Positions 1 through 64,000 of a stretch of 64,000 nucleotides of DNA are shown here, in pieces. Made by a program: the position numbers and the translations under genes. The notes beneath the pieces are model-generated. The model saw nothing but the letters and a program-made list of their open reading frames with translations. It did no database searches and was not told where the DNA came from. Origin of the DNA: an uncultured Verrucomicrobiae bacterium (GTDB lineage: Bacteria; Verrucomicrobiota; Verrucomicrobiia; Limisphaerales; J093); contig CALFAV010000030.1 in assembly GCA_937946835.1 (NCBI GenBank), positions 1 through 64,000 on the forward strand, in the 5' to 3' direction. Position 1 is the first letter of the stretch; each line of letters starts with the position of its first letter.

Positions 1-113
1 GCTGAGCATGGCGTCAAGGTACCGGGGCGGGAATGGCCTGTCCAGCGAGTTTGTCAGCCGGGGATGGGCATCAGGTTGGCTTGGGCGTAAGGCGCTTTGC
101 CACCACCACCGGG

Positions 114-190
114 CTGCGGTGGAACGCGGCCCTCCCGGGGAAAGCGCCAGCAAGTTGGCGCGCTCCAAAGGCTGGCGCCCGGCCCGGCGG
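114..190 (+). repeat. Copy of dispersed GC-rich repeat, module B
   Basis: This lies in the 256-base stretch before the 3' end of recG, where I see no gene. The segment 137-187 (GGGGAAAGCGCC, then AGGCTGGCGCCCGG) matches 34247-34297 base for base over most of its length. Weaker copies lie at 2635-2680 and, inverted, at 33980-34022. The rest of 1-256 holds nothing else I can support. An ATG on the minus strand at 9-7 could open a gene running off the left edge, but only three codons are visible. Confidence 0.6.
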
Positions 191-256
191 AAACGGCCAC
201 GACGCAGAGTCGCCCTGTCCCGGGCCTTCGGCGTGCGCGAAACGGCCCCCCGAATG

Positions 257-2359
257 CTACCCGATAGTCGTCCCCTGGCCGGGCGGTTTCGGCGCCTCAT
301 CGGCAGCCACGGAGACGACCGCTCCGGCCGACGGTGGCGTCCCGCCCGGCGGTGGGCCGGTTTCCCGGGCCAACCAGTCCCGCGCCAGCGCGCGGGCTTG
401 TTCGATCAGGGCCAAATCGGTCTCCAACTCGCCGAACCGAAACGCGGGCGCGCCGCTTTGCGCCTGGCCCAGGAGTTCCCCCGGTCCGCGCAGGCGCAGG
501 TCCGCCTCGGCGATGCGGAAGCCGTCGGTGGTTTCCTCCAGCACCCGCAATCGCTCGCGGGCCTCGGCGGTGCGGGCGGCGGCGACCAGGATGCAGTAGG
601 CCGGGTGGGGACTGCGGGCCACGCGCCCGCGCAACTGGTGCAATTGCGCCAGGCCGAAGCTCTCGGCGTTCTCGATCACCATCACGTTGGCGTTGGGCAC
701 GTCCACGCCCACCTCGACCACCGAGGTGCACACCAACGCCTGCACGCGATTGGCCCGGAATTCTGCCATCACCCGCGCCTTGTCCTCGGCGCTCAAGCGC
801 CCGTGCAGCAAGCCCACCCGGTGCGGCGCCAGCGCGGCGCGCAGTCGCTCGCACTCGGTCAACACCGCCTTCAGTCCGGCGACCGGGTCCGTTTCCTCCA
901 GGCGCGGGTACACGATGAAGGCCTGCCGGCCCCGGGCCAGTTGCGCGCGGACAAATTCCCACACCCGGGGCAGGCGCTCGGCGCCGCGCACAAAGGTCCG
1001 CAGCACCCCGCGACCCGCCGGCAGGGCGTCAATCACCGACACGTCCAGGTCGCCGTACAAGGTCAGCCCCAGCGTGCGCGGGATGGGTGTGGCGGTCATG
1101 ACCAGCAGGTGCGGATATCGCCCCTTGCGAACCAGTTGCTTGCGCTGGGCCACGCCGAACTTGTGCTGCTCGTCAATGATCACCAGCCCCAGCCGTTCGG
1201 GGTCGTAACCCGGTTCCAGCAGCGCGTGGGTGCCCACCGTGAGCGTGGGGGCGGGGGTGACTCCGGGCAGCCCCGGGCCGGGCGACGCGCCTTCCGCGGT
1301 CTTGCGCCCGCCGGTGCGCAACGCCACGGGGATGCCCAGCGGCGCAAACCAGGCCCGGAACCGCTCGAACTGCTGCGCGGCCAGCACCTCGGTCGGCGCC
1401 ATGAAGGCCACGTCCCCGCCGCTTTCCAGGGCCATGAGCGCGGCGCACGCGGCCACGACGGTTTTGCCCGAGCCCACGTCCCCTTGCAGCAGCCGCCGCA
1501 TGGGATGCGGCCCGGCCAGGTCGGCGCGGATTTCCCGCAACACGCGCGTCTGGGCCGGGGTGAGCGGGAAGCCCAGGCGCGCCAGAAACGGCCGCATCCA
1601 GCGGTTGTCCCCGGCGCAGGGCAGGGCGGCGGCGCGGGTTTGCAGGGTGTGGCGGCGGCGCTGGAGGCGCAGTTGCAGCTCGAAGTACTCGTCCAGGGCC
1701 AGGCGCCGCCGGGCCGCCTCGGCGTCACCGTCCTGCTCGGGAAAATGCAGGAGTTGCAGCGCGCGCGCGCGGCTCAGGCCCGTGGCGGTGGTCACCGGCG
1801 GCCAGGGATCGGGCACCTGGGCTCCGGCCAGACGCAGTGCCCGCCAGACCAGTCCGCGCAGGACGCGCTGGGTCAGACCGGCCGTGAGCGGGTACACCGG
1901 CACGAGGCGGCCGACGTGGATTGAACGGTCCACGTCGCCCTCGACCACCTCCGTTTCCGGATGATCCATCGTGGGGGGCTTGAGGGAACGGACCTTGCCG
2001 AAGACCACCAGTTCGTCGCCGACATGGAAGTGTTCCTCCAGAAACGGCAGGTTCCACCAGCGACAGTGCAGCCGGCCGGTGCCGTCCTCGAGGATCAGCT
2101 CGAAAAGCGAGCGGGTGCCGCGCCTCCAGCGCTTGACGCCCGCGGCCACGACGCGCCCGATGGTGAGGGCGGACTCGCCGGCGGTCAGTTCACGGATGGG
2201 GTGGAAATGGCGGCGGTCCTCGTAACGGCGGGGCCGGTGGTGCAGCAGGTCCGCCACAGTCCGCAGGCCCAACTGGGCCAGGAGCGCCGCGCGTTCGGGT
2301 CCCACGCCCCCCAGCACGGTGACGGGCTGCTCGAGGATGGAGGCGGGCGGTGCGGGCAC
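257..2359 (-). CDS. recG: ATP-dependent DNA helicase RecG
   Basis: RecG drives branch migration and reversal of stalled replication forks. Counting from a GTG at 2359 (about 700 residues, the usual RecG length), the start of the family is recognisable in 'LEQPVTVLGGVGPERA', followed by the wedge/OB domain. Next come Walker A GDVGSGKT near residue 293, the DEQH box near 396, 'MTATPIPRTL' and the helicase C motifs including 'QLHQLRGRVARS' near 570. The frame stays open upstream to an ATG at 2653. That extra stretch is proline/glycine-rich and consists of the dispersed intergenic repeat, so I reject it as coding. The last 35 or so residues after the helicase core form a low-complexity tail (GPPPGGTPP) that also coincides with the repeat core. 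No clear ribosome binding site precedes the GTG, so the exact start is uncertain. Confidence 0.92.
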   Translation of the reverse strand: MPAPPASILEQPVTVLGGVGPERAALLAQLGLRTVADLLHHRPRRYEDRRHFHPIRELTAGESALTIGRVVAAGVKRWRRGTRSLFELILEDGTGRLHCRWWNLPFLEEHFHVGDELVVFGKVRSLKPPTMDHPETEVVEGDVDRSIHVGRLVPVYPLTAGLTQRVLRGLVWRALRLAGAQVPDPWPPVTTATGLSRARALQLLHFPEQDGDAEAARRRLALDEYFELQLRLQRRRHTLQTRAAALPCAGDNRWMRPFLARLGFPLTPAQTRVLREIRADLAGPHPMRRLLQGDVGSGKTVVAACAALMALESGGDVAFMAPTEVLAAQQFERFRAWFAPLGIPVALRTGGRKTAEGASPGPGLPGVTPAPTLTVGTHALLEPGYDPERLGLVIIDEQHKFGVAQRKQLVRKGRYPHLLVMTATPIPRTLGLTLYGDLDVSVIDALPAGRGVLRTFVRGAERLPRVWEFVRAQLARGRQAFIVYPRLEETDPVAGLKAVLTECERLRAALAPHRVGLLHGRLSAEDKARVMAEFRANRVQALVCTSVVEVGVDVPNANVMVIENAESFGLAQLHQLRGRVARSPHPAYCILVAAARTAEARERLRVLEETTDGFRIAEADLRLRGPGELLGQAQSGAPAFRFGELETDLALIEQARALARDWLARETGPPPGGTPPSAGAVVSVAADEAPKPPGQGTTIG
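332..349. repeat. Repeat core inside the recG 3' end
   Basis: GGCGTCCCGCCCGGCGG here is the same palindromic core found in the intergenic repeat at 34056-34073 and 34197-34212. It encodes part of the non-conserved C-terminal tail of RecG. This suggests that a repeat copy was captured by the reading frame or inserted into the end of the gene. Confidence 0.5.
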
Positions 2360-2752
2360 GCCCGGCTTATAGCGGGGAGTCGTAGGCGCGCCAAGGGCGG
2401 GCTCCAACGGTGCGGGGTGATTGAAATCGAGAGACCTCCCAGCGGTCGCGGGTCCGACCGGCGCAGGGATCGCCGGCACCGCGGTGTCTCGCCCCGGCCG
2501 GCCCTTTGAGCCAAAGACCGGCAAACAGGTGGCGCCACCGAACCAACCGGGGCCGCGCGGGTGTCGCGGCCCGGGTATCCCGCCGGGCGGGTGGCCCGGC
2601 TCCACGGCAGGCGGGCCGCCTGCCATTACGCGCAAGCGGCCGCAAGCGGCCACACTCCAAACGCTGGCGCGCCAGCGGGGACGGGAGGCAACCGCCGACG
2701 GGTGCGGCCGGCGTGCCCAGCAGGGCCTCGCGGGGTCCGCCCAAAAAAGCTT
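2360..2752. repeat. Composite palindromic repeat between recG and the metal ATPase gene
   Basis: This is a non-coding stretch of about 390 bases. GGCACCGCGGTGTC at 2475-2488 is identical to 34111-34124. The reverse complement of 2571-2625 (TGCCGTGGAGCCGGGC, then CCCGCCCGGCGGGA, then CCCGGG) aligns through its whole length with 34030-34080. The segment 2635-2680 matches module B (CACTCCAAACGCTGGCGC). The modules occur in different order and orientation from the copy at 33960-34310, so this is a mosaic rather than one fixed element. No promoter or gene is evident. Confidence 0.6.
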
Positions 2753-4843
2753 TCAGGCCGGCTGCGCCACCGGAGCCGGGGTTGGCGAGGGTGTTGTACC
2801 GGAGCCAGTGGCCGGGGCGGCGGGCGCCTGGAACGGCTCCAGTTCTTCGCCCTCGCGCACCAGGCGGGCGCTGTTGAAGACCACGATGAGCGAGCCGGCG
2901 TTGTGCATGATCGCCGCCAGGATGGGGTTGATGTAGCCGAAGGCGGCCAGGGTCAGCCCGCCGATGATGAAGAACACCCCGAAGAGGAAGTTTTGGTTGA
3001 TCACGTTGCGGGTCAGGCGCGAGAGCCGCACCAGGAAGGGCAGCCGGCGGAGGTCGTTGTTCATGAGCGCAATGGTCGCGCTGTGGATGGCCACCTCGCT
3101 GCCGGCCGCGCCCATCGCGATGCCCATGTCGCCGGCGGCCAGGGCCGGGGCGTCATTGACGCCGTCGCCCACCACGGCCACGCGGTAGCCCTTGGCGCGC
3201 ATCTGGCGGACGAACTCGACCTTGTCCTGGGGCAGGCACTCGGCCATGACCTCCTCGCACCCAATTTCGCGCGCCACGCGGGCGGCCACGGGCTGGCGGT
3301 CGCCGGAAACCATCGCGATGCGGCGCACCCCGCTCTGGAGCAGATCGGCGAGCGCGCCCTTGGCTTCGGGGCGGGTCTGGTCGCGCAGGCCGATCCAGCC
3401 CAGGTAGCGGCCGTCGCGGGCGACGTGGATGAGGCTGAAGCCCTCGGTTTCGTTCAGGTCCACGTGGCGGTCCAGGTCCTCGGTGATGCCGCTGTCGCGC
3501 AGCCACTGGGCGCGGCCGATCACCACCTCGGCGCCGTCCACCCGGGCGCGGATGCCGCGGCCGGCGGTTTCCTTGAAGTTTTGGGGCTCCACCAGCGGCA
3601 GCCCCACCTCTTGGGCCAGTTCGGCCAGGGCCTTGGCGGTGGGATGGTTGCTGTATTTCTCGGCGGAGGCGGCCAGGCGGAGCAGTTCGGCGGGTTTGGT
3701 GTCGCCCACCGGGGCGAGGCGGCTGACCGCCAGCCGGCCGGTGGTGAGGGTGCCGGTTTTGTCGAAGATGAAGGCGTTGATGCGGGCGGCCAGTTCGATG
3801 TCGGCGACGTTTTTGATGAGGATGCCCAGGCGCGCGGCGGCGGACAGCGCGGCCACCATGGCGGTGGGGGAGGCGAGGATGAAGGCGCAGGGGCAGGCCA
3901 CCACCAGCACGGAGATGACGCGGTTGAGGTCGTGGGTGAAGGCCCAGACCAGCGCGCCCAGGACCAGCACGAAGGGGGTGTAATAGACCATGTACTGGTC
4001 CACGATGCGCATGAAGGGCAGCTTGGTTTTTTCGGCGGCGAGGATCAGCTCACGCACCCGGCCCAGGGTGGTGTCTTCCCCGGCCTTGGTGACGCGCACC
4101 TCGAGCACGCCGGTCAGGTTCTGGGTGCCGGCGAAGACCTGGTCGCCGGGCTTTTTGTCCACCGGCAGCGATTCGCCGGTGATGGTGGCCTGGTTGAAGG
4201 AGCCTTCGCCGCTGAGGATGAGGCCGTCGGCCGCCACATTGTCGCCGGGGCGGATGCGGATGACGTCGCCCACCCTGAGTTCGGCCACGGGCACTTCCTC
4301 CTCGGTGCCGTCGGCGCGCACGCGGCGGGCCTTGGTGGGGGTGAGTTTGATGAGCGACTCGATCGAGGCCCGGGCCCCGGCGGCGGTGCGGGTCTCGATG
4401 ATTTCGCCCATGAGCATGAAAAAGGCGACGATGCCGGCGGTTTGGTAGTCGCCCACCCCGTAGGCGAAGCCCTCGGCGCTGCCCAGGGCGGCGGCGCCCT
4501 TGCCGAAGGAGGCAAGCACGGCGATGGCGACCAGTTCGTTGATGCTGAGAATGCCGCGGCTGAGGTCCTTGACGGCGGTGCGGATGATCGGCGCGCCCAG
4601 GATGAGGGCGCCGATCATGGCGCTGGCGCTGGCCACGAGGCGACCGCCGTCGAAGAGCCAGTTCACCAGGAAGGAGTTTACGATGAACATCATCCCGACC
4701 AGCGTCTGGGTGAGGTGCACCGGGATGTGCTCGTGGTCGTGGCCGCACGTGGCGCAGGACTCGCCCTCGGCATGGTGGTGGGGCCTGGCGTCGTGCCGAT
4801 GGGGGGTGTGTTCCTGTCGGGAAAGCAACGAGGTGACTTGCAT
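2753..4843 (-). CDS. P1B-type heavy-metal-translocating ATPase
   Basis: This 696-residue inner-membrane pump exports a transition metal ion using ATP. The N-terminus is His-rich with a CxxC at residues 30-33 and no full HMA domain. Then come transmembrane helices, TGES (about 225), the intramembrane metal motif CPC (about 318, in 'VVACPCAFILASP'), the phosphorylation motif DKTGTLT (about 359), the P1B marker HP ('SNHPTAKAL', about 400) and GDGVNDAPALA (about 558). The last helices contain 'MHNAGSLIVVFNSARL', which fits neither the classical Cu signature nor the Zn/Cd one and partly recalls the HEGxT motif of P1B-4 pumps, so the metal cannot be named. It is the last gene of the SPFH operon, 12 bases after hflK. 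Confidence 0.92.
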   Translation of the reverse strand: MQVTSLLSRQEHTPHRHDARPHHHAEGESCATCGHDHEHIPVHLTQTLVGMMFIVNSFLVNWLFDGGRLVASASAMIGALILGAPIIRTAVKDLSRGILSINELVAIAVLASFGKGAAALGSAEGFAYGVGDYQTAGIVAFFMLMGEIIETRTAAGARASIESLIKLTPTKARRVRADGTEEEVPVAELRVGDVIRIRPGDNVAADGLILSGEGSFNQATITGESLPVDKKPGDQVFAGTQNLTGVLEVRVTKAGEDTTLGRVRELILAAEKTKLPFMRIVDQYMVYYTPFVLVLGALVWAFTHDLNRVISVLVVACPCAFILASPTAMVAALSAAARLGILIKNVADIELAARINAFIFDKTGTLTTGRLAVSRLAPVGDTKPAELLRLAASAEKYSNHPTAKALAELAQEVGLPLVEPQNFKETAGRGIRARVDGAEVVIGRAQWLRDSGITEDLDRHVDLNETEGFSLIHVARDGRYLGWIGLRDQTRPEAKGALADLLQSGVRRIAMVSGDRQPVAARVAREIGCEEVMAECLPQDKVEFVRQMRAKGYRVAVVGDGVNDAPALAAGDMGIAMGAAGSEVAIHSATIALMNNDLRRLPFLVRLSRLTRNVINQNFLFGVFFIIGGLTLAAFGYINPILAAIMHNAGSLIVVFNSARLVREGEELEPFQAPAAPATGSGTTPSPTPAPVAQPA

Positions 4844-4855
4844 GGCGGGCAGGGG

Positions 4856-5977
4856 TTAACGGCTGGCGGGGGCCTCGCGCCGGATCGGCTCGCGGCTGAG
4901 CTGGAGGCGCAGTTCGCGGGACTGCCCCTCCGGCCGCTCGGGCAGGAAGAACTTTTCCTGGACGTTGGTCATGATCCGGGAGAGGCGGGCGGCCAGGAGC
5001 CGCTGGCGGAACAACTCCGGATTTTTCCGATACTCGGGCAACTGGTCCTGGAAGGCGCGCGCCTCGGCGGCGATGGCGGTGACGAGGCGGTTGCTGGCGC
5101 CGGCCGCGCGGGCCAGGATGGCCTGCGCCTCGCCGAGCGCCCGGGTGGTGACCTGGTCCTGATAACCGAGCGCATCGCTGATCTTGCGGCTCCGCTCCTG
5201 CTCGGCGGAGTTGACCTCTTCAAAGGCGGCGCGGACATCCACCGGGGTTTTGGTTTCCACGTCACTGGGTTCGAGGGTGATGCCCAAGTCGGCCTGGGCG
5301 ATGAGCTGGCGCACGCGTTCGAGCACCAGGTCGCGGAAGCCGGCCTTGTCCTTGTACAACGCGGCGTCGGCGCTCATCCGGGCCGAGGCGTAGAGGATGG
5401 CGTTGTTCAGGAGGTTGGTCAGCAACGTGGGTGCGTGGGCAAAGCCGAAGACGTAGCGCACCGGGTCGGTGATGCGGTACTTCACCGTGGCGCGCACGTG
5501 AATGATGTTGCCGTCGCCGGTGAGGGTGTAGCCGTCGGCCTCGGGGCGGAGGATGCCCTGGGGCGAGGGTTCCTGGCCCAGGGCCTCCATTTCGGGGGTC
5601 GTGGCGTGCCAGCCGGCGGTGGAGGTCACGGTCTGAATTTCGCCGATGGGGATGCGCACCACCTCGTTGATCGGGTAGGGCCAGGCCCAGTGCCAACCGG
5701 GTTTTTTGAGTTGCTCCGGTCCGGTGCCCACCGGCCGGCCGAACTGGAGCACGATGGCCAGTTGGTTGGGCTGGACCACGAACATGCCCGAGCACAGAAA
5801 CACCAGGACCAGGCCGGCCATGAGGAACTTGACGATCTTGAAGCTGGTGCTGAAGGCCTCGGCCAGCGCCTGGGAACTGGCGTCGTCCGCCCCGGCCGAA
5901 ACCGGCGGGACCGGGGGCGGGGGCGGGGGTGCTCCAACGGGGGGCAGGGACGGCGCGCTCATGGCGGAGTCTCCCAT
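4856..5977 (-). CDS. hflK: SPFH/band-7 protein, HflK-like
   Basis: This 373-residue membrane-anchored SPFH protein has a proline-rich cytoplasmic N-terminus, as HflK has (run of prolines at 16-25). One transmembrane segment lies at about 47-67 and starts the SPFH domain ('FVVQPNQLAIVLQFGRP'). A coiled-coil rich C-terminal half follows ('EVNSAEQERSRKISDA...'). In Enterobacteria HflK and HflC form a periplasmic cage around FtsH and modulate its proteolysis. No ftsH lies nearby. The start ATG shares a base with the hflC stop (TGATG at 5979-5975), indicating translational coupling. An alternative ATG five codons in is possible. Confidence 0.85.
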   Translation of the reverse strand: MGDSAMSAPSLPPVGAPPPPPPVPPVSAGADDASSQALAEAFSTSFKIVKFLMAGLVLVFLCSGMFVVQPNQLAIVLQFGRPVGTGPEQLKKPGWHWAWPYPINEVVRIPIGEIQTVTSTAGWHATTPEMEALGQEPSPQGILRPEADGYTLTGDGNIIHVRATVKYRITDPVRYVFGFAHAPTLLTNLLNNAILYASARMSADAALYKDKAGFRDLVLERVRQLIAQADLGITLEPSDVETKTPVDVRAAFEEVNSAEQERSRKISDALGYQDQVTTRALGEAQAILARAAGASNRLVTAIAAEARAFQDQLPEYRKNPELFRQRLLAARLSRIMTNVQEKFFLPERPEGQSRELRLQLSREPIRREAPASR

Positions 5978-6876
5978 CAGTTGCCGGGCGCGGGTTGGGT
6001 GGCCGAGTTCTGGAGCAGGTCAAACGGCGGCGTGCGCGGGTCCAGCACCAGCGTGGCGCGCTCCTTGAGCGACTGCTCCAGGGCATCCAATTTGAGGAGG
6101 TACACCGCCAGTTGCGGGTCCTGCTCGAAGGTCTTGAGCAGGGCGGCGGCGCTGGCCTCGGCCTCGCCGAGGATTTTGCGGGCCTGCCCCTCGGCCTCGG
6201 CCAGGATTTCCTCCCGGCGCCGGTCGGCCTCCGAGCGGATGCGGATGGACTCGCGTTCGCCCTCGCCCTGGAATTGCTTCACCAGGCGCTCGCGCTCGGC
6301 CTTCATGCGGTCAAAGACCTTGGTGGTGATGCTTTCGGGCAGGCCGATTTGTTTGATGCCCAGGAGCACGATTTCGACGCCGAAGTTGGCGGTGGCGCGG
6401 CGGATTTCCTGCAGCATCTCCGCCTCGATCTGGTCAAAGCGCAGCGATTGGGGGTCCACCGAGATGAAATCGGCCAGGGGATGGTTGCCCACGGTGTTGT
6501 TCTTGGCGGTGCGGAGCTGGATTTCGAGGTTGCGCTCGGCTTCGGCGAGGTTGTCGCCGAACAGTTCGAGGAATTGGCGCGGGTCCTTCACCCGCCAGCC
6601 CAGAAACACGTCAATCACGATGAGGCGGCCGTCGGCGGTGGTGGTCTGCTCGTACTTCTTTTCGAGGTTGCGGATGCGGTTGTCGTACCGGTGGACGTTT
6701 TGAATGGGCCAGGGCAGCCGGAAATACAGGCCGGGCTGATCCAGGCTGCGGGTGTACCGGCCGAGGGTGGTCACGATCACCACCTCGGTCTGCCGCACCT
6801 GAAAGGCGAAGAGCAGGGCGGCAAAGATCAACACCACCAGCGCACCGGTGGCCAGGGTGACGGGATTGCGTTTCAT
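5977..6876 (-). CDS. hflC: SPFH/band-7 protein, HflC-like
   Basis: This 299-residue protein has one N-terminal membrane anchor (about 8-25) and the SPFH opening 'FAFQVRQTEVVIVTTLGRY'. 'GLYFRLPWPIQNVHRYDNR' and 'VIDVFLGWRVKDPRQF' are close to HflC. A charged coiled coil follows ('AERERLVKQFQGEGERESIR', about 205-260). It is expected to pair with the HflK-like product encoded immediately downstream. It lies 26 bases after the polytopic SPFH gene and overlaps hflK by one base. Confidence 0.87.
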   Translation of the reverse strand: MKRNPVTLATGALVVLIFAALLFAFQVRQTEVVIVTTLGRYTRSLDQPGLYFRLPWPIQNVHRYDNRIRNLEKKYEQTTTADGRLIVIDVFLGWRVKDPRQFLELFGDNLAEAERNLEIQLRTAKNNTVGNHPLADFISVDPQSLRFDQIEAEMLQEIRRATANFGVEIVLLGIKQIGLPESITTKVFDRMKAERERLVKQFQGEGERESIRIRSEADRRREEILAEAEGQARKILGEAEASAAALLKTFEQDPQLAVYLLKLDALEQSLKERATLVLDPRTPPFDLLQNSATQPAPGN

Positions 6877-6902
6877 GACGGGTTCAGCGGTGTGGGGTCG
6901 GA

Positions 6903-8786
6903 TCAGCGGCTCGGGCTCGACGCGGCGGGTAACGTCACGTCGAGCAAATCCTGACGGATACGGTCCTCCAGATTGAAGTTGACCACCTCATGGGTGTTGC
7001 TGGGCACGATCACGTACTTGCGCGTCGGGGCAATGGCGCGACTGACGGTGTCCAGATAAGTGCGCAGCCGGTACACCTCGGGCGAGGCCCGGAAGGCGAG
7101 GATTTGATTGGTGAACCGCGCGGCGGTGCCCGCGGACAGCGCGGTCAAGCGGGCACGGTAGGCCTCCGCTTCGTTGACCCGGCGCGCGGCCTCGGCCTGG
7201 GCCAGAGGGACGCGCTCGGCGGCGTACGCCTGGGCCAGGTAATTGGTGGCCTCGCGTTCCTGGAGGGCGCCCAGCACGCGCTCAAAATCGCCGGCGATCT
7301 TCACCGGCGGGTGAATGCCGGGCAGGCCCACAAACAGGACCCGCACGCCCAACTGGAGCGCATCCGCCCGGGCCTGGAGGCGTTGGCGCAGTTCCTCGCT
7401 GGCGGCCCGGCGCCCGCGGCCCATGATTTCGTTGAAGTCCACGTTCACCAGGTAGCGCGTGACCTCGCGTTGGGCCAGAAACTGCAGGAGCTTGCCCGCG
7501 TCGGTATGGCCGTAGGCGAAGGCCCGCAGGTCGGCAATCTGGTACTGCACCGGCATGTTCACCGACAGGAGGTTGACCGGCACGACCTGCTCGCCCTCCG
7601 GCGCGCCGGGGCCGGGGGCGCGCGCCTCGCCGCTGGCCACGATGAGGTTGAATTCCTCCTTGGCGTGCGGCTTGGTCCATAGCAGTACGCGTTGCTCCTC
7701 GAATTCCCGGTCCGCGACCAGGCCGATGGTGAAGTGTTGCACCCGCTCGGTCAGATACCGCTGCACGCGGTCCACCGGCCAGGGCCATTTCAGGTGCGGG
7801 CCGGGGCCGAGCACCTCGCGCCCGGACACCGGCCGGCCCCAGCGCAGCAGCAGGGCCTGCTCGCCGGGCTCCAGGAACACAACACAGGTGGACAGCAGCA
7901 AAATGCTCAGTTGCCCCAGCACCAACCAGACGAACGCCCGCTCCAGGAAGCGGTAAAACCACGTCTGCGACACCTTGAACCCGAACTGGTAGTCCAGCGC
8001 CTGGGCGGCGGTGGTGATCAGACCGCCGGGCTGGCTGAGCACCCCCACCAGCCGGCTTTCGTAAAGGGGCCGCACGAGCTGGTCCTTGACCCGCGGCCGG
8101 TAAATCTCCAGCACCAGGGTGATCAGGTTCTCCGCCGCCACCAGCGCCAGCAGGCCCACCAGCACCCGCGCCGCGTAGAAATCCACCCGCGGGTAGCCCG
8201 CCCAACCGGCCGCCTCCACCGCGCCGGTCACCACGCACAACAGCGAGCCGAGCAACAGATAAGCCGCCTGGGGCCGGAGATAGGGCTGTTGTTGCAGCCG
8301 CGCCAGCACGGCCGAGTACTTGCCCACCTGGAAATAAATCAGCGCCAGCAGGCCGTACAGCGTCAGGGCCACCGTGGCCTGCTCGACCGTGGCCGGGCGG
8401 TCCTGCGCCACCCACGGCCACAGGAAATACACCGCGGCCGCCTGGCCCAACAGCAGCAGGATCGAAAACGCGGGCACGAAGAACTTCTCGAACTGCTCGC
8501 GCGCGCGCCGGGCGGGGAACAGCTCCGCCGCGGGTGTGGTGAAGAGCGAAGCACTGCTGGCGCTCTTGCGCAGTTCGTCCAATTCGAGCTGTTCCAGCCG
8601 CTCGCGCTCGACCAGGCGCATCTGGAAGTACGCGACCAGGGCCACCAAAAACCCCATCCCGATGAACACGGCCGCCGCGATCCCGGTGGCCGAGTGGGCG
8701 TAGCGCGCCAGGAACACCGCCACCACCGTCAGCACCAGCAGCAGCACCCAGTTGATCAGTCCTTTGGTGGAGACGCTTTGTTCCAT
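6903..8786 (-). CDS. Polytopic membrane protein with C-terminal SPFH domain
   Basis: This 627-residue protein is unlike ordinary HflK. About six hydrophobic segments occupy residues 10-230. A further membrane anchor at about 285-305 then opens an SPFH domain ('CVVFLEPGEQALLLRWGRP', 'GPHLKWPWPVDRVQRY') and a long helical C-terminal part ('AAERVPLAQAEAARRVNEAE'). It could be a scaffold holding a membrane partner inside an HflKC-like cage; that is inference. It starts 4 bases after the permease stop and precedes hflC, so the operon carries three consecutive SPFH genes. I do not recognise a named family for the whole architecture. Confidence 0.8.
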   Translation of the reverse strand: MEQSVSTKGLINWVLLLVLTVVAVFLARYAHSATGIAAAVFIGMGFLVALVAYFQMRLVERERLEQLELDELRKSASSASLFTTPAAELFPARRAREQFEKFFVPAFSILLLLGQAAAVYFLWPWVAQDRPATVEQATVALTLYGLLALIYFQVGKYSAVLARLQQQPYLRPQAAYLLLGSLLCVVTGAVEAAGWAGYPRVDFYAARVLVGLLALVAAENLITLVLEIYRPRVKDQLVRPLYESRLVGVLSQPGGLITTAAQALDYQFGFKVSQTWFYRFLERAFVWLVLGQLSILLLSTCVVFLEPGEQALLLRWGRPVSGREVLGPGPHLKWPWPVDRVQRYLTERVQHFTIGLVADREFEEQRVLLWTKPHAKEEFNLIVASGEARAPGPGAPEGEQVVPVNLLSVNMPVQYQIADLRAFAYGHTDAGKLLQFLAQREVTRYLVNVDFNEIMGRGRRAASEELRQRLQARADALQLGVRVLFVGLPGIHPPVKIAGDFERVLGALQEREATNYLAQAYAAERVPLAQAEAARRVNEAEAYRARLTALSAGTAARFTNQILAFRASPEVYRLRTYLDTVSRAIAPTRKYVIVPSNTHEVVNFNLEDRIRQDLLDVTLPAASSPSR

Positions 8787-8790
8787 GACA

Positions 8791-9753
8791 TCAGGTCAGT
8801 TCGCGGTCTTCGAAGAGTACCAGTCCCACCGCCAGCACGGCCCCCAGATAGCCCGCACTGTACAGGGCGCTCCGCAGCACGTATGACCAGGGGATGGTCT
8901 TGTCCATGCCCAGGGCGTCGGACATCCAGAACAACTGCCAGTTCGGCAACAGGGTGTAGGGCAGGTGCGCCCAGGTCTCGCCCGACTCGGAGCGCGTGCC
9001 GAACAGGTAATCGGACAACAAGCCCAGGAGGAACACCGCGGTGCACACCGTCAGGGTGGGCAGCATGTCCAGCCGGGTCGAACAGGCCAGGGCCAGAGCG
9101 GCCAGCACCCACACCGCCAGCAGAATGAGCACCATCGCCGGGACCAACCGCCAGTCCACCACCTGCGGGTTGGTGAACGGGATCACCTCCGGCTCGACCA
9201 GGAAGGCGATGTACAGAAACCCCAGCGTGGTCAGCACGCAGGCCGCCAGCACGGTGATGGTGGTGAACACCCGGTCCAGAAAGTAGTTGGCAAACCCGCC
9301 CACCAGGTACGCCACCGCCAGCATCCCGAAATACACGGCCAGCGACCGGTTGTCCGGGTCGCCGTAGGCGTCGAATGCCATCCGGCTGGCCAGCAACGCG
9401 GCGATGGCGATGAAATACGTCAGCACCGTCAACGCCGCCGCCAGCCCCGCGTACTTGGCCAGCAGGAACTGAAACCGGCTGACCGGCTTGGCCAGCACCG
9501 CCAGGGCCGTGCCGGTGCGGATTTCGTGCGCCAGGGTGGCCGAGGCGCTCAACACCGCTCCCACCAGTCCGGTTAACAGCATCACCGCCAGCACGCTGTC
9601 CTTGACCATCTTGGGATCGTCCCCAAACCCGAAGTACGGCACCGCCGCCAGAAACACGTTGAAGCCGCCGGCGGCGGTCATCAGCAGCAGGAACACCGGC
9701 TGCCGGACCAGCTCTTGAAACGTGTTGCGAGCGATGGTCAGGAATTGTCGCAT
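8791..9753 (-). CDS. ABC-2-type transporter permease
   Basis: This 320-residue integral membrane protein has about six helices. 'ARNTFQELVRQPVFLLLM' and 'EIRTGTALAVLAKPVSRFQF' are the typical N-terminal helix and first cytoplasmic loop of ABC-2 permeases. I take the ATG at 9753 (MRQFLTIARN); 15 more codons upstream are open but overlap the likely promoter at 9771-9798. No ABC ATPase gene accompanies it, so it either uses an ATPase encoded elsewhere or has a non-transport role. It is the first gene of the permease/SPFH/metal ATPase operon. Confidence 0.83.
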   Translation of the reverse strand: MRQFLTIARNTFQELVRQPVFLLLMTAAGGFNVFLAAVPYFGFGDDPKMVKDSVLAVMLLTGLVGAVLSASATLAHEIRTGTALAVLAKPVSRFQFLLAKYAGLAAALTVLTYFIAIAALLASRMAFDAYGDPDNRSLAVYFGMLAVAYLVGGFANYFLDRVFTTITVLAACVLTTLGFLYIAFLVEPEVIPFTNPQVVDWRLVPAMVLILLAVWVLAALALACSTRLDMLPTLTVCTAVFLLGLLSDYLFGTRSESGETWAHLPYTLLPNWQLFWMSDALGMDKTIPWSYVLRSALYSAGYLGAVLAVGLVLFEDRELT

Positions 9754-9770
9754 GACGACATGAGCCAAAA

Positions 9771-9798
9771 ATCTTAGGCAGTGGCCGGGAGATTGCAA
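9771..9798 (-). promoter_or_regulatory. Promoter of the permease/SPFH/ATPase operon
   Basis: On the minus strand TTGCAA (9798-9793), 16 bases, then TAAGAT (9776-9771) form a good sigma-70-like promoter. The permease ATG lies 17 bases past the -10 box, giving a very short leader of about ten bases with no Shine-Dalgarno sequence. Confidence 0.5.
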
Positions 9799-10093
9799 CG
9801 GGTTAAGCCCGGTTCCCGGACAAGTTCAACCAACTTTCGGCACGGGATTAAAGCAACCCCTGCCTCCCAGCCAACTGTGCGTCTGGCGGCACAGAGGCCC
9901 GGGCGGCTCCGGGCGCGGCACCCCGATAATTCACGCCGCTTGCCTGCGGTGCGAGCAGACCGGAAGCCCCTCCCTCTCCGCGGGCCGCCAGCCGGCGATG
10001 AGGCCGATTGGCAATCGGCACTCCGCGGGGTTCCGCCCGAAGGACCCGGCGGCCGCGGATGGCCGTGCCGCGCTCCGGCGGGCTGGGCGCGGC
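9799..10093. other. Intergenic stretch with a hairpin
   Basis: No gene is visible between the response regulator stop (10094) and the permease promoter. The clearest structure is the inverted repeat GCCGATTGGCAATCGGC at 10003-10019 (7-base stem, 3-base loop), without a T-run on either side. It may end the kor/two-component transcript or be another intergenic repeat unit. The surrounding sequence is GC-rich and low in complexity, like the other repeat-bearing gaps. Confidence 0.4.
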
Positions 10094-10498
10094 TCAGCCC
10101 TGCCCGCCCTCGCCCGATCCGGTCAGCAACCGCGCAATCCGGTCCCGCAGCGCCTCGAAGTCCACCGGTTTCTCCACAAAATCCGTCACCGGCAGCCATT
10201 TGGGGTCAATGTCCCGGTGGCTGAAGCCCAGGGGGAACTGTTGATTGACCGCAGTGAGCATGAGGATGGGCAGGTGGGGCTCGCGCTTGCGCAGATCGCG
10301 CGCCACTTGAAACCCCGCGGCCGGGTCTTCGGGGAACATCACGTCCAGGATCACCGCGTCGGGGCGGCGCTCGGCCACGCGGGCGAGGGCTTCACCGGGT
10401 TTGGGCACGATTTGCGTCTCGTGGCCCATTGCTCGGCACACGGTGGCCACGGATTCCGCAAAGTCCGCGTCATCATCAACGATCAGGAGGTAGGCCAT
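10094..10498 (-). CDS. Single-domain response regulator
   Basis: This 134-residue receiver domain has no output domain. It shows the acidic pocket 'VDDD' (8-10), the phosphorylated Asp52 in 'VILDVMFPED', Thr82 ('LMLTAV') and Lys110 in 'FVEKPVD'. It is likely phosphorylated by the histidine kinase encoded just upstream, whose 3' end it overlaps by 23 bases. With no DNA-binding domain, it must act by protein contact or pass phosphate onward. It is the last gene of the kor operon. Confidence 0.9.
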   Translation of the reverse strand: MAYLLIVDDDADFAESVATVCRAMGHETQIVPKPGEALARVAERRPDAVILDVMFPEDPAAGFQVARDLRKREPHLPILMLTAVNQQFPLGFSHRDIDPKWLPVTDFVEKPVDFEALRDRIARLLTGSGEGGQG

Positions 10499-12005
10499 GG
10501 GAGGTACAGGAATCGGGTTGGGAGAAAGCCGGCCGGGAAATGGCCGGCGAGCAAGGGTCCGGGAAGATCACGGTGAAGATGGTGCCCCGGCCGGGGGTGC
10601 TCTCCACCTCGATCGTGGCGCCCTCGGCGCGGGCCGCCTGGCGGACAATGGCCAGCCCCAGACCGGTTGAGGCGCGATTGTGCGCCACGGCCTCTTCGGT
10701 GCGGTAGTAATCCTCGAAGATGTGGGGCAGTTTGTCCGCCGGGATGCCGATGCCCTGGTCGCGTACCGTCAGGCGCGCTGCCTCACCCGGGGCTGCCCCG
10801 GGGGTGCAGCTCACCTCGACCGTTCCGCCTTCCCGGGAATAGGTCACCGCGTTCACCACCAGGTTTTCCACCAGCATGGTCAGGTGGTCGGGTGCGGCGG
10901 TGAGCGGGGTGGGGGGGAGGGTGGTTTCGAGGCGGATGCGCCGCTGGCGGGCCGCAGGCTCCACGCGGCCGATCACTTCCCGGACCACGCTGGCCAGGTC
11001 CAGCCGCTGGCGGGGCGGGGTGCCCTGGGCGCGAGAGCGCAGATTGGCCAGTTGGAGCATTTCCTGGATTTGCCGGGACAGGGCCAGGCAGCGGTGGGAA
11101 ATTTTTTCCACCACCTCCCGGGCGGCGGGCGGCAACGGCCCCGCATAATCGCCCAGCAGGACCTGGGTCATCGCATGGATGGCGGCAAACGGGGCCTTCA
11201 ATTGGTGGGTGGTTTCCAACATGTGCCGGGCGCGTTCTTCACTGCTGGCCGCCAACCGGCGGTTGGTTTGGGCCAATTCCAGCTCGCGGCGGCGCAGTGT
11301 GGTGGCCAGGCGCGACACCAGGTACCAGATCACCCCCCAAATCAGCAGCATCGGCAGCAGTCCGGTCCAAATTTGAACCGACAGGGGAGCGGGGGGAGAA
11401 GGGGGAGTGCCGAGTCGGATGCTGGACGGCGGCAGCCAACCCACGCTCCCCATCCAGATGGTCAGCCCGTAAAGGCCCGCTGCCAGGCCGGCCACGGCCA
11501 GGCTTTCGGCCGGCGAAAAGACCAGGCAGGCCAGGATGATGTGGAACAGGTACATGAACGGCGCGGCCGGCCAGTCCGGTCCCAACCAGTGAATGACCGC
11601 GGTGAGGATCACCAGGTCGCTGGCGATCTGGGTCCACAACACGGCCCGGATGGAACCACCCCCGCAGGGTCCGCGGTCGGCCGCCCGCCGCGTCCAGCGG
11701 GTGAAGACCACGTTCAGTCCGGTCAGCAGGACAGCAGCCGCCCCGGGCCAGAGGGGTTGGATGCGGAGTCCCGCCGCCGCCGGCAACTGGGGTACCAAGC
11801 CGGAAGCCGCCACTCCCAGCAACACCGCCACCACCAGCCAGCGCAGCCGGCAAAACCAAACCGCATTGGCGTGAAGCAGCGGTTCGACCCGGGCTTGTTC
11901 CTCGGCAACTCCGGCCGCGGCCGGGGCCGGAGATTCTTCCGGGGTCGGCACCAGCCGGTATCGGGCGGGGGCCGGTGGGGCGGCGGAATCGGCGGCGCCG
12001 CGCAT
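10476..12005 (-). CDS. Membrane sensor histidine kinase
   Basis: This 509-residue kinase has a polytopic N-terminal half (about six helices, residues 50-245) and no obvious extracellular domain, suggesting that it senses through the membrane. The phosphoacceptor motif is 'ETTHQLKAPFAAI' (His about 267), where HQLKAP replaces the usual HELRTP. The N box 'ENLVVNAVTYS' (about 380), 'DQGIGIP' and 'STGLGLAIV' complete the ATPase domain. It starts 6 bases after the korB stop and overlaps the response regulator gene, so the two-component pair is co-transcribed with a 2-oxoacid:ferredoxin oxidoreductase. Confidence 0.9.
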   Translation of the reverse strand: MRGAADSAAPPAPARYRLVPTPEESPAPAAAGVAEEQARVEPLLHANAVWFCRLRWLVVAVLLGVAASGLVPQLPAAAGLRIQPLWPGAAAVLLTGLNVVFTRWTRRAADRGPCGGGSIRAVLWTQIASDLVILTAVIHWLGPDWPAAPFMYLFHIILACLVFSPAESLAVAGLAAGLYGLTIWMGSVGWLPPSSIRLGTPPSPPAPLSVQIWTGLLPMLLIWGVIWYLVSRLATTLRRRELELAQTNRRLAASSEERARHMLETTHQLKAPFAAIHAMTQVLLGDYAGPLPPAAREVVEKISHRCLALSRQIQEMLQLANLRSRAQGTPPRQRLDLASVVREVIGRVEPAARQRRIRLETTLPPTPLTAAPDHLTMLVENLVVNAVTYSREGGTVEVSCTPGAAPGEAARLTVRDQGIGIPADKLPHIFEDYYRTEEAVAHNRASTGLGLAIVRQAARAEGATIEVESTPGRGTIFTVIFPDPCSPAISRPAFSQPDSCTSHGLPPDR

Positions 12006-12011
12006 GAGGTT

Positions 12012-13075
<1,064 letters not shown>

Positions 13076-13079
<4 letters not shown>

Positions 13080-14935
13080 GATCGCAAAAGTTCTTCGATG
13101 GTGTTGCGGATGTCGCGAATCAGGAAAGGCCGGCCCTCGACTTTCGGCAGGGATTGGACCGGCAGCAGAAAACGGCTTTGCAGCAGCGTGGCCAGTTGAC
13201 CGGTGTTGTTTTCCGGCACCAGCACCCGGCGAAAACCGCGCAGGACGGATTCAACGTTGCGCGGCAGCGGATTCAGGTGCCGCAGGTGCAGGTGGGCCAC
13301 GGAGTGCCCCTCCAGTTGCGCCTGGCGCACGGCCGCGGCAATGGCCCCGTAAGTGCTGCCCCAGCCCACCACCAGCAGCTCGCCCTGGGCCGGGCCGTCC
13401 ACCGTGGCCGGCGGGATGTCCCCGGCGATCCCTTCGACCTTGCGCGCGCGCAACTCCACCATGCGCCGGTGGTTCTCCGAGTCGTAGGTCACCAGACCGG
13501 TCACGTCCTGCTTCTCCAGGCCCCCGATGCGGTGTTCGTAACCCGGGGTGCCGGGAGCGACCCACGGCCGGGCCAGTGTCTTCGGGTCACGCCGATACGG
13601 CGCAAACTCGCCCGGCGGCGGCGGTGGTGGGGCCTCAGCACGCAGGTCCGGCAGGGTGTTCACGTCCGGGATGCGAAACGCCTCGGCGCTGTTGGCCAGA
13701 AAGCCATCTGAGAGCACCAGCACCGGGGTCATGTACCGGATGGCCAACCGGATTGCCTCGAAGGCGATGGGGAAGCAATCGGCTGGCGTCGCGGGCGCCA
13801 GCACCGGCAGGGGCGCCTCCCCGTGCCGGCCGTACAGGGCCATGAGCAGGTCGGCCTGCTCGGTCTTGGTGGGCATCCCGGTGCTGGGGCCGGCCCGTTG
13901 GACATCCACCACCACCAACGGCAGCTCGGTCATGACCGCCAGACCGAGGGTTTCGGTCTTGAGGGAAAGCCCCGGCCCGCTGGTGCCGGTGGCGCCCAAC
14001 GCGCCGGCGAACGACGCCCCCAGCGCCGCACACGCCGCGGCGATCTCGTCCTCGCACTGGATCACGCGCACGTCGAACTCCTTGCGCGCCGAAAGCTCGT
14101 GCAGAATCTCGCTGGCGGGGGTGATGGGATAACTGGCATACACCAGCGGCCGTCCCGCCCGGTGGGCGGCGGCGATCAGCCCCAGGGCCATGGCCTCATT
14201 GCCGGTCACCCGCCGGTAGCGGCCGGGCGGCAGGTGGCCCGGGGCCACGCGGTAATGCACGCGGAGCAGTTCGGTGGTGTTGGCGAAATTGTAGCCCGCC
14301 CGCAGGCTGGCGGCGTTGGCGGCCATGACGGCCGGGTCCTTGCGGAACTTGCGCATCAGCCACTCCAGCAGGGGCTGCATTGGCTGGTCGTAGAGCCAGA
14401 GGGTCATCCCGAGGGCAAAGAAGTTTTTGCATCGGGCGCGGGCGCTGGGGGGCAGGCCGGTGGGTTTGGTGGCCTCTTCGGTCAGGGTGGTCATGGCCAC
14501 GGGTACCACGCGGTAGCCCTCCAGCGAGCCGTCCTCCAGCGGGTTGGTGGCGTATTTGGCCTTGGCCAGGTTCTCCGGGGTGAATTCATCCGTGTCCACG
14601 ATGATGAGGCCCCCCGGTTGCAGCTCCGGCAGGCTCACTCGCAGGGCGGCGGGATTCATCGCCACCAGGACAAACGGTTGATCCCCCGGGGTCAGCACCT
14701 CCTCCCCGCCGAAGTTCAACTGGTACCCGCTGACCCCCGCCAGGGTGCCGGCCGGGGCGCGAATCTCGGAAGGAAAGTCCGGGATGGTGCGGATGGCGCA
14801 GCCCGAGAGCGACGCCAGGTCCGCAAACTGGCTGCCCACCAGTTGCATCCCGTCCCCGGAATCCCCGGCAAACCGCACGGTGGACTGCCGCAACTCCTGC
14901 AACTGTTGCCCTTTGCCCGAAGAGCCTGGGTTCAT
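13076..14935 (-). CDS. korA: 2-oxoacid:ferredoxin oxidoreductase, gamma-alpha fusion subunit
   Basis: This 619-residue fusion has a gamma (catalytic) domain at about 15-190 ('RFAGDSGDGMQLVG') and then the pyrimidine-binding alpha domain ('YASYPITPASEIL', 'GATGTSGPGLSLKTE', 'GPSTGMPTKTEQADLL'). A C-terminal transketolase-like domain follows. It is the partner of korB. There is no separate delta ferredoxin subunit, as is usual for the two-subunit type. Such enzymes replace 2-oxoglutarate dehydrogenase in many anaerobes and thermophiles. It is the first gene of korA-korB-kinase-regulator; I see no convincing promoter in its upstream gap. Confidence 0.92.
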
Positions 14936-15223
14936 GGTGCTGTATGAGCGCTACTGTGATTCTGAGACGCGGCCGGCGTTTGGGTTACCCAACGGCGACC
15001 CCCGGCGAGTTTGTTGACTTCGGCGTCGTCAATTCGCTCCCCGCTTGTGCGCCGCTCCGGCCGATCTGTAAAGCCCAAACCGCCCGCCCGACCGCTCCCT
15101 TCCGCCCGTCACTTTTTCACTAAGAAATTTCCGCAACCCGGGTCATACTCCCGGAAGCTCATGCAAGCGCAGCGTTTGACGGCCGGGCAAACCTCCCGGC
15201 TCCCGCGGTGGCGATGACCCGGC
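14936..15223. other. Divergent intergenic region, korA / sigma factor
   Basis: This 288-base gap must hold the promoters of both the kor operon (leftwards) and the sigma operon (rightwards). CATACA lies 5 bases before the korA ATG on the minus strand but has no good -35 partner. On the plus strand TTGACG at 15176-15181 has no clear -10. The AT-richer tract near 15115-15135 is the least GC-rich part. I cannot assign an ECF-type promoter with confidence. Confidence 0.3.
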
Positions 15224-15784
15224 ATGGCCTCGACCGAATCCGCCTCCAACGCCGGTCCTGCGCCCGAGAACGTGCTCGGGTGGTTTGAGGTCCTCGAGTC
15301 GCCGTTGCTGGCTTACGCCCGGCGCCTGCTGGCTGACGCCGACATGGCCCAGGAAATCGTCCAAGAAGCCTTTCTGCGGTTGCACGCGCAGTTTGACCGG
15401 GTGCAAGACCCCCGCCGCTGGCTCTTTCGCACCGTGCACAACCTTGCCCTGAACCGGCGCCGGGACGAGCGCCCCATCGTCCCCCTGGCCGCGCCCGGGA
15501 CTCCCGCCGAGTCGGAACCCGCTCCCCACCCCGAGCCGGCCGACCCGCAACCGCCGCCGGACGAGTTGCTGGCCCGTTGGGAAGCGGTGGGCCTGGTGCG
15601 CCTGGGCCTGCAACACCTGGATGCCCGCAGTCGCGAATTGCTCGAACTGAAATTCGCCCTCGACCTCTCTTACAAGGAAATCAGCGCCTGCACCGGTCTG
15701 AGCGTCGGCCACGTCGGCTACCTCCTCCATCACGCCCTGAAAAAACTGGCCGCCGAGCTGACCAAAGCCGGCTACGTCTCATGA
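15224..15784 (+). CDS. ECF-like RNA polymerase sigma factor
   Basis: This 186-residue sigma-70-family protein contains region 2 at about 20-90 ('YARRLLADADMAQEIVQEAF', 'FRTVHNLALNRRRDE') and region 4 at about 120-180 ('LDARSRELLELKFALDLSYK', 'EISACTGLSVGHVGYLLHHA'). The linker at about 88-118 is unusually proline-rich. The next gene overlaps by ATGA and encodes a membrane protein with an anti-sigma-like N-terminus. This suggests a sigma/anti-sigma pair in which the sigma factor is held at the membrane. Confidence 0.88.
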   Translation: MASTESASNAGPAPENVLGWFEVLESPLLAYARRLLADADMAQEIVQEAFLRLHAQFDRVQDPRRWLFRTVHNLALNRRRDERPIVPLAAPGTPAESEPAPHPEPADPQPPPDELLARWEAVGLVRLGLQHLDARSRELLELKFALDLSYKEISACTGLSVGHVGYLLHHALKKLAAELTKAGYVS

Positions 15785-18324
15785 ACGCGGTTCCCCCCAC
15801 CCCGCCCGCCTCCGACCCGGAAGCGCGCCTGACCGCGCTGCTCCTGGGCGAGCTTTCGCCCGCGGAAGCCGCGGAGGTGCAGGCCGAACTGGCGCGCCGA
15901 CCGGACTGGCTGGACCTGTTCACCCGCCTGGCCCGCACGCTGCCCTTGGTGCGCGAGGCGGTCCGCGAACCGGACTCCTCCCACCTCGCGCCCCCGCCGG
16001 CCGCGGAACCGCCCCGCCCGCCCGCGGAAGCCCCGCGACTTTCCGCCGAGCGCCGGCAAGCCCTGTTGGCCGCGTTCAAAACTGCGACTCCATCCCCGGA
16101 CTTTGCCGCCGGGGCGCAACCCGCGAAACGGCGCACGCCCTGGCTGGCCCTGGCGGCGGTGTTTGCCGCTTTGCTGGTGGTTGGCGGGGGGCTGTTGCTG
16201 CCGAGCCTGACCCGGGCCAGGGCCAAGGCGGAACGCGTCAGCCAGCTCACCCGCGATCGCCAGGCCGAGTTGGCGCGGCGCTTGGCGGAGGGAATCCCCG
16301 GGCCCCTCCGCGAACCCAGCCCCGCGGTCGGCATCCCCTTGGTGGAAACCCTGGATGCGAGTTCCCCGCGGGGGCAGGGCGAGAGCGAAAGCTCCGGCCG
16401 ATCGCTGGGACGTGCGGCCGCTCCCGCGTCCGTTGCCACGGCCACAGGTGCCCCACTGGAAGCGTCCCGGGCATTGCCCGGCGCCGCCGGGGGAGTTCCC
16501 GCCCCGCCAGGGGCCCGGTTGGGGGCCACGAATTTAAAACTGATGTTGCGCTACGGCCTAACACCCGGTGCGGCGGACTCCAAAACACAAACGAGTGAGG
16601 CGCTCGCCGCGGAGCGCTTGCTTCCGAAGGCGGCGGTTCCCACACCGGGCAACCTGCCCCCAGCGGACACCGCGCTGATGGCGGTTCCACCTACGCCGGC
16701 CCTAGCGCCCAGTGCCGGCTCGTTGAGTGAGGAGCACAAAGAGCCGGTCCCGGTGCGGCCGAGCGCCCCCCGGGTGGACCGCAAGTTGTTTTTCAAGGCA
16801 CCGGCCGTGGCGGGTGACTCGGACCGGAGCGCTCCGGCGCTGCAGGCGTGGGGTGAGGGCGCTGCCGCCACAGGTCCGCCGGTGCGCGGTGGGGAACTTG
16901 GGCTGCTGACTGAAAAGGATGATGACGCGGCCGGGGACAGGACAGGGAGCACGGGCCTCGGTGGAGGCTTCGGTGGTGGCGTGCCGGTGGTCCACCCGCC
17001 CGAAGTGGCCACGGCTAAAAACCCCTTTTCGACCTTCTCGTTGAACGTGAGCGACGTCTCGTTCCGCCTGGCCGCCGCCAGCCTCGAGGCCGGGAGTCTG
17101 CCCGAGCCGGCCGGCGTGCGGGTCGAGGAATTCATCAACGCCTTCGACTACCGCGACCCCGCTCCGGCCCCGGGCGCGCCGCTGGCCTTTCACTGGGAGC
17201 GCGCGCGGCACCCCTTCGCCCACAACCGCGAGCTGGCGCGCTTCAGTGTGCGCACCGCCGCCGTTGGCCGCGAGCCGGGCCGCGCCCTGAACCTGGTGCT
17301 GGTGTTGGACCGTTCCGGTTCGATGGAGCGGGCCGACCGCGTGGCCACCTGCCGCGAAATGTTGCGCCAACTGGCCGCCCAGCTCACCCCGGCCGACCGC
17401 CTCAGCGTGGTGACCTTCGCCCGCACCGCGCGGCTTTTCGCCGACGGATTGCCCGGTGTCCAGGCCGGTCCGGTGCTCGAGGAGGCGGCCGCGCTCACCC
17501 CCGAGGGCGGCACCAACCTCGAGGACGCCCTGCGGCTGGGCTACGCCACCGCCGCGCGACATTTCCTGCCCGGTGGGGTTAATCGGGTGATCCTGATCAC
17601 CGACGGTGCCGCGAACCTGGGGGACGTGATGCCCGAGTCGTTGCAACAACTGGTCGAGGAAAACCGCCGCCGCGGCCTGGCGCTGGATTGCTTCGGCGTG
17701 GGCTGGGAGGACTACAACGACGACCTGCTCGAGGTCCTCGCCCGCCACGGCGACGGCCGCTACGGCTTCCTCAACGCGCCGGAAGAAGCCGCCGCCGGGT
17801 TTGCCGCGCAACTGGCCGGCGCGCTCCAGGTCGCCGCCGCCGATGTAAAGGTGCAGCTCGAGTTCAACCCGGCCCGGGTTACCCGCTGGCGGTTGATCGG
17901 CTACGCGAAGCACCTGCTCGCCGCCGCGCAGTTCCGCGACAACACCGTGGACGCGGCCGAAATCGGCGCCGCCGAGGCCGGCAACGCCCTGTACGCGCTG
18001 GAGGTCAACCCGCAGGGCCACGGGCCGCTGGGCGTCTTCCGCGTGCGCTGGCGCGTGCCCGCCACCGGCCAGTACCGCGAGCAGGAGTGGACGCTGGCCT
18101 GGTCGGGTGCCGCGCCCGAGGCCCCGGCCGCCAGTCCCGCGATGCGCCTGGCCCTGACCGCCGCGCTGTTCGGCGAGTGGCTGGCGCAAAGCCCCTACGC
18201 CGGAGAGGTCTCGCCCGACCGCCTCCTGCCCCTGCTCGCGGGCGTGCCCGAGGCCTGGGCCGACCCGCGCGTGGTCCGGCTCCAACAGATGCTCGAACAG
18301 GCCCGCGCCCTGGCCGGGCGCTAA
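15781..18324 (+). CDS. Membrane VWA protein (YfbK-like) with anti-sigma-like N-terminus
   Basis: This protein has 847 residues. Its first 60 ('LTALLLGELSPAEAAEVQAEL') look like the cytoplasmic part of an anti-sigma factor, and one transmembrane helix lies at about 121-143. A long low-complexity linker follows to about 410. Next comes the YfbK/VWA N-terminal domain ('FSTFSLNVSDVSFRLA', from about 414), then a von Willebrand A domain with the MIDAS 'LDRSGSM' (about 508), 'GGTNLEDAL' and 'ITDGAANLGD', and a C-terminal DUF3520-like domain to 845. VWA domains bind protein ligands through the metal site. The open frame extends upstream, but the ATG at 15781 overlaps the sigma gene stop and begins the conserved part. 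I infer that it senses an envelope ligand and controls the sigma factor. Confidence 0.85.
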   Translation: MNAVPPTPPASDPEARLTALLLGELSPAEAAEVQAELARRPDWLDLFTRLARTLPLVREAVREPDSSHLAPPPAAEPPRPPAEAPRLSAERRQALLAAFKTATPSPDFAAGAQPAKRRTPWLALAAVFAALLVVGGGLLLPSLTRARAKAERVSQLTRDRQAELARRLAEGIPGPLREPSPAVGIPLVETLDASSPRGQGESESSGRSLGRAAAPASVATATGAPLEASRALPGAAGGVPAPPGARLGATNLKLMLRYGLTPGAADSKTQTSEALAAERLLPKAAVPTPGNLPPADTALMAVPPTPALAPSAGSLSEEHKEPVPVRPSAPRVDRKLFFKAPAVAGDSDRSAPALQAWGEGAAATGPPVRGGELGLLTEKDDDAAGDRTGSTGLGGGFGGGVPVVHPPEVATAKNPFSTFSLNVSDVSFRLAAASLEAGSLPEPAGVRVEEFINAFDYRDPAPAPGAPLAFHWERARHPFAHNRELARFSVRTAAVGREPGRALNLVLVLDRSGSMERADRVATCREMLRQLAAQLTPADRLSVVTFARTARLFADGLPGVQAGPVLEEAAALTPEGGTNLEDALRLGYATAARHFLPGGVNRVILITDGAANLGDVMPESLQQLVEENRRRGLALDCFGVGWEDYNDDLLEVLARHGDGRYGFLNAPEEAAAGFAAQLAGALQVAAADVKVQLEFNPARVTRWRLIGYAKHLLAAAQFRDNTVDAAEIGAAEAGNALYALEVNPQGHGPLGVFRVRWRVPATGQYREQEWTLAWSGAAPEAPAASPAMRLALTAALFGEWLAQSPYAGEVSPDRLLPLLAGVPEAWADPRVVRLQQMLEQARALAGR

Positions 18325-18342
18325 GCCCCGACTCCTTTTCGC

Positions 18343-21300
18343 ATGAACACTCCCCTGTCTGTGTTGTCCGGAACCACTGCCCCGCGCTGGTTGGCTCTGG
18401 GCCGGCTCCTGGCCGCGTTGGGTCTGGCCCTCACCCGGCCCGAACCATCCGCGCACGGCGGCGAGGCGACACCCATCGAGGTCCGGCGCGCCACCCTCAA
18501 CGGCCAACTCGAGGGCGACAAGGCCCGGCTGGTCATCGAGGCGGATTTGAGCGGGCTGGGCGCCGCCACGCGCCCGGCGGTGTACGGGGCCAACTTCGAG
18601 CAACACCTCGAGGTCCGCGCCGGGGAGATCCATCAGCAGGTGCGGGTGCAGGTCGAGGCGTTGCAGGGGGAGCTGCGCGAACTGGTCTTCGCCCTGGCCG
18701 GCACGGGCGAGGTGCGCCAGGTCACCGGCGAGGGGTTGGCGGACTGGGCCCTGCGCCAAACCCCCGCGGGCCGGCAACTGGTCTTGCGCCTGCAGCGCGG
18801 GGAGGCCCCGGTGAAGCAGTTTGCCGGCGCCTGGAGCGCGGTCACGCCGCTCCCGGAGCTGCCCGCCACGGTCCAACCCTTGACCTTCGCCACCGAGCCG
18901 GCGCTGCTGGCCGGGGGTTTTGTGCGCGTGGACGCACCGCCCGGGTTGACGGTCGAGCCGGGCTCGCTCGCCGGCTTGGTCCCGATCGAACCGCGCTTCC
19001 TGCCCGAAGGGCTGCGGCCGGCGGACACCAACGCCGCCCCGCCGCTGGCCTTCCGCTTCCAGGGGGCCTTGGGTGCGTTGCCGCTGCAGATCGCCCTGGC
19101 CGATCCGGAGGCACGCCGGGTGACCCTGCACGATTTTCAACTGCGCGGGACCCTGGCCGAGGAGCGGGCACATTTCCAACTGAACGCCACCGCCCGCGTG
19201 CCCCGGTCCGCGGGGCGACGGCTCGAGCTGCTCGGCGGGGACGCGGCCCTGGCGGCCGTGGCGGTGCCGGAGGGCGTGCGGTTGCATTTTACCAACGGCG
19301 CCTACGTGGCCGAGTTTGACCGCGCGGGGGAATTTGCGCTGGCGCTGGAGTTCGACGCGGCCGTGCGGCGCACCAACGGCTGGCGGGAGGTGAGTTTTGC
19401 GGTGGCCCCGGCGGCCACCATGCCGGTCCGCCTGGCGGGGTTGCCGGCGGACACACAGTTGCGCCTGCCCGGTGCCGCCCGACCCGAGCGGCAGGGGGAC
19501 GTGTTTCTGAGTCACCTGCCGCCGGACGGTCGGGTGCGGCTGGCCTGGCAGGAGGGCCGGCCCGAGGCGGAGGGACGCCTGTTTTTCTCGGCCGAAATGC
19601 TCGGGCAGGTGACCGTCAGTCCCGGGTTGTTGCGGCAGGCGGCGGTGTTCGATTTCCGGGTGATGCAGGGCGAGATGAGCCGCGTGGATTTGGCCCTGAC
19701 GGGCGACGCGGAGGTCACGCGCGTGGTGGGCGACGCGGTGCTGGCCTGGAACGTTTCGTCGCCGGACGGCAAGGGGCGGCGGCGCCTGGAAGTTCAACTG
19801 AACGCACCTCAGAAGGACAGTTTCAGCCTGGCCGTGCACTTACAGCAGACCTTGGGCGCCTTTCCGTTGTCTCTGACGGCCGCCGGGCTGGAGCCCGAGG
19901 GCGCCACCCGGTTCGCCGGGTTTGTCCGCGTGACCACGCAGGGCGCGGTGCGGCTGGACGTGCTCGAGGCGAGCGGCCTGGCGCAGATTTCGCCGGAGCA
20001 GGTGCCGTTGAGCGACGCAGTCCGGGCGGCGCTGCCCTCACCGGGCCAGACGGTGTTTGCCTACCGGTTTGCCGGCCCCGGCGCGCGGCTGCGGTTGCAG
20101 GCGGAGGATGTCCGGCCGGAGCTGGCCGTGTCCGCGGTGCTGACCTATCACCTGGGCGAGACGGAGTTGGGCATCGAGGCGGAGTTCGAGGTGGACGTGC
20201 GGGAGGCGCCGTTGCGGGAACTGCGGGTGCGGGCGCCGACCGGTTTCAATGTGGTCGCGGTGCAGGCGGCCGGGATGAGCGAGTACCTGGTGTCCGATGC
20301 CGCCGAGGACGCGGTGCAGGTGCGGGTGGTGTACGGCACCCCGGTGCTGGGCCGGCAACTGGTCACGCTGCGGCTGGAGCGCAACGAAAGCTTCCGCGCG
20401 CCGCGCTGGACCCTGCCGCGCCTGGAGGTGCTCGAGGCCCGCGCCACCCGCGGTCAGGTGGGTGTGTCGGCCGACGCCGGCTTCCGGCTCACCCCGGCGC
20501 TCACCCGGGGGTTGGCCGAGATGGCCACGGCCTTTTACCCGAAGCCGCGCCCGGGCCTGCAGGCGGCCTTTCGGATCACCGACGCCGCGTGGGCGGCGGA
20601 CCTGGCGGTGGAGCGGTTGCCGCAAACGGTGCAGGTGGACGCCTTTCACCTCTTTTCGGTGGGCGAGGGCGTGGCCTACGGCAGCTCGGTGTTGAACTAC
20701 CTGATCAGTGGCGCGCCCGTTTCGACCCTGAGCGTGGAACTGCCGGCGGAGGTGGCCAACGTCGAATTCACCGGTCGGAACGTGCGCGCCTCGCAGAAGA
20801 CCGCCGAGGGCTGGCGCGTGGAGTTCAGCCAGCCGCTCTCCGGCGCCTACACCCTGCTGGTCACCTACGACCGCCCGTTCAAGGCGCCGGGCGACCAACT
20901 GGCCTTCACCGGCGCCCGGCCGCTGGGGGTGCAAACCGAGCAGGGCTACACCGTCGTGGTCAGCACCTACCAGTTCCAGGTCCGGCCCGTGAACGTCTCG
21001 GCCGCGTTGACCGCGCTGGAGCCCGGGGAGGTCCCGCCCGAGTTCCGGTTGTTGTTCGACGCCCCGGTGCTGGCCGCCTACCGCTACACCGCGCGGCCGT
21101 TCAACCTCGAGCTGGCCCTCCAGCCCCTGGCCCAGGGCGAAATGCTCAGCCAGGTCGTGGACCGGGCCGCGCTCACCACCCGCATTTCCCGCGACGGCCA
21201 GGCGGTGACCGAGGCGCGCTACTACGTGAAGAACAAAGGCACCCCGCACCTGCGGCTGGTGTTGCCCGAGGACGCCAGCCTCTGGTCGGCCCAGGTCAAC

Positions 21301-24300
21301 AGCAACGCCGTGGTGCCCATCCGCGACGGCCGCACCAATCTGATTCGCCTGCCCCAGCACCCCGATCCCAACACACTCAACGAGGTGGTGATCAAGCTGG
21401 CCACCACCAATGCCCGCCCCCGCCGGCTCGCCCTCGAAACCCCGGCCCTGGCTGCGCCGGTCCTCTTGGCCGACTGGCAACTGCTCCCCGATTCCGACCG
21501 CCGCCTGAGCTTTCAGGCCGGCACCCTCCCGCCGGTGTCCGGAGCCGGGAAGCTCACCGGCTTCGCCGTCCTGGCCCGACTCGGGACAGGTCCCGACCGC
21601 GCCGGCGCATGGCTGCGCGCCCTGGGCATTCTCGCGCTGGCGCTGCTGGCGGTGCGGCTGACGCGCGGACTGGCCCGCACTGCCGGGGGGCGGTTTGCCG
21701 CCAAACGTCTGGGAGCGGCGGCGCTGGCCGTGCTGGCGCTGGCGTTGGCCGGCGGCCTGTTGGCGGGTTGGGTGGCTTCGGCGAAAAAGTCCGGTGCCTC
21801 CGATGGCTTGCGGTTTGTGGCCCCGGTTCAGCCGCCCGGCGCCGTGCTCCGGGCCGAGGTCGTCAACGAGGCGCGGACTGCGACGCTTGGGGGGCACCTC
21901 GGAAGTTTCTGGCCGGCCGGGCTGGCGGTGCTGGCCTGGGCGCTGGCGCGGGGCGCCACCGCGCCGCCCCGCGCCCGCTTTTGGCGGGCGCTGGCGTGGA
22001 CCGCGCTGGCCTGGGCGGCGCTGCGCCAGCCGGACGGCGGCGTGTGTTTTGCCGGTGTGGTCGGGTTGTTCCTGCTGGTCCAGGTGCTGGTCCCGCTCGG
22101 GCGCGCTTGGTGGCGGGTGCCGCCGGCCGCCGGCTCGACCGCGGGGGTGGCCGGAGCGGCGGCCACCGCAACGACGTTGCTGGCGGTCCTGGTCCCGGGG
22201 GTGGGCGGGACGTTGCCCGCGGCCCGTGCGGCTGAGTCGCCGCCCCCGATGGCCGAGCGCGTCGAGCAGGAGCTCCGGGTCGAGGGGGAGTACGTGTTGG
22301 GTCTGGCCCGGTTGCGCTGGCCGGCCACGGCGGGCCAAACCCTGCCGGTGTTGCGGCCGCCGGGGGTGCTCACCGGCTTCGAGCTGCACACCGGTGCGGC
22401 GCGCCTGATTCAGAGTGGCGAGCCGGGCCGCCCCGAACAGGGGCTGCTGGCCGGCACCAACGGATGGATTGAAGCGACGCTCCGGTATCAGGTCCCGGTG
22501 GGGCGGCAGGGCGAGAGCCACGGATTTTATGTTCCGGTGCCGCCCGGACTGGTGAATTCACTCACCCTGAGTGTGGTGGGCCGGGACGTGGAGGTGACCT
22601 CGCCCCAGGCCGTCTCCGGGCAACGGCTTTCTCCGGAGGGCGGGACCAACACGGTGGTGGCGCTGGTGCTGCGGCCGGCGCCGGAGACGTGGATCGGGTG
22701 GCAACCGCGCCAGCGCGACACGCGCCGGGAGGTGGCGGTGTTTTACGCGGACTGGACCCAGGTCTATGTGCCGGGGGCGGGGGCGGTGGGGGGAGTGCAT
22801 GTGGCGCAGGTGCGTCCGGCACAGGGGGAGTTGAGCGAGCTGGTTCTGGAGGTGCCCGAGGGCGCCGCCGTGACCGACGTATCCGCGCCGGGCCTGGCGG
22901 CCTGGCGGTTTGACCCGGACACCCGGCAGTTGCGGGTGCGGCTCAGCCCCGCCCAGTCCCGCGCTTTCAGTGTGCAAATCCGGTCCCAGTCCCCGGCGGG
23001 GGCGCTGCCGGCCGAGTTGAAGGTGGGGCTGATGCGGTTGCGGGGCGCGGCCGGCGAGGTGGGCGTGGTGGGTGTGGCCACGGGCGATGAGGTGCAGGTG
23101 GACGCGGTGGAGGCGGGCGGGCTGGCGGCGATCAACCTCGAGGATTTCCCGTCCTCGGTGCTCGCACCATTGGCGGCCCAAACCCCCGGCCTGGCGGTGC
23201 GCCGCGCCTTCCGGTACGCCAGGGCGGAGGCCGCGCTCCGCCTGCGCGCGGCCCCGGTCGAACCCGAAGTGCGGGTCGAGTCCCAGCAAACCCTCTCGCT
23301 GAGCGAGGACCGCGTGCTGTTGGCGGTCACCTGGACGGTGGACATCACCCGCGCCGGGGTGTTCCGGCTCAGCTTCGCACTGCCGGCCAACCACGAGGTC
23401 GAGTCGCTCAGTGGCCCGGCGCTGAGCCACTGGACGGAGTTGAAGAGCGACCCCACCAACCGGCTGGTCACGCTTCATCTGAAGGGCCGCACGCTGGGAC
23501 GGCAGACCTTTGCGCTCACGCTGGTCGGCCCGGGCGTGCGGGCGGCGTCGAACTGGGTGGTGCCGGTGGTGCACCTGCGCGAGGCGCACCGCGAGCGGGG
23601 GCAGTTGCTGGTGGCGCCCGAGCAGGGGCTGCGGGTGCAGGTGGCCGCGCGCGAGGCCGTCGTGCCGTTTGATCCCGCCGAAGCCGGGGCAAGGCAGAAG
23701 GGGGTGCAGGCCTTCCGTCTGCTGCAGCACCCGTGGCGGCTGAGCCTGGACCTGGAGCCGGTCGAGCCGTGGTTGCAGGTCACCAGCCTCCAGCACGTGA
23801 CGGTGGCGGACGCGCAACTGCTCGTGCAGGCCAACCTCCAGTACGAAATCGAAAACACCGGCGTCAAAACCCTCCTCGTGCGCCTGCCCGCCGCGGCGGA
23901 AAACGTCCGGTTTCGCGGCGAGGCGGTGGCCGACTTCACCCCGCGCGAGGCGCCCGCCGGGGCCGCCGACCGCGACTGGGAGGTCAAACTGCACCGCCGG
24001 GTGATCGGCCGGCACCTGCTCCAGATCAACTACACCCTGCCGTTGGCGCCGACGGCGACCGAGGCGGAAATCCGCGCCGTGCAGGCGCAGGAGGTGAGTT
24101 TGCAGCGGGGCTTCCTCACCCTGGCCGCCGCCGGACGGCTCCAGGCGCGGGTGACGGAGGTGCCGCCCGCCTTGCAGTCCACCGAGTGGCAGGTCATCCC
24201 CCGCGCCCTCCAGCGGGACCTCGCCGCAGCGGCGGCCAGCTACACCTTCCGCCTTATCGAGCCGGCCGCCCGCCTGACGGTGCGGTTGGAACGGCACCAG

Positions 24301-25368
24301 GCCGCCAGCCTTCTGCCGGCCCGGGTCAACCGCGTCGAGCTCAAGTCGGTGGTGGCGGACGACGGCGGGATGCTCACCCACACCCGCTTGGAGCTGGTGC
24401 CGGGCGACAAGCGGCTGCTGCACGTGCGGCTGCCGGCCGGTGCGCAGTTCTGGTTCGCCTTCGTGAATCAAAACAGCGTTTGGCCCTGGAACGACGGGGA
24501 CCAGGTGCTGATTCCGCTGCAACAGCACGCCGGCGGCCGCGACCCGATCGTTGTCGAGTTCTTCCACACCAGCCCGGCCGGCCGGGCGGCACCGGACGAG
24601 CTGGACCTGGCGCTGGTGGGGCCGCGGCTGGATCTGCCCTTGGAAAACGTCACCTGGCAGGTCTTCCTCAACGACCGCTGGCGGGTGAAGTACCGGTCCG
24701 GCACGCTGCAATGGCAGCAGACCCGGCGGACCTACGGCGCCCTGCCGGACTTGGCGGCCTACCTCGACCAGGAATCCGCCCACCGGCGCGAACAGAGCCA
24801 GCAGGCCGAACAATTCCTGTCCCAGGGCAACCGGTGGCTGGAACAGGGCGACACCGGTCGGGCGCGGCAGGCCTTCCAAAACGCCCTCCAACTTTCGCGC
24901 AGCGACGCCGCCTTCAATGAAGACGCGCGGGTGCAACTCCAAAACCTCAAGATGCAACAGGCCCTCATGGGGCTGAACCTGAGCCAGACCCGGGTGACCG
25001 GTCAGGCGCCCGCGCCCGGCGTCGGCGCGGCCCGCACGCCGCCGCCGGCGCGGCAGGTCCCGGAGCGTGGCGCCGTCGAGGAAGGCGCCATCCCGCTGAA
25101 GCTGGCCGAGCGCCTCATCCAACAACAGGAGGCGGCCGCGGCCAGCCCCACCGCCCTGCGGGTGAGTCTGCCCGAAGGGGGTCAGGTGCTCACCTTCACT
25201 CGTCCCCTGGCGGTCGAGGCGTGGACGGATTTGCAGGTGCGCCTGGGCGCGACCACCGCGTCGGACCGGGTCTCGCGCCCCGCCCGGGCGGCGCTGCTGC
25301 TGGCGATCCTGGGCATCGGCTGGGTGCTCCTGCGGCTGACCCCGGGGCGGTCGGCCTTCGACGCTTGA
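18343..25368 (+). CDS. Giant membrane protein built from a tandem ectodomain duplication
   Basis: This 2341-residue protein belongs to no family I can name. It begins with a likely signal or anchor sequence. Residues of about 270-1080 align collinearly with 1308-2125 at a constant offset near 1045. Examples are 445 'MSRVDLALTGDAEVTRV' with 1497 'LSELVLEVPEGAAVTDV', 537 'AVRLDVLEASGLA' with 1582 'EVQVDAVEAGGLA', and 962 'KGTPHLRLVLPED' with the matching strand near 2010. Both copies are rich in beta strand. Between them lie about five or six membrane helices (about 1087-1298). After copy two come a TPR-like stretch ('LSQGNRWLEQGDTGRARQAF', about 2160) and a final helix (2316-2335). It starts 18 bases after the VWA gene, so it is the third gene of the sigma operon and probably an envelope partner of the VWA protein. 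Confidence 0.85.
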   Translation: MNTPLSVLSGTTAPRWLALGRLLAALGLALTRPEPSAHGGEATPIEVRRATLNGQLEGDKARLVIEADLSGLGAATRPAVYGANFEQHLEVRAGEIHQQVRVQVEALQGELRELVFALAGTGEVRQVTGEGLADWALRQTPAGRQLVLRLQRGEAPVKQFAGAWSAVTPLPELPATVQPLTFATEPALLAGGFVRVDAPPGLTVEPGSLAGLVPIEPRFLPEGLRPADTNAAPPLAFRFQGALGALPLQIALADPEARRVTLHDFQLRGTLAEERAHFQLNATARVPRSAGRRLELLGGDAALAAVAVPEGVRLHFTNGAYVAEFDRAGEFALALEFDAAVRRTNGWREVSFAVAPAATMPVRLAGLPADTQLRLPGAARPERQGDVFLSHLPPDGRVRLAWQEGRPEAEGRLFFSAEMLGQVTVSPGLLRQAAVFDFRVMQGEMSRVDLALTGDAEVTRVVGDAVLAWNVSSPDGKGRRRLEVQLNAPQKDSFSLAVHLQQTLGAFPLSLTAAGLEPEGATRFAGFVRVTTQGAVRLDVLEASGLAQISPEQVPLSDAVRAALPSPGQTVFAYRFAGPGARLRLQAEDVRPELAVSAVLTYHLGETELGIEAEFEVDVREAPLRELRVRAPTGFNVVAVQAAGMSEYLVSDAAEDAVQVRVVYGTPVLGRQLVTLRLERNESFRAPRWTLPRLEVLEARATRGQVGVSADAGFRLTPALTRGLAEMATAFYPKPRPGLQAAFRITDAAWAADLAVERLPQTVQVDAFHLFSVGEGVAYGSSVLNYLISGAPVSTLSVELPAEVANVEFTGRNVRASQKTAEGWRVEFSQPLSGAYTLLVTYDRPFKAPGDQLAFTGARPLGVQTEQGYTVVVSTYQFQVRPVNVSAALTALEPGEVPPEFRLLFDAPVLAAYRYTARPFNLELALQPLAQGEMLSQVVDRAALTTRISRDGQAVTEARYYVKNKGTPHLRLVLPEDASLWSAQVNSNAVVPIRDGRTNLIRLPQHPDPNTLNEVVIKLATTNARPRRLALETPALAAPVLLADWQLLPDSDRRLSFQAGTLPPVSGAGKLTGFAVLARLGTGPDRAGAWLRALGILALALLAVRLTRGLARTAGGRFAAKRLGAAALAVLALALAGGLLAGWVASAKKSGASDGLRFVAPVQPPGAVLRAEVVNEARTATLGGHLGSFWPAGLAVLAWALARGATAPPRARFWRALAWTALAWAALRQPDGGVCFAGVVGLFLLVQVLVPLGRAWWRVPPAAGSTAGVAGAAATATTLLAVLVPGVGGTLPAARAAESPPPMAERVEQELRVEGEYVLGLARLRWPATAGQTLPVLRPPGVLTGFELHTGAARLIQSGEPGRPEQGLLAGTNGWIEATLRYQVPVGRQGESHGFYVPVPPGLVNSLTLSVVGRDVEVTSPQAVSGQRLSPEGGTNTVVALVLRPAPETWIGWQPRQRDTRREVAVFYADWTQVYVPGAGAVGGVHVAQVRPAQGELSELVLEVPEGAAVTDVSAPGLAAWRFDPDTRQLRVRLSPAQSRAFSVQIRSQSPAGALPAELKVGLMRLRGAAGEVGVVGVATGDEVQVDAVEAGGLAAINLEDFPSSVLAPLAAQTPGLAVRRAFRYARAEAALRLRAAPVEPEVRVESQQTLSLSEDRVLLAVTWTVDITRAGVFRLSFALPANHEVESLSGPALSHWTELKSDPTNRLVTLHLKGRTLGRQTFALTLVGPGVRAASNWVVPVVHLREAHRERGQLLVAPEQGLRVQVAAREAVVPFDPAEAGARQKGVQAFRLLQHPWRLSLDLEPVEPWLQVTSLQHVTVADAQLLVQANLQYEIENTGVKTLLVRLPAAAENVRFRGEAVADFTPREAPAGAADRDWEVKLHRRVIGRHLLQINYTLPLAPTATEAEIRAVQAQEVSLQRGFLTLAAAGRLQARVTEVPPALQSTEWQVIPRALQRDLAAAAASYTFRLIEPAARLTVRLERHQAASLLPARVNRVELKSVVADDGGMLTHTRLELVPGDKRLLHVRLPAGAQFWFAFVNQNSVWPWNDGDQVLIPLQQHAGGRDPIVVEFFHTSPAGRAAPDELDLALVGPRLDLPLENVTWQVFLNDRWRVKYRSGTLQWQQTRRTYGALPDLAAYLDQESAHRREQSQQAEQFLSQGNRWLEQGDTGRARQAFQNALQLSRSDAAFNEDARVQLQNLKMQQALMGLNLSQTRVTGQAPAPGVGAARTPPPARQVPERGAVEEGAIPLKLAERLIQQQEAAAASPTALRVSLPEGGQVLTFTRPLAVEAWTDLQVRLGATTASDRVSRPARAALLLAILGIGWVLLRLTPGRSAFDA

Positions 25369-25380
25369 GTCGCCGACAGC

Positions 25381-25399
25381 CCGGGGAGCACTGCCCCGG
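25381..25399. terminator. Hairpin after the sigma/VWA/giant-protein operon
   Basis: CCGGGG and CCCCGG flank a 7-base loop, 12 bases past the stop codon. No T-run follows, so it may be only a transcript-stabilising hairpin or part of a weak terminator. Confidence 0.35.
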
Positions 25400-25476
25400 C
25401 GCCCGGGCACCGTGGCGTGGGGAGATGACCACCGGCGAGACAGCGGGGAATGGGGCAGGTTGGTGAAAAGTGCAAT

Positions 25477-25504
25477 TTGCGTGCCGGCTCACCCGTGGCA
25501 TGAT
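25477..25504 (+). promoter_or_regulatory. Possible promoter of the MetE-like gene
   Basis: TTGCGT (25477-25482), 16 bases, CATGAT (25499-25504) is a weak sigma-70-like match. It would leave an untranslated leader of about 85 bases. No known riboswitch core could be recognised in that leader. The remainder of 25400-25598 holds no gene. Confidence 0.25.
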
Positions 25505-25598
25505 TGCGATCGTGATCCAAACTTGTGACGCAGTTCCGGCCCCAAGGTGTTTTGGCCGGGATGCGATTTAACCGAACCCACCCAGCCCTGATCCAAAC

Positions 25599-26849
25599 AT
25601 GGCCTTCACCGCAACCAAAGACCTGATCCTCCCCGCCACCGTGACCGGCTCCTGGCCGCGGCCGCGCTGGTACAATCTGAACCTCTGGGGCCGCCCGCTC
25701 GACACGGCGATGATGGACCCGTGGTTTCGCGAGCAGTTCACCGACGCCCACGCCGTGGTGGTGTCCGACCAGCTCCGCGCCGGCCTGGACATCCTGACCA
25801 CCGGCGATTACCACCTGGACGAGGATGTGGCCGGGCGCTCGTGGCATCACTACCCGCTCCAGCGCTGGAAGGGCCTGGAGCACGAGGAACTCCAGACCGA
25901 AAAGACCCGCTCCCCGTTGCTGTCCTACCCGGTGGGCACGATGCTCGACTCGATCTACAAGACCTGGCGCTGGCCGCGCGTGGTGGGCAAGGTCGAGCAC
26001 GACCCGAAGAACCCGCTCGAGTACGCCAAAATCTGGCGCATCACCCAACAGGCCGCCGCCGCCTCCGGTCGGCCGGTCAAGTTCGGCACCTGCTCGGCCC
26101 AGGTGCTGGCCTTCTTTCTGGACAGCCACACGCCGCTGTACGACCTGGACGACAAGCGCCAGCTCATCTGGGACATGGCCGAGGCGATGAACAAGGAACT
26201 GCGCCAGCTCGCCGCCTGCGGGTGCAAGGTCATCCAGGTCGAGGAGCCCACCCTGCATTTCATGGCCCGGTACAACCCCGAGAAAAAGGACTTCATCAAT
26301 TTTCTCGTGGACGCCTTCAACCGCGAGGTCGAGGGGCTGGAGGACGTCGAGGTGTGGATTCACACCTGCTGGGGCAACCCGAACATGCAAAAAGTCTTCA
26401 GCGACGAATCGTACGCGAACTCGATGGAAATCTACCTCGAACGGCTCAAGGGCGACGTGTGGACCATCGAGGCCACGGAAAACAACTTCAAGGAGCTGCC
26501 GCTGTTCGATGCCTGGAAGCACACCCTGAAGAAGAAAATCGCCGTGGGCGTGATCAGCCACCGCACTCTGCAGGCGGATTTTCCCGAAGTGATCGCCGAG
26601 CGGATTCGCCGCTGCCTGAAGCACATCCCCGCCGACAAGTTGATCCTCTCGAGCGACTGCGGCTTTGGCCGGCAGGGCTTCAATCGCCACCTGGCGTTCT
26701 ACAAGGCGGCCGGCATTCCGCTGGCGCGGAACATCATCCTCAAGGAACTGGGCCTGCCGGAACGTTACGTGCCCGTGGCCGACGAAAAGCTCGCCTGGGA
26801 CCTGTTGCCCGATTACGAGCCGTACACGCACCTCAAGCCGCTGCGCTGA
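25599..26849 (+). CDS. Core MetE-like (cobalamin-independent methyltransferase family) protein
   Basis: This 416-residue protein corresponds only to the catalytic C-terminal barrel of cobalamin-independent methionine synthase; the N-terminal barrel is missing. The zinc ligands are visible: His255 and Cys257 in 'IHTCWGN', Glu291 in 'TIEATENN' as a likely third ligand, and Cys354 in 'SSDCGFGR'. Short 'core' MetE proteins transfer methyl groups to homocysteine from donors other than folate triglutamate in some archaea and bacteria. Related enzymes act on coenzyme M or epoxides, so the acceptor is not certain. It stands alone between the sigma operon and the sulfatase gene. Confidence 0.8.
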   Translation: MAFTATKDLILPATVTGSWPRPRWYNLNLWGRPLDTAMMDPWFREQFTDAHAVVVSDQLRAGLDILTTGDYHLDEDVAGRSWHHYPLQRWKGLEHEELQTEKTRSPLLSYPVGTMLDSIYKTWRWPRVVGKVEHDPKNPLEYAKIWRITQQAAAASGRPVKFGTCSAQVLAFFLDSHTPLYDLDDKRQLIWDMAEAMNKELRQLAACGCKVIQVEEPTLHFMARYNPEKKDFINFLVDAFNREVEGLEDVEVWIHTCWGNPNMQKVFSDESYANSMEIYLERLKGDVWTIEATENNFKELPLFDAWKHTLKKKIAVGVISHRTLQADFPEVIAERIRRCLKHIPADKLILSSDCGFGRQGFNRHLAFYKAAGIPLARNIILKELGLPERYVPVADEKLAWDLLPDYEPYTHLKPLR

Positions 26850-26952
26850 GGCCGGGGCGGGCCATTGGCGGGCGCTCGCGCCGAAGACCGGGAGCCGGGC
26901 TGGGATTTTTCCCACCGGCCCGGCTGCCGAACGGCGCGGGGGGCGAACGGCG

Positions 26953-26981
26953 TTGACGATCCCCGGCCCGGTTTTCAAGTT
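26953..26981 (+). promoter_or_regulatory. Promoter placing the sulfatase mRNA start at its ATG
   Basis: TTGACG (26953-26958), 17 bases, CAAGTT (26976-26981), then 6 bases to the ATG. The -35 is strong and the -10 weak. The distance matches the leaderless arrangement seen elsewhere in the window and supports the ATG at 26988 over the longer open frame. Confidence 0.4.
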
Positions 26982-26987
26982 GCCGCC

Positions 26988-28442
26988 ATGCGCCTGACCA
27001 TGTTTTTGCCGGGCCGCCGGGGTTGGCTCCGGGTTGTGGCCCGGCTCGGCCTCTGGGTTTGCCTGAGCTTGTGCGGCCGCGGCGGGGATCGGTTGTCCGC
27101 CGCCCCGGATCGGCCCTGGAATTTCATCGTCATCCTGGCCGACGATCTGGGCGCCACGGACCTGGCCTGCACGGGGAGCCCGTTTTACGAGACACCGCAC
27201 CTGGACCGGCTGGCGGCCGAGGGCCTGAAATTCACCACCGCCTACGCCGCCTGCACCGTATGCTCACCCACGCGCGCCAGCCTGCTCACCGGTCAATACC
27301 CGGCCCGGCTCCATCTCACGGACTGGATTCCCGGTCACCGCCGGCCGCACGCGCGGTTGCGGGTGCCGGACTGCAGGCAGCACCTGCCCCTGCCGGGCGA
27401 GGTCCCGAACCTCGCGCACCGCCTGAGAAAAGCCGGGTATGCCACGGCCAGCATTGGCAAGTGGCACCTGGGCGGTCCCGAGTACCCCCCGGAGCGACAG
27501 GGGTTCGATCTCAACGTGGCCGGCACGGACCGGGGTCAGCCGCCCAGCTACTTTGCCCCCTATCGCCTCCCCACCTTGCCCGACGGGCCGCCCGGCGAAT
27601 ATCTCACCGACCGTGAAAGTGCCGAGGCGTGCGGGTTTGTTGAACGGCACCGGGACCGCCCCTTTTTCCTGTACCTGGCGCACCATGCGGTGCACACGCC
27701 GCTGGCCGCGCCCCCGGACCGGGTGGCTTATTACGAGCGCAAGGCCCGCCGCGTGGGCGGGCCGCAAACCAACGCGGTCTATGCGGCGATGATCGAAGGC
27801 CTGGACCGGAGCGTGGGGCGGTTGCGGCAGACGTTGGACCGCCTGGGACTGGCCGACCGCACGGTGCTCATCTTCACCTCGGACAATGGCGGTCTGCTCG
27901 GCGGGCCGCACCAGCCGGTCACCTCCAACCTCGGCCTGCGTGCCGGCAAGGGCTCCGCCTACGAGGGCGGTGTGCGTGTGCCCTTGATGGTACTTTGGCC
28001 CGGCGTGACGCGGCCCGGTCGCCCGTGCGCTGCGCCGGTGATTACGCCGGACCTGTACCCCACCGTGCTCGAAATCGCCGGCCTGGCGGACGCTCCCGGT
28101 CATGCGGTGGACGGGATTTCCCTCGTGCCGCTGCTGCGGGGCGCCCGGGGGCCGCGGCGTGACCGGTTGTACTGGCATTACCCGCATTACCATCCGGGCG
28201 GCGCCACCCCTTACGGCGCCATCCGGGCGGGCGATTGGAAGCTCATCGAGTTTTTCGAGACCGGCCGGCTCGAGTTGTACCACCTGGGCCGGGACCCGGG
28301 TGAAACCACGGATCGCGCGGCGGCCGACCCGGGCCGCGCGCGCCGCCTGCAGCGGGAACTGGCCGCCTGGCGGCTGCGCGTGGGGGCGCAAATACCACTC
28401 CCCAATCCCGCTTACGACCCGGCGCGGGACACCTGGCGGTAA
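26988..28442 (+). CDS. Secreted sulfatase
   Basis: This 484-residue enzyme has an N-terminal hydrophobic signal sequence (about 10-30) for export. The metal-binding pair Asp52-Asp53 lies in 'ILADDLGATD'. The active-site signature CSPTRASLLTG (Cys92) is the Cys-type that is converted to formylglycine. 'GKWHLGG' and 'TSDNGGLLGG' supply further metal and substrate residues. It hydrolyses sulfate esters, probably of polysaccharides or glycans, in the periplasm. I chose the ATG at 26988 because it gives the signal peptide and follows a promoter-like sequence; the frame stays open 123 bases further upstream. No maturation enzyme gene is visible in the window. Confidence 0.9.
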   Translation: MRLTMFLPGRRGWLRVVARLGLWVCLSLCGRGGDRLSAAPDRPWNFIVILADDLGATDLACTGSPFYETPHLDRLAAEGLKFTTAYAACTVCSPTRASLLTGQYPARLHLTDWIPGHRRPHARLRVPDCRQHLPLPGEVPNLAHRLRKAGYATASIGKWHLGGPEYPPERQGFDLNVAGTDRGQPPSYFAPYRLPTLPDGPPGEYLTDRESAEACGFVERHRDRPFFLYLAHHAVHTPLAAPPDRVAYYERKARRVGGPQTNAVYAAMIEGLDRSVGRLRQTLDRLGLADRTVLIFTSDNGGLLGGPHQPVTSNLGLRAGKGSAYEGGVRVPLMVLWPGVTRPGRPCAAPVITPDLYPTVLEIAGLADAPGHAVDGISLVPLLRGARGPRRDRLYWHYPHYHPGGATPYGAIRAGDWKLIEFFETGRLELYHLGRDPGETTDRAAADPGRARRLQRELAAWRLRVGAQIPLPNPAYDPARDTWR

Positions 28443-28455
28443 GTGGGGCGGGGCT

Positions 28456-29406
28456 TCAGACCCGGTGGGTGGGCCGGCTCGGGCGGTTTGGGCGGTTCAG
28501 GGCCGGGGTGGCCCGGGCGCGGCGCACCAGCGCAAAGCCCAGCGCCAGCCCGGCGCCCAGCGCGCTCCAGGCGGCCGGCTCGGGAACGGAGTACAGGGCC
28601 AGGAAAGCGGTAATCTCCGACGCATAGTTCCCGACATAGGAAAACCCGTTGTACCAATCGCCGGTGTTCTGGTCCTGGCCGATAAACCAGTTGATGCCGG
28701 TGAGAGTCAGGTGGCCCGATCCGGTCTTGTCCACGAAGAGCGGGCCGCCGGAGTCACCACTTTGGAGGAAGGCCTCGTAGGTCACGTAACCCGGGTCGCC
28801 ACTGGCGTCCACCCGGGCGCCCAGCGCGTCATCCGTGGTCCCGCCCACGGTGATGCTGTCGAACCAGGTGTCCAGGCGATTTCGCCCCACGGCCAGGTCT
28901 TGCGAGACCGGCCAGGAGGTGGGGGAGCGCCCGAACAGGAAGCCGTTGAGGTTGTGGTAGGGTGAGGTGGCGAACTGGCCCGGGTTGAAGATGGGCTCGG
29001 TGGCGTAGGCGTAATGCTCGATGAAGCCGGGCACGGGTTGGTTCAACACCCCGATCCACAGGTCGCTGCTCAAGAGCCGCTGCGCCGTCGCGGTCACCGT
29101 CCGCGTCACCGCGACCCCGCTCGGATCATTGGAGGCGTAAAACGTGACCGAATCGCCCGTGCTGGGAGGAAAGTGGTATGCGCCGAGGAAGACGTTGGGG
29201 CTGATGAGGGTCAGCCACCGCCCGCCGGTGGTCAGACCGACGCCCGACAAATTGTACCCGGAGGCGACGAAGGAGGGTGAGTTGGCGAAGCGGTCGTTGG
29301 TGGCGGAAGTGTACCCGTCAATGATGACCGCGCCGAATCCCCGCGTGGCGAGGCCGATCCCCAGGGCAACCGCGAGTCCCGCAACCCTGTAATTCCCCAA
29401 ATTCAT
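28456..29406 (-). CDS. PEP-CTERM-anchored trypsin-like serine protease
   Basis: This 316-residue exported protein has a signal peptide at residues 1-25. The catalytic Ser219 lies in 'QSGDSGGPLF'. The likely His is His78 ('GAYHFPP', without the usual TAAHC context) and the likely Asp is Asp115 ('SSDLWIGV'). The C-terminus is a PEP-CTERM sorting signal: VPEP at 274-277, a hydrophobic helix and 'RRARA'. In other bacteria an exosortase cleaves such tails; none is encoded here. It converges on the sulfatase gene with 13 bases between stops and has a strong, apparently leaderless promoter. Confidence 0.85.
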   Translation of the reverse strand: MNLGNYRVAGLAVALGIGLATRGFGAVIIDGYTSATNDRFANSPSFVASGYNLSGVGLTTGGRWLTLISPNVFLGAYHFPPSTGDSVTFYASNDPSGVAVTRTVTATAQRLLSSDLWIGVLNQPVPGFIEHYAYATEPIFNPGQFATSPYHNLNGFLFGRSPTSWPVSQDLAVGRNRLDTWFDSITVGGTTDDALGARVDASGDPGYVTYEAFLQSGDSGGPLFVDKTGSGHLTLTGINWFIGQDQNTGDWYNGFSYVGNYASEITAFLALYSVPEPAAWSALGAGLALGFALVRRARATPALNRPNRPSRPTHRV

Positions 29407-29411
29407 AGCGT

Positions 29412-29440
29412 GATTTAAGCACTCGGTGTCCGCACGTCAA
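29412..29440 (-). promoter_or_regulatory. Strong promoter of the PEP-CTERM protease gene, leaderless
   Basis: On the minus strand TTGACG (29440-29435), exactly 17 bases, then TAAATC (29417-29412), followed by only 5 bases before the ATG at 29406. Transcription should start at or within a base or two of the A of the ATG. This is the best example of the pattern in the window. Confidence 0.65.
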
Positions 29441-29590
29441 GCGCTCCACCGCGGTCTCATCGGCCATTTGCGTCGGCCGCGGGGAGTCGGCCGGGGCCGT
29501 GCTACGAGAGCCATACCGGGCCCGGCGTCCGCCGTCGGGAGGCGCCGCCAGGAGCGGCCCCGTACAGACGGCGCTTGCCGCGGGCGGGCG

Positions 29591-29619
29591 TTGCGCGGAG
29601 GCTGGCGGCCGCTTTTTTT
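29591..29619 (+). promoter_or_regulatory. Possible promoter of pdxH
   Basis: TTGCGC (29591-29596), 17 bases, then a T-rich -10 region (TTTTTT, 29614-29619) and 5 bases to the ATG. The -10 is poor, but the geometry is the same as for neighbouring genes. The rest of 29441-29590 holds no gene. Confidence 0.3.
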
Positions 29620-29624
29620 GCGCC

Positions 29625-30263
29625 ATGAACATTGCCGACATGCGCCGCGATTACACCCGGGAGCCGCTGCACCGGCGCGACCTCAGGCCGGACCCGTTCG
29701 ATCAGTTTGGCCTCTGGTTCGAGCAGGCCTGTGCCAGCGGCATCGTCGAGCCCAACGCCATGAGCCTGGCCACGGTGGGAACGGACGGCCGGCCCACGCT
29801 GCGCACCGTGCTGTTGAAGAAGTGGGACAAAACCGGGTTTGTCTTTTTCACCAACCTCGAGAGTCGCAAGGCCCGGCAGATCGCCGAAAACCCGAATGTG
29901 GCGCTGCTGTTTGCCTGGCTGGCCCTGGAACGGCAGGTGGCCATCAACGGCACGGCCGAACGCATCCCCGCCGCCGAGGTCCTGGCCTATTTTGTGACCC
30001 GGCCCTTCGCCAGCCAACTGGCCGCGTGGGCCTCGCCGCAGAGCCGGGTCATTTCCGCCCGCTCGCTGCTGGAGGCCAAGTGGGAGGAAATGAAGCGCAA
30101 GTTCCACGAGGGCCGGGTGCCGCTGCCCGCGTTCTGGGGCGGCTACCGCGTGGTGCCCCGCGACTTCGAGTTCTGGCAGGGCCGGCCCAACCGGTTGCAC
30201 GACCGGTTCCTGTACACCCCGCGGCCGGACGGGGGCTGGCAGATAGACCGGCTGGCGCCCTGA
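29625..30263 (+). CDS. pdxH: Pyridoxamine 5'-phosphate oxidase
   Basis: This 212-residue FMN enzyme oxidises pyridoxamine- or pyridoxine-5'-phosphate to pyridoxal 5'-phosphate. '[20 protein letters not shown]' and '[16 protein letters not shown]' form the FMN-binding part. '[14 protein letters not shown]' and the conserved C-terminal '[14 protein letters not shown]' with 'WQIDRLAP' are diagnostic. The length is normal. I chose the ATG at 29625 ([10 protein letters not shown]), which matches the family start; the frame is open upstream but unconserved. Confidence 0.95.
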
Positions 30264-30284
30264 ACGGAGCGGGCCGGTTCGCGC

Positions 30285-30314
30285 TTGACGCTGTGGGCGG
30301 CGGTGGGGTTGCAT
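30285..30314 (+). promoter_or_regulatory. Promoter of the small DUF3568-like gene
   Basis: TTGACG (30285-30290), 18 bases, TTGCAT (30309-30314), then 7 bases to the ATG at 30322. This again predicts an mRNA beginning at or next to the start codon. Confidence 0.4.
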
Positions 30315-30321
30315 CCGCGGC

Positions 30322-30708
30322 ATGAAATGGAACTGCTTTGTCCTGCTGGCCGCGCTGGGTTTCGCGGCATTGACGCCGGCGTGCTACACGACCGTGGAGG
30401 GGCGCAAGAAGGCGGGGGTGCCCTTCCGCAAGGATCGGATTGAGAGCCGCTACGAGCGCCGGCCGGCCGAGGTGTTTGCCGCCGCCAAGGTGGTGCTGGC
30501 AGACCTGGGTACGTTGACCAGCGAGAACACCATCGCCGGGACCCTCGAGGCGAAGGTGGACAACAACACCGTGTGGGTGAAGGTGACGGAGGTGGAGCCG
30601 GGCATCAGCGAGGTGCAGGTGCAGGCCCGGCGCAGTTCCCTCGCCGGCAACGTGGATTTGGCCAGCGAGGTGGACAAACGCATCGCCCTGGAACTTCAGG
30701 CGCGCTGA
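30322..30708 (+). CDS. Small exported DUF3568-like protein
   Basis: This 128-residue protein has a hydrophobic export signal (about 5-20) ending in 'LTPACYTT', a poor lipobox that might still be acylated at Cys21. The body ('RIESRYERRPAEVFAAAKVV', 'AKVDNNTVWVKVTEVEPGIS') resembles the DUF3568 family of small periplasmic proteins of unknown function. Its last 13 bases overlap the end of the convergent TPR gene. Confidence 0.72.
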   Translation: MKWNCFVLLAALGFAALTPACYTTVEGRKKAGVPFRKDRIESRYERRPAEVFAAAKVVLADLGTLTSENTIAGTLEAKVDNNTVWVKVTEVEPGISEVQVQARRSSLAGNVDLASEVDKRIALELQAR

Positions 30709-31919
30709 GGCGGGCCGCTTTTCAACCCCATCCGGGGATCGGCCGGGTCAAGCGGAAAGGTTTGGCCCGGCCTTTTTGCCGCCCAGCGCTTGGGCAGCAA
30801 GGCCAGCGCCCGCCGGGCCGTTTCCGCCGCCGGCCCGTCCGGCTCCAGATCAATAATCCGTTGCAGGGCATGCTGCGCAGCGGCGGGATCCCCGGTGCCG
30901 TCCACGTGGACCTCGGCCAGGAGGTTCAGCCAGCGGACCACCTGCGCGCGCGGGGCCCGGGGTTGGGCGATCAGTTGCTCGAGTTGTTCGGCGGCCAGGT
31001 CCGGACGCTGGAATTCCCGGTGATAGAGCAACGCCAGTTCTTCGCGGGTCTGATTGTCGTCCGGGTAGCGGTCCAGGTGCGCCACCAACTGCTCCGCGCG
31101 TTGGTGCGGGTCGCTGTCGCGGGGCACGATTTTGGGGGCCTCGCCCAGTACCCCGAGCCGTTCCGGGGCGCGCGGTACTTCGAGGCGGGGGCGTTCGCGG
31201 CGCTCCCGTAACATGGCTTCGGGCGTCAGGTGGGCCAGCCGTTGCCGGGCCAGGTGGGCCTCCGGGGTGTCGGGCAGAAGCTGCCCGATGCGCTCCAGGG
31301 CGGCCTGCGCGGCGGGGCGGTCGCCGGCCAGCCGCAGATGCCACTCGGCCAGCCGCTGCAGGGCGAAGGCGATTTCGCGGGGGGTCCGGGCGGGGGATTG
31401 GAGGCAGGTCTCGATCGTGACGGCGGCGGCGGCCAGGTCGTGCTGGTCCTCGGCCTGGATTTCCGCCAGCAGCATCCGGGCGCGGAAATGGTCGGGGAAA
31501 CGCGCCAGTTGCGCGTGCACGGCCGCCACGGCCTCGGCGTAGCGGCCCTGCTTGCGCCGCGCCTCGGCGATGGACAAGACCGGCTCCGGGTTCGGGGCGG
31601 CCGCACCGCCGTCGTAAAGGGTGCCCACCCAGCGGCCGAGGCCTTCGGCGAGGCGGGGTGCCCAGATGAGGGCCAGGATCAGGCCCGCCACGGCGGCGAA
31701 GGGGACGCCCACCCAGACGCTGACGGCGTCCCAGCGGGCAAACAACGGTCCCAGCCCCCAAATAATGAAGGCCAGGTCCGCGGCGGTGAACACCCAGCGC
31801 CAGACCAGCGCCGAGCGGTCCTCGCTCCGCTCCCAGAGGCGGCGCACGGCCCAGACCGCGGCGGCCAGGAAACCCAGCCACACCACCACGAAAATCAGGA
31901 ACTGGAGCAGGCGCTTCAT
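30696..31919 (-). CDS. Membrane-anchored TPR protein
   Basis: This 407-residue protein has three hydrophobic segments in its first 90 residues (about 4-25, 43-60, 70-88), followed by a soluble helical domain of TPR-type repeats ('AEARRKQGRYAEAVAAVHAQ', 'RAEQLVAHLDRYPDDNQTRE', 'LAAEQLEQLIAQ'). TPR domains mediate protein contacts. It lies 48 bases downstream of the PilT-like gene in the same direction and may serve the same pathway. I cannot give a specific function. Confidence 0.75.
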   Translation of the reverse strand: MKRLLQFLIFVVVWLGFLAAAVWAVRRLWERSEDRSALVWRWVFTAADLAFIIWGLGPLFARWDAVSVWVGVPFAAVAGLILALIWAPRLAEGLGRWVGTLYDGGAAAPNPEPVLSIAEARRKQGRYAEAVAAVHAQLARFPDHFRARMLLAEIQAEDQHDLAAAAVTIETCLQSPARTPREIAFALQRLAEWHLRLAGDRPAAQAALERIGQLLPDTPEAHLARQRLAHLTPEAMLRERRERPRLEVPRAPERLGVLGEAPKIVPRDSDPHQRAEQLVAHLDRYPDDNQTREELALLYHREFQRPDLAAEQLEQLIAQPRAPRAQVVRWLNLLAEVHVDGTGDPAAAQHALQRIIDLEPDGPAAETARRALALLPKRWAAKRPGQTFPLDPADPRMGLKSGPPQRA

Positions 31920-31967
31920 ACCGTGCCACGGCCGACCGGCACGCCGGCGCGGAGCGAGGGGGCGGGC

Positions 31968-33035
31968 TCAAACGGCATTGCCGGTCTTGGTGATGCGTTC
32001 CGGCCGCCGCGCCCGGCTCAGGGCCACGTCGTAGCTGATCTGGCACTGGCCGTACAATTCGTACAGACAGTTGTCGAACAAAACCATCCCGTCCCGGGCG
32101 CCGGTCTGGAGGATGGTGTCCAGGAGGTGGAGCTGGTTTTCGCGGATGACGTTGCGGACGGCGCCCGTGGCCACGAGCAGTTCGTAGGCGAGGGTGCGCC
32201 GGGCGCGGTCCACGCTGGGCAGCAGTTCCTGGCAGATGATGCCCTGCAGGCAACTGGCCAGTTGCAGGATGACCTGTTTCTGCGCCGCGCCCTCGAATAC
32301 GCCGATGATGCGCTCCAGGGCGTTGGCGACGCTGGGCGAGTGCAGCGTGGCCAGCACCAGATGGCCGGTCTCCGCCGCCGTCAACGCCGTGGCGATGGCC
32401 TCGCGGTCGCGCGTCTCGCCGATGGCGATCACGTCCGGGTCCTGCCGCAGCACGTGGATCAGGGCGCGCGAGAACGAGGGCGTGTCGGTGAGCACCTCCT
32501 GCTGGACGACGACGGCCCGCTTGGAATGGTGCACGAACTCGATGGGGTCCTCGATGGTCACGATCTTGCAGCGGCGCTCGGTGTTGATGAGGTCCACCAG
32601 GTAATTGAGCGTGGTGGTCTTGCCCGAGCCGGCCGGGCCGGTGATCAGCAACAGGCCCACCGGGCGGCGGGCCAGGTCATCGAGCTTGGCCGGCAGGCCC
32701 AGTTCCTCCCGGGTGGGAATTTCCTCGCCCAAAAAACGCAGGGCCAATTCCGGGTGCCCCGCGCGCCGGTACAGGGTCAACCGCACCCGGCCCAGGCGGG
32801 GACAGGGCAGGGCGGCGCACAACTCCCAATCGCGGTCAAACGCGGCGCGCTGCTCGGGGGTCAGGAGGCTGGCGGCCAGCGCGTCCAGATCGGCCCCGCG
32901 CAGGGGCGGGGCGGGCAGGGGAAAGATTTCCCCGTTGACCCGCACCGCCGGCGGCAGGCCGGCAATGAGGTGCAGGTCCGAAGCCCCGCGGTCCAGGGCC
33001 TCGGCCAGCAGGTGGTTGAACCGGTCCAGGTTCAT
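31968..33035 (-). CDS. PilT-family type IV pilus retraction ATPase
   Basis: This 355-residue secretion-type ATPase has the N-terminal PAS-like domain ('ASDLHLIAGLPPAVRVNGEI'), Walker A GPAGSGKT (about 131-138), the Asp boxes 'TIEDPIEFVH' and 'LRQDPDVIAIGETRD', and the His box 'LATLHSPS'. PilT hexamers power pilus retraction and twitching motility. The ATG at 33035 gives the family start and overlaps the stop of the upstream TPR gene (ATGA); the longer open frame is that gene's shadow. No other pilus assembly gene is adjacent. Confidence 0.9.
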   Translation of the reverse strand: MNLDRFNHLLAEALDRGASDLHLIAGLPPAVRVNGEIFPLPAPPLRGADLDALAASLLTPEQRAAFDRDWELCAALPCPRLGRVRLTLYRRAGHPELALRFLGEEIPTREELGLPAKLDDLARRPVGLLLITGPAGSGKTTTLNYLVDLINTERRCKIVTIEDPIEFVHHSKRAVVVQQEVLTDTPSFSRALIHVLRQDPDVIAIGETRDREAIATALTAAETGHLVLATLHSPSVANALERIIGVFEGAAQKQVILQLASCLQGIICQELLPSVDRARRTLAYELLVATGAVRNVIRENQLHLLDTILQTGARDGMVLFDNCLYELYGQCQISYDVALSRARRPERITKTGNAV

Positions 33036-33817
33036 GCGCCGCCGTGCCAGAAGCGCCGCCAGCGGCCCACCCATCCCGACCAGGAACCCGGCACCTGCAG
33101 CGCCTCGCGCACCGGGACGATTTCGGGGCAGGCGGCGTCCAGTTGCTCGGCGTGGGCCAGGGATTGACGGGCCTCCACGGCCAGGCCCATCGCCCACTGG
33201 CACCGGGCCAGTTGAAGCCAGAGGACCGTGGCGGTCTCGTCCAGCCCGAGGGCCTGGCGCGCCAGCTTGAGGGCGCGGGCAAACTGGCGGTGGAACAGCC
33301 CGGCCCGCGAGGCCAGCCAGGGCCAGAGCCACTCGGTGGGCGCGGCGGTGAAGGCCTTGGCGAAGCAGTACTCCGCGCGCTTTTCGCGTCGCGCCAGCAG
33401 GACCTCGCCCCGGGCCAGCCACACGGCGGGGGCGACCTCGACGCCCCGCACGGCGGCGTCGGAAAAGGCCAGCGCCGCTTCCGCGTCCCCCGCGCGGGTC
33501 AGGGCCACGGCCTTGAGGGCGAGCAGCTCGGGTTCTTCCGGGAATTGCTCGAGCGCCTTGTCGGCCCAGCCGCCGGCCTCCGCGGGGTCTCCCAGTTCCA
33601 ACAGCAGGCGCACCTGGCCGGTCCAGGCCGGCACGCTGCGCGGGTTGACCTCCAGCACCCGGGCAAAGTGCCGCAAGGCGGGCTCAAAGTAACCGGTGCG
33701 GAACTCGCGCTCCGCCTCGGCCAGCAGGCGCACCTCCTCGTCGGCCGCCGCCCGGGTTTGGTGCGGGCGTGCGCCGGCCTCGCGGTCGCCGAATTCGAGG
33801 TTGGAAAACCGGCTCAT
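33032..33817 (-). CDS. TPR-repeat protein
   Basis: This 261-residue protein has no signal peptide and is probably cytoplasmic. Helical repeats run through residues 30-235 ('AEREFRTGYFEPALRHFARV', 'WADKALEQFPEEPELLALKA', 'LKLARQALGLDETATVLWLQ'). It is translationally coupled to the PilT-like ATPase and could regulate or localise it. I chose the ATG at 33817 (MSRFSNLEF) because the upstream open frame is made of the intergenic repeat. On the minus strand TTGGAG, 16 bases, TATGTT just upstream is a possible promoter. Confidence 0.78.
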   Translation of the reverse strand: MSRFSNLEFGDREAGARPHQTRAAADEEVRLLAEAEREFRTGYFEPALRHFARVLEVNPRSVPAWTGQVRLLLELGDPAEAGGWADKALEQFPEEPELLALKAVALTRAGDAEAALAFSDAAVRGVEVAPAVWLARGEVLLARREKRAEYCFAKAFTAAPTEWLWPWLASRAGLFHRQFARALKLARQALGLDETATVLWLQLARCQWAMGLAVEARQSLAHAEQLDAACPEIVPVREALQVPGSWSGWVGRWRRFWHGGA

Positions 33818-33959
33818 GCGTGTGGGTTTGGGCTCTCGAACGCCCTCAACATAGCAGGGGCGCGGCTGGCTCCAACCCATTTCCCGCGGTTTGGCTTGTC
33901 CCACCGGTTCACCTCCGGCTCTGGCAACCATGCCGCCGATCTGGGTCGCGGCGGGCGAC

Positions 33960-34310
33960 CCATCCGGTGTTTCTGCTGTCGCGCGGGCGTTTGGAGTGCG
34001 CCCGCCTGCGGCCGCTTTCCGCGGTAGCGGCGGGCGACCCGCTGGCCGTAGAGCCGGGCGTCCCGCCCGGCGGGACCCGGGCGCGGTGAAATGCGGCCCT
34101 GCACCGGTAGGGCACCGCGGTGTCGGCACCGCGCTTCCGGGCGGCAAGCTGCCGCCCTTTACGGCAACCGAGACGGTTGCCGCTACGGTAGCGGCGGGCG
34201 TCCCGCCCGGCGGGCATACGGGCCACGATGCAGCGCGGCCCCACGGGGGAAAGCGCCGGCGAGCGGGCGCACTCCACAGACTGGCGCCCGGTCCGGTGTC
34301 TCCACCGAGG
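33960..34310. repeat. Composite palindromic repeat array, most complete copy
   Basis: This occupies most of the 790-base gap between the TPR/PilT operon and the hybrid kinase gene. Module B is inverted at 33980-34022 and direct at 34247-34298, framing about 320 bases. Inside are two copies of GTAGCGGCGGGCG plus CCCGC (34024 and 34188), the core CGTCCCGCCCGGCGGG at 34057-34073 and again near 34199-34214, and the palindrome CACCGCGGTG (34113-34122). Hairpins lie at 34141-34155 (GCGGCA/TGCCGC) and 34163-34181 (GGCAACCG/CGGTTGCC). No open frame is conserved. The remainder, 34311-34607, shows nothing I can name. Confidence 0.65.
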
Positions 34311-34607
34311 CCGGGTGTCTTGGAATACGGGGAGTCCTCTGTCGCCACACCCCCCGTGCCCGGGCCGGCGGCATTGAAGGCTTGCCGTGCCCGTCCGGCA
34401 TGGTCAACTAAACCGCGTCATCACCATGCTGCGTTCCGAATCAACTCGACGAGGGATTCGGTCCCCGCATGAGCTGTGGGGTTGCGCCCGGTCACCGGGG
34501 CAGGGGAAGGGAGAGCGGGCTGGCTTTTCCACCGACCACCTGCCGGCCCGGGTGTTCCCCAAGGCCGGCCGCACCTCCCGCTTGTGAACGCACCTGCGTC
34601 AAACTCC

Positions 34608-37600
34608 ATGTCCTCCCCGGCCCCGGGGCCGGAATCATCCGGACCGTCCGCAGGGTTGACCCGGTTGCGGAAGCCGGCCGGGATGGGGCGCGTCAGCCCC
34701 GGTACTTTGCTGGCCTTGGTGGGTGGTGTTGGCCTGGCTGTGTACGCCGCGGTGTTGGACCATCGGGCGTCATTGCAGGAGGCGCGCCTGGACCTGCGCC
34801 GGGAGTTGGAGCCGATCCGGGGCGCCCTGTCCCGCGAGTTGTTTGGCGCTTTTCAGCTCATGGAGGGCATCGCCGGGCTGGTTCAGATCGAAGGCGGGGT
34901 TTCCGAAGCGAAGTTCCGGGCTCTGGCGGCCGCCCTGCTGGAGCGCAACGACCTGATCCGGAATGTGGCCCTGGCACCGGACAACGTGATCCAGTGGGTT
35001 CATCCGCAGGAAGGCAATGAGGCGGCGGTGGGCTTGAATTACGCCAGCCACCCGGAGCAGTGGCCCGGGGTTCGTCGGGCGATGGAAGAACGCCGGTTAA
35101 TTGTGGCCGGGCCGTTGACCCTGGTGCAGGGCGGCCGGGCGGTCATTGGCCGCCGGCCCATTTTTATTGCGCCCCGGCCGGGCGAACCGGGACCGGACCG
35201 TTACTGGGGCGTGGTGTCCACCGTGGTGGAACTGGATCGGCTGCTGGCGCGGGCGCCCCTGGCCGCAGCCGCGCAGTCCCTGGAGCTGGCGCTGCGCGGG
35301 CGGGATGGCCAGGCCGAGGCGGGGCCACCGTTTTTCGGAATGGCGCAAGTGTTCGCCGGCGATCCGGTCGTGGTGGAGGTGCCCCTGCCCACCGGGAGTT
35401 GGCAATTGGCCGCCCGCCCACGGGGGGGCTGGCCACGGTTGCGGCCGTGGACCTCGGCGTACTTCTGGGGCGGCACGCTGCTCTCCGTTTTGTTGGCCGG
35501 GTTGATCGAGCGCGCGCAGCGGATAGCGGCCGTCGCCCGGCAAAGCGAGACCCGGTTTCGCACGCTGGCCGAGGAGTCCCTGGCCGGGGTGTACCTCTTC
35601 CAGGACGGCCGCTTCCGGTACGTCAACGCCGCCACGGCGCGCATTCTGGGTCGTTCCCGGGAGGAACTTCTGGCCCTGCCGGCGGTGTTGGAACTCGTGG
35701 CCGAGGAGGACCGGGCGCGGGTGGCGGAGAACCTGCGGCGTCGGCTGAACGGCGAAGTCCCGACCCTGCCGTACGATTTTGCCGTGGTGCGCCCGGACGG
35801 GCAGCGCCGCTTTGTGGAGGTGTTGGGTACCCGCATTCTCTGGGAGGGCCGTCCGGCCGTGTTGGGCACGGCGCTGGACGTGACCGAACGGCTCGCGGCG
35901 CAACAACGCATCGCCCGCCTCAACCGCACCTACGCGGTGCTTTGCGAGATCAACCAGTTGATCGTGCGCACCCGTGATCCGCAGGAAATTCTGGCCGGTG
36001 CCTGCCGCGTGGCGCTCGAGCAGGGGGGCTTTCGTCTGGCCTGGGTGGGTCTGGCTGACGCGGCGCACGGTTCCCTGCGGGTGGCCGCTCAGGCGGGCGC
36101 TGCTCCGGAGACCCTGACTCTCTTGGAAACCATGTGCCGTGAGCCGGGCACCGGATGCGTCTTTACCGCCCGGGCCCTGGCCGAGGGCCGCCCGGCCGTG
36201 TGCAACGACGTGGCGGAAGACCCCGAAGCCGCCCCGTGGCGTGCCCTGGCGCTGGAGCGCGGGTACCGGGCGATGGTCTCGCTGCCCCTGCGGATGAGCG
36301 ACCGCACGATCGGGGTGTTTAACCTGTACGCGGCCGAGGCCGGGTTTTTCGACGCGGAGGAAATGAAACTGCTGGGTGAGTTGGCCGCGGACCTGGGATA
36401 CGCCCTCGAGAATTGCGAGCACGAAGCGCGGCGGCGCGAGGCCGAAGAGGCCCTGCGCGCCAGCCGGGAGTTGTTCCGGGAGCTGGCGGAGACCATCCAA
36501 GAGGTCTTTTGGATCCGGGACCTGGTCGGCAACCGCCTCCTCTACGCCAGCCCGGCCTACGAACGCATCTGGGGCCGGCCGGTTCAGGACCTGCTTGCCG
36601 ACCCGGAAAGCTGGCTGACGGCCGTTCATCCCGAGGACCGGGAGCGGGTGCGTGAAGCACGGCAACGCCAAGGCGCCGGGGACTACGATGAGGAGTATCG
36701 CATTGTGCGCCCGGACGGCGCGGTCCGCTGGATCCGTGACCGGGCGTATCCGGTGCGCAACGCCGCGGGGGAGGTGGTCCGCATCGTGGGCGTGGCGCGC
36801 GACATCACCGAGCAGCGGCAATTGACGGAGCAGTTGCGCCAGTCGCAAAAGATGGAGGCCATCGGCCTGCTGGCCGGGGGCGTGGCGCACGACTTCAACA
36901 ACATCCTGGCCGTCATCCTGCTCCAGACCGAAATGTCCGCCGCCTACCCGGACCTGCCCCCGCGGGTACGGGAGGGTCTGGGACAGATCCAGGCCGCCGC
37001 CGAGCGCGCGGCCCGGCTGACCCGGCAGTTGCTGCTGTTCAGCCGCCGGCAAGTGATGCAACCCCGCACGCTGGACCTGAATGAGGCGGTCCGCGCAATG
37101 AGCCGGCTGTTGCACCGGGTCATTGGCGAGGACATTGAACTGGAGCTGCGCCTCCATCCCCGGCCGCTGGTGCTGCGTGCCGACCCCGGGATGCTCGACC
37201 AGGTGCTCATGAACCTGGCCGTCAATGCGCGCGACGCGATGCCCCGGGGCGGGCGGCTGACCCTGGAAACCGGCGAGCAGAGTGTGGACGCCGCGCAAGC
37301 CCGGCTGCACCCGGACGCGCTCCCGGGGCGGTACGTCTGGCTGCGCGTAACCGACACCGGCAGTGGCATCGCGCCCGAGCATCTGCCGCACATCTTCGAA
37401 CCCTTCTTCACCACCAAGGCCCCGGGCAAAGGTTCCGGTCTGGGGCTGGCCACGGTCTTCGGCATCGTGCAGCAGCACCGCGGCTGGATTGACGTGCGCA
37501 GCGAGCCGGGCCGGGGCGCGAGTTTTCAGGTCTTTCTGCCCTCGGAAGAGATCGCCGTTGCAAAGGCCGAGCCGGCTCCCACCTCCCCCCCGCTGCCGGG

Positions 37601-37973
37601 CGGCTCGGAGACCCTGCTGCTGGTCGAAGACGAGCCGGCCGTGCGGCGGCTGGCGGAGGTCGTGCTCCGCCAGGCCGGTTACCACGTGCTCAGCGCCGAG
37701 GACGGCCGCGCGGCGCTGGCCTTCTGGGAGAAACAGCGCGAGACCATCGCCCTGCTGGTGACCGACCTGGTCATGCCCGGCGGCTGGTCGGGTCGGGACC
37801 TGGCGCAACGGCTGCGTGCGGACAAGCCGGCCCTGCGGGTGATGTTCATCAGCGGCTACAGCGCCGAGGCGGCGGGTGAGGAGTGGACGCCGGCGCCGGG
37901 GGAGGTCTTTTTGCCCAAGCCGTTCACCATCGAGGCGCTGCTCCACAGCGTGCGGCAGTGCCTGGACGCCTGA
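34608..37973 (+). CDS. CHASE/PAS/GAF/PAS hybrid histidine kinase
   Basis: This 1121-residue sensor has transmembrane helices at about 34-52 and 284-303 enclosing a CHASE-type extracytoplasmic domain ('IRNVALAPDNVIQWVHPQEG'). Inside the cell follow PAS (313-430), GAF (448-604) and PAS/PAC (618-740). The dimerisation domain holds His761 ('GGVAHDFNNILAVI') and is followed by HATPase ('NLAVNARDAMPRGGRL', 'DTGSGIAPEHL', 'GSGLGLATVFGI'). A C-terminal receiver domain has Asp1053 in 'LVTDLVMPGG' and Lys in 'FLPKPFT'. The VAHDFNN-type phosphoacceptor is common in orphan hybrid kinases. No response regulator is adjacent. I chose the ATG at 34608; the preceding 132 open bases are unconserved. Confidence 0.9.
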   Translation: MSSPAPGPESSGPSAGLTRLRKPAGMGRVSPGTLLALVGGVGLAVYAAVLDHRASLQEARLDLRRELEPIRGALSRELFGAFQLMEGIAGLVQIEGGVSEAKFRALAAALLERNDLIRNVALAPDNVIQWVHPQEGNEAAVGLNYASHPEQWPGVRRAMEERRLIVAGPLTLVQGGRAVIGRRPIFIAPRPGEPGPDRYWGVVSTVVELDRLLARAPLAAAAQSLELALRGRDGQAEAGPPFFGMAQVFAGDPVVVEVPLPTGSWQLAARPRGGWPRLRPWTSAYFWGGTLLSVLLAGLIERAQRIAAVARQSETRFRTLAEESLAGVYLFQDGRFRYVNAATARILGRSREELLALPAVLELVAEEDRARVAENLRRRLNGEVPTLPYDFAVVRPDGQRRFVEVLGTRILWEGRPAVLGTALDVTERLAAQQRIARLNRTYAVLCEINQLIVRTRDPQEILAGACRVALEQGGFRLAWVGLADAAHGSLRVAAQAGAAPETLTLLETMCREPGTGCVFTARALAEGRPAVCNDVAEDPEAAPWRALALERGYRAMVSLPLRMSDRTIGVFNLYAAEAGFFDAEEMKLLGELAADLGYALENCEHEARRREAEEALRASRELFRELAETIQEVFWIRDLVGNRLLYASPAYERIWGRPVQDLLADPESWLTAVHPEDRERVREARQRQGAGDYDEEYRIVRPDGAVRWIRDRAYPVRNAAGEVVRIVGVARDITEQRQLTEQLRQSQKMEAIGLLAGGVAHDFNNILAVILLQTEMSAAYPDLPPRVREGLGQIQAAAERAARLTRQLLLFSRRQVMQPRTLDLNEAVRAMSRLLHRVIGEDIELELRLHPRPLVLRADPGMLDQVLMNLAVNARDAMPRGGRLTLETGEQSVDAAQARLHPDALPGRYVWLRVTDTGSGIAPEHLPHIFEPFFTTKAPGKGSGLGLATVFGIVQQHRGWIDVRSEPGRGASFQVFLPSEEIAVAKAEPAPTSPPLPGGSETLLLVEDEPAVRRLAEVVLRQAGYHVLSAEDGRAALAFWEKQRETIALLVTDLVMPGGWSGRDLAQRLRADKPALRVMFISGYSAEAAGEEWTPAPGEVFLPKPFTIEALLHSVRQCLDA

Positions 37974-38075
37974 GCGTCCGGCCGGGACCACGGTCTTCCC
38001 ACCGGCCCATGCCGAGGCGCGCTGATCGCACGCGGACGGCCGGCGCCGGGATGCGGGAGAGCCGCCCGGTGCGGC

Positions 38076-39653
38076 TCAGGGGCCGGACCGCAACGCCAGG
38101 CGCAGCCCCGCGGCCTCGCGGTCGTTGCGCACCAGCAGCCAATCCCCGGCCAGCGCAGGAGGATTCCAGGTCTTGGTGGTGAAGACCCGGAACCGGTGCA
38201 GCTCGTTGGGCGCCTCCGGCGACGGGCGCAGCAGGACCAGTTCACCGTTTTCGGCCGTGACCAACAACAGGTCCTCCACCAGCAGCATCTGCCCGTGGCC
38301 GTAGCGGCCGTCCTTCCATCGCAGTGTTCCGTCGGCCAGCGCCACACATACCAACACGCCGTCGTCCAGCCCGTACAGATGTCCCTCCCGGGCCACAAAG
38401 TTGGCGAACTTGGACTTCAGGCGGGGGGACTTCCACACCCGTCGGGCGCTCAGCTCGCCACCCGCGCCCTCGGCCACTTCCAACAACTCCGCGCCCACCC
38501 CGTAGCCGCTGGAAAAGACCACCCGGTTGGGTCCGACCGCGACCGGCAGGGCGACGTTGGGATGGCCCGTGCCCCAGGGGTACTCCCAGAGCACCCGGCC
38601 CGTGTCCGGGTCGTGGGCGGTGATGAAGCGGCTGTTGAACATCAGCACCTGCGGCCGCCCGGCCAGGGTGAGCAGGGTCGGGGAACTGTAGTTGGCCGCC
38701 CGTGTCCCGGCGTGCCAGACCAGCGCTCCGGTTTCCACCTGGTACGCCAGCAGGGACCGGTCCTCCCGCCCGCCGGCGCTGACGATCACCTTGTCCGCCA
38801 ACACCAGGGGGGAGCCGGCAAAGCCCCACTCGGGCACGGTGCTGCCGGCCTCGGCGGTGATCTGGCGCGACCAGAGCCGGCGCCCGTCTGCCAGCTCCAG
38901 GCAGTTGAGCAGGCCGGTGGCGCCCAGGGTGTACACGCGGTTGCTGACCACCGTGGGGGTGCAGCGCGGCCCTTCGCCGGCCAGCGTGGTGAAGTACCGC
39001 GCCGGGTCGGCGTGCCGCCACAGCGGCCGGCCCGTGGCCAGGTCATAGCAGGTGACCAACTCCTGCTCGCCTTCCTGCTCCTGGGTGAGAGCCCGGTCGC
39101 CCACCACGGCAAAACCCGACCAGGCCGCGCCCACCGGCCGGCGCCAGAGCACCCGGGGCGGTCGCGCGGCCCAATCCGGGTCCAGGCGCACGCCGGGGAT
39201 CACCCCGTCGCGGTTCGGGCCGAGGAATTGGGGGAAATCCGCGCGGGATCTTTGAACCGGCTGAACGGTCCGGGCCGGTTGCACCTGCGGCGAAACCACC
39301 GGTGCCTGCGCCGGCGCGCGCCGCCAGCGCGGCTCGAGGATGGGCACCAGGTCGCCGGTGACGCCGCGGATGCGAAACAGGGCCGCGCCCAGCCCCGCCA
39401 GCACCAGCACGGTGCCGCATCCCACCAGCCGCCAGCGCCAGGGCGCGCGCGAGCCGCCCAGCCACCACAGCCAGAGCAGGGCCAGCGCGGCCAGCATGGC
39501 CGCCAGCGAGGCCAGGTTGCGGCTTTGGTAGGGCAGGTGGTCCAGTTGGCGAATGATCCCCAGCGCCGCGGCCAGCAGCGCCACAATCAGCCCGGCCGGC
39601 CAGAGGCGGAGGGGTGGACGAGCGGGCGAGGGCGGTGGTGTCCCGTTTTGCAC
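38076..39653 (-). CDS. Membrane protein with PQQ-like beta-propeller domain
   Basis: This protein has about 525 residues from a GTG at 39653. Three or four transmembrane helices occupy the first 110. A beta-propeller of PQQ/BamB-type repeats follows ('ELVTCYDLATGRPLWRHADP', 'LLNCLELADGRRLWSRQI', 'SLLAYQVETGALVWHAG', 'ITAHDPDTGRVLWEYPWG'). 'DFPQFLGPNRDGVIPGVRL' is the entry typical of such propellers in Verrucomicrobia and Planctomycetes. No enzyme activity can be assigned; these domains often act as scaffolds. The frame is open to an ATG at 39752, but a promoter at 39659-39687 and the divergent FIST gene make the GTG start more likely. Confidence 0.8.
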   Translation of the reverse strand: MQNGTPPPSPARPPLRLWPAGLIVALLAAALGIIRQLDHLPYQSRNLASLAAMLAALALLWLWWLGGSRAPWRWRLVGCGTVLVLAGLGAALFRIRGVTGDLVPILEPRWRRAPAQAPVVSPQVQPARTVQPVQRSRADFPQFLGPNRDGVIPGVRLDPDWAARPPRVLWRRPVGAAWSGFAVVGDRALTQEQEGEQELVTCYDLATGRPLWRHADPARYFTTLAGEGPRCTPTVVSNRVYTLGATGLLNCLELADGRRLWSRQITAEAGSTVPEWGFAGSPLVLADKVIVSAGGREDRSLLAYQVETGALVWHAGTRAANYSSPTLLTLAGRPQVLMFNSRFITAHDPDTGRVLWEYPWGTGHPNVALPVAVGPNRVVFSSGYGVGAELLEVAEGAGGELSARRVWKSPRLKSKFANFVAREGHLYGLDDGVLVCVALADGTLRWKDGRYGHGQMLLVEDLLLVTAENGELVLLRPSPEAPNELHRFRVFTTKTWNPPALAGDWLLVRNDREAAGLRLALRSGP

Positions 39654-39658
39654 GCCGC

Positions 39659-39687
39659 AGTTAAGCCGGCAGCCGCGGGGCCGGCAA
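39659..39687 (-). promoter_or_regulatory. Leaderless promoter of the beta-propeller gene
   Basis: On the minus strand TTGCCG (39687-39682), 17 bases, TTAACT (39664-39659), then 5 bases to the GTG at 39653. This decides the start: an upstream ATG at 39752 would lie before the promoter. Confidence 0.5.
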
Positions 39688-39734
39688 GTCGGGTCGGCGG
39701 AAGTCGGTGCGCCGGTTTTCGCCGGCGGTTCGGG

Positions 39735-39762
39735 TTGCTTTTGGGCGGGCAATCCCTAGGTT
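39735..39762 (+). promoter_or_regulatory. Possible leaderless promoter of the FIST gene
   Basis: TTGCTT (39735-39740), 16 bases, TAGGTT (39757-39762), then 6 bases to the GTG at 39769. It is divergent from, and does not overlap, the beta-propeller promoter. Confidence 0.4.
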
Positions 39763-39768
39763 GACGGT

Positions 39769-40977
39769 GTGAGTGACGTCACCACCAAACACGCGGTGTG
39801 CGGCTTTTGGGACGCGCCCTACGACGAGGCGCGGTTCCGGGATTGGGTGGAAAAGCTGGGGCAGCCCCTGCGCCCGGAACGGCCCACGCTGGCGTTGCTG
39901 TTTTTGACGCCCCCCTTGTTTGCCCATGCGGCCGAAATTCAGGAGGTCGTCCAGGTCCACGCCCGGGTGGGGACCGTGCTGGGCTGCTCGAGCACCAGCG
40001 TCATCAGCGGGGGGCGGGAGTGGGAGCGCAAGGGCGGGCTGGCCCTGGGCCTGTATCACCTGCCCGCGGCCCAATTGCGGACCGCGCACCTGACCCAGGC
40101 CGAGGTCGAGGAGGCCAACGGCCCGGGGTACTGGCACCATCAAACCGGCGTGACGCCCGCGGAATGCCGGGGCTGGCTGGCGTTTGCCGATCCGTTCCAC
40201 CTGGATTGCGAGACCTGGGTGGACGCCTGGAACGAGGCCTACCCCGGCCTCGCGCTGGCCGGCGGGCTGGCCAGCGGGGAGCCGCGCGCCCAGCACACCC
40301 AGTTGTATCTCAACGGCGAGGTGTTCGAGGAAGGTGCGGTGGCCGTGGCGCTGGGGGGCGGCGTGGAACTGGCCACCATGGTTTCCCAGGGCTGCACGCC
40401 GATCGGGGAGCCGTGGACGATCACCAAGGTGGATGGCAACCTCATTCACCAGATCGGCAACCAACCCGCCTACCAGGTGCTGGTGGAGACCTTCAACCGC
40501 CTGCCCGAGGAGGAGCAGCAGCGCGCGCAGGGCAACCTGCTGGTGGGCTTCGTCGTGAACGCATACCAGGAGGAGTACCACCGCGGCGATTTCCTCATCC
40601 GCAACCTGCTGGGGGGCGACCCCGAGTCCGGCATCCTTGCCGTGGGTGCCCGGCCCCGGCCCGGGCAGGCCCTCCAATTCCAGTGCCGCGACGCGGCCGC
40701 GGCGACCGAGGACATGGCGGCGCTCCTGCGGCGCGCGCGTCAGCAGGTGGCCGAGCGCGAAATCTACGGGGCCTGTCTCTGCGTGTGCAACGGCCGGGGC
40801 CGCCGCCTCTTCGGCACGCCCGACCACGACGCCCGCATGGTGCAGCAATACCTGGGGCCGCTGGCCCTGACGGGCTTTTTCTGCAACGGGGAAATCGGCC
40901 CGGTGGGCAACCGCAACTTCCTCCACGGTTACACCGCCTCGCTGGCGTTGTTCCTGCCCGCGCGCGAAGAGGCGTGA
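39769..40977 (+). CDS. FIST domain sensory protein
   Basis: This 402-residue protein has an N-terminal FIST domain ('LALLFLTPPLFAHAAEIQEV', 'GTVLGCSSTSVISGGREWE') and a C-terminal FIST_C domain ('NLLVGFVVNAYQEEYHRGDF', 'ACLCVCNGRGRRLFGTPDHD', 'LTGFFCNGEIGPVG'). FIST domains are proposed to bind small ligands such as amino acids, often near signalling genes. This one has no fused output domain. It begins with GTG, and its stop overlaps the trmB start (GTGA), so the two are coupled. Confidence 0.88.
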   Translation: MSDVTTKHAVCGFWDAPYDEARFRDWVEKLGQPLRPERPTLALLFLTPPLFAHAAEIQEVVQVHARVGTVLGCSSTSVISGGREWERKGGLALGLYHLPAAQLRTAHLTQAEVEEANGPGYWHHQTGVTPAECRGWLAFADPFHLDCETWVDAWNEAYPGLALAGGLASGEPRAQHTQLYLNGEVFEEGAVAVALGGGVELATMVSQGCTPIGEPWTITKVDGNLIHQIGNQPAYQVLVETFNRLPEEEQQRAQGNLLVGFVVNAYQEEYHRGDFLIRNLLGGDPESGILAVGARPRPGQALQFQCRDAAAATEDMAALLRRARQQVAEREIYGACLCVCNGRGRRLFGTPDHDARMVQQYLGPLALTGFFCNGEIGPVGNRNFLHGYTASLALFLPAREEA

Positions 40978-41651
40978 ACGCCGACCCCGGCCACGACCCG
41001 AGCACTGTTCCCTCGTCGCCCGGGCCCACGAACCCGCCCGCCGGCCCGGCGCCGGTGATTCCCCTGGGGCCGGTGCTGGGGCGGTTGACCTCGGTGCTGG
41101 CACCGCCCGACCTGGTGGGCTGGTTCGGACGGGTCGCGCCCCTGGAAGTGGACCTGGGCAGCGGGGACGGCGGGTTTCTGCTGCGCTTCGCGCCGCGGCA
41201 TCCGGAGCGCAATTTCCTGGCCGTGGAGCGGCTCCTGGGCCGCATCCGCAAACTGGACCGCAAGGCCCCGCGCCTGGGGCTGACCAACCTCCGCGCCCTG
41301 CGCGTGGACGCGGCGTATCTGGTGCGCCACCTCCTGCCGCCCGATTCGGTGGCCGCGGCGCACATTTACTTCCCCGACCCCTGGCCGAAGAAAAGGCACC
41401 GCGCCCGCCGCCTCATCCAACCGGGTTTCGCCGCCGACCTCCGTCGGGTCCTGGTTCCCGGCGGGACGGTGTTTCTGCGTACCGATGACGCGGATTACTT
41501 TGGTCAGATGCGGGAGGTGTTTGGGGCCGCAACCGGTTTTGAGGAGGTCCCCACCCCCGCGGACCTGCGGGCCGTGCCCACGGACTTCGAGCAGGAGTTC
41601 CACGCCCAGGGACGGCCCACCTGGCACGCGGCGTACCGAAAGACCGGTTGA
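40974..41651 (+). CDS. trmB: tRNA (guanine-N7-)-methyltransferase
   Basis: This 225-residue SAM-dependent enzyme makes m7G46 in tRNA. 'LEVDLGSGDGGFLL' is the SAM-binding loop. 'YFPDPWPKKRHRARRLIQPG' is the TrmB signature, and 'RTDDADYFGQM' and 'TDFEQEFHAQGRPTWHAAY' complete the family pattern. The GTG at 40974 overlaps the FIST stop; the longer open frame upstream is a shadow of that gene. The first 40 residues are proline-rich and not conserved. Confidence 0.92.
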   Translation: MNADPGHDPSTVPSSPGPTNPPAGPAPVIPLGPVLGRLTSVLAPPDLVGWFGRVAPLEVDLGSGDGGFLLRFAPRHPERNFLAVERLLGRIRKLDRKAPRLGLTNLRALRVDAAYLVRHLLPPDSVAAAHIYFPDPWPKKRHRARRLIQPGFAADLRRVLVPGGTVFLRTDDADYFGQMREVFGAATGFEEVPTPADLRAVPTDFEQEFHAQGRPTWHAAYRKTG

Positions 41652-41672
41652 GCCGAACGGGCCGCGGGGGCC

Positions 41673-42344
41673 TCAGCGGGTGCGGATGTACGGTTCCTCC
41701 TCCCAGTTGGTGGCGGGCCAGATGAAGCTGTTGACCGCGCCGTCGTAACGCAGGCAGAGGTCCTTGATGTTGGTCTTCTTGCTGAAGCTTTTCTGCGGGT
41801 CGTACCGGCCCTCGGTCCAGCCGCTGAACAGGTGCCGATGCCAGGGGCAGGCGGCCACGATGAAGCGCGTGCTCCAGCGGGCAAGTTGCTCCTCGAGCCA
41901 CTTCTTGCCCTCGGGTGTGGTCTGCTGCCACGGCCCCAGGTGGTAGGCGTAGCTGGTGGTGAATTCGCCGAAGTATTCCCAGCCCAGATCAATCGGGATG
42001 CGCCCCCGGGTCCGGTCCGAAAGGCAGATGAAGGAGTTGGTGTTCTCGACGTAGCCTTTCTCCAAATACGGCCGGTTGCCGCCCGGATAGCCGAAGGTCT
42101 TGTTGGTGGGATTGACCAGGTACAGCGGCGGGCGGTCGAGGTTGTCCGCCCGGTACATCATGATGCCCAGTCCGATCTGGCGCAGGTTGTTGGTGCAGTG
42201 CATCCGGCGGGCGTTTTCCTTGGCCCGGCCCAGCAGGGGCAGAAGCATCCCGGCCAGAATCGCGATGATGGCGATGACCACCAGCAACTCGATCAGCGTA
42301 AAAGCCGGCGGGCGCACAAGGGGTGGAACTCGACGGGGTCGCAT
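41673..42344 (-). CDS. Type II secretion-like pseudopilin
   Basis: This 223-residue protein has a class III prepilin signal at 13-35 ('[17 protein letters not shown]', then '[18 protein letters not shown]') and the '[15 protein letters not shown]' sequence typical of the large pseudopilin families of Verrucomicrobia and Planctomycetes. The common H-X9-DG element near the C-terminus is not evident; only '[10 protein letters not shown]' remains. It is probably processed at the membrane and part of a secretion pseudopilus or a surface structure. It lies 60 bases downstream of the secreted repeat protein gene in the same direction. Confidence 0.85.
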
Positions 42345-42404
42345 GGCGTCCGGTCCCCGGCCCGGGCGGGGGAAATCCCGCCCGGGGCCGACTCGGCCGC
42401 GGGG

Positions 42405-44462
42405 TCACTTGGCCAGCCGGAAGAAACGCGTGTCGGCACCGATGGGCAGCGTGACCACCTGGCGGTTGCCCGCGATTTCGATGATGGCGTCCACGACGCT
42501 CCACTGTGGGTTGTTCAGACTGGGGGTGGACTGCACCACGAATCCCGTCGCGGTCGCCGGCCAGCTCAGCAGCACCTGGTTGCCCGCGCGCGCGATGGCC
42601 AGAGTCACGTCGGTCACCGGCTTGCATTCCTCGAGGGGATTGACACCCGCCAGCGGCCCGCACGGACGGATGACGCCATAGCGGACGCGGGTGACGGCGA
42701 TCTTGGCGCGCACGTCCCCGGCGTTGCGGGTGGTAAACCGGGCGGCGGCCTGCGGGCCCTGGTTGACGCCGGTGAACTTCACCGCGGGGATTTCCCAGTA
42801 GGCGGTTTTCCATTCGCCGCTGCCTTCGAGGGTCACGAAGTAGCTGTCCGGGGTGAACCCGAAGGTTTCCACGCCGTTGACCTCGGTCTTGTACACCTCG
42901 GGTTTGATGGCCGTGCCGGCCAGGGCCGGGTCGTCGTAATAGGTGATGCAAATGGCCAGGTGCGCCGGCGGCTGCGAGCTGGGGCCGAGCTTCTCGCCGG
43001 TGATGGCGAAATTGAGGTACTGGTGCGCGAAGCCCGGCGAGCCGTCGTCGTGGGCGGGCCGCACGGCCAGGCGCCGGTCGCCGGGCGGGCCGGCCTCTTC
43101 CGCGATCATGTTCTGATCGCCGGCGCTGGTGCCCACGTCCAGGCCGTCCCGGAGGTCCCGCCCCAGGTCCAGTTCGGCGTAGCTGCCGTACCGGTCGGTG
43201 CAGACATTGGGGTCCTCGTAGCAATCGGCCAGCGGGTCCTGACCGGCCAGCGGGTGGTCGCCCACGCGCAGCACGGCGATTTGGAAGCGGGAGACAAACA
43301 CCTGGCCGTTTTCCGAGACAAAGCGCGGCCCGGCGGTGTGCGTGGGCGCGGCGTTGACCCCGAAGAGGTTGACCGCCGGCACGGTCCAGGAGCGCCGAAT
43401 CCACTGCCCGGTGCCCTGCAGCACGTGCCGTTTCTCGGGCGGGTAAAAGGCGACACCGCCCTGGGCATCGGTCGCGTAGGCCTCCGGGCCGAAGCGCACG
43501 TTCAGCCCGGCAAAGGCCGGATCGTCATAGAAATCCACGCACACCTTGACCGTGCGGGGGTCGTTGCAGGGCCGACCGAGGTGGTGGTCCGTGATGCCGA
43601 AGTTCAGGTACAGGCCCCGGGGCCGGACCGCCCGCCGTTTGTCTCCGGCAGGACCCACGTTGTCCTGGTACTCGACGGTCTGATCCCCGCGGTCCAGCAC
43701 CTCGAGGTGATCGGCCGTGCCCGCGGCGATGTCAATGCCGGCCAGGTTGGTGTTTGGCTCCGGGTCGCAGGTCTCGGGCGGGAGGAACTGGTTGATGGCC
43801 TCCGGTTCGCCGAAGGCGCCCTGCGGCCCGAAGGCCACCACCCGCACAATCAGCCCGGGCACTCCCTCGAAGCGAATGGTGCCGCCGTTGACCCCGCCGT
43901 TTTGATAGGCGCCCTGAGCGTTGGCCGGGATCGAGCCGACGTACCGGGTGCCGTCCGAGGGCCGGATGCCGTTGGGGATGCGGAACAGAATCCAGTTCCA
44001 GCGTTTGTTTTTCGCCTCGACCGGGACCTGACCGCCCACCGGCCAGGCCAGTTCGGGCAGCGTGCCGGTCAGGAAGACGAAGTTGCGCGGGGAGCCGTCC
44101 GCGTTGAACAGGGCCGCGTCGCCGTAGGCTTGGACGAGAATGTCAATCGTGTCGTGGTCGGCCCAGGTGGTGAACTGGGAGTCGGCAATGTTCAGGTAAT
44201 TGCCGATGACCTTCTTGCCGGTGTGGCCGCCGATGGTGAGGTCTTCGGTCACCTGATCGCCCCCGCTGAGGATGTTCAGGGTGGTGTCCCACCAAAAACT
44301 GGGTGGTTCCAGGCCGCCGTCGGTGACCACGTAATGCACCGGCACATTGGGATTGATCGTGGTCGGCCATCGCTCGGGATCGAACGGGCCGGTTTGCGCC
44401 AGCGCCCCGAAGGGCAGGGTGAGGCTGACCAGAATGCCTTGGAATAGCTGGATCGTTTTCAT
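42405..44462 (-). CDS. Secreted protein with two copies of a beta domain
   Basis: This 685-residue protein has a cleavable signal peptide (1-22, ending GALAQ). Residues of about 239-400 and 427-590 are repeats of one domain: 'GDKRRAVRPRGLYLNFGIT' pairs with 'GDRRLAVRPAHDDG' and 'YLNFAITGE', 'VCVDFYDDPAFAG' with 'ICITYYDDPALAG', and 'GTGQWIRRSWTVPAV' with 'GSGEWKTAYWEIPAV'. A related domain occurs in the divergent neighbour at 44552. The C-terminus (about 630-685, 'GFVVQSTPSLNNPQWSVV' to 'RFFRLAK') is the module shared with other secreted proteins here. The function is unknown; carbohydrate binding is possible given the GH-like neighbour. Confidence 0.8.
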   Translation of the reverse strand: MKTIQLFQGILVSLTLPFGALAQTGPFDPERWPTTINPNVPVHYVVTDGGLEPPSFWWDTTLNILSGGDQVTEDLTIGGHTGKKVIGNYLNIADSQFTTWADHDTIDILVQAYGDAALFNADGSPRNFVFLTGTLPELAWPVGGQVPVEAKNKRWNWILFRIPNGIRPSDGTRYVGSIPANAQGAYQNGGVNGGTIRFEGVPGLIVRVVAFGPQGAFGEPEAINQFLPPETCDPEPNTNLAGIDIAAGTADHLEVLDRGDQTVEYQDNVGPAGDKRRAVRPRGLYLNFGITDHHLGRPCNDPRTVKVCVDFYDDPAFAGLNVRFGPEAYATDAQGGVAFYPPEKRHVLQGTGQWIRRSWTVPAVNLFGVNAAPTHTAGPRFVSENGQVFVSRFQIAVLRVGDHPLAGQDPLADCYEDPNVCTDRYGSYAELDLGRDLRDGLDVGTSAGDQNMIAEEAGPPGDRRLAVRPAHDDGSPGFAHQYLNFAITGEKLGPSSQPPAHLAICITYYDDPALAGTAIKPEVYKTEVNGVETFGFTPDSYFVTLEGSGEWKTAYWEIPAVKFTGVNQGPQAAARFTTRNAGDVRAKIAVTRVRYGVIRPCGPLAGVNPLEECKPVTDVTLAIARAGNQVLLSWPATATGFVVQSTPSLNNPQWSVVDAIIEIAGNRQVVTLPIGADTRFFRLAK

Positions 44463-44551
44463 TGGGAGAACAAGAGGAAGCTGCTATCCGAGCGGGCCGC
44501 AGTCAAAAGGAATTTGCCGGCGCCAGGCCGGGCGTGCCATGTTGCCGGGTC

Positions 44552-47002
44552 ATGAACACGGTCCGGTTTCCCTGCGCGTGGAGGGCGACGCTGCTGCTGG
44601 TCGGGGGGCTGTCCGCGCTGACCGCGCCGATCAATCCGCCGCTCGGTCCGTACGTCAATCCGAGTGCCGCCGAGCTGGCCCGCGCGACGCGCTTCGGCAC
44701 CAACGATCCGGTGGTGCTCACCACCTACTTTTACTGGTACGACGTCTTCTCCGGGGCCCATATCCACAATGCCGACGGTTCGGACGCGCTGACCGATCAC
44801 CCGCCCACGCTGACCGGGTTCTCGTACAAACTGGCCGCCTGGCACCGGGAGCAGTTGGAAGACATGGCTGCCGCCGGCATTGACGTCCTGCTGCCGGTGT
44901 ACTGGGGCGAGCCGTCACAGCGCCTCCCGGGCAAACCGGCGCTGGAGCAACCGTGGAGCTTTTCCGGGCTGGTCCGGCTGGTGGAGGCCCGGCAGGCCCT
45001 CCTGGACGCGGGCCAAAAACCGCCCGCCATTGGCATGTTCTACGACACCTCCACCCTTCAATACAACGCCGCCGGGCAGCGGATTGACCTGACCACCGAC
45101 CCCGGCCGGCGCTGGTTTTACGAGAGCATCCGGGACTTTTTCTCGCTCGTCCCGGCGCGGCACTGGGCCACGATCGAGGGACGGCCGATCATTTTCCTGT
45201 ACTCGGCGGCGTTCGCAGCGGCGCACGATCAAAGTTGCATTGACCACGTGCGGCAGGAATTCGCCCGCGACTTCAGCGGCGTGATGCCCTACATCGTCCG
45301 GGAGATTTCCTGGCGCGTGCAGGCGGACAACACCTACGCCTGGGGCGGCGCGCTCGGCCTGAAAAACCCCGGCGTGGCCGCGCTGGGGCCGGGTTACGAC
45401 CACTCCGCGGTGCCGGGCCGCGAACCGCTCATCGTGCCCCGCGAGGATGGGGCCTTTTTCGAGCGGCAGTGGACACGCCTCTTGAGCCGGCACCCGCTGC
45501 CGCGGCTGGTCCACATCGAGACCTGGAACGAGTACCACGAGGGCACGGACATTGCCGCCTCGCGCGAGTATGGCCGCAAGTACATCGAACTGAACCGGAA
45601 GTTTGCCGACCTGTTCAGGGCTGGCGTCAAGCTGCCGCGTCCACGCGGACCGTACTCGGACTTCAAGGCGGTGAGCATCACCCTCGGCCCGACCAACGAC
45701 TCGCGCGGGCTGGTACAGTTTGAGTTTGCCGACGGGGCCACGGTGCCGGCCGAGATCGGCGGCCGCCCCTGCCGCCGGGTGGCCCCCACCGTTCACGCCG
45801 GGCGGTACATCTACTTCCAGGTGGACGAGTCGTTCAAGTGGGCGGATGAGATGCTGGTGGACGTCGAGGTCGAGTACTTCGACCCGGGCAGCGGTGGCTT
45901 TCGGATCGAGTACGACGGCCCGGACCCGAACGCGCCGTTCAACGGGGCCTACACCGCCAGCAAGACCGCGGTCACCCTGGGCGACACGCGGCAGTGGAAG
46001 AGCGCCACCTTCCGCCTGCCCGGGGCGCGCTTTCTCAACTCGCAGAACGGCGGCGCGGATTTTCGCCTCGCCACCCAGGGCGATCCGCTGCACGTGAGCC
46101 GGGTCAGAGTGAAGCGGCCGGGGTTGCCGGACGAGGCCGGGGCCGCGCTGCCCGGCTGGCAGTGGGACTTTGCGGTGCCGCCGGACCGCAGTTGGTTTCT
46201 GCGGGGGGACCTGAGCGGGGTTCGCACCACCAACGGGCTGTTGCAGCTCGGTCCGAGCCGGCCGGTCGCCCTGCTCCTGGCCGGGGCAACCGGGGATGCG
46301 TCCCGGCCGGTCGAAATCCTGGCGCGGCTGCGGCTGGTGTCCCCGGCGCCCACCCCTTCGTGGCTGGGCGGGCTGGCGGTGGCGATGGAGCCGGAGCGGG
46401 GCGAGGGATTTGCGGTGTTGTTTCGTCGCGATGCGCCCGGCGTCGCCCAACTGGGACTGGTCGCCGCCGGCGAAGGCCCGGGCGTTTTCCAGGCCGTGCC
46501 TTGGGAAACCAACCGTTGGTACTGGTTGCGCGTGCGGCACGACCCCAGACCACTGACCGGTTGGCCGGACCTCTGGACCCGCCTTTGGCCGGCGGATGGG
46601 GAAACTCCCGAGCCGGTTCTGTGGACGGCGTGGCGGGATTTCGATCCGCCGCCCGCGCCCGTGCCGGCCCTGGTGGGCCTTGTGGGCGGAGAGGGCGTGG
46701 TCGAGGTGGACTGGCTGGGCGTGCGCGCGGCGGGACTGCCAGAGATCACCGCCCGCCTCCCGGACCTCAAGCCGGCCCGGCCCCGCCTGGTCATGTTGGA
46801 GTACTTGAGTTCCCGGTCGGAGGCGCGAATCGAACTGCACGGCAGCGCGGATTTTGGCTATTGGGTCGAGCATTCCCCCGATTTGGCCCATTGGGAGGGC
46901 GGCGCGGTCCTGGTGCCGGGCCCCGGCGGCCGAACTGTCCTGGCCGAGGTGCAGCTCCCGGCACCGGCGGCCCGGTTTTACCGCGCCCGCACCGTGCCTT
47001 GA
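44552..47002 (+). CDS. DUF5010-type, GH99-like secreted protein
   Basis: This 816-residue exported protein begins with a hydrophobic signal (about 8-25). The first 350 residues form a likely TIM barrel related to DUF5010 and GH99/GH71 proteins: '[19 protein letters not shown]', '[17 protein letters not shown]' and '[15 protein letters not shown]'. That last motif resembles the catalytic WNE(W/Y)HEG motif of GH99-like enzymes. Residues of about 370-530 are a beta domain homologous to the repeats of the divergent neighbour. A concanavalin-like region follows, and a C-terminal '[15 protein letters not shown]' to 'FYRA' module ends the protein. It probably acts on, or binds, extracellular polysaccharide. 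I chose the ATG at 44552 for its signal peptide. Confidence 0.82.
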
Positions 47003-47205
47003 AAAAAGCCCGAGGGCGGCGGGCGCCGCCCCGGCCGACCCGCGCGCGGGTTGGCGGGACAAGAGGCTTGCGCCCTTTGTTTGCTCCGGTAGGTTGGCGG
47101 CGCGCTGCGATTTCCGCAGCGACTCGCGGGCCGGGCGTTTCCAGGCTTTCCCCGTCCAAGGAACCCTTGGAGCGCCGGCCTGCACCCGTGAACCGACGAA
47201 GTGAC
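47003..47205. other. Intergenic region before pckG
   Basis: An inverted repeat GGCGGC/GCCGCC lies at 47017-47032, 14 bases past the stop of the DUF5010 gene, without a T-run. TTGGAG at 47167-47172 could be a -35 for pckG but has no good -10. Nothing else is evident. Confidence 0.3.
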
Positions 47206-48975
47206 ATGAGCACACTGGGCACCTGCAACACCACCAACCGGCATGTCCTGAACTGGGTCAACGAAATGGTCGCGCTGTGCCAGCCCGACCGGGTGTTTTG
47301 GTGCAACGGTTCGGAGGAGGAAAAACAGGCGCTGACCGAGCAGGCCGTGGCCGAGGGGGTGCTCATCCGGCTCAACCAGGAAAAACTGCCCGGCTGCTAC
47401 TACCACCGGTCCAACCCCAACGACGTCGCCCGGGTCGAACAGTGCACCTACATCTGCACCGATACCGAGGCCGAGGCCGGCCCGACCAACAACTGGGCCC
47501 CGCCCAAGGAAATGAAGGAGCGGCTCTACGCCCTGGCCCGGGGCGGCATGAAGGGCCGCACCATGTACGTCATCCCGTATCTCATGGGGCCGCCCGGCTC
47601 ACCCCTGGCCAAGGTGGGCCTCGAGCTGACCGACTCGATCTACGTGGTGCTGAACATGCGGATCATGACCCGCATGGGCGACGTGGCCTTCCGGCAACTC
47701 GGCTCGAGCGAGGACTTCAACCGGGGGTTGCACTGCCTGCTGGATGTCCATCCCGACCGCCGTTACATCTGCCACTTCCCGCGGGAGAACCTGATCATCT
47801 CCGTGGGTTCCGGCTACGGCGGCAACGTGCTGCTGGGTAAGAAGTGCCTGGCCCTGCGCATCGGATCGTACCTCGCCCAGCAGCAGGGCTGGATGGCCGA
47901 GCACATGCTCATCCTCGGGGTCGAATCGCCCTCCGGGGAAAAGACCTTTGTGGCCGCCGCCTTCCCCAGCGCCTGCGGCAAGACCAACTTCGCCATGCTC
48001 GTGCCGCCCCCCCGTTTCGAGGGCTGGAAAATCTGGACCGTCGGCGATGACATCGCCTGGATGCGCCCGGGGGCGGACGGCCGGCTCTACGCCATCAACC
48101 CCGAGATGGGCTACTTCGGCGTGGCGCCCGGCACCAATGCCCGGACCAACCCCAACGCCATGCGCACCATCGCCCGGGACACCATTTACACCAACGTCGC
48201 GCTGACCCCCGACCTGGATGTGTGGTGGGAAGGCAAGGACGGACCGCCACCCCAGGAATGCCTGGACTGGCAGGGGCGCCGCTGGACGCCCGAATCCCGG
48301 GAAAAGGCGGCTCACCCCAACAGCCGCTTCACGGCCCCGGCGCGCAACAACCCGGCCCTGGCGCCCGAGTTTGACGACCCCAACGGCGTGCCCATCAGCG
48401 CCATCATCTTCGGCGGCCGCCGCGCCACCACCATGCCGCTGGTCTTCGAGGCCTTTAACTGGGTCCACGGCGTCTTCGTCGGCGCCACCATCGGTTCGGA
48501 GATGACCGCGGCGGCCGTGGGCGGCTTGGGCCAGGTGCGCCGGGACCCCATGGCCATGTTGCCCTTCTGCGGGTACAACATGGGCGATTACTTCCGCCAC
48601 TGGCTGCGGATGCGCAAGCGCCTCAAGTACCCGCCCCGCATTTTCCACGTCAACTGTTTCCGCCGCGACGCCGAGGGGCGCTTCCTCTGGCCCGGGTTTG
48701 GCGAAAACATGCGCGTGCTCAAATGGATCGTGGACCGATGCCGCGGCCGCGCCAACGCCTACGAAACGCCCCTGGGCTGGGTGCCCGGCCCCGAGGACAT
48801 TGACCTCACGGGCCTGGAAAACTTCACCGCCACCGACCTCGAGAAGGTGCTGGACATTGACATCGAGGAGTGGCGCCGGGAGTTGATCCTGCAGGAGGAG
48901 CTGTTCCTCAAGCTCTACTCCCACCTGCCCAAGGAGATGATCTTCCAGCGCGAGCTGCTGGTGGCGCGGTTGTAA
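47206..48975 (+). CDS. pckG: Phosphoenolpyruvate carboxykinase (GTP)
   Basis: This 589-residue enzyme interconverts oxaloacetate and phosphoenolpyruvate with GTP, the gateway of gluconeogenesis. The kinase P-loop is '[16 protein letters not shown]'. 'GDDIAWM' provides metal residues, and '[19 protein letters not shown]' and '[14 protein letters not shown]' are GTP-type signatures. The active-site Arg region '[17 protein letters not shown]' is also present. The length is normal. The ATG at 47206 begins the family sequence; the much longer open frame upstream is a shadow of the preceding gene. Confidence 0.96.
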
Positions 48976-49184
48976 CCACCCGTCGTCCCAAACGAACCGC
49001 GCTGCAGTGTGCGATTGTGGGTTGCGCGCAGCCGGTAAGCCGACCCGGACACCAACCCCGTCAAGGCCGTGTTCTTCGGGCTTGACTCCCCTTGACATGG
49101 TTCTAAAAACAGCCCCGAACCAAGTGGCATTGGAGGTATGCCCGAGGTGAATCATGGAATTGCTTCAAACGGAAAGGAGTGGAA
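48976..49184. promoter_or_regulatory. Upstream region and ribosome binding site of the Ig-domain gene
   Basis: This gap is clearly less GC-rich than its surroundings. TTGACT (49082-49087), 16 bases, TAAAAA (49104-49109) is a possible promoter. AAAGGAG at 49173-49179 sits 5 bases before the ATG at 49185. It is one of very few convincing Shine-Dalgarno sequences in the window, and it decides the ATG over the in-frame GTG at 49179. Confidence 0.45.
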
Positions 49185-50681
49185 ATGAAACCGTCCTGTC
49201 TTCAACTGATCCATGCTTTGGGGATTCTCTCGGTGTTGGGACCGGGGTTCATTCAGGTCATGGCACAAGCGCCGGACTCGGTGGCCGGCAAGACCATCGA
49301 GTTGACCATCAGTTCCGGCGATGGGCCATTTGCCTCGAGGGGTGCGTATCGCTTCCTGCCTTCGGCGCTGGACAACCATTATGTGGTGGTGCCCTTGTCC
49401 GGCGACGTCGAGGAAAGCTACGGCACCTATTCGTATTCGAAGACAAGCAGCACCAGGGCGCGGCTGAGTTTTGTTGATTCCGCCGTGGGGACTCTCCAGG
49501 CGGAATGTACGTTTACCAGCAGCACCTCGGGGAGCTACGTCCTGACGACGGCCGCCGCACCCGGGGCAAGTCAGCGGGGGACTTTTCGCATCTTTAGCGG
49601 GAGCGCACCCAGCAGCATTGCCGGCGGTCGGATCGAAATAACAGTTAAGGTCGGTGCCTGGCCCTTCTCGCGTGGCGGACAAGGGGTTTTGCTGCCTGAC
49701 GCCACCGGCCGATACACCCTTGACGGTTCGGGGGGCATGTTGGACAGCCAGGGGACTTACACCTACACCAAGCAGTCCGGGAGCACCGCGCTGCTTAGAC
49801 TGAATGACAGCATCGTGGGGAGGGTTGACACCCTGCAAATCAGCTTCGACACCGCCACCACGGGCACGTATTTCGTGATTGGCTCGGGGGGTGGTTATCA
49901 AGCCGGAATATTCACCTTCACCCCGGCCGTGCCTCCCACCATCCAAACCCAACCCCGAAGTGTCACCGTCACCGCGGGCGGGACGGCCACGTTCAGCGTG
50001 ACGGCCACGGGGACGGCGCCATTGGCCTACCAGTGGAAACGCAACGGGGTGAACATTGCCGGGGCGACTTCGGCCACGCTGACGCTGGTGAACGTGACGG
50101 AGGCGCAGGCGGGCACCTACACGGTGGTGGTCAGCAACGCCGCCGGCTCGGTGACCAGCGTGGCAGTGAACCTGACAGTCCTTCCCGCAGAAACCCTGCC
50201 CCGCCTGGCCGTAGCCCGGATTGAAGCGGGCAAGCAGGTGGAGATCAACTTCCCCACCGCGTTGGGGAAGAAATACGTCGTGCTTCGGTCCGTGGACCTG
50301 TCGTCGTGGGCCGAGCTGGCCGAATTCCAGGGAACCGGGGCCCCGCTGACGCTGAAGGAGACCGTTGCTGTGCCCGGTCGCGGCTTCTACCGGTTACGGG
50401 TTGAGGAAGCCGCGGCCGCGCCCCAGATCGTGGTGCCGCCTTCGAGCCTGAGTGTCCCCAAAGGCGGCACGGTGAACCTGACGGTTCAGGCGACGGGGGC
50501 GCAACCCCTCCAGTATCAGTGGCGCAAGGACGGCGTGGACCTGGTGGGCAAGACCGCGGCGACGTTGACCCTCAACTCCATCCAGCCGGCCCACGCCGGG
50601 TATTACACGGTCGTGGTTTCCAATGCCTTCGGGAGCGTGGAAAGCCAACCGGCGCTCGTGGAGGTCGAAACCGGCGATTAA
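49185..50681 (+). CDS. Secreted Ig-domain protein with N-terminal tandem repeats
   Basis: This 498-residue exported protein has a signal peptide at about 1-28 (ending VMAQA). Two repeats of about 105 residues follow: 'GKTIELTISSGDGPFASRG' with 'GTYSYSKTSSTRARLSF', and 'GGRIEITVKVGAWPFSRGG' with 'GTYTYTKQSGSTALLRL'. Two immunoglobulin-like domains lie at about 252-335 and 414-496 ('AYQWKRNGVNIAGATSATL', 'YQWRKDGVDLVGKTAATL'). Between them is the 'YVVLRSVDLSSWAELAEF' to 'FYRLRV' module, here internal rather than C-terminal. It is likely a surface adhesion or binding protein. GC content is visibly lower than in neighbouring genes in the first half, and it has a genuine Shine-Dalgarno sequence, both unlike its neighbours. 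Confidence 0.82.
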   Translation: MKPSCLQLIHALGILSVLGPGFIQVMAQAPDSVAGKTIELTISSGDGPFASRGAYRFLPSALDNHYVVVPLSGDVEESYGTYSYSKTSSTRARLSFVDSAVGTLQAECTFTSSTSGSYVLTTAAAPGASQRGTFRIFSGSAPSSIAGGRIEITVKVGAWPFSRGGQGVLLPDATGRYTLDGSGGMLDSQGTYTYTKQSGSTALLRLNDSIVGRVDTLQISFDTATTGTYFVIGSGGGYQAGIFTFTPAVPPTIQTQPRSVTVTAGGTATFSVTATGTAPLAYQWKRNGVNIAGATSATLTLVNVTEAQAGTYTVVVSNAAGSVTSVAVNLTVLPAETLPRLAVARIEAGKQVEINFPTALGKKYVVLRSVDLSSWAELAEFQGTGAPLTLKETVAVPGRGFYRLRVEEAAAAPQIVVPPSSLSVPKGGTVNLTVQATGAQPLQYQWRKDGVDLVGKTAATLTLNSIQPAHAGYYTVVVSNAFGSVESQPALVEVETGD

Positions 50682-50787
50682 GCCCGCTGCCCTGTGTTTG
50701 CCCTGCCGGCTGGCCCTTGCGGCCCGGGCATTCGAAGTGGGGAATCGTCCGGCTGTCCCGGTTCGGGCGCGGTGGTTGTGCCGGCAT

Positions 50788-51276
50788 TCAGGCGGCGGTG
50801 GGTTTGCGGCGCCCCACCGCCGCCCGCAGGGCATCGAAGTTGCCCTCCTCGCAGCAGCGCACAAAGGCCTCGGTGGCGGTCTTGAGATCCTCCCAGCGCG
50901 CGCGGATGGCCCGGGCCTCGGCGGCGGAAACCTGGTTGTCCGCCGCCGCGGAGGCCACCACCGCCAGCAGGTCGGCGAATTCCTGCACCACCTGGTTGGT
51001 GGCCGGGATCAGGTCCGGCGGATGCGGCCAAAGCGCCTTGGGGTTGCGGATGAAAAAGCCGCCCGCGCGCTGGCAAATCCACTGCACAATCCGGTCGTCC
51101 CCGGTGCTGCGCACCAGTTGCTCGATCCGGTCCAGCGGATTGGTCGTGCCGCTGCCGGTTTCGGTGGACGGCTCGGCCCATTTGTAAATCAGCGAGAGCG
51201 ACAGTCCCAGATCGGCGGCAATCTGCTTGGGATTGCCCGTGTCATACACCGCGCGCAGCAGTTCATGGGATTGCAT
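50788..51276 (-). CDS. HTH protein resembling phage CII-type regulators
   Basis: This 162-residue protein has an N-terminal helix-turn-helix ('NPKQIAADLGLSLSLIYKWA') of the kind found in CII/CP76-like regulators. 'NPLDRIEQLVRSTGDDRIVQ' and 'WICQRAGGFFIRNP' follow. The C-terminal half is helical ('ADLLAVVASAAADNQVSAAE'). It may bind DNA, but no phage genes surround it, so I regard it as a chromosomal regulator of unknown targets. The ATG at 51276 (MQSHELLRAVY) starts the conserved part; 26 more open codons upstream overlap the promoter-like sequence. Confidence 0.7.
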   Translation of the reverse strand: MQSHELLRAVYDTGNPKQIAADLGLSLSLIYKWAEPSTETGSGTTNPLDRIEQLVRSTGDDRIVQWICQRAGGFFIRNPKALWPHPPDLIPATNQVVQEFADLLAVVASAAADNQVSAAEARAIRARWEDLKTATEAFVRCCEEGNFDALRAAVGRRKPTAA

Positions 51277-51282
51277 GAGGGC

Positions 51283-51312
51283 AGGATGCGGAGCGGCGGC
51301 TCCGGCTGGCAA
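51283..51312 (-). promoter_or_regulatory. Possible promoter of the HTH gene
   Basis: On the minus strand TTGCCA (51312-51307), 18 bases, CATCCT (51288-51283), then 6 bases to the ATG at 51276. The -10 is weak, but the spacing repeats the leaderless pattern. Confidence 0.3.
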
Positions 51313-51396
51313 GGCCTTGCTCCGCGGGAAAGGTGGGCGGGTCTGCCCCACCACGGGCCGGCAAGGACCCGTGCCCGGGGGTCATCGTACTTTCAC

Positions 51397-51425
51397 TTGG
51401 CCGGAAGCGGACTTTCCCTTAAAAC
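51397..51425 (+). promoter_or_regulatory. Promoter of the HPr gene
   Basis: TTGGCC (51397-51402), 17 bases, TAAAAC (51420-51425), then 11 bases to the ATG. The predicted leader is only about 4-5 bases, too short for a Shine-Dalgarno sequence. Confidence 0.4.
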
Positions 51426-51436
51426 GTTGCCGGGTT

Positions 51437-51724
51437 ATGGGCGAGAACAAAAAACCCCACGTCACCCGCGAGCTGGTCATCACCAACAAACTGGGCATCC
51501 ATGCCCGGCCGGCCTCGATGTTTGTGCGGGTGGCCAGCCGCTTTGCCGCGGACGTGTTCGTCGAAAAAGACGGCGAGACCGTCAACGCCAAAAGCATCAT
51601 GAACCTGATGATGCTCGCCGCCGGCCCGGGCTCGCGCATCCGCGTGCACGCGCAGGGGGCCGACGCCGCCCAGGCCGTGGCCGAGATCGAACGGCTGGTG
51701 AAATCCAAGTTTGACGAGGATTGA
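51437..51724 (+). CDS. ptsH: HPr-family phosphocarrier protein
   Basis: This 95-residue HPr accepts phosphate from enzyme I on His22 ('NKLGIHARPASMFV') and has the regulatory Ser53 in 'NAKSIMNLMMLA', the residue phosphorylated by HPr kinase in bacteria that have it. No sugar-specific PTS genes are nearby, so it may be part of a regulatory or minimal PTS. It is followed by gatC after 19 bases. I chose the ATG at 51437 for the family start; the frame is open further upstream. Confidence 0.93.
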   Translation: MGENKKPHVTRELVITNKLGIHARPASMFVRVASRFAADVFVEKDGETVNAKSIMNLMMLAAGPGSRIRVHAQGADAAQAVAEIERLVKSKFDED

Positions 51725-51743
51725 CCCGCGCCGCGCCCGGATC

Positions 51744-52031
51744 ATGAGCCGCCCCTCGCTGGACATCCGCGCCGTGGCACATCTGGCGCGTCTGGAGCTG
51801 ACCCCGGAGGAGGAGTCCCGCTTCGGGGCGCAACTCGAAGGCATCCTCCGCCAGGTCGAGCAGCTTCGACAGGTGGACGTGACCGGGGTTGAACCCACCG
51901 CCCATGCGTTGCCCCGGGTGAACGTGACCCGGCCGGATGTGGTCCGGCCCTCCCTGCCCGTCGAGGCGGCCTTGCGCAACGCCCCCGCCCGGAGCCAGGA
52001 CCTGTTCGTGGTGCCGAAAATCGTCGAGTAA
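51744..52031 (+). CDS. gatC: Asp/Glu-tRNA amidotransferase subunit C
   Basis: This 95-residue subunit stabilises GatA in the GatCAB complex, which converts misacylated Glu-tRNA(Gln) or Asp-tRNA(Asn). 'DIRAVAHLARLELTPEEESR' and 'VEPTAHALPRVNVTRPDVV' are the family signature, with the C-terminal 'FVVPKIVE'. gatA follows after 12 bases. gatB is not in the window. Confidence 0.94.
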   Translation: MSRPSLDIRAVAHLARLELTPEEESRFGAQLEGILRQVEQLRQVDVTGVEPTAHALPRVNVTRPDVVRPSLPVEAALRNAPARSQDLFVVPKIVE

Positions 52032-52043
52032 GCCCGCGCACTC

Positions 52044-53525
52044 ATGCTGCCCCGGCTCTCGCTCACCGAACTGCGCGCCCGCCTGGCCGCCCGCGAGTGC
52101 TCCGCTGTCGAGGTTACTCGGGCCTGCCTGGATCAGATTCAGCGCCGGGAGGGCCAACTGCACGCCTTTCTGCACGTGGATGCCGCGGATGCCCTGGCGC
52201 AGGCGGAAGCCGCGGATACCGCCCTGCGGAACGGCGTGACGCCCGCCGAAAAACCGCTCCTGGGCCTGCCCGTGGCCCTCAAGGACAACATCGCCGTCCG
52301 CGGCCAGCCGCTGACCTGCGGCTCGCGCATCCTGGAGGGCTTCGTTTCCCCCTACGACGCGACAGTCGTGGAGAAACTGCGCGCCGCCGGCGCCGTGCTG
52401 CTGGGGCGGTTGAATCTGGACGAGTTCGCCATGGGCAGCTCGACCGAAACTTCGGCCTTCGGCCCCACCCGCAACCCCTGGGACCTGGAGCGCATCCCCG
52501 GCGGTTCTTCGGGCGGGTCCGCGGCGGCGGTGGCCGCGGGCGAGGTGCCCGCCGCGCTGGGCTCGGATACCGGCGGCTCGGTGCGGCAACCGGCCGCGCA
52601 TTGCGGGGTGGTCGGCCTCAAGCCCACCTACGGCCGCGTCTCCCGCTACGGCCTGGTCGCTTACGCCTCGTCCCTGGACCAGATCGGCTGCCTCACCCGC
52701 ACGGTGCGGGATGCCGCCGTCCTGCTCGGAGTGCTCGCCGGCCACGACCCACGCGACTCGACCAGTGTCCCCGAGCCGGTGCCCGATTACGCCGCCCGGC
52801 TGGACGGCGCGGTGAAAGGGTTGCGTCTGGGCCTCCCCCGGGAGTACCGCATTGCCGGGCTGCATCCGGAAGTGGAAGCGGCCGTGAACGCGGCGGTGGA
52901 GACCTTGCGCGCGCTGGGGGTCGAAACGGTGGAAATCTCCCTGCCCCACACGCCCTACGCGCTGGCGGCCTACTACCTCATCGCCCCGGCCGAGGCCAGC
53001 GCGAACCTGGCGCGGTTCGACGGCGTGCGTTACGGCCTGCGGGTCGAGGGGGCGGACCCGATCGAACTGTACGAGCGCACCCGCGGCCGCGGTTTCGGGC
53101 CGGAGGTCAAGCGCCGCATCCTGCTGGGCACCTTCGCCCTGAGCGCGGGTTACTACGACGCCTACTACCTGCGCGCGCAAAAGGTGCGCACGTTGATTCG
53201 CCAGGACTTCCTGCGGGCCTTCGAGCAGGTGGACGCCATCGTGACCCCCACCACGCCGGGACCGGCCTTTCGGCTGGGGGAAAAACTCAGCGACCCGCTG
53301 CAGATGTACCTCGAGGACATCTTCACCCTGTCCTGCAACCTGGCCGGCCTGTGCGGCATCAGCGTGCCCTGCGGATTCACGCGGACGCCGCGCCTGCCCA
53401 TCGGCCTGCAACTGCTGGGGCCGCCGTTTGGGGAACCCACCCTCCTGCGTCTGGCGCACGCCTACGAGCAGGCCACGCCCTGGCATCGCGAGGTGCCGCC
53501 GCTGGAATCCCCGGCCGGTGGCTGA
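52044..53525 (+). CDS. gatA: Asp/Glu-tRNA amidotransferase subunit A
   Basis: This 493-residue amidase subunit releases ammonia from glutamine. The Ser-cisSer-Lys triad is visible: Lys near 80 ('[10 protein letters not shown]'), cis-Ser near 155 ('[17 protein letters not shown]') and the nucleophile near 179 ('[12 protein letters not shown]'). '[20 protein letters not shown]' and 'CGISVPCG' are typical of GatA. The length is normal. It converges on the sugar kinase gene with 54 bases between stops. Confidence 0.96.
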
Positions 53526-53579
53526 ATCCGGTCCGGCCGCTTGCCCGCCCCCACCCGCAGGGCTGGACGGCCGCGCCGC

Positions 53580-54482
53580 TCAGGCGGCATCGGTCAACCG
53601 CCGCAGTTCCGCGACCCGGCGCGTAATTTCCGCCGGCGTGACCCGGACGGTGGCGCGCACGCCGAAGCCCTCGCAGCAAAACGACGCCACCACACTCCCG
53701 TGGAGCATGGCCGCGCGCAGATGGTCGCGGACCCGTCCACCGGCGCGCGCCAGATACCCCACCAGGCCGCCGGCAAAGGAATCGCCGGCCCCGGTCGGGT
53801 CCACCACCCGGGCCAGCGGGTAGGCCGGGCAGAGGAACAGGCCGTCCGGGCCGGACAAGAGCGAGCCGTGTTCGCCCTTTTTGATGATGACCACCGGCGG
53901 CCCCAGCCGGTGAATCCGCCGGGCGGCGCGCAGCAGGTTGTCCTCGCCGCTCAGTTGCCGGGCCTCGCCGTCGTTGAGCACCAGCGCGTCCACGCGCCGG
54001 AGCAGGCGCAAGAGCTCGGGCAGGGCCGTGTTCAGCCACAGGTCCATGGTGTCGGCCACCACGAAGCGCGGCCGCCGCATCTGGTCCAGCACGTGGTGCT
54101 GCAGGGCCGGGGCGATGTTGGCCAGCAACACGTACGGGGTGTCGCGGTACCGCGGCGGCAGGTCCGGCCGGAATTGCTCGAACACGCCCAGCTCGGTCCG
54201 GAGCGTGCGCCGGTGGTTCATGTTCACCTCGTACTCGCCGGCCCAGTGAAACGTGGCGCCCTCGGCGATTTGGAGCCCCTCCAGGTCAATGCCGTGCCGC
54301 CGGTACAACGCCAGGTAGCGGCGCGGGAAGTCCCGCCCCACCACCCCCACCAGCCGGGTGGGGGCAAAGAAACTGGCCGCCAGGGCCGCGTGGCTGGCCG
54401 AGCCGCCCAGCAGCCGCGGCGCCTCCGCGCGGGGGGTCTTGATCGAATCCAGGGCGGTCGAGCCGACAACGAGTACGCTCAT
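53580..54482 (-). CDS. PfkB-family sugar or nucleoside kinase
   Basis: This 300-residue kinase has the PfkB N-terminal 'GGSASHAALAASFF' and 'GVVGRDFPRRYL'. The C-terminal signature 'VVDPTGAGDSFAGGLVGY' holds the anion hole and the catalytic Asp in GAGD. The N-terminal region 'FHWAGEYEVNMNHRRTL' and 'LNDGEARQLSGE' resemble uncharacterised PfkB members annotated as sugar kinases. The substrate is not determined. It is a single gene, minus strand, divergent from nothing close by (thiE is upstream in the same direction, 73 bases away). Confidence 0.88.
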   Translation of the reverse strand: MSVLVVGSTALDSIKTPRAEAPRLLGGSASHAALAASFFAPTRLVGVVGRDFPRRYLALYRRHGIDLEGLQIAEGATFHWAGEYEVNMNHRRTLRTELGVFEQFRPDLPPRYRDTPYVLLANIAPALQHHVLDQMRRPRFVVADTMDLWLNTALPELLRLLRRVDALVLNDGEARQLSGEDNLLRAARRIHRLGPPVVIIKKGEHGSLLSGPDGLFLCPAYPLARVVDPTGAGDSFAGGLVGYLARAGGRVRDHLRAAMLHGSVVASFCCEGFGVRATVRVTPAEITRRVAELRRLTDAA

Positions 54483-54555
54483 GGTGTGGTTGCTTTCGGT
54501 AACAATTGGGCCGCGCGCAGCCCGGGAACTCGGGCGGGCCGGGACACGCGGCCGT

Positions 54556-55203
54556 TCAGGCTAGGCGGCGGCGAAACGCCCGACAAGCCTCCGCCACGTC
54601 CGGCGCGTTCAGAATGGCCGAAACCACGCACACGCGCCGCGCCCCTGCGGCCAGCACCGAATCGAGGTTGTCCAACGTGATGCCGCCGATGGCAAACCAG
54701 GGAACCCGCACGTGCGCCGCGGCCCAGCGGACGTACTCGAGCGTCACCGGCGGCCGCCCGGGTTTGGTGGGCGTGGCGAACACCGGCCCGATGGCCACGT
54801 AGGCCGCCCCGGCGGCCACGGCCCGGTCCGCCTGCGCCGGGGCGTGCGTGCTCAAGCCCACCTGCAACCGGTCCGGGGCGGCGGCGACCGCGGGCAGTTG
54901 CGAGACGTGCGTCCAGCCCGCGTCGAAAAAATCCTCCTGGCCCAGGTGGCACAGCGGCGCGCCGACCTGTCGGGCCACGTCCGGGTGGTCGTTGATGACC
55001 AGCCACACTCCGGCGGCGCGGGTCACCGGCAGCAGGCGCTCCGCCAGCCGCTGAACTTCCGCGGCCGGCCGGTCCTTGGCCCGCAGTTGAACGAGGTCGG
55101 CGCCGCCCTCGCAAAGCTGGCGGGCCACCTCGACCGGGTCGCGGCCGCGCAGGTAGGCGGTGTCCACGAAGGTGTAGAGGCGGCAATCGGCCAGCGGTCG
55201 CAT
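54556..55203 (-). CDS. thiE: Thiamine-phosphate synthase
   Basis: This 215-residue TIM-barrel enzyme joins the pyrimidine pyrophosphate and thiazole phosphate moieties of thiamine. 'LVQLRAKDRPAAEVQRLAE', 'VWLVINDHPDVARQVGA', 'LCHLGQEDF', 'VGLSTHAPAQADRAVA', 'YVAIGPVFATPTKPG' and 'WFAIGGITLDNLDSVLAAGA' are conserved ThiE blocks. The ATG at 55203 gives the family start (MRPLADCRLYTF) and follows a promoter-like sequence; the frame is open upstream but unconserved. No other thiamine gene is adjacent. Confidence 0.94.
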   Translation of the reverse strand: MRPLADCRLYTFVDTAYLRGRDPVEVARQLCEGGADLVQLRAKDRPAAEVQRLAERLLPVTRAAGVWLVINDHPDVARQVGAPLCHLGQEDFFDAGWTHVSQLPAVAAAPDRLQVGLSTHAPAQADRAVAAGAAYVAIGPVFATPTKPGRPPVTLEYVRWAAAHVRVPWFAIGGITLDNLDSVLAAGARRVCVVSAILNAPDVAEACRAFRRRLA

Positions 55204-55210
55204 CCCCGCC

Positions 55211-55239
55211 AGTCTGGCGCTCGCAGCGGCCGCGGGCAA
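55211..55239 (-). promoter_or_regulatory. Possible leaderless promoter of thiE
   Basis: On the minus strand TTGCCC (55239-55234), 17 bases, CAGACT (55216-55211), then 7 bases to the ATG at 55203. No room remains for a thiamine riboswitch in this gap, and I see none. Confidence 0.35.
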
Positions 55240-55298
55240 ACGGGTTTCGGGGCGGCGCGACTTGACCGCGGCGCCACCCGGGCCACTGTGCCGGGAGG

Positions 55299-55718
55299 AT
55301 GAACCGCGGCGTCCACCGGGTGATTTACGATGACGACTGCGCCTTTTGCGTGCGGCAGGTGCGGCGCATGCACCGGCTGGACTGGGGGCGACGGTTTCGG
55401 GCGGTGCCCCGGTCCAGCCCGGAAGCGGCCGCCCTGGGGTTGGCGCCGTCCGCGCTGGCGACGGCGGTTCACTGCGTGACCCGGGACGGGCGGGTGCTGC
55501 GCGGGGCGGCTTGTCTGCGTTTCGTCGGATTGCGGCTGCCGTTGGTGGCACCCCTGGCCGCGCTGCTGTGGCTGCCGGGCGCGCTGGCCCTGGCCGAGCG
55601 GATTTACGCCCGGATCAGCCGCGGGCGATACCGGTGGGGAGTCGGACATCCCTGCCGCGGACCCGAGTGCGGTTCGGTGGGCGCGTCGTCGCCGAACCCG
55701 ACCGGCGGGCGGGGCTGA
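55299..55718 (+). CDS. DCC-family (DUF393) thiol oxidoreductase-like protein
   Basis: This 139-residue protein carries the family motif in 'IYDDDCAFCVRQVRRMHRL' (Asp-x-x-Cys-x-x-Cys), a thioredoxin-like redox site, and the C-terminal 'YARISRGRYRWG' with further cysteines. A hydrophobic stretch lies at about 77-98. The role of the family is poorly known; a thiol-disulfide function is inferred from the motif. TTGACC at 55262-55267 and GGGAGG just before the ATG are possible expression signals. Confidence 0.85.
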   Translation: MNRGVHRVIYDDDCAFCVRQVRRMHRLDWGRRFRAVPRSSPEAAALGLAPSALATAVHCVTRDGRVLRGAACLRFVGLRLPLVAPLAALLWLPGALALAERIYARISRGRYRWGVGHPCRGPECGSVGASSPNPTGGRG

Positions 55719-55789
55719 ACCGGAGGTCCGCGGCGGATGCGTTTGCCGGTTTTCAGTGGAGCCGGGCCGGGTTAACTTGAGCGCGCCCT

Positions 55790-56359
55790 ATGCTCTTGGT
55801 CATAGACAACTACGACTCGTTCACCTTCAACCTGGTGCAGTACCTGGGGGAGATGGGCGTGGACCTGCAGGTGCACCGCAACGACCAGATCACGCTGGAG
55901 CAGATCGAGGCGTTGCGGCCCGGGCGCATCCTGATTTCGCCCGGGCCGTGCTCGCCGCGCGAGTCCGGTCTGTCCAACGAGATCATCCGGTCCTGGGCCG
56001 GGCGGGTGCCGATTTTGGGGGTCTGCCTGGGGCACCAATGCATCGGGCACGTGTACGGCGCCGAGGTGGTGGTGAACCACCGGATGATGCACGGCAAAAC
56101 CTCGCCGATTCATCACAACGGCCGGGACCTCTTCGCGGGGCTGCCGGACCCGTTTGTGGCCACCCGCTACCACTCACTGGTGATTCGGCGCGAGTCGTTG
56201 CCGGACTGTCTGGAGGTCACGGCGTGGACCGACGAGGGAGAGATCATGGGCGTGCGGCACAAGACCCTGCCGGTCTGGGGGGTGCAGTTCCATCCGGAAA
56301 GCATCCTCACCGAGCACGGCCGCGAGCTGCTGGCCAACTTTTTGAAGCTCGAAAAGTGA
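55790..56359 (+). CDS. trpG: Glutamine amidotransferase, TrpG/PabA type
   Basis: This 189-residue class I glutaminase supplies ammonia to chorismate-using synthases. Catalytic Cys79 lies in '[10 protein letters not shown]', and His168 and Glu170 in 'WGVQFHPES'. '[18 protein letters not shown]' and '[12 protein letters not shown]' are standard. Alone it cannot be told whether it serves anthranilate (TrpG) or aminodeoxychorismate (PabA) synthesis, and it may serve both. No synthase partner gene is adjacent. It converges on the HD hydrolase gene. Confidence 0.92.
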
Positions 56360-56389
56360 GGCGGCCCCGCCCGCGCGGTCGGCGCCGCT

Positions 56390-56947
56390 TCAGGCAAACC
56401 CCAGTTCCGGCGCCACCCCCTGCAGGGCGGTGATGACCCGGGTGATGTGCTCATCCAGCGGCAACCCCAACAGGGTGGCGCCCCGCTCGATGTCCTCGCG
56501 TTTCACGGCCGCGGCAAAGGATTTTTGCTTCATCTTTTTGCGGACGCTGGCGGCGGTCATGCCGGTAAGCCGCTCCGGCCGCACGTGGGCCACGGCGGTG
56601 ATGAAGCCGCACAGTTCGTCCACGGCGAACAGCGTCTTGCGCAGGGGCCGGTCCAGCGGGTACTCGGACCAGTTCCACTCGGCGTGCGAGAGGATGGCGC
56701 CGACGATCTCCTCGTCCACCCCGCGCTCGCGCAGGATGCGGGCCCCCGCGCGGGTGTGTTGGGGCGGGTCGGGCCAGCGCTCGTAGTCGAAGTCATGCAG
56801 CAGTCCGGTCAGCGCCCAGACCTCGGGGTCGCCGCCGAAGTGCGGCGCGTAATGCCGCAGGGCGGCCTCGACGGCGAGGGCGTGTTTGCGCAGCGATTCC
56901 GAGCGGGTGAACTCGGTGAGCAATTGCCAGGCTTCCGGGCGGGTCAT
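56390..56947 (-). CDS. HD-domain phosphohydrolase
   Basis: This 185-residue HD protein shows the metal-binding His of 'SLRKHALAVEAAL', the His-Asp doublet in 'TGLLHDFDYERWPD' and further His residues in 'QHTRAGARIL' and 'ILSHAEWN'. It matches a small family of bacterial HD hydrolases often annotated only as HDIG proteins. The substrate is unknown. Its start overlaps the stop of the 65-residue membrane protein gene (ATGA at 56947-56944). Confidence 0.87.
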   Translation of the reverse strand: MTRPEAWQLLTEFTRSESLRKHALAVEAALRHYAPHFGGDPEVWALTGLLHDFDYERWPDPPQHTRAGARILRERGVDEEIVGAILSHAEWNWSEYPLDRPLRKTLFAVDELCGFITAVAHVRPERLTGMTAASVRKKMKQKSFAAAVKREDIERGATLLGLPLDEHITRVITALQGVAPELGFA

Positions 56948-57141
56948 GGGCGGGCGGCGGGATGGGGGGCTGGCCGGGAGGGGGTTGCGGACGGCGCGGC
57001 GGGCGTCCCGGCGGCGTCGCGCGCGCCTGCGTCAGCCCGGCAACAGGCGCGGCCGCACCCGGTCAGCTTGAAGCGTGGAAGCACCCACTTGAGGAGCACC
57101 AACCACGCCAGCACCACGAGAATGAGCCACAACAGGTCCAT
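56944..57141 (-). CDS. Small membrane protein with cysteine cluster
   Basis: This 65-residue protein has one N-terminal transmembrane helix (about 3-22, 'LLWLILVVLAWLVLLKWVLP') followed by 'LTGCGRACC' and a low-complexity Ala/Pro tail. Coupling to the HD gene by ATGA supports it as real. The three cysteines could bind metal. A weak promoter, TTGAGT, 17 bases, CATGTT, lies at 57184-57156 on the minus strand. The function is unknown. Confidence 0.6.
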   Translation of the reverse strand: MDLLWLILVVLAWLVLLKWVLPRFKLTGCGRACCRADAGARDAAGTPAAPSATPSRPAPHPAARP

Positions 57142-57211
57142 GTGATGGCGCGATCAACATGGCATCCGCCCGCACGAAACTCAATGGCGGAGTGCCGGCG
57201 TAAAAACGGCC

Positions 57212-57240
57212 TTTCCTTCCCGGTCGGCCCGGCCTTGAAT
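57212..57240 (+). promoter_or_regulatory. Leaderless promoter of the isomerase-like gene
   Basis: TTTCCT (57212-57217), 17 bases, TTGAAT (57235-57240), then 7 bases to the ATG at 57248. The -10 box covers the alternative ATG at 57239, so the second ATG is the better start. Confidence 0.45.
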
Positions 57241-57247
57241 GCGGCGC

Positions 57248-58123
57248 ATGAAGACGTCGTTGTGCCTCGTTTTGGCGACCTCGTTCACCTTTCTGGTCCT
57301 CCTGCCGGGCGCGCAAGCCGGTTCCCGGGTTGGAACGGGCCGATACTTCAAAGGCCCCGTGGGCCTGCAGCTTTACAGCCTGCGGGACGAGTTCAGCAAG
57401 GATGTCCGCCGCACGCTCGACCGGGTGCGCGACTACGGTTTCCGCTACGTGGAACTGGCCGGCACCTACGGCTGGTTGCCGCGGGATTTCCGAACCGCCC
57501 TCTTGCAACGTGGACTGGTGCCCGTGGCCGGGCACTTCAGCTACGAGCGTTGGCGGGACGAGCCCGAGTTGGTGATTCGCGACGCCAAGGCCCTCGGGTT
57601 GAAATACGCCGGCTGTGCCTGGATCCCGCACGAAGGGGATTTCGACGAAGGCGAGTGCCTCGACGCCGCCCGCATCTTCAACCGGGCCGGGGAGCTGGCC
57701 GCCATGCAGGGCATCCGCTTTTTCTACCACAACCACGGGTACGAGTTCCGGCCGCACGGCGACGGCACGCTGATGGACCTGCTCATGGCCAAGACCAACC
57801 CCAGGTTCGTCGCCTTCGAGATGGACCTGCTTTGGACGGTCCATCCCGGCCAGGACCCGGTGAAGTGGCTGCTCAAGTACCCCAAACGCTGGGAGCTGAT
57901 GCACCTGAAGGACCTCAAGAAGGGCGTGGTGGGAGACTTCAGCGGCCACACTGACGTGAACAACGACGTCGTCCTCGGCACCGGGCAGGTGGATTTCCCC
58001 GCCGTGCTCAAGGCGGCCCGAAAAATCGGCATCAAGTACTACTTCATCGAGGACGAGTCGCCCCGGGCGGTGGAGCGGATTCCGCAGAGCCTGCGCTTCC
58101 TCGAGCGCGTCAGTTGGAAATAA
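57248..58123 (+). CDS. Exported sugar phosphate isomerase/epimerase-like protein
   Basis: This 291-residue protein has a clear signal peptide (MKTSLCLVLATSFTFLVLL, cleaved after AQA), so it acts in the periplasm. The body is a xylose-isomerase-type TIM barrel ('GPVGLQLYSLRDEFSKDVRR', 'FRYVELAGTYGW', 'GIRFFYHNHGYEF', 'FEMDLLWTVHPG', 'LMHLKDLKKGVVGD', 'YYFIEDESP'). The metal-binding residues expected of the family (Glu, Asp, His, Glu) are present in these blocks. Exported members are common in Verrucomicrobia and Planctomycetes; their substrates are unknown. A first ATG lies three codons upstream, but the promoter favours 57248. Confidence 0.87.
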   Translation: MKTSLCLVLATSFTFLVLLPGAQAGSRVGTGRYFKGPVGLQLYSLRDEFSKDVRRTLDRVRDYGFRYVELAGTYGWLPRDFRTALLQRGLVPVAGHFSYERWRDEPELVIRDAKALGLKYAGCAWIPHEGDFDEGECLDAARIFNRAGELAAMQGIRFFYHNHGYEFRPHGDGTLMDLLMAKTNPRFVAFEMDLLWTVHPGQDPVKWLLKYPKRWELMHLKDLKKGVVGDFSGHTDVNNDVVLGTGQVDFPAVLKAARKIGIKYYFIEDESPRAVERIPQSLRFLERVSWK

Positions 58124-58136
58124 CCCGGGTGGCCGT

Positions 58137-58158
58137 GCCGCCGGGCCGGCCCGGCGGC
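58137..58158. terminator. Perfect 22-base palindrome between convergent genes
   Basis: GCCGCCGGGCC and its exact complement GGCCCGGCGGC lie in the 44-base gap between the isomerase-like gene and waaF. It could end transcription from both sides. There is no T-run, so its activity is uncertain. Confidence 0.4.
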
Positions 58159-58167
58159 GCCGGCGTG

Positions 58168-59319
58168 TCACCCCGACCGGCCCGGACCCGGGCGGCGCAG
58201 CACTGCCAGCGTGACCGCCTCCACGCCCAGCGCGTGCATGCACCGAAAATCCACCGGACAGACGCGCAAAAAGCACGGTGCGCAGGGCGCCCGCGTCCAC
58301 AGGACCTCATGCCGCGGGTCGCCGGGCAACCCCGGCCCGGTCAATTCCGGCGAGGTGCTGCCGAACAGGGCCACCACCGGCGTGCCCAGTGCCGCCGCCA
58401 GGTGCATCGGGCCGGTGTCGTTGGTCAGAAGCAGGTCGCACGCGGTCAGCGTCTGCATCAATTCCCGCAGGCTGGTCCGGCCGGTAAGGTTCGCTGCGCC
58501 GGGCAGGTGCTGCTGGATTTCGGCGGCCCGCGGGCGGTCGTTCGGACCGCCCAGGATCAGCCAGCGCGCGCCGGTGACCCGGCTGACCTCCCGCGCCACG
58601 GCCACAAACCGCTCGGCCGGCCAGCGCTTGGCCGGGCCGTACTCGGCACCGGCGTTCAACCCCAGCCAGGGCCGATCGGCGGGCAGCGCTTCGCCCGCCA
58701 GCTTCTGCACCAGGTCCCGTGCCCCGGCCCGCTCGGCCGCGGTCAATTCCAACCGCGGCGCCAGCGGTTCCGGACTGGCCCCCACCCACGCGGCCAGGTG
58801 CAGGTAGTGGAAAATGTGGTGCGCGCGGAGCGGAAGCGTGGTCTCCAGTTTCGCACCTGACGCCCCGGCGGCGATCCGTCGGCGAATTTCGGCCCGCGAG
58901 CGCTTGCGCATCGGCACAAACGCCGGCGGCCGCGGCACCACATCGGTCAAAAGACGGCGCCGCCACGGTCCGGCATAACCCACGCGCCGGGGCACGCGCC
59001 CAAACCACAGTTCCCAGGCCGAGCGCGGGGAGTTCGGGAAAATCAGTCCCAGATCAAACCGCTCGGCGCGGAGGCGTCGGCCCACCCGCCAGGGAGGTTC
59101 GCCGGGGGCCAGGGCCCACACGGCGTCCACGGCCGGATGCCCCGGCCACAGCTCGGCCAGCTTGGCCGGGCACAGCAGCGTGAGGTGCGCGGCGGGGAAC
59201 CGCTCGCGCAGGCGCAGCAACGCCGGCGTGGTCATGACGGCGTCGCCCAACCAGTTGACCCCGCGCACCACGAGGCGGCGCGGTTCCCCGGGGGCCGGTT
59301 GGGCGGGGGTGGCGGTCAT
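58168..59319 (-). CDS. waaF: ADP-heptose:LPS heptosyltransferase (GT9)
   Basis: This 383-residue family 9 glycosyltransferase adds heptose to the lipopolysaccharide core. 'LVVRGVNWLGDAVMTTPAL' is the N-terminal signature. 'WLGLNAGAEYGPAKRWPAER', 'LTNDTGPMHLAAALGTPVVA' and 'GSTSPELTGP' are the donor-site blocks of WaaF. It is the last gene of lpxK-acyltransferase-waaF, 10 bases after the acyltransferase stop, and it shows that this organism makes a heptose-containing core. Confidence 0.92.
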   Translation of the reverse strand: MTATPAQPAPGEPRRLVVRGVNWLGDAVMTTPALLRLRERFPAAHLTLLCPAKLAELWPGHPAVDAVWALAPGEPPWRVGRRLRAERFDLGLIFPNSPRSAWELWFGRVPRRVGYAGPWRRRLLTDVVPRPPAFVPMRKRSRAEIRRRIAAGASGAKLETTLPLRAHHIFHYLHLAAWVGASPEPLAPRLELTAAERAGARDLVQKLAGEALPADRPWLGLNAGAEYGPAKRWPAERFVAVAREVSRVTGARWLILGGPNDRPRAAEIQQHLPGAANLTGRTSLRELMQTLTACDLLLTNDTGPMHLAAALGTPVVALFGSTSPELTGPGLPGDPRHEVLWTRAPCAPCFLRVCPVDFRCMHALGVEAVTLAVLRRPGPGRSG

Positions 59320-59329
59320 GGACGGGCCG

Positions 59330-60262
59330 TCAGGACCTTTCGGGGGTCAGCGCGACGGAGGCCGAGCTGCTCGGGGCCCGCGTGCGGCCGCGGCGCTTCC
59401 ACCGACGGTGCACCCAGAACCAGTTGGCCGGATCGCGGCGGATCGCGACCTCGTAGGCGGCGTTGAGATCGCACAAAATGGCCTCCACCGGTCGGGGGCG
59501 GCCGGCGGCATGGGTGGGGATGGCCGGGCTGATTTCAATGTGCCAGCGGGCCAACGCGGTGCGGTAACAGATGGCCACGTGCAACGGGCAACGGTACCGG
59601 AGCGCGAAGACCGCCGGGGCAGGGGAGGTGGAGCATTCGCGGCCGAAGAAGGGGATGGCCAGACCGCGGCCGCCGGCATCCTGGTCCGCCAGCAGGCCGA
59701 GCATCACGCCTCCTCGCATCAGGGTCTCGCGCAGGGCCGCACCCTCGGTGCGGCGTTCGAAGTACAGGCAGCCGGAGCGGCGCCGCAGGTCCTGCAAGAG
59801 CCGGGCCAGCGCCGGTTGGCGCAGCGCGCGGTAGGTGGTGGCCATTTGGAACTCGGGCAGGAACAGGTTCGCCCGGGCGTAAAGCTCGAAGTTGCCAAAA
59901 TGTCCGATGGCCACCACCACACTGCCGGGGCCGTTCCGGGTGCTGGCCCGGATGTGCTCGGCCCCGGACAAGGTCAGCACCCGGCGGATGTCCGGCTCTT
60001 GCCGGGCGGCGGTGTGGACGGCGCAGGCGTAGTTTTCGCCCAGGCGGCGGAAGTGCTCGCGCGCCAGGCGACGCAACGCGTCCGGGGACCATTCGGCGCC
60101 GAGGGCCAGCCGGAGGTTCTCCAGGGCCACGGGGCGGTGGCGCGCATCCAGCCACCAGGCCAGATTGCCGCCGGCGCGGCCCAGGCGGGCAACCGTCCGG
60201 AGGGGCAGGGTTTGCAGCCCGGCGATCAGGCCGCGGGCCAGCAGGGCGAAGAGGGCTTGCAT
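59330..60262 (-). CDS. LpxL/HtrB-like lipid A acyltransferase
   Basis: This 310-residue membrane-associated enzyme of the lysophospholipid acyltransferase family has the HX4E catalytic motif 'AIGHFGNFELYARANLF' and 'RGGVMLGLLADQDAGGRG', 'PFFGRECSTSPAPAVFAL' and 'NWFWVHRRWKRR'. The pattern is that of secondary (lauroyl or myristoyl) acyltransferases of lipid A. Which chain it adds cannot be told. It begins 4 bases after the lpxK stop; the longer open frame is a shadow of lpxK. Confidence 0.9.
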   Translation of the reverse strand: MQALFALLARGLIAGLQTLPLRTVARLGRAGGNLAWWLDARHRPVALENLRLALGAEWSPDALRRLAREHFRRLGENYACAVHTAARQEPDIRRVLTLSGAEHIRASTRNGPGSVVVAIGHFGNFELYARANLFLPEFQMATTYRALRQPALARLLQDLRRRSGCLYFERRTEGAALRETLMRGGVMLGLLADQDAGGRGLAIPFFGRECSTSPAPAVFALRYRCPLHVAICYRTALARWHIEISPAIPTHAAGRPRPVEAILCDLNAAYEVAIRRDPANWFWVHRRWKRRGRTRAPSSSASVALTPERS

Positions 60263-60266
60263 GGGC

Positions 60267-61439
60267 CTAGCGGAAGCAGATGCGGCGAACGCATTCCTCG
60301 AAGTCGCGGGCGCCGCGGACGATCTTGATCTCCACCCGCATGAACAGGATGGGCAGGTCGCGCCGGTCCAGCTTGGGGAAGCGCACGGCGTCCTTTTGCG
60401 TGGTGATGATCCAGGCGGCCTGGCGTTTCTTGGCGCGGTTGATGACGTTGAGCACTTCCTGCTGGGTGAAGCGGTGGTGATCGGCAAAGCGCTTGGTGGC
60501 CACCAGTTCGGCGCCGAGGGCGACCAGGCTCTGCTCAAAACTGTCCGGCATGGCAATGCCACTGAGCGAGGCGACCTTTTGGCCGCGGATGATCGCCAGT
60601 TCATGTCGTTCGCCGGTGAAGACGTCTTCGAAGTAAAGGGGTTGGTGTACGCACTCGATGATGCCGGCCCGGGGGTTGTAGCGGCGGATGAGCCGGCGCA
60701 GGGCCTCGTGGTCGCCGTTGGCCTTGGTCAGGAAGATGTCGGTGGCGCGGGCCAGGTGGGTGGGGGGCTCGCGCAGCGTGCCGCGCGGCAACAGGTGCTG
60801 GTTGCCGAAGGGTTGCTGGCAGTCAATGAGCACCACATCCCGCCGGCGGCCGGCCAGTTTCCAGTACTGGAAGCCGTCGTCCAGCAGCAGGGTGTCACAG
60901 CCAAACTTCTCGATGGCGTAAAGCCCGGCCTTGACCCGGTCCTTGTCCACGAGCACGACCACATCCCGAAGGTTCGAGGCGAGCATGTAGGGTTCGTCGC
61001 CGGCGGTCTCGGAGTCCAGCAGCAGGTTCTTGCCGTCGGAGACCACCCGGGGGGGCGTGCTGTCCTCGCGCAGCAGCAGCTTGTCCAGGAGCCGGCGGTG
61101 CAGCGGCGGGGGCTTCGAGCGGTAGCCCCGGGACAGGATGGCCACGTTGCGGCCCTGGTCCTTGAGTTCGCGGGCAAATTTTTCCACCACGGGGGTCTTG
61201 CCCGTGCCGCCCACGGTCAGGTTGCCGATGGCGATCACCTGCACCCCCAGGGTGCGGTCGCGGAGCAGCCGGAACTCGTAAAGTTTGCGCCGCGCCTTGA
61301 CCGCCAGCGCGAAGGCCCTCGACAGTGCAAAGAGCACCCCGCGCAGGGCGGCGGCGCGCTTGCCCCGGCGTTGCTCGAAAATGACCTCCAGGACGAAGGT
61401 CTCGAGCGATTCCATCCAGGCCCGCAGTCGGTCGCGCAT
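60267..61439 (-). CDS. lpxK: Tetraacyldisaccharide 4'-kinase
   Basis: This 390-residue inner-membrane kinase phosphorylates the 4' position of the lipid A precursor. It has the P-loop 'IGNLTVGGTGKTPVVEKFA', 'ILSRGYRSK', 'DEPYMLA', 'LLLDDGFQYWKL' and 'DCQQPFGNQHLLPRGTLREP' in the order expected of LpxK. It is slightly longer than usual at the N-terminus (about 50 residues before the P-loop, one hydrophobic segment). It is the first gene of the lipid A/core operon. Confidence 0.95.
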   Translation of the reverse strand: MRDRLRAWMESLETFVLEVIFEQRRGKRAAALRGVLFALSRAFALAVKARRKLYEFRLLRDRTLGVQVIAIGNLTVGGTGKTPVVEKFARELKDQGRNVAILSRGYRSKPPPLHRRLLDKLLLREDSTPPRVVSDGKNLLLDSETAGDEPYMLASNLRDVVVLVDKDRVKAGLYAIEKFGCDTLLLDDGFQYWKLAGRRRDVVLIDCQQPFGNQHLLPRGTLREPPTHLARATDIFLTKANGDHEALRRLIRRYNPRAGIIECVHQPLYFEDVFTGERHELAIIRGQKVASLSGIAMPDSFEQSLVALGAELVATKRFADHHRFTQQEVLNVINRAKKRQAAWIITTQKDAVRFPKLDRRDLPILFMRVEIKIVRGARDFEECVRRICFR

Positions 61440-61449
61440 GGGGGCTCTG

Positions 61450-61478
61450 ATACTGCGGCAGGGAGGGATTCACGGCAA
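61450..61478 (-). promoter_or_regulatory. Promoter of the lpxK operon
   Basis: On the minus strand TTGCCG (61478-61473), 17 bases, CAGTAT (61455-61450), then 10 bases to the ATG. The predicted leader is only a few bases. The rest of 61479-61717 holds no gene that I can support. Confidence 0.35.
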
Positions 61479-61717
61479 GCAGGGGCAAGACGGTTAAAAA
61501 AACGCCGCCGCCCAACCGGGCGGCGGTCTGTCCGGGCCGGAGTGGTGGCGGAAAACGTTTGGGAGCGTTCACCCGGCCGCCCGAATTCCGGCGCTCCGGC
61601 ATTGTGCCGATGTCCGGCTCAGCCTGGGGCCGCATTGTGTGCCCATGAACGCGGAGCACACTCGGGGAATCGAAAGATGCCGGACCCGCCCGTAAACTCC
61701 GGTCGGAACGCGGGGAC

Positions 61718-62392
61718 ATGCCTCAAACGTTTCAACTGGCTATTGTGGGTGGCAGTGCCGCGGGCAAGGGTACCCTGGCCACGGCGTTGGCCCGGGCGCT
61801 GCCCGCGGGCGTCGCGCGCGTGGAGTTGGACGCGTTTTACCGGGATTGGACCGGCCTGTCGCCCGCGCGGCGGGCCCGCCAGAACTTCGATCACCCCGCG
61901 GCGGTGGATTGGGCGTGGGTGCGCACCGTGTTTGATCGGCTCCACGCTGGCCGGCCCGCCGCCGTGCCCGTTTATGACTTCGCCCGACACCAGCGCCGGT
62001 GGGAGGTCCGCACGATCCGGCCCGCGCCCGTGGTGATCTGGGACGGTTTGTGGCTGTTGGACTGGTCCTGGATGCGCCGCCGGTTTGCCCTGGGCATTTA
62101 CGTGGAATGCGACCCGACCACGTGTTTGGAGCGCCGGCTGGTGCGGGATGTACGCGAGCGCGGCCGCACTCCCGCCTCGGTGTGGCATCAGTATCAAACC
62201 CAGGTCCTGCCCCTGCAACGGCGGTTTGTGGAGCCGCAACGTCTTTGGGCGGATGTCGTGGTGCGCTCCCCCTGGTTGGCCGCGGAGGTGCGCGCCCTGG
62301 CCGGCCGCATCCGGGCTCTGGTTTTCTCCGACAACCGGACCGGACCTGGCGTGCGTGCTTGGGCCGGGCGGAGCCGCCCTCAGGCTTCGTAG
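61718..62392 (+). CDS. P-loop kinase of the uridine kinase type
   Basis: This 224-residue NTP-dependent kinase has Walker A GGSAAGKGT (11-19). 'VELDAFYRDWTGLSPARRAR' follows, with 'NFDHPAAVDW' as in uridine kinase and phosphoribulokinase relatives. 'VYDFARHQR' and 'VVIWDGLWLL' precede 'VECDPTTCLERRLVRDVRE'. The pattern matches uridine/cytidine kinases, but substrate residues cannot be assigned, so I call the fold only. Its last 13 bases overlap the end of the convergent aldo/keto reductase gene. Confidence 0.82.
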   Translation: MPQTFQLAIVGGSAAGKGTLATALARALPAGVARVELDAFYRDWTGLSPARRARQNFDHPAAVDWAWVRTVFDRLHAGRPAAVPVYDFARHQRRWEVRTIRPAPVVIWDGLWLLDWSWMRRRFALGIYVECDPTTCLERRLVRDVRERGRTPASVWHQYQTQVLPLQRRFVEPQRLWADVVVRSPWLAAEVRALAGRIRALVFSDNRTGPGVRAWAGRSRPQAS

Positions 62393-63384
62393 GGGGGTGG
62401 AAAACCGGCCGGGCGGTTGTCGAAATCCTTGGTGATTTTGTACGGCTCGTTGGCGCCGTCCTTGACGAAGGGCTTCATGCGCTCGCGCAGGGCTTCCATT
62501 TCCGCGTCGGTGAGCTTGCGGAAGGTGCGGGCGGCCTCGAGGGCGGTGTTCAACCGCTCCATCGTTTCGCAGCCGGTGAGGGTCACCGACACCGGCAGGC
62601 TCATGGCGTAGTGGAGGCACTCGGTGCTGGTGATGACGCCGGTCAGGGGGGCGTTGCGGAAGGCCATGGGTTTCATGCCGATGATGCCCAGGTTGCGTTT
62701 GACCGCCTCCGGCAGCACCCGGCGCTCGAAGCTGCCGAAATGCGGGTCCAGCACGTTCAGCGGCATCTGGAGTGCGTCCCACGCGTACGGCTTGGTCAGC
62801 ATTTTCAGGTGGTAGTCCGGGCTTTTGTGGCCGGTGAAGCCGATGAAGCGGGCCTTGCCCTGCTGTTTGGCCAGCTCGGCCGCCTCGATGGCCCCGTGCG
62901 GGGCGAAGATCCAGTCCGGGTCCTCCTGCCGCTCGATTGAGTGGAACTGCCACAGGTCCACGTAATCGGTCTGCAGGCGCCGGAGGCTGGTCTCGAGTTC
63001 GCGCAGGGCGTTTTTCTTGTCGCGGAAGTTGAACTTGGTCATCAGGAACACCTGGTCGCGTCGGCCCTTGATGGCCTCGCCCATGCGGATTTCGCTCTGG
63101 CCCTCGTTGTAGTCGTTCGAGTTGTCCAGGAAGTTGATGCCGGCGTCCATCGCCGTCCGAATCAGCCGATGGCTCTCGGCCGGGTCTTTTTGAATGCCGA
63201 TGTGCCAGCCGCCCAGGCCGAGAATGGACACGGAAACGCCGGTCTTCCCGAACGGCCGACGGGGAATTTCCCCCGCGGCCGCGGCCCGAAGGCGCGGGCT
63301 GGTGAGGATGGATGCCGTTGAGGCCGCCGCCAGTGTGCCGGCCAGCCCGGAGGTGAGAAATTGTCGTCGCGTGGGTAGGTTCAT
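62380..63384 (-). CDS. Tat-exported aldo/keto reductase
   Basis: This 334-residue protein has a twin-arginine signal at 6-10 ('TRRQFLTSGLAGTLAAASTA'), so it is folded in the cytoplasm and exported. The NAD(P)H barrel carries the catalytic tetrad Asp87 and Tyr92 ('LDNSNDYNEGQ'), Lys117 ('LMTKFNF') and His148 ('QFHSIER'). The C-terminus 'FVKDGANEPYKITKDFDNR' is typical of exported reductases of Verrucomicrobia and Planctomycetes. The substrate is unknown. It has a leaderless-type promoter. Confidence 0.9.
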   Translation of the reverse strand: MNLPTRRQFLTSGLAGTLAAASTASILTSPRLRAAAAGEIPRRPFGKTGVSVSILGLGGWHIGIQKDPAESHRLIRTAMDAGINFLDNSNDYNEGQSEIRMGEAIKGRRDQVFLMTKFNFRDKKNALRELETSLRRLQTDYVDLWQFHSIERQEDPDWIFAPHGAIEAAELAKQQGKARFIGFTGHKSPDYHLKMLTKPYAWDALQMPLNVLDPHFGSFERRVLPEAVKRNLGIIGMKPMAFRNAPLTGVITSTECLHYAMSLPVSVTLTGCETMERLNTALEAARTFRKLTDAEMEALRERMKPFVKDGANEPYKITKDFDNRPAGFPPPYEA

Positions 63385-63392
63385 GGCCGGAA

Positions 63393-63420
63393 ATTAACCA
63401 CATCGGAGGGTCCCGCACAA
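63393..63420 (-). promoter_or_regulatory. Leaderless promoter of the aldo/keto reductase gene
   Basis: On the minus strand TTGTGC (63420-63415), 16 bases, GTTAAT (63398-63393), then 8 bases to the ATG at 63384. The -10 matches the last four consensus positions. The remaining gap to 63608 shows no gene. Confidence 0.45.
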
Positions 63421-63608
63421 GCAAGCCCCCGGGGGGCCACCCGCCGTGGTCAGCCCAACAAATTTGATTGTCTGATTCGGCCATTTTTCCACAATCCCTC
63501 CGCAAGCATGACAGAACCCGGACTGAATAAGTTTGCCGACCCGGACCCCGGCAGGGCGTCGAAGGGCGCCCCGGATTTCCGATGTCGCTGATTTACCCTC
63601 GCCCGTCC

Positions 63609-64000
63609 ATGACCACCGCCGCCAGTCTGTCCGAGGCTTTTCTGGATTCGGCGCAACGCCACGCCGCCAAGACCGCCATTTTCTGGGGGGACGACCGGTA
63701 CAGCTACCACCAACTCGCCGCGCAGTCCCGGCAGATCGCCCGGCGGTTGAGCCACGAGTTGGGCGTGCAGCCCGGCGAGCGCGTGGCCGTCTGGCTCAAC
63801 AACTGCCCGGAATTTGTGACCGCCCTGTTCGGCGCGCTCCAGGCCGGCGCGGTGGTGGTGCCGGTGAACTGCTTTCTCAAGGCCGACGAGGTGGCCTACA
63901 TCCTCGACGACAGCGGCACGCGCGTCCTGATCACCGAGGGGGCCATGCGGGAAGCGGTCGAGCGCCTCACCGCTGCGCGGCCGCACCTGCGGGTGCTTGC
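63609..64000 (+). CDS. AMP-dependent acyl-CoA synthetase/ligase, N-terminal part
   Basis: The gene runs off the right edge; 130 codons are visible from the ATG at 63609. 'LSEAFLDSAQRHAAKTAIFW', 'YSYHQLAAQSRQIARRL', 'GVQPGERVAVWLNNCPEFVT' and 'FGALQAGAVVVPVNCFLKAD' are the standard opening of the acyl-adenylate-forming family. 'EVAYILDDSGTRVLIT' follows. It is probably a long-chain fatty acid-CoA ligase, but the substrate-defining parts lie outside the window. Confidence 0.9.
   Translation, partial: MTTAASLSEAFLDSAQRHAAKTAIFWGDDRYSYHQLAAQSRQIARRLSHELGVQPGERVAVWLNNCPEFVTALFGALQAGAVVVPVNCFLKADEVAYILDDSGTRVLITEGAMREAVERLTAARPHLRVL

Follow-up and report, generated by a model that had tools for sequence, protein, structure and literature searches.

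In pairs of an ECF sigma factor and a class I membrane anti-sigma factor (SigW-RsiW, SigE-RseA, SigK-RskA), the sigma factor is built from regions 2 and 4 and is encoded behind a promoter that precedes its gene. The overlapping gene specifies the anti-sigma factor, which crosses the membrane once, starts with the anti-sigma domain and has a small protease-sensitive domain as its outer part. VWA proteins are known from other settings. The Bat operon encodes the VWA proteins BatA and BatB, the beta-rich BatD and the TPR protein BatC, and is not known to include a sigma factor; YfbK (DUF3520) VWA proteins combine PF12450, a VWA domain and PF12034. In iron-type cell-surface signalling (FecI-FecR-FecA), a sigma factor with a very small target set works together with a regulator in the membrane and a large protein of the envelope. 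The fecIR genes are not autoregulated (PMC9249621).

A great many of the ECF sigma factors and giant genes found in Verrucomicrobiota are unstudied. The locus described here, located in a 64,000-nucleotide stretch of DNA that was analysed as a whole (the window), encodes an ECF-type sigma factor, a VWA protein with an anti-sigma-like N-terminus and a giant membrane protein (Table 1). This trio ties one ECF type to an anti-sigma factor with an integrin-like metal site, a promoter and a giant family, across classes of the phylum.

Table 1. Features of the sigma-VWA-giant locus (positions in the window).
Feature	Position	Strand	Size, evidence or remark
Predicted ECF-type promoter, CTAAGAA-N13-GGGTC, then ATAC	15120..15144	+	about 80 nt before sigma start
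ECF-type sigma factor gene	15224..15784	+	186 aa; Pfam and PDB relatives
Single-pass anti-sigma / YfbK-type VWA protein	15781..18324	+	847 aa; ATGA overlap with sigma gene
Cytoplasmic anti-sigma domain, zinc-less version (predicted)	15781..16080	+	hhalign to zinc-type homologues
Transmembrane helix, aa 122-140	16144..16200	+	hydropathy; similar place in most homologues
YfbK N-terminal domain, PF12450	17005..17238	+	Pfam, E 1.2e-14
VWA domain, intact MIDAS (D510, S512, S514, T578, D608)	17290..17760	+	Pfam, alignment
YfbK C-terminal domain, PF12034, two stretches	17821..18234	+	Pfam
Giant membrane protein, family without named domain	18343..25368	+	2341 aa
Ectodomain 1, tandem beta-sandwich domains	18460..21597	+	AlphaFold pLDDT 88.1
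Membrane bundle, about 6 hydrophobic segments between ectodomains (aa 1088-1287)	21604..22203	+	hydrophobicity
Ectodomain 2, duplicate of ectodomain 1, helical hairpins at end	22228..25047	+	AlphaFold pLDDT 90.5; hhalign
C-terminal transmembrane helix, aa 2316-2334	25288..25344	+	hydropathy

Gene organization and conservation

A sequence-only reading of the window had proposed three tightly packed genes, and all three are present where it placed them, the first two sharing an ATGA overlap and the third following after a gap of 18 nt. The same reading regarded the trio as a possible signalling module, to be refuted if related genomes did not keep it. We gathered 146 giant-bearing loci from relatives and from GTDB records, and collapsing near-copies left 86 testable orthologue clusters; the named GTDB records in this set are all Verrucomicrobiota by title, save one titled 'bacterium'. 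VWA and ECF sigma genes lie upstream of the giant orthologue, on the same strand, in 82 of the 86 non-redundant testable loci and in several Verrucomicrobiota classes, a count with a slight bias towards the trio because a locus qualified as testable with 4.5 kb or more of sequence upstream, or with less if the trio was visible there. This result confirms that the sigma-VWA-giant gene order goes well beyond chance, and the refuting condition did not apply. The cultured Haloferula sp. BvORR071 (L187) is among the carriers of the trio. In 53 of 91 trio pairs, the sigma and VWA genes overlap by exactly 4 nt, with ATGA as the usual form. Four giant orthologues are found without the trio: in one locus (L212) the sequence stretch ends too early, and in the other three (L183, L220 and L227), where 5.7-9.4 kb upstream are covered, the absence appears to be real.

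Two observations concern individual records. In a locus of the same genus (L082, genome G003), the sigma gene is intact and the VWA and giant genes are broken by many frame changes, which reflect either assembly errors or decay. Five loci (L127, L132, L141, L173 and L196) come from metagenome records titled 'Akkermansia muciniphila'; these titles look unreliable, since the records placed in the sigma tree scatter over different branches.

The sigma factor matches Sigma70_r2 at residues 25-83 (1e-11) and Sigma70_r4_2 at residues 129-175 (2e-10), and the Pfam search found neither region 1.1, nor region 3, nor any other domain in its 186 residues. Its best PDB relatives include SigL and SigW, the latter being the partner of RsiW. 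In the sigma tree, the trio sigmas are compatible with a single origin, although the branch that unites them is poorly supported.

Pairs of a sigma gene and a YfbK-type VWA gene without a giant (dyads) occur in the same class (L110-L121), and a dyad and a trio are sometimes present in one genome (L119 and L120 in G142). The dyad upstream regions show a first element like that of the trio promoter described below, with CGTTA as the second element in 2 of 10; some of them read CTAAGAAA...CGTTA. With this related predicted promoter, the dyads would represent a sister system type. Giant paralogues, in turn, occur without sigma or VWA genes: the distant ones (26-30% identity) have a VWA neighbour in none of nine cases, and their neighbours are mostly unrelated, with no partner in common. 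Both observations lend some weight to a reading in which the trio is a general YfbK-type ECF pair with the giant attached as an ordinary target, the VWA signal being unrelated to the giant and the giant standing outside the signalling. Nevertheless, we consider this reading rather improbable, as a giant orthologue that lacks the pair is a rare exception (82 of 86 loci have it), the dyad sigmas form a separate clade that does not mix with the trio sigmas, and a mere target could have moved away. Since the VWA and giant genes are linked in almost all genomes, it is likely, though no more than likely, that the two proteins are functionally connected. Taken together, the data support the view that the ECF sigma factor, a class I-type transmembrane anti-sigma factor with an outward VWA domain and the giant constitute one conserved module.

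Predicted promoter and regulon

An alignment of the regions upstream of the sigma genes revealed a bipartite element, CTAA(G/T)(G/A)A-N13-G(T/G)GTC, with a spacer of exactly 13 nucleotides. The consensus was written as CTAAKRA-N13-GTGTC and widened to [CT][CT]AA[GT]NN-N13-[GT]NGTC. Of 79 non-redundant trio loci, 45 carry the loose form (0.18 expected) and 58 the widened consensus (0.64 expected); about one quarter of the trio loci, including most of those from other classes, do not carry the motif as written.

The element is also rare elsewhere in these genomes, as judged by exact matching, which misses degenerate sites. The pattern matches the window genome (89% complete) once, at the trio. 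A stricter form gives a single match per genome in 7 of 10 relatives, all seven at the trio, and in other families a variant gives a single match in 7 of 13 genomes, six of which lie by position at the trio, including one in a one-contig complete genome; the remaining match (G222:C7) is not at the trio. A control pattern with a spacer one base shorter had no trio match in 8 genomes. When up to three mismatches were allowed in 14 genomes, four extra sites were found in two relatives (G006 and G012), and a reversed-pattern control also gave four matches, so that single matches at this level mean little.

Two of the extra sites lie 60-70 nt before alpha-2-macroglobulin-type genes (L255:1516-9618 and L256:5358-13466), the 2,700-residue products of which contain TPR, MG2 and A2M domains and are 73% identical to each other. 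The other two precede genes for a small protein that shares the sequence RPQxSLRIPVTPANRExLRxLRxAE between the two relatives (L257:5559-5946 and L258:1686-2110). These sites may be true targets, given that the promoter elements are kept while the spacers have diverged, and the alpha-2-macroglobulin gene is a possible further member of the regulon. Because the extra sites precede alpha-2-macroglobulin and small genes, the regulon may not always consist of the operon alone.

Very probably, the main target of the sigma factor is the trio operon, and the sigma factor would then be autoregulated in vivo. With a promoter almost confined to the trio, it seems to serve chiefly the operon that encodes it. 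It follows that the giant would be first of all an output of the system; it is best seen as a product under regulation, whereas a role as ligand of the VWA domain is no more than possible.

The same data bear on an arrangement in which the giant is the sensor, binding the VWA domain and relaying mechanical or envelope signals to a sigma factor whose regulon comprises many envelope genes elsewhere. Such a role would suit a membrane protein with two large ectodomains whose gene is tightly linked and conserved with the other two, and VWA MIDAS domains usually bind protein ligands. However, the near confinement of the sigma promoter to the operon speaks against a large regulon that shares this promoter type and makes this signalling model less likely; we regard it as improbable.

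The giant membrane protein

The giant had been described as a membrane protein with huge beta-rich ectodomains, and the AlphaFold models agree, both ectodomains being predicted as almost all beta with pLDDT values of 88 and 90.5; the arrangement of the beta-sandwich domains relative to each other is uncertain, since the pTM is low. Residues 435-1062 and 1487-2122 share 29% identity, and a profile-profile comparison of the two ectodomains extends over 795 columns with an E value of 2e-74 (hhalign). The alignments indicate that the two ectodomains derive from an ancient internal duplication and flank the membrane bundle. Both can be placed on one side of the membrane, because about six hydrophobic segments separate them and a further one is located at the C-terminus. 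The bundle's final hydrophobic segment (window 22135-22240) ends in GGTLPAARAAES, which resembles a signal peptidase site; cleavage there might divide the giant into two halves.

Searches of the giant against Pfam, NCBIfam (E below 0.01) and the PDB gave no significant match, neither to BatD nor to any other named beta-rich partner. The top Foldseek matches for both ectodomains, ribophorin I/Ost1 and integrin alpha, were rejected as relatives: TM-scores do not exceed 0.32 and rmsd values are about 20 or more, so that the likeness reflects a generic tandem beta-sandwich architecture. A second giant family of about 2,500 residues (L083-L097, for example L084:5089-12594 and L092:3006-10559), 26-30% identical to this giant, is found on its own in many relatives and lacks VWA neighbours; two of its members (L092 and L097) are flanked by a divergently oriented gene for another ECF sigma factor, accompanied by a partner of 500-620 residues.

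The VWA protein

The VWA protein matches PF12450, VWA and PF12034 with 54.5, 49.6 and 93.2 bits, respectively, against Pfam cut-offs of 25, 27 and 25. Its VWA domain, described in the sequence-only reading with an intact MIDAS, indeed has the metal ligands of the DxSxS motif, the threonine and the aspartate (D510xS512GS514, T578 and D608). All of them are invariant among 12 diverse homologues, and 111 of 111 sequences carry DxSGSM. An identity as marine sortase target protein (TIGR03788, VIT-VWA) was discarded, as the match reaches 37 bits against a curated cut-off of 552. The domain presumably lies outside the cell membrane and faces the periplasm. The transmembrane helix continues into LLLPSLTRARAKAERV (window 16144-16260 for both), a strict form of which is found in 13 of 101 homologues; this segment presumably resembles the one that follows the transmembrane helix of pseudopilins in Verrucomicrobiota.

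The anti-sigma-like character proposed for the cytoplasmic start of the protein is backed by its homologues. The N-terminus in the window matches zf-HC2 below threshold only. By contrast, the Hx3Cx2C zinc anti-sigma motif is found in 15 of 15 trios from other classes with a readable N-terminus, and nowhere else among 101 VWA open reading frames, being missing from the window and from its class. All 12 of the aligned zinc-type N-termini match zf-HC2, and their profile retrieves the anti-sigma factors RsiW (1e-8, the best match), ChrR (3e-6) and DdvA (7e-5) from the PDB. The window-type and zinc-type profiles in turn match each other with 98% probability (E 3e-13, 82 columns; hhalign), and the window-type N-terminus keeps the helix pattern EARxxALLLGELSxxEAAEL. 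There is thus good sequence support for the N-terminus in the window as a zinc-less homologue of the zinc anti-sigma domains, and it may well bind the sigma factor. The Hx3Cx2C motif is not required for a class I anti-sigma domain, because zinc-less domains are common and functional in this class, as in RseA and RskA (PMC7406223). That the N-terminus is a mere membrane anchor which has lost its zinc ligands and no longer binds a sigma factor controlled in some other way, as the missing ligands and the sub-threshold zf-HC2 match could suggest, is very improbable in view of these functional zinc-less domains, the conserved helix pattern, the profile match to zinc-type orthologues and the ATGA coupling of the two genes.

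Proposed mechanism

We think it fairly probable that the locus is a self-contained, autoregulated sigma/anti-sigma operon with the giant as its main output. The cytoplasmic class I-type anti-sigma domain of the VWA protein would tether the sigma factor to the inner membrane, while the VWA domain, through its MIDAS, would read the periplasm and set the amount of sigma held. A change in the occupancy of the VWA domain, or strain on it, would release the sigma factor, probably via proteolysis or a conformational change. The freed sigma factor would transcribe from the CTAAKRA-N13-GTGTC promoter, chiefly at its own operon, and the output would be more sigma factor, more anti-sigma factor and more of the bipartite giant. 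The latter is probably an envelope scaffold or a surface structure, and it may provide feedback if it engages the VWA domain in turn. Candidates for the VWA ligand are the giant, another envelope component or something extracellular.

Because the sigma factor seems to target chiefly the operon that contains its gene, the trio probably works as one system that monitors the cell surface and produces the giant on demand. A more specific version, in which the sigma factor serves essentially one giant's operon and the VWA anti-sigma factor monitors the assembly or engagement of that giant, would amount to phylum-wide assembly feedback or contact sensing. We put it forward tentatively, as a possibility short of an even chance; if true, it would be a type of system without earlier description. 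With so small a predicted regulon, the signal, the regulator and the output are open to joint testing.

Comparison with known systems

The ECF sigma factor, the class I-type anti-sigma domain and the YfbK-type VWA protein are each of a known kind. A literature search, which did not extend to the main ECF classification and most subscription papers, found no description of a VWA anti-sigma factor or of the trio. Within the reach of this search, no earlier account was found of the way the parts are combined, of the giant family, of the promoter sequence or of a regulon so nearly private, which falls short of proving novelty.

With the Bat operon the trio has in common that the gene of a membrane VWA protein adjoins one for a membrane protein of several beta-rich domains that also has TPR-like helices. 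This is a resemblance only, as the trio has no BatD, MoxR or DUF58 match in Pfam. All three domains of the YfbK proteins are present in the trio VWA protein; in contrast to YfbK, they are fused behind a transmembrane helix and an anti-sigma domain, and the C-terminal domain is split into two stretches.

The FecI-FecR-FecA system is similar in its overall composition of a sigma factor with very few targets, a membrane regulator and a large envelope protein. None of the three trio proteins has a FecR domain, a TonB-dependent receptor domain or a secretin/TonB short domain (Pfam), and a predicted promoter precedes the trio sigma gene whereas fecIR lacks autoregulation (PMC9249621). A close parallel is with the SigW-RsiW, SigE-RseA and SigK-RskA pairs, with which the trio shares the two-region sigma factor, the promoter before the sigma gene and, overlapping that gene, a second one whose product crosses the membrane once and begins with an anti-sigma domain. 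The trio departs from these pairs in its outer part, a YfbK-type VWA domain with an intact MIDAS in place of a small protease-sensitive domain, in its permanent giant partner, and in a predicted regulon that comprises almost only its own operon.
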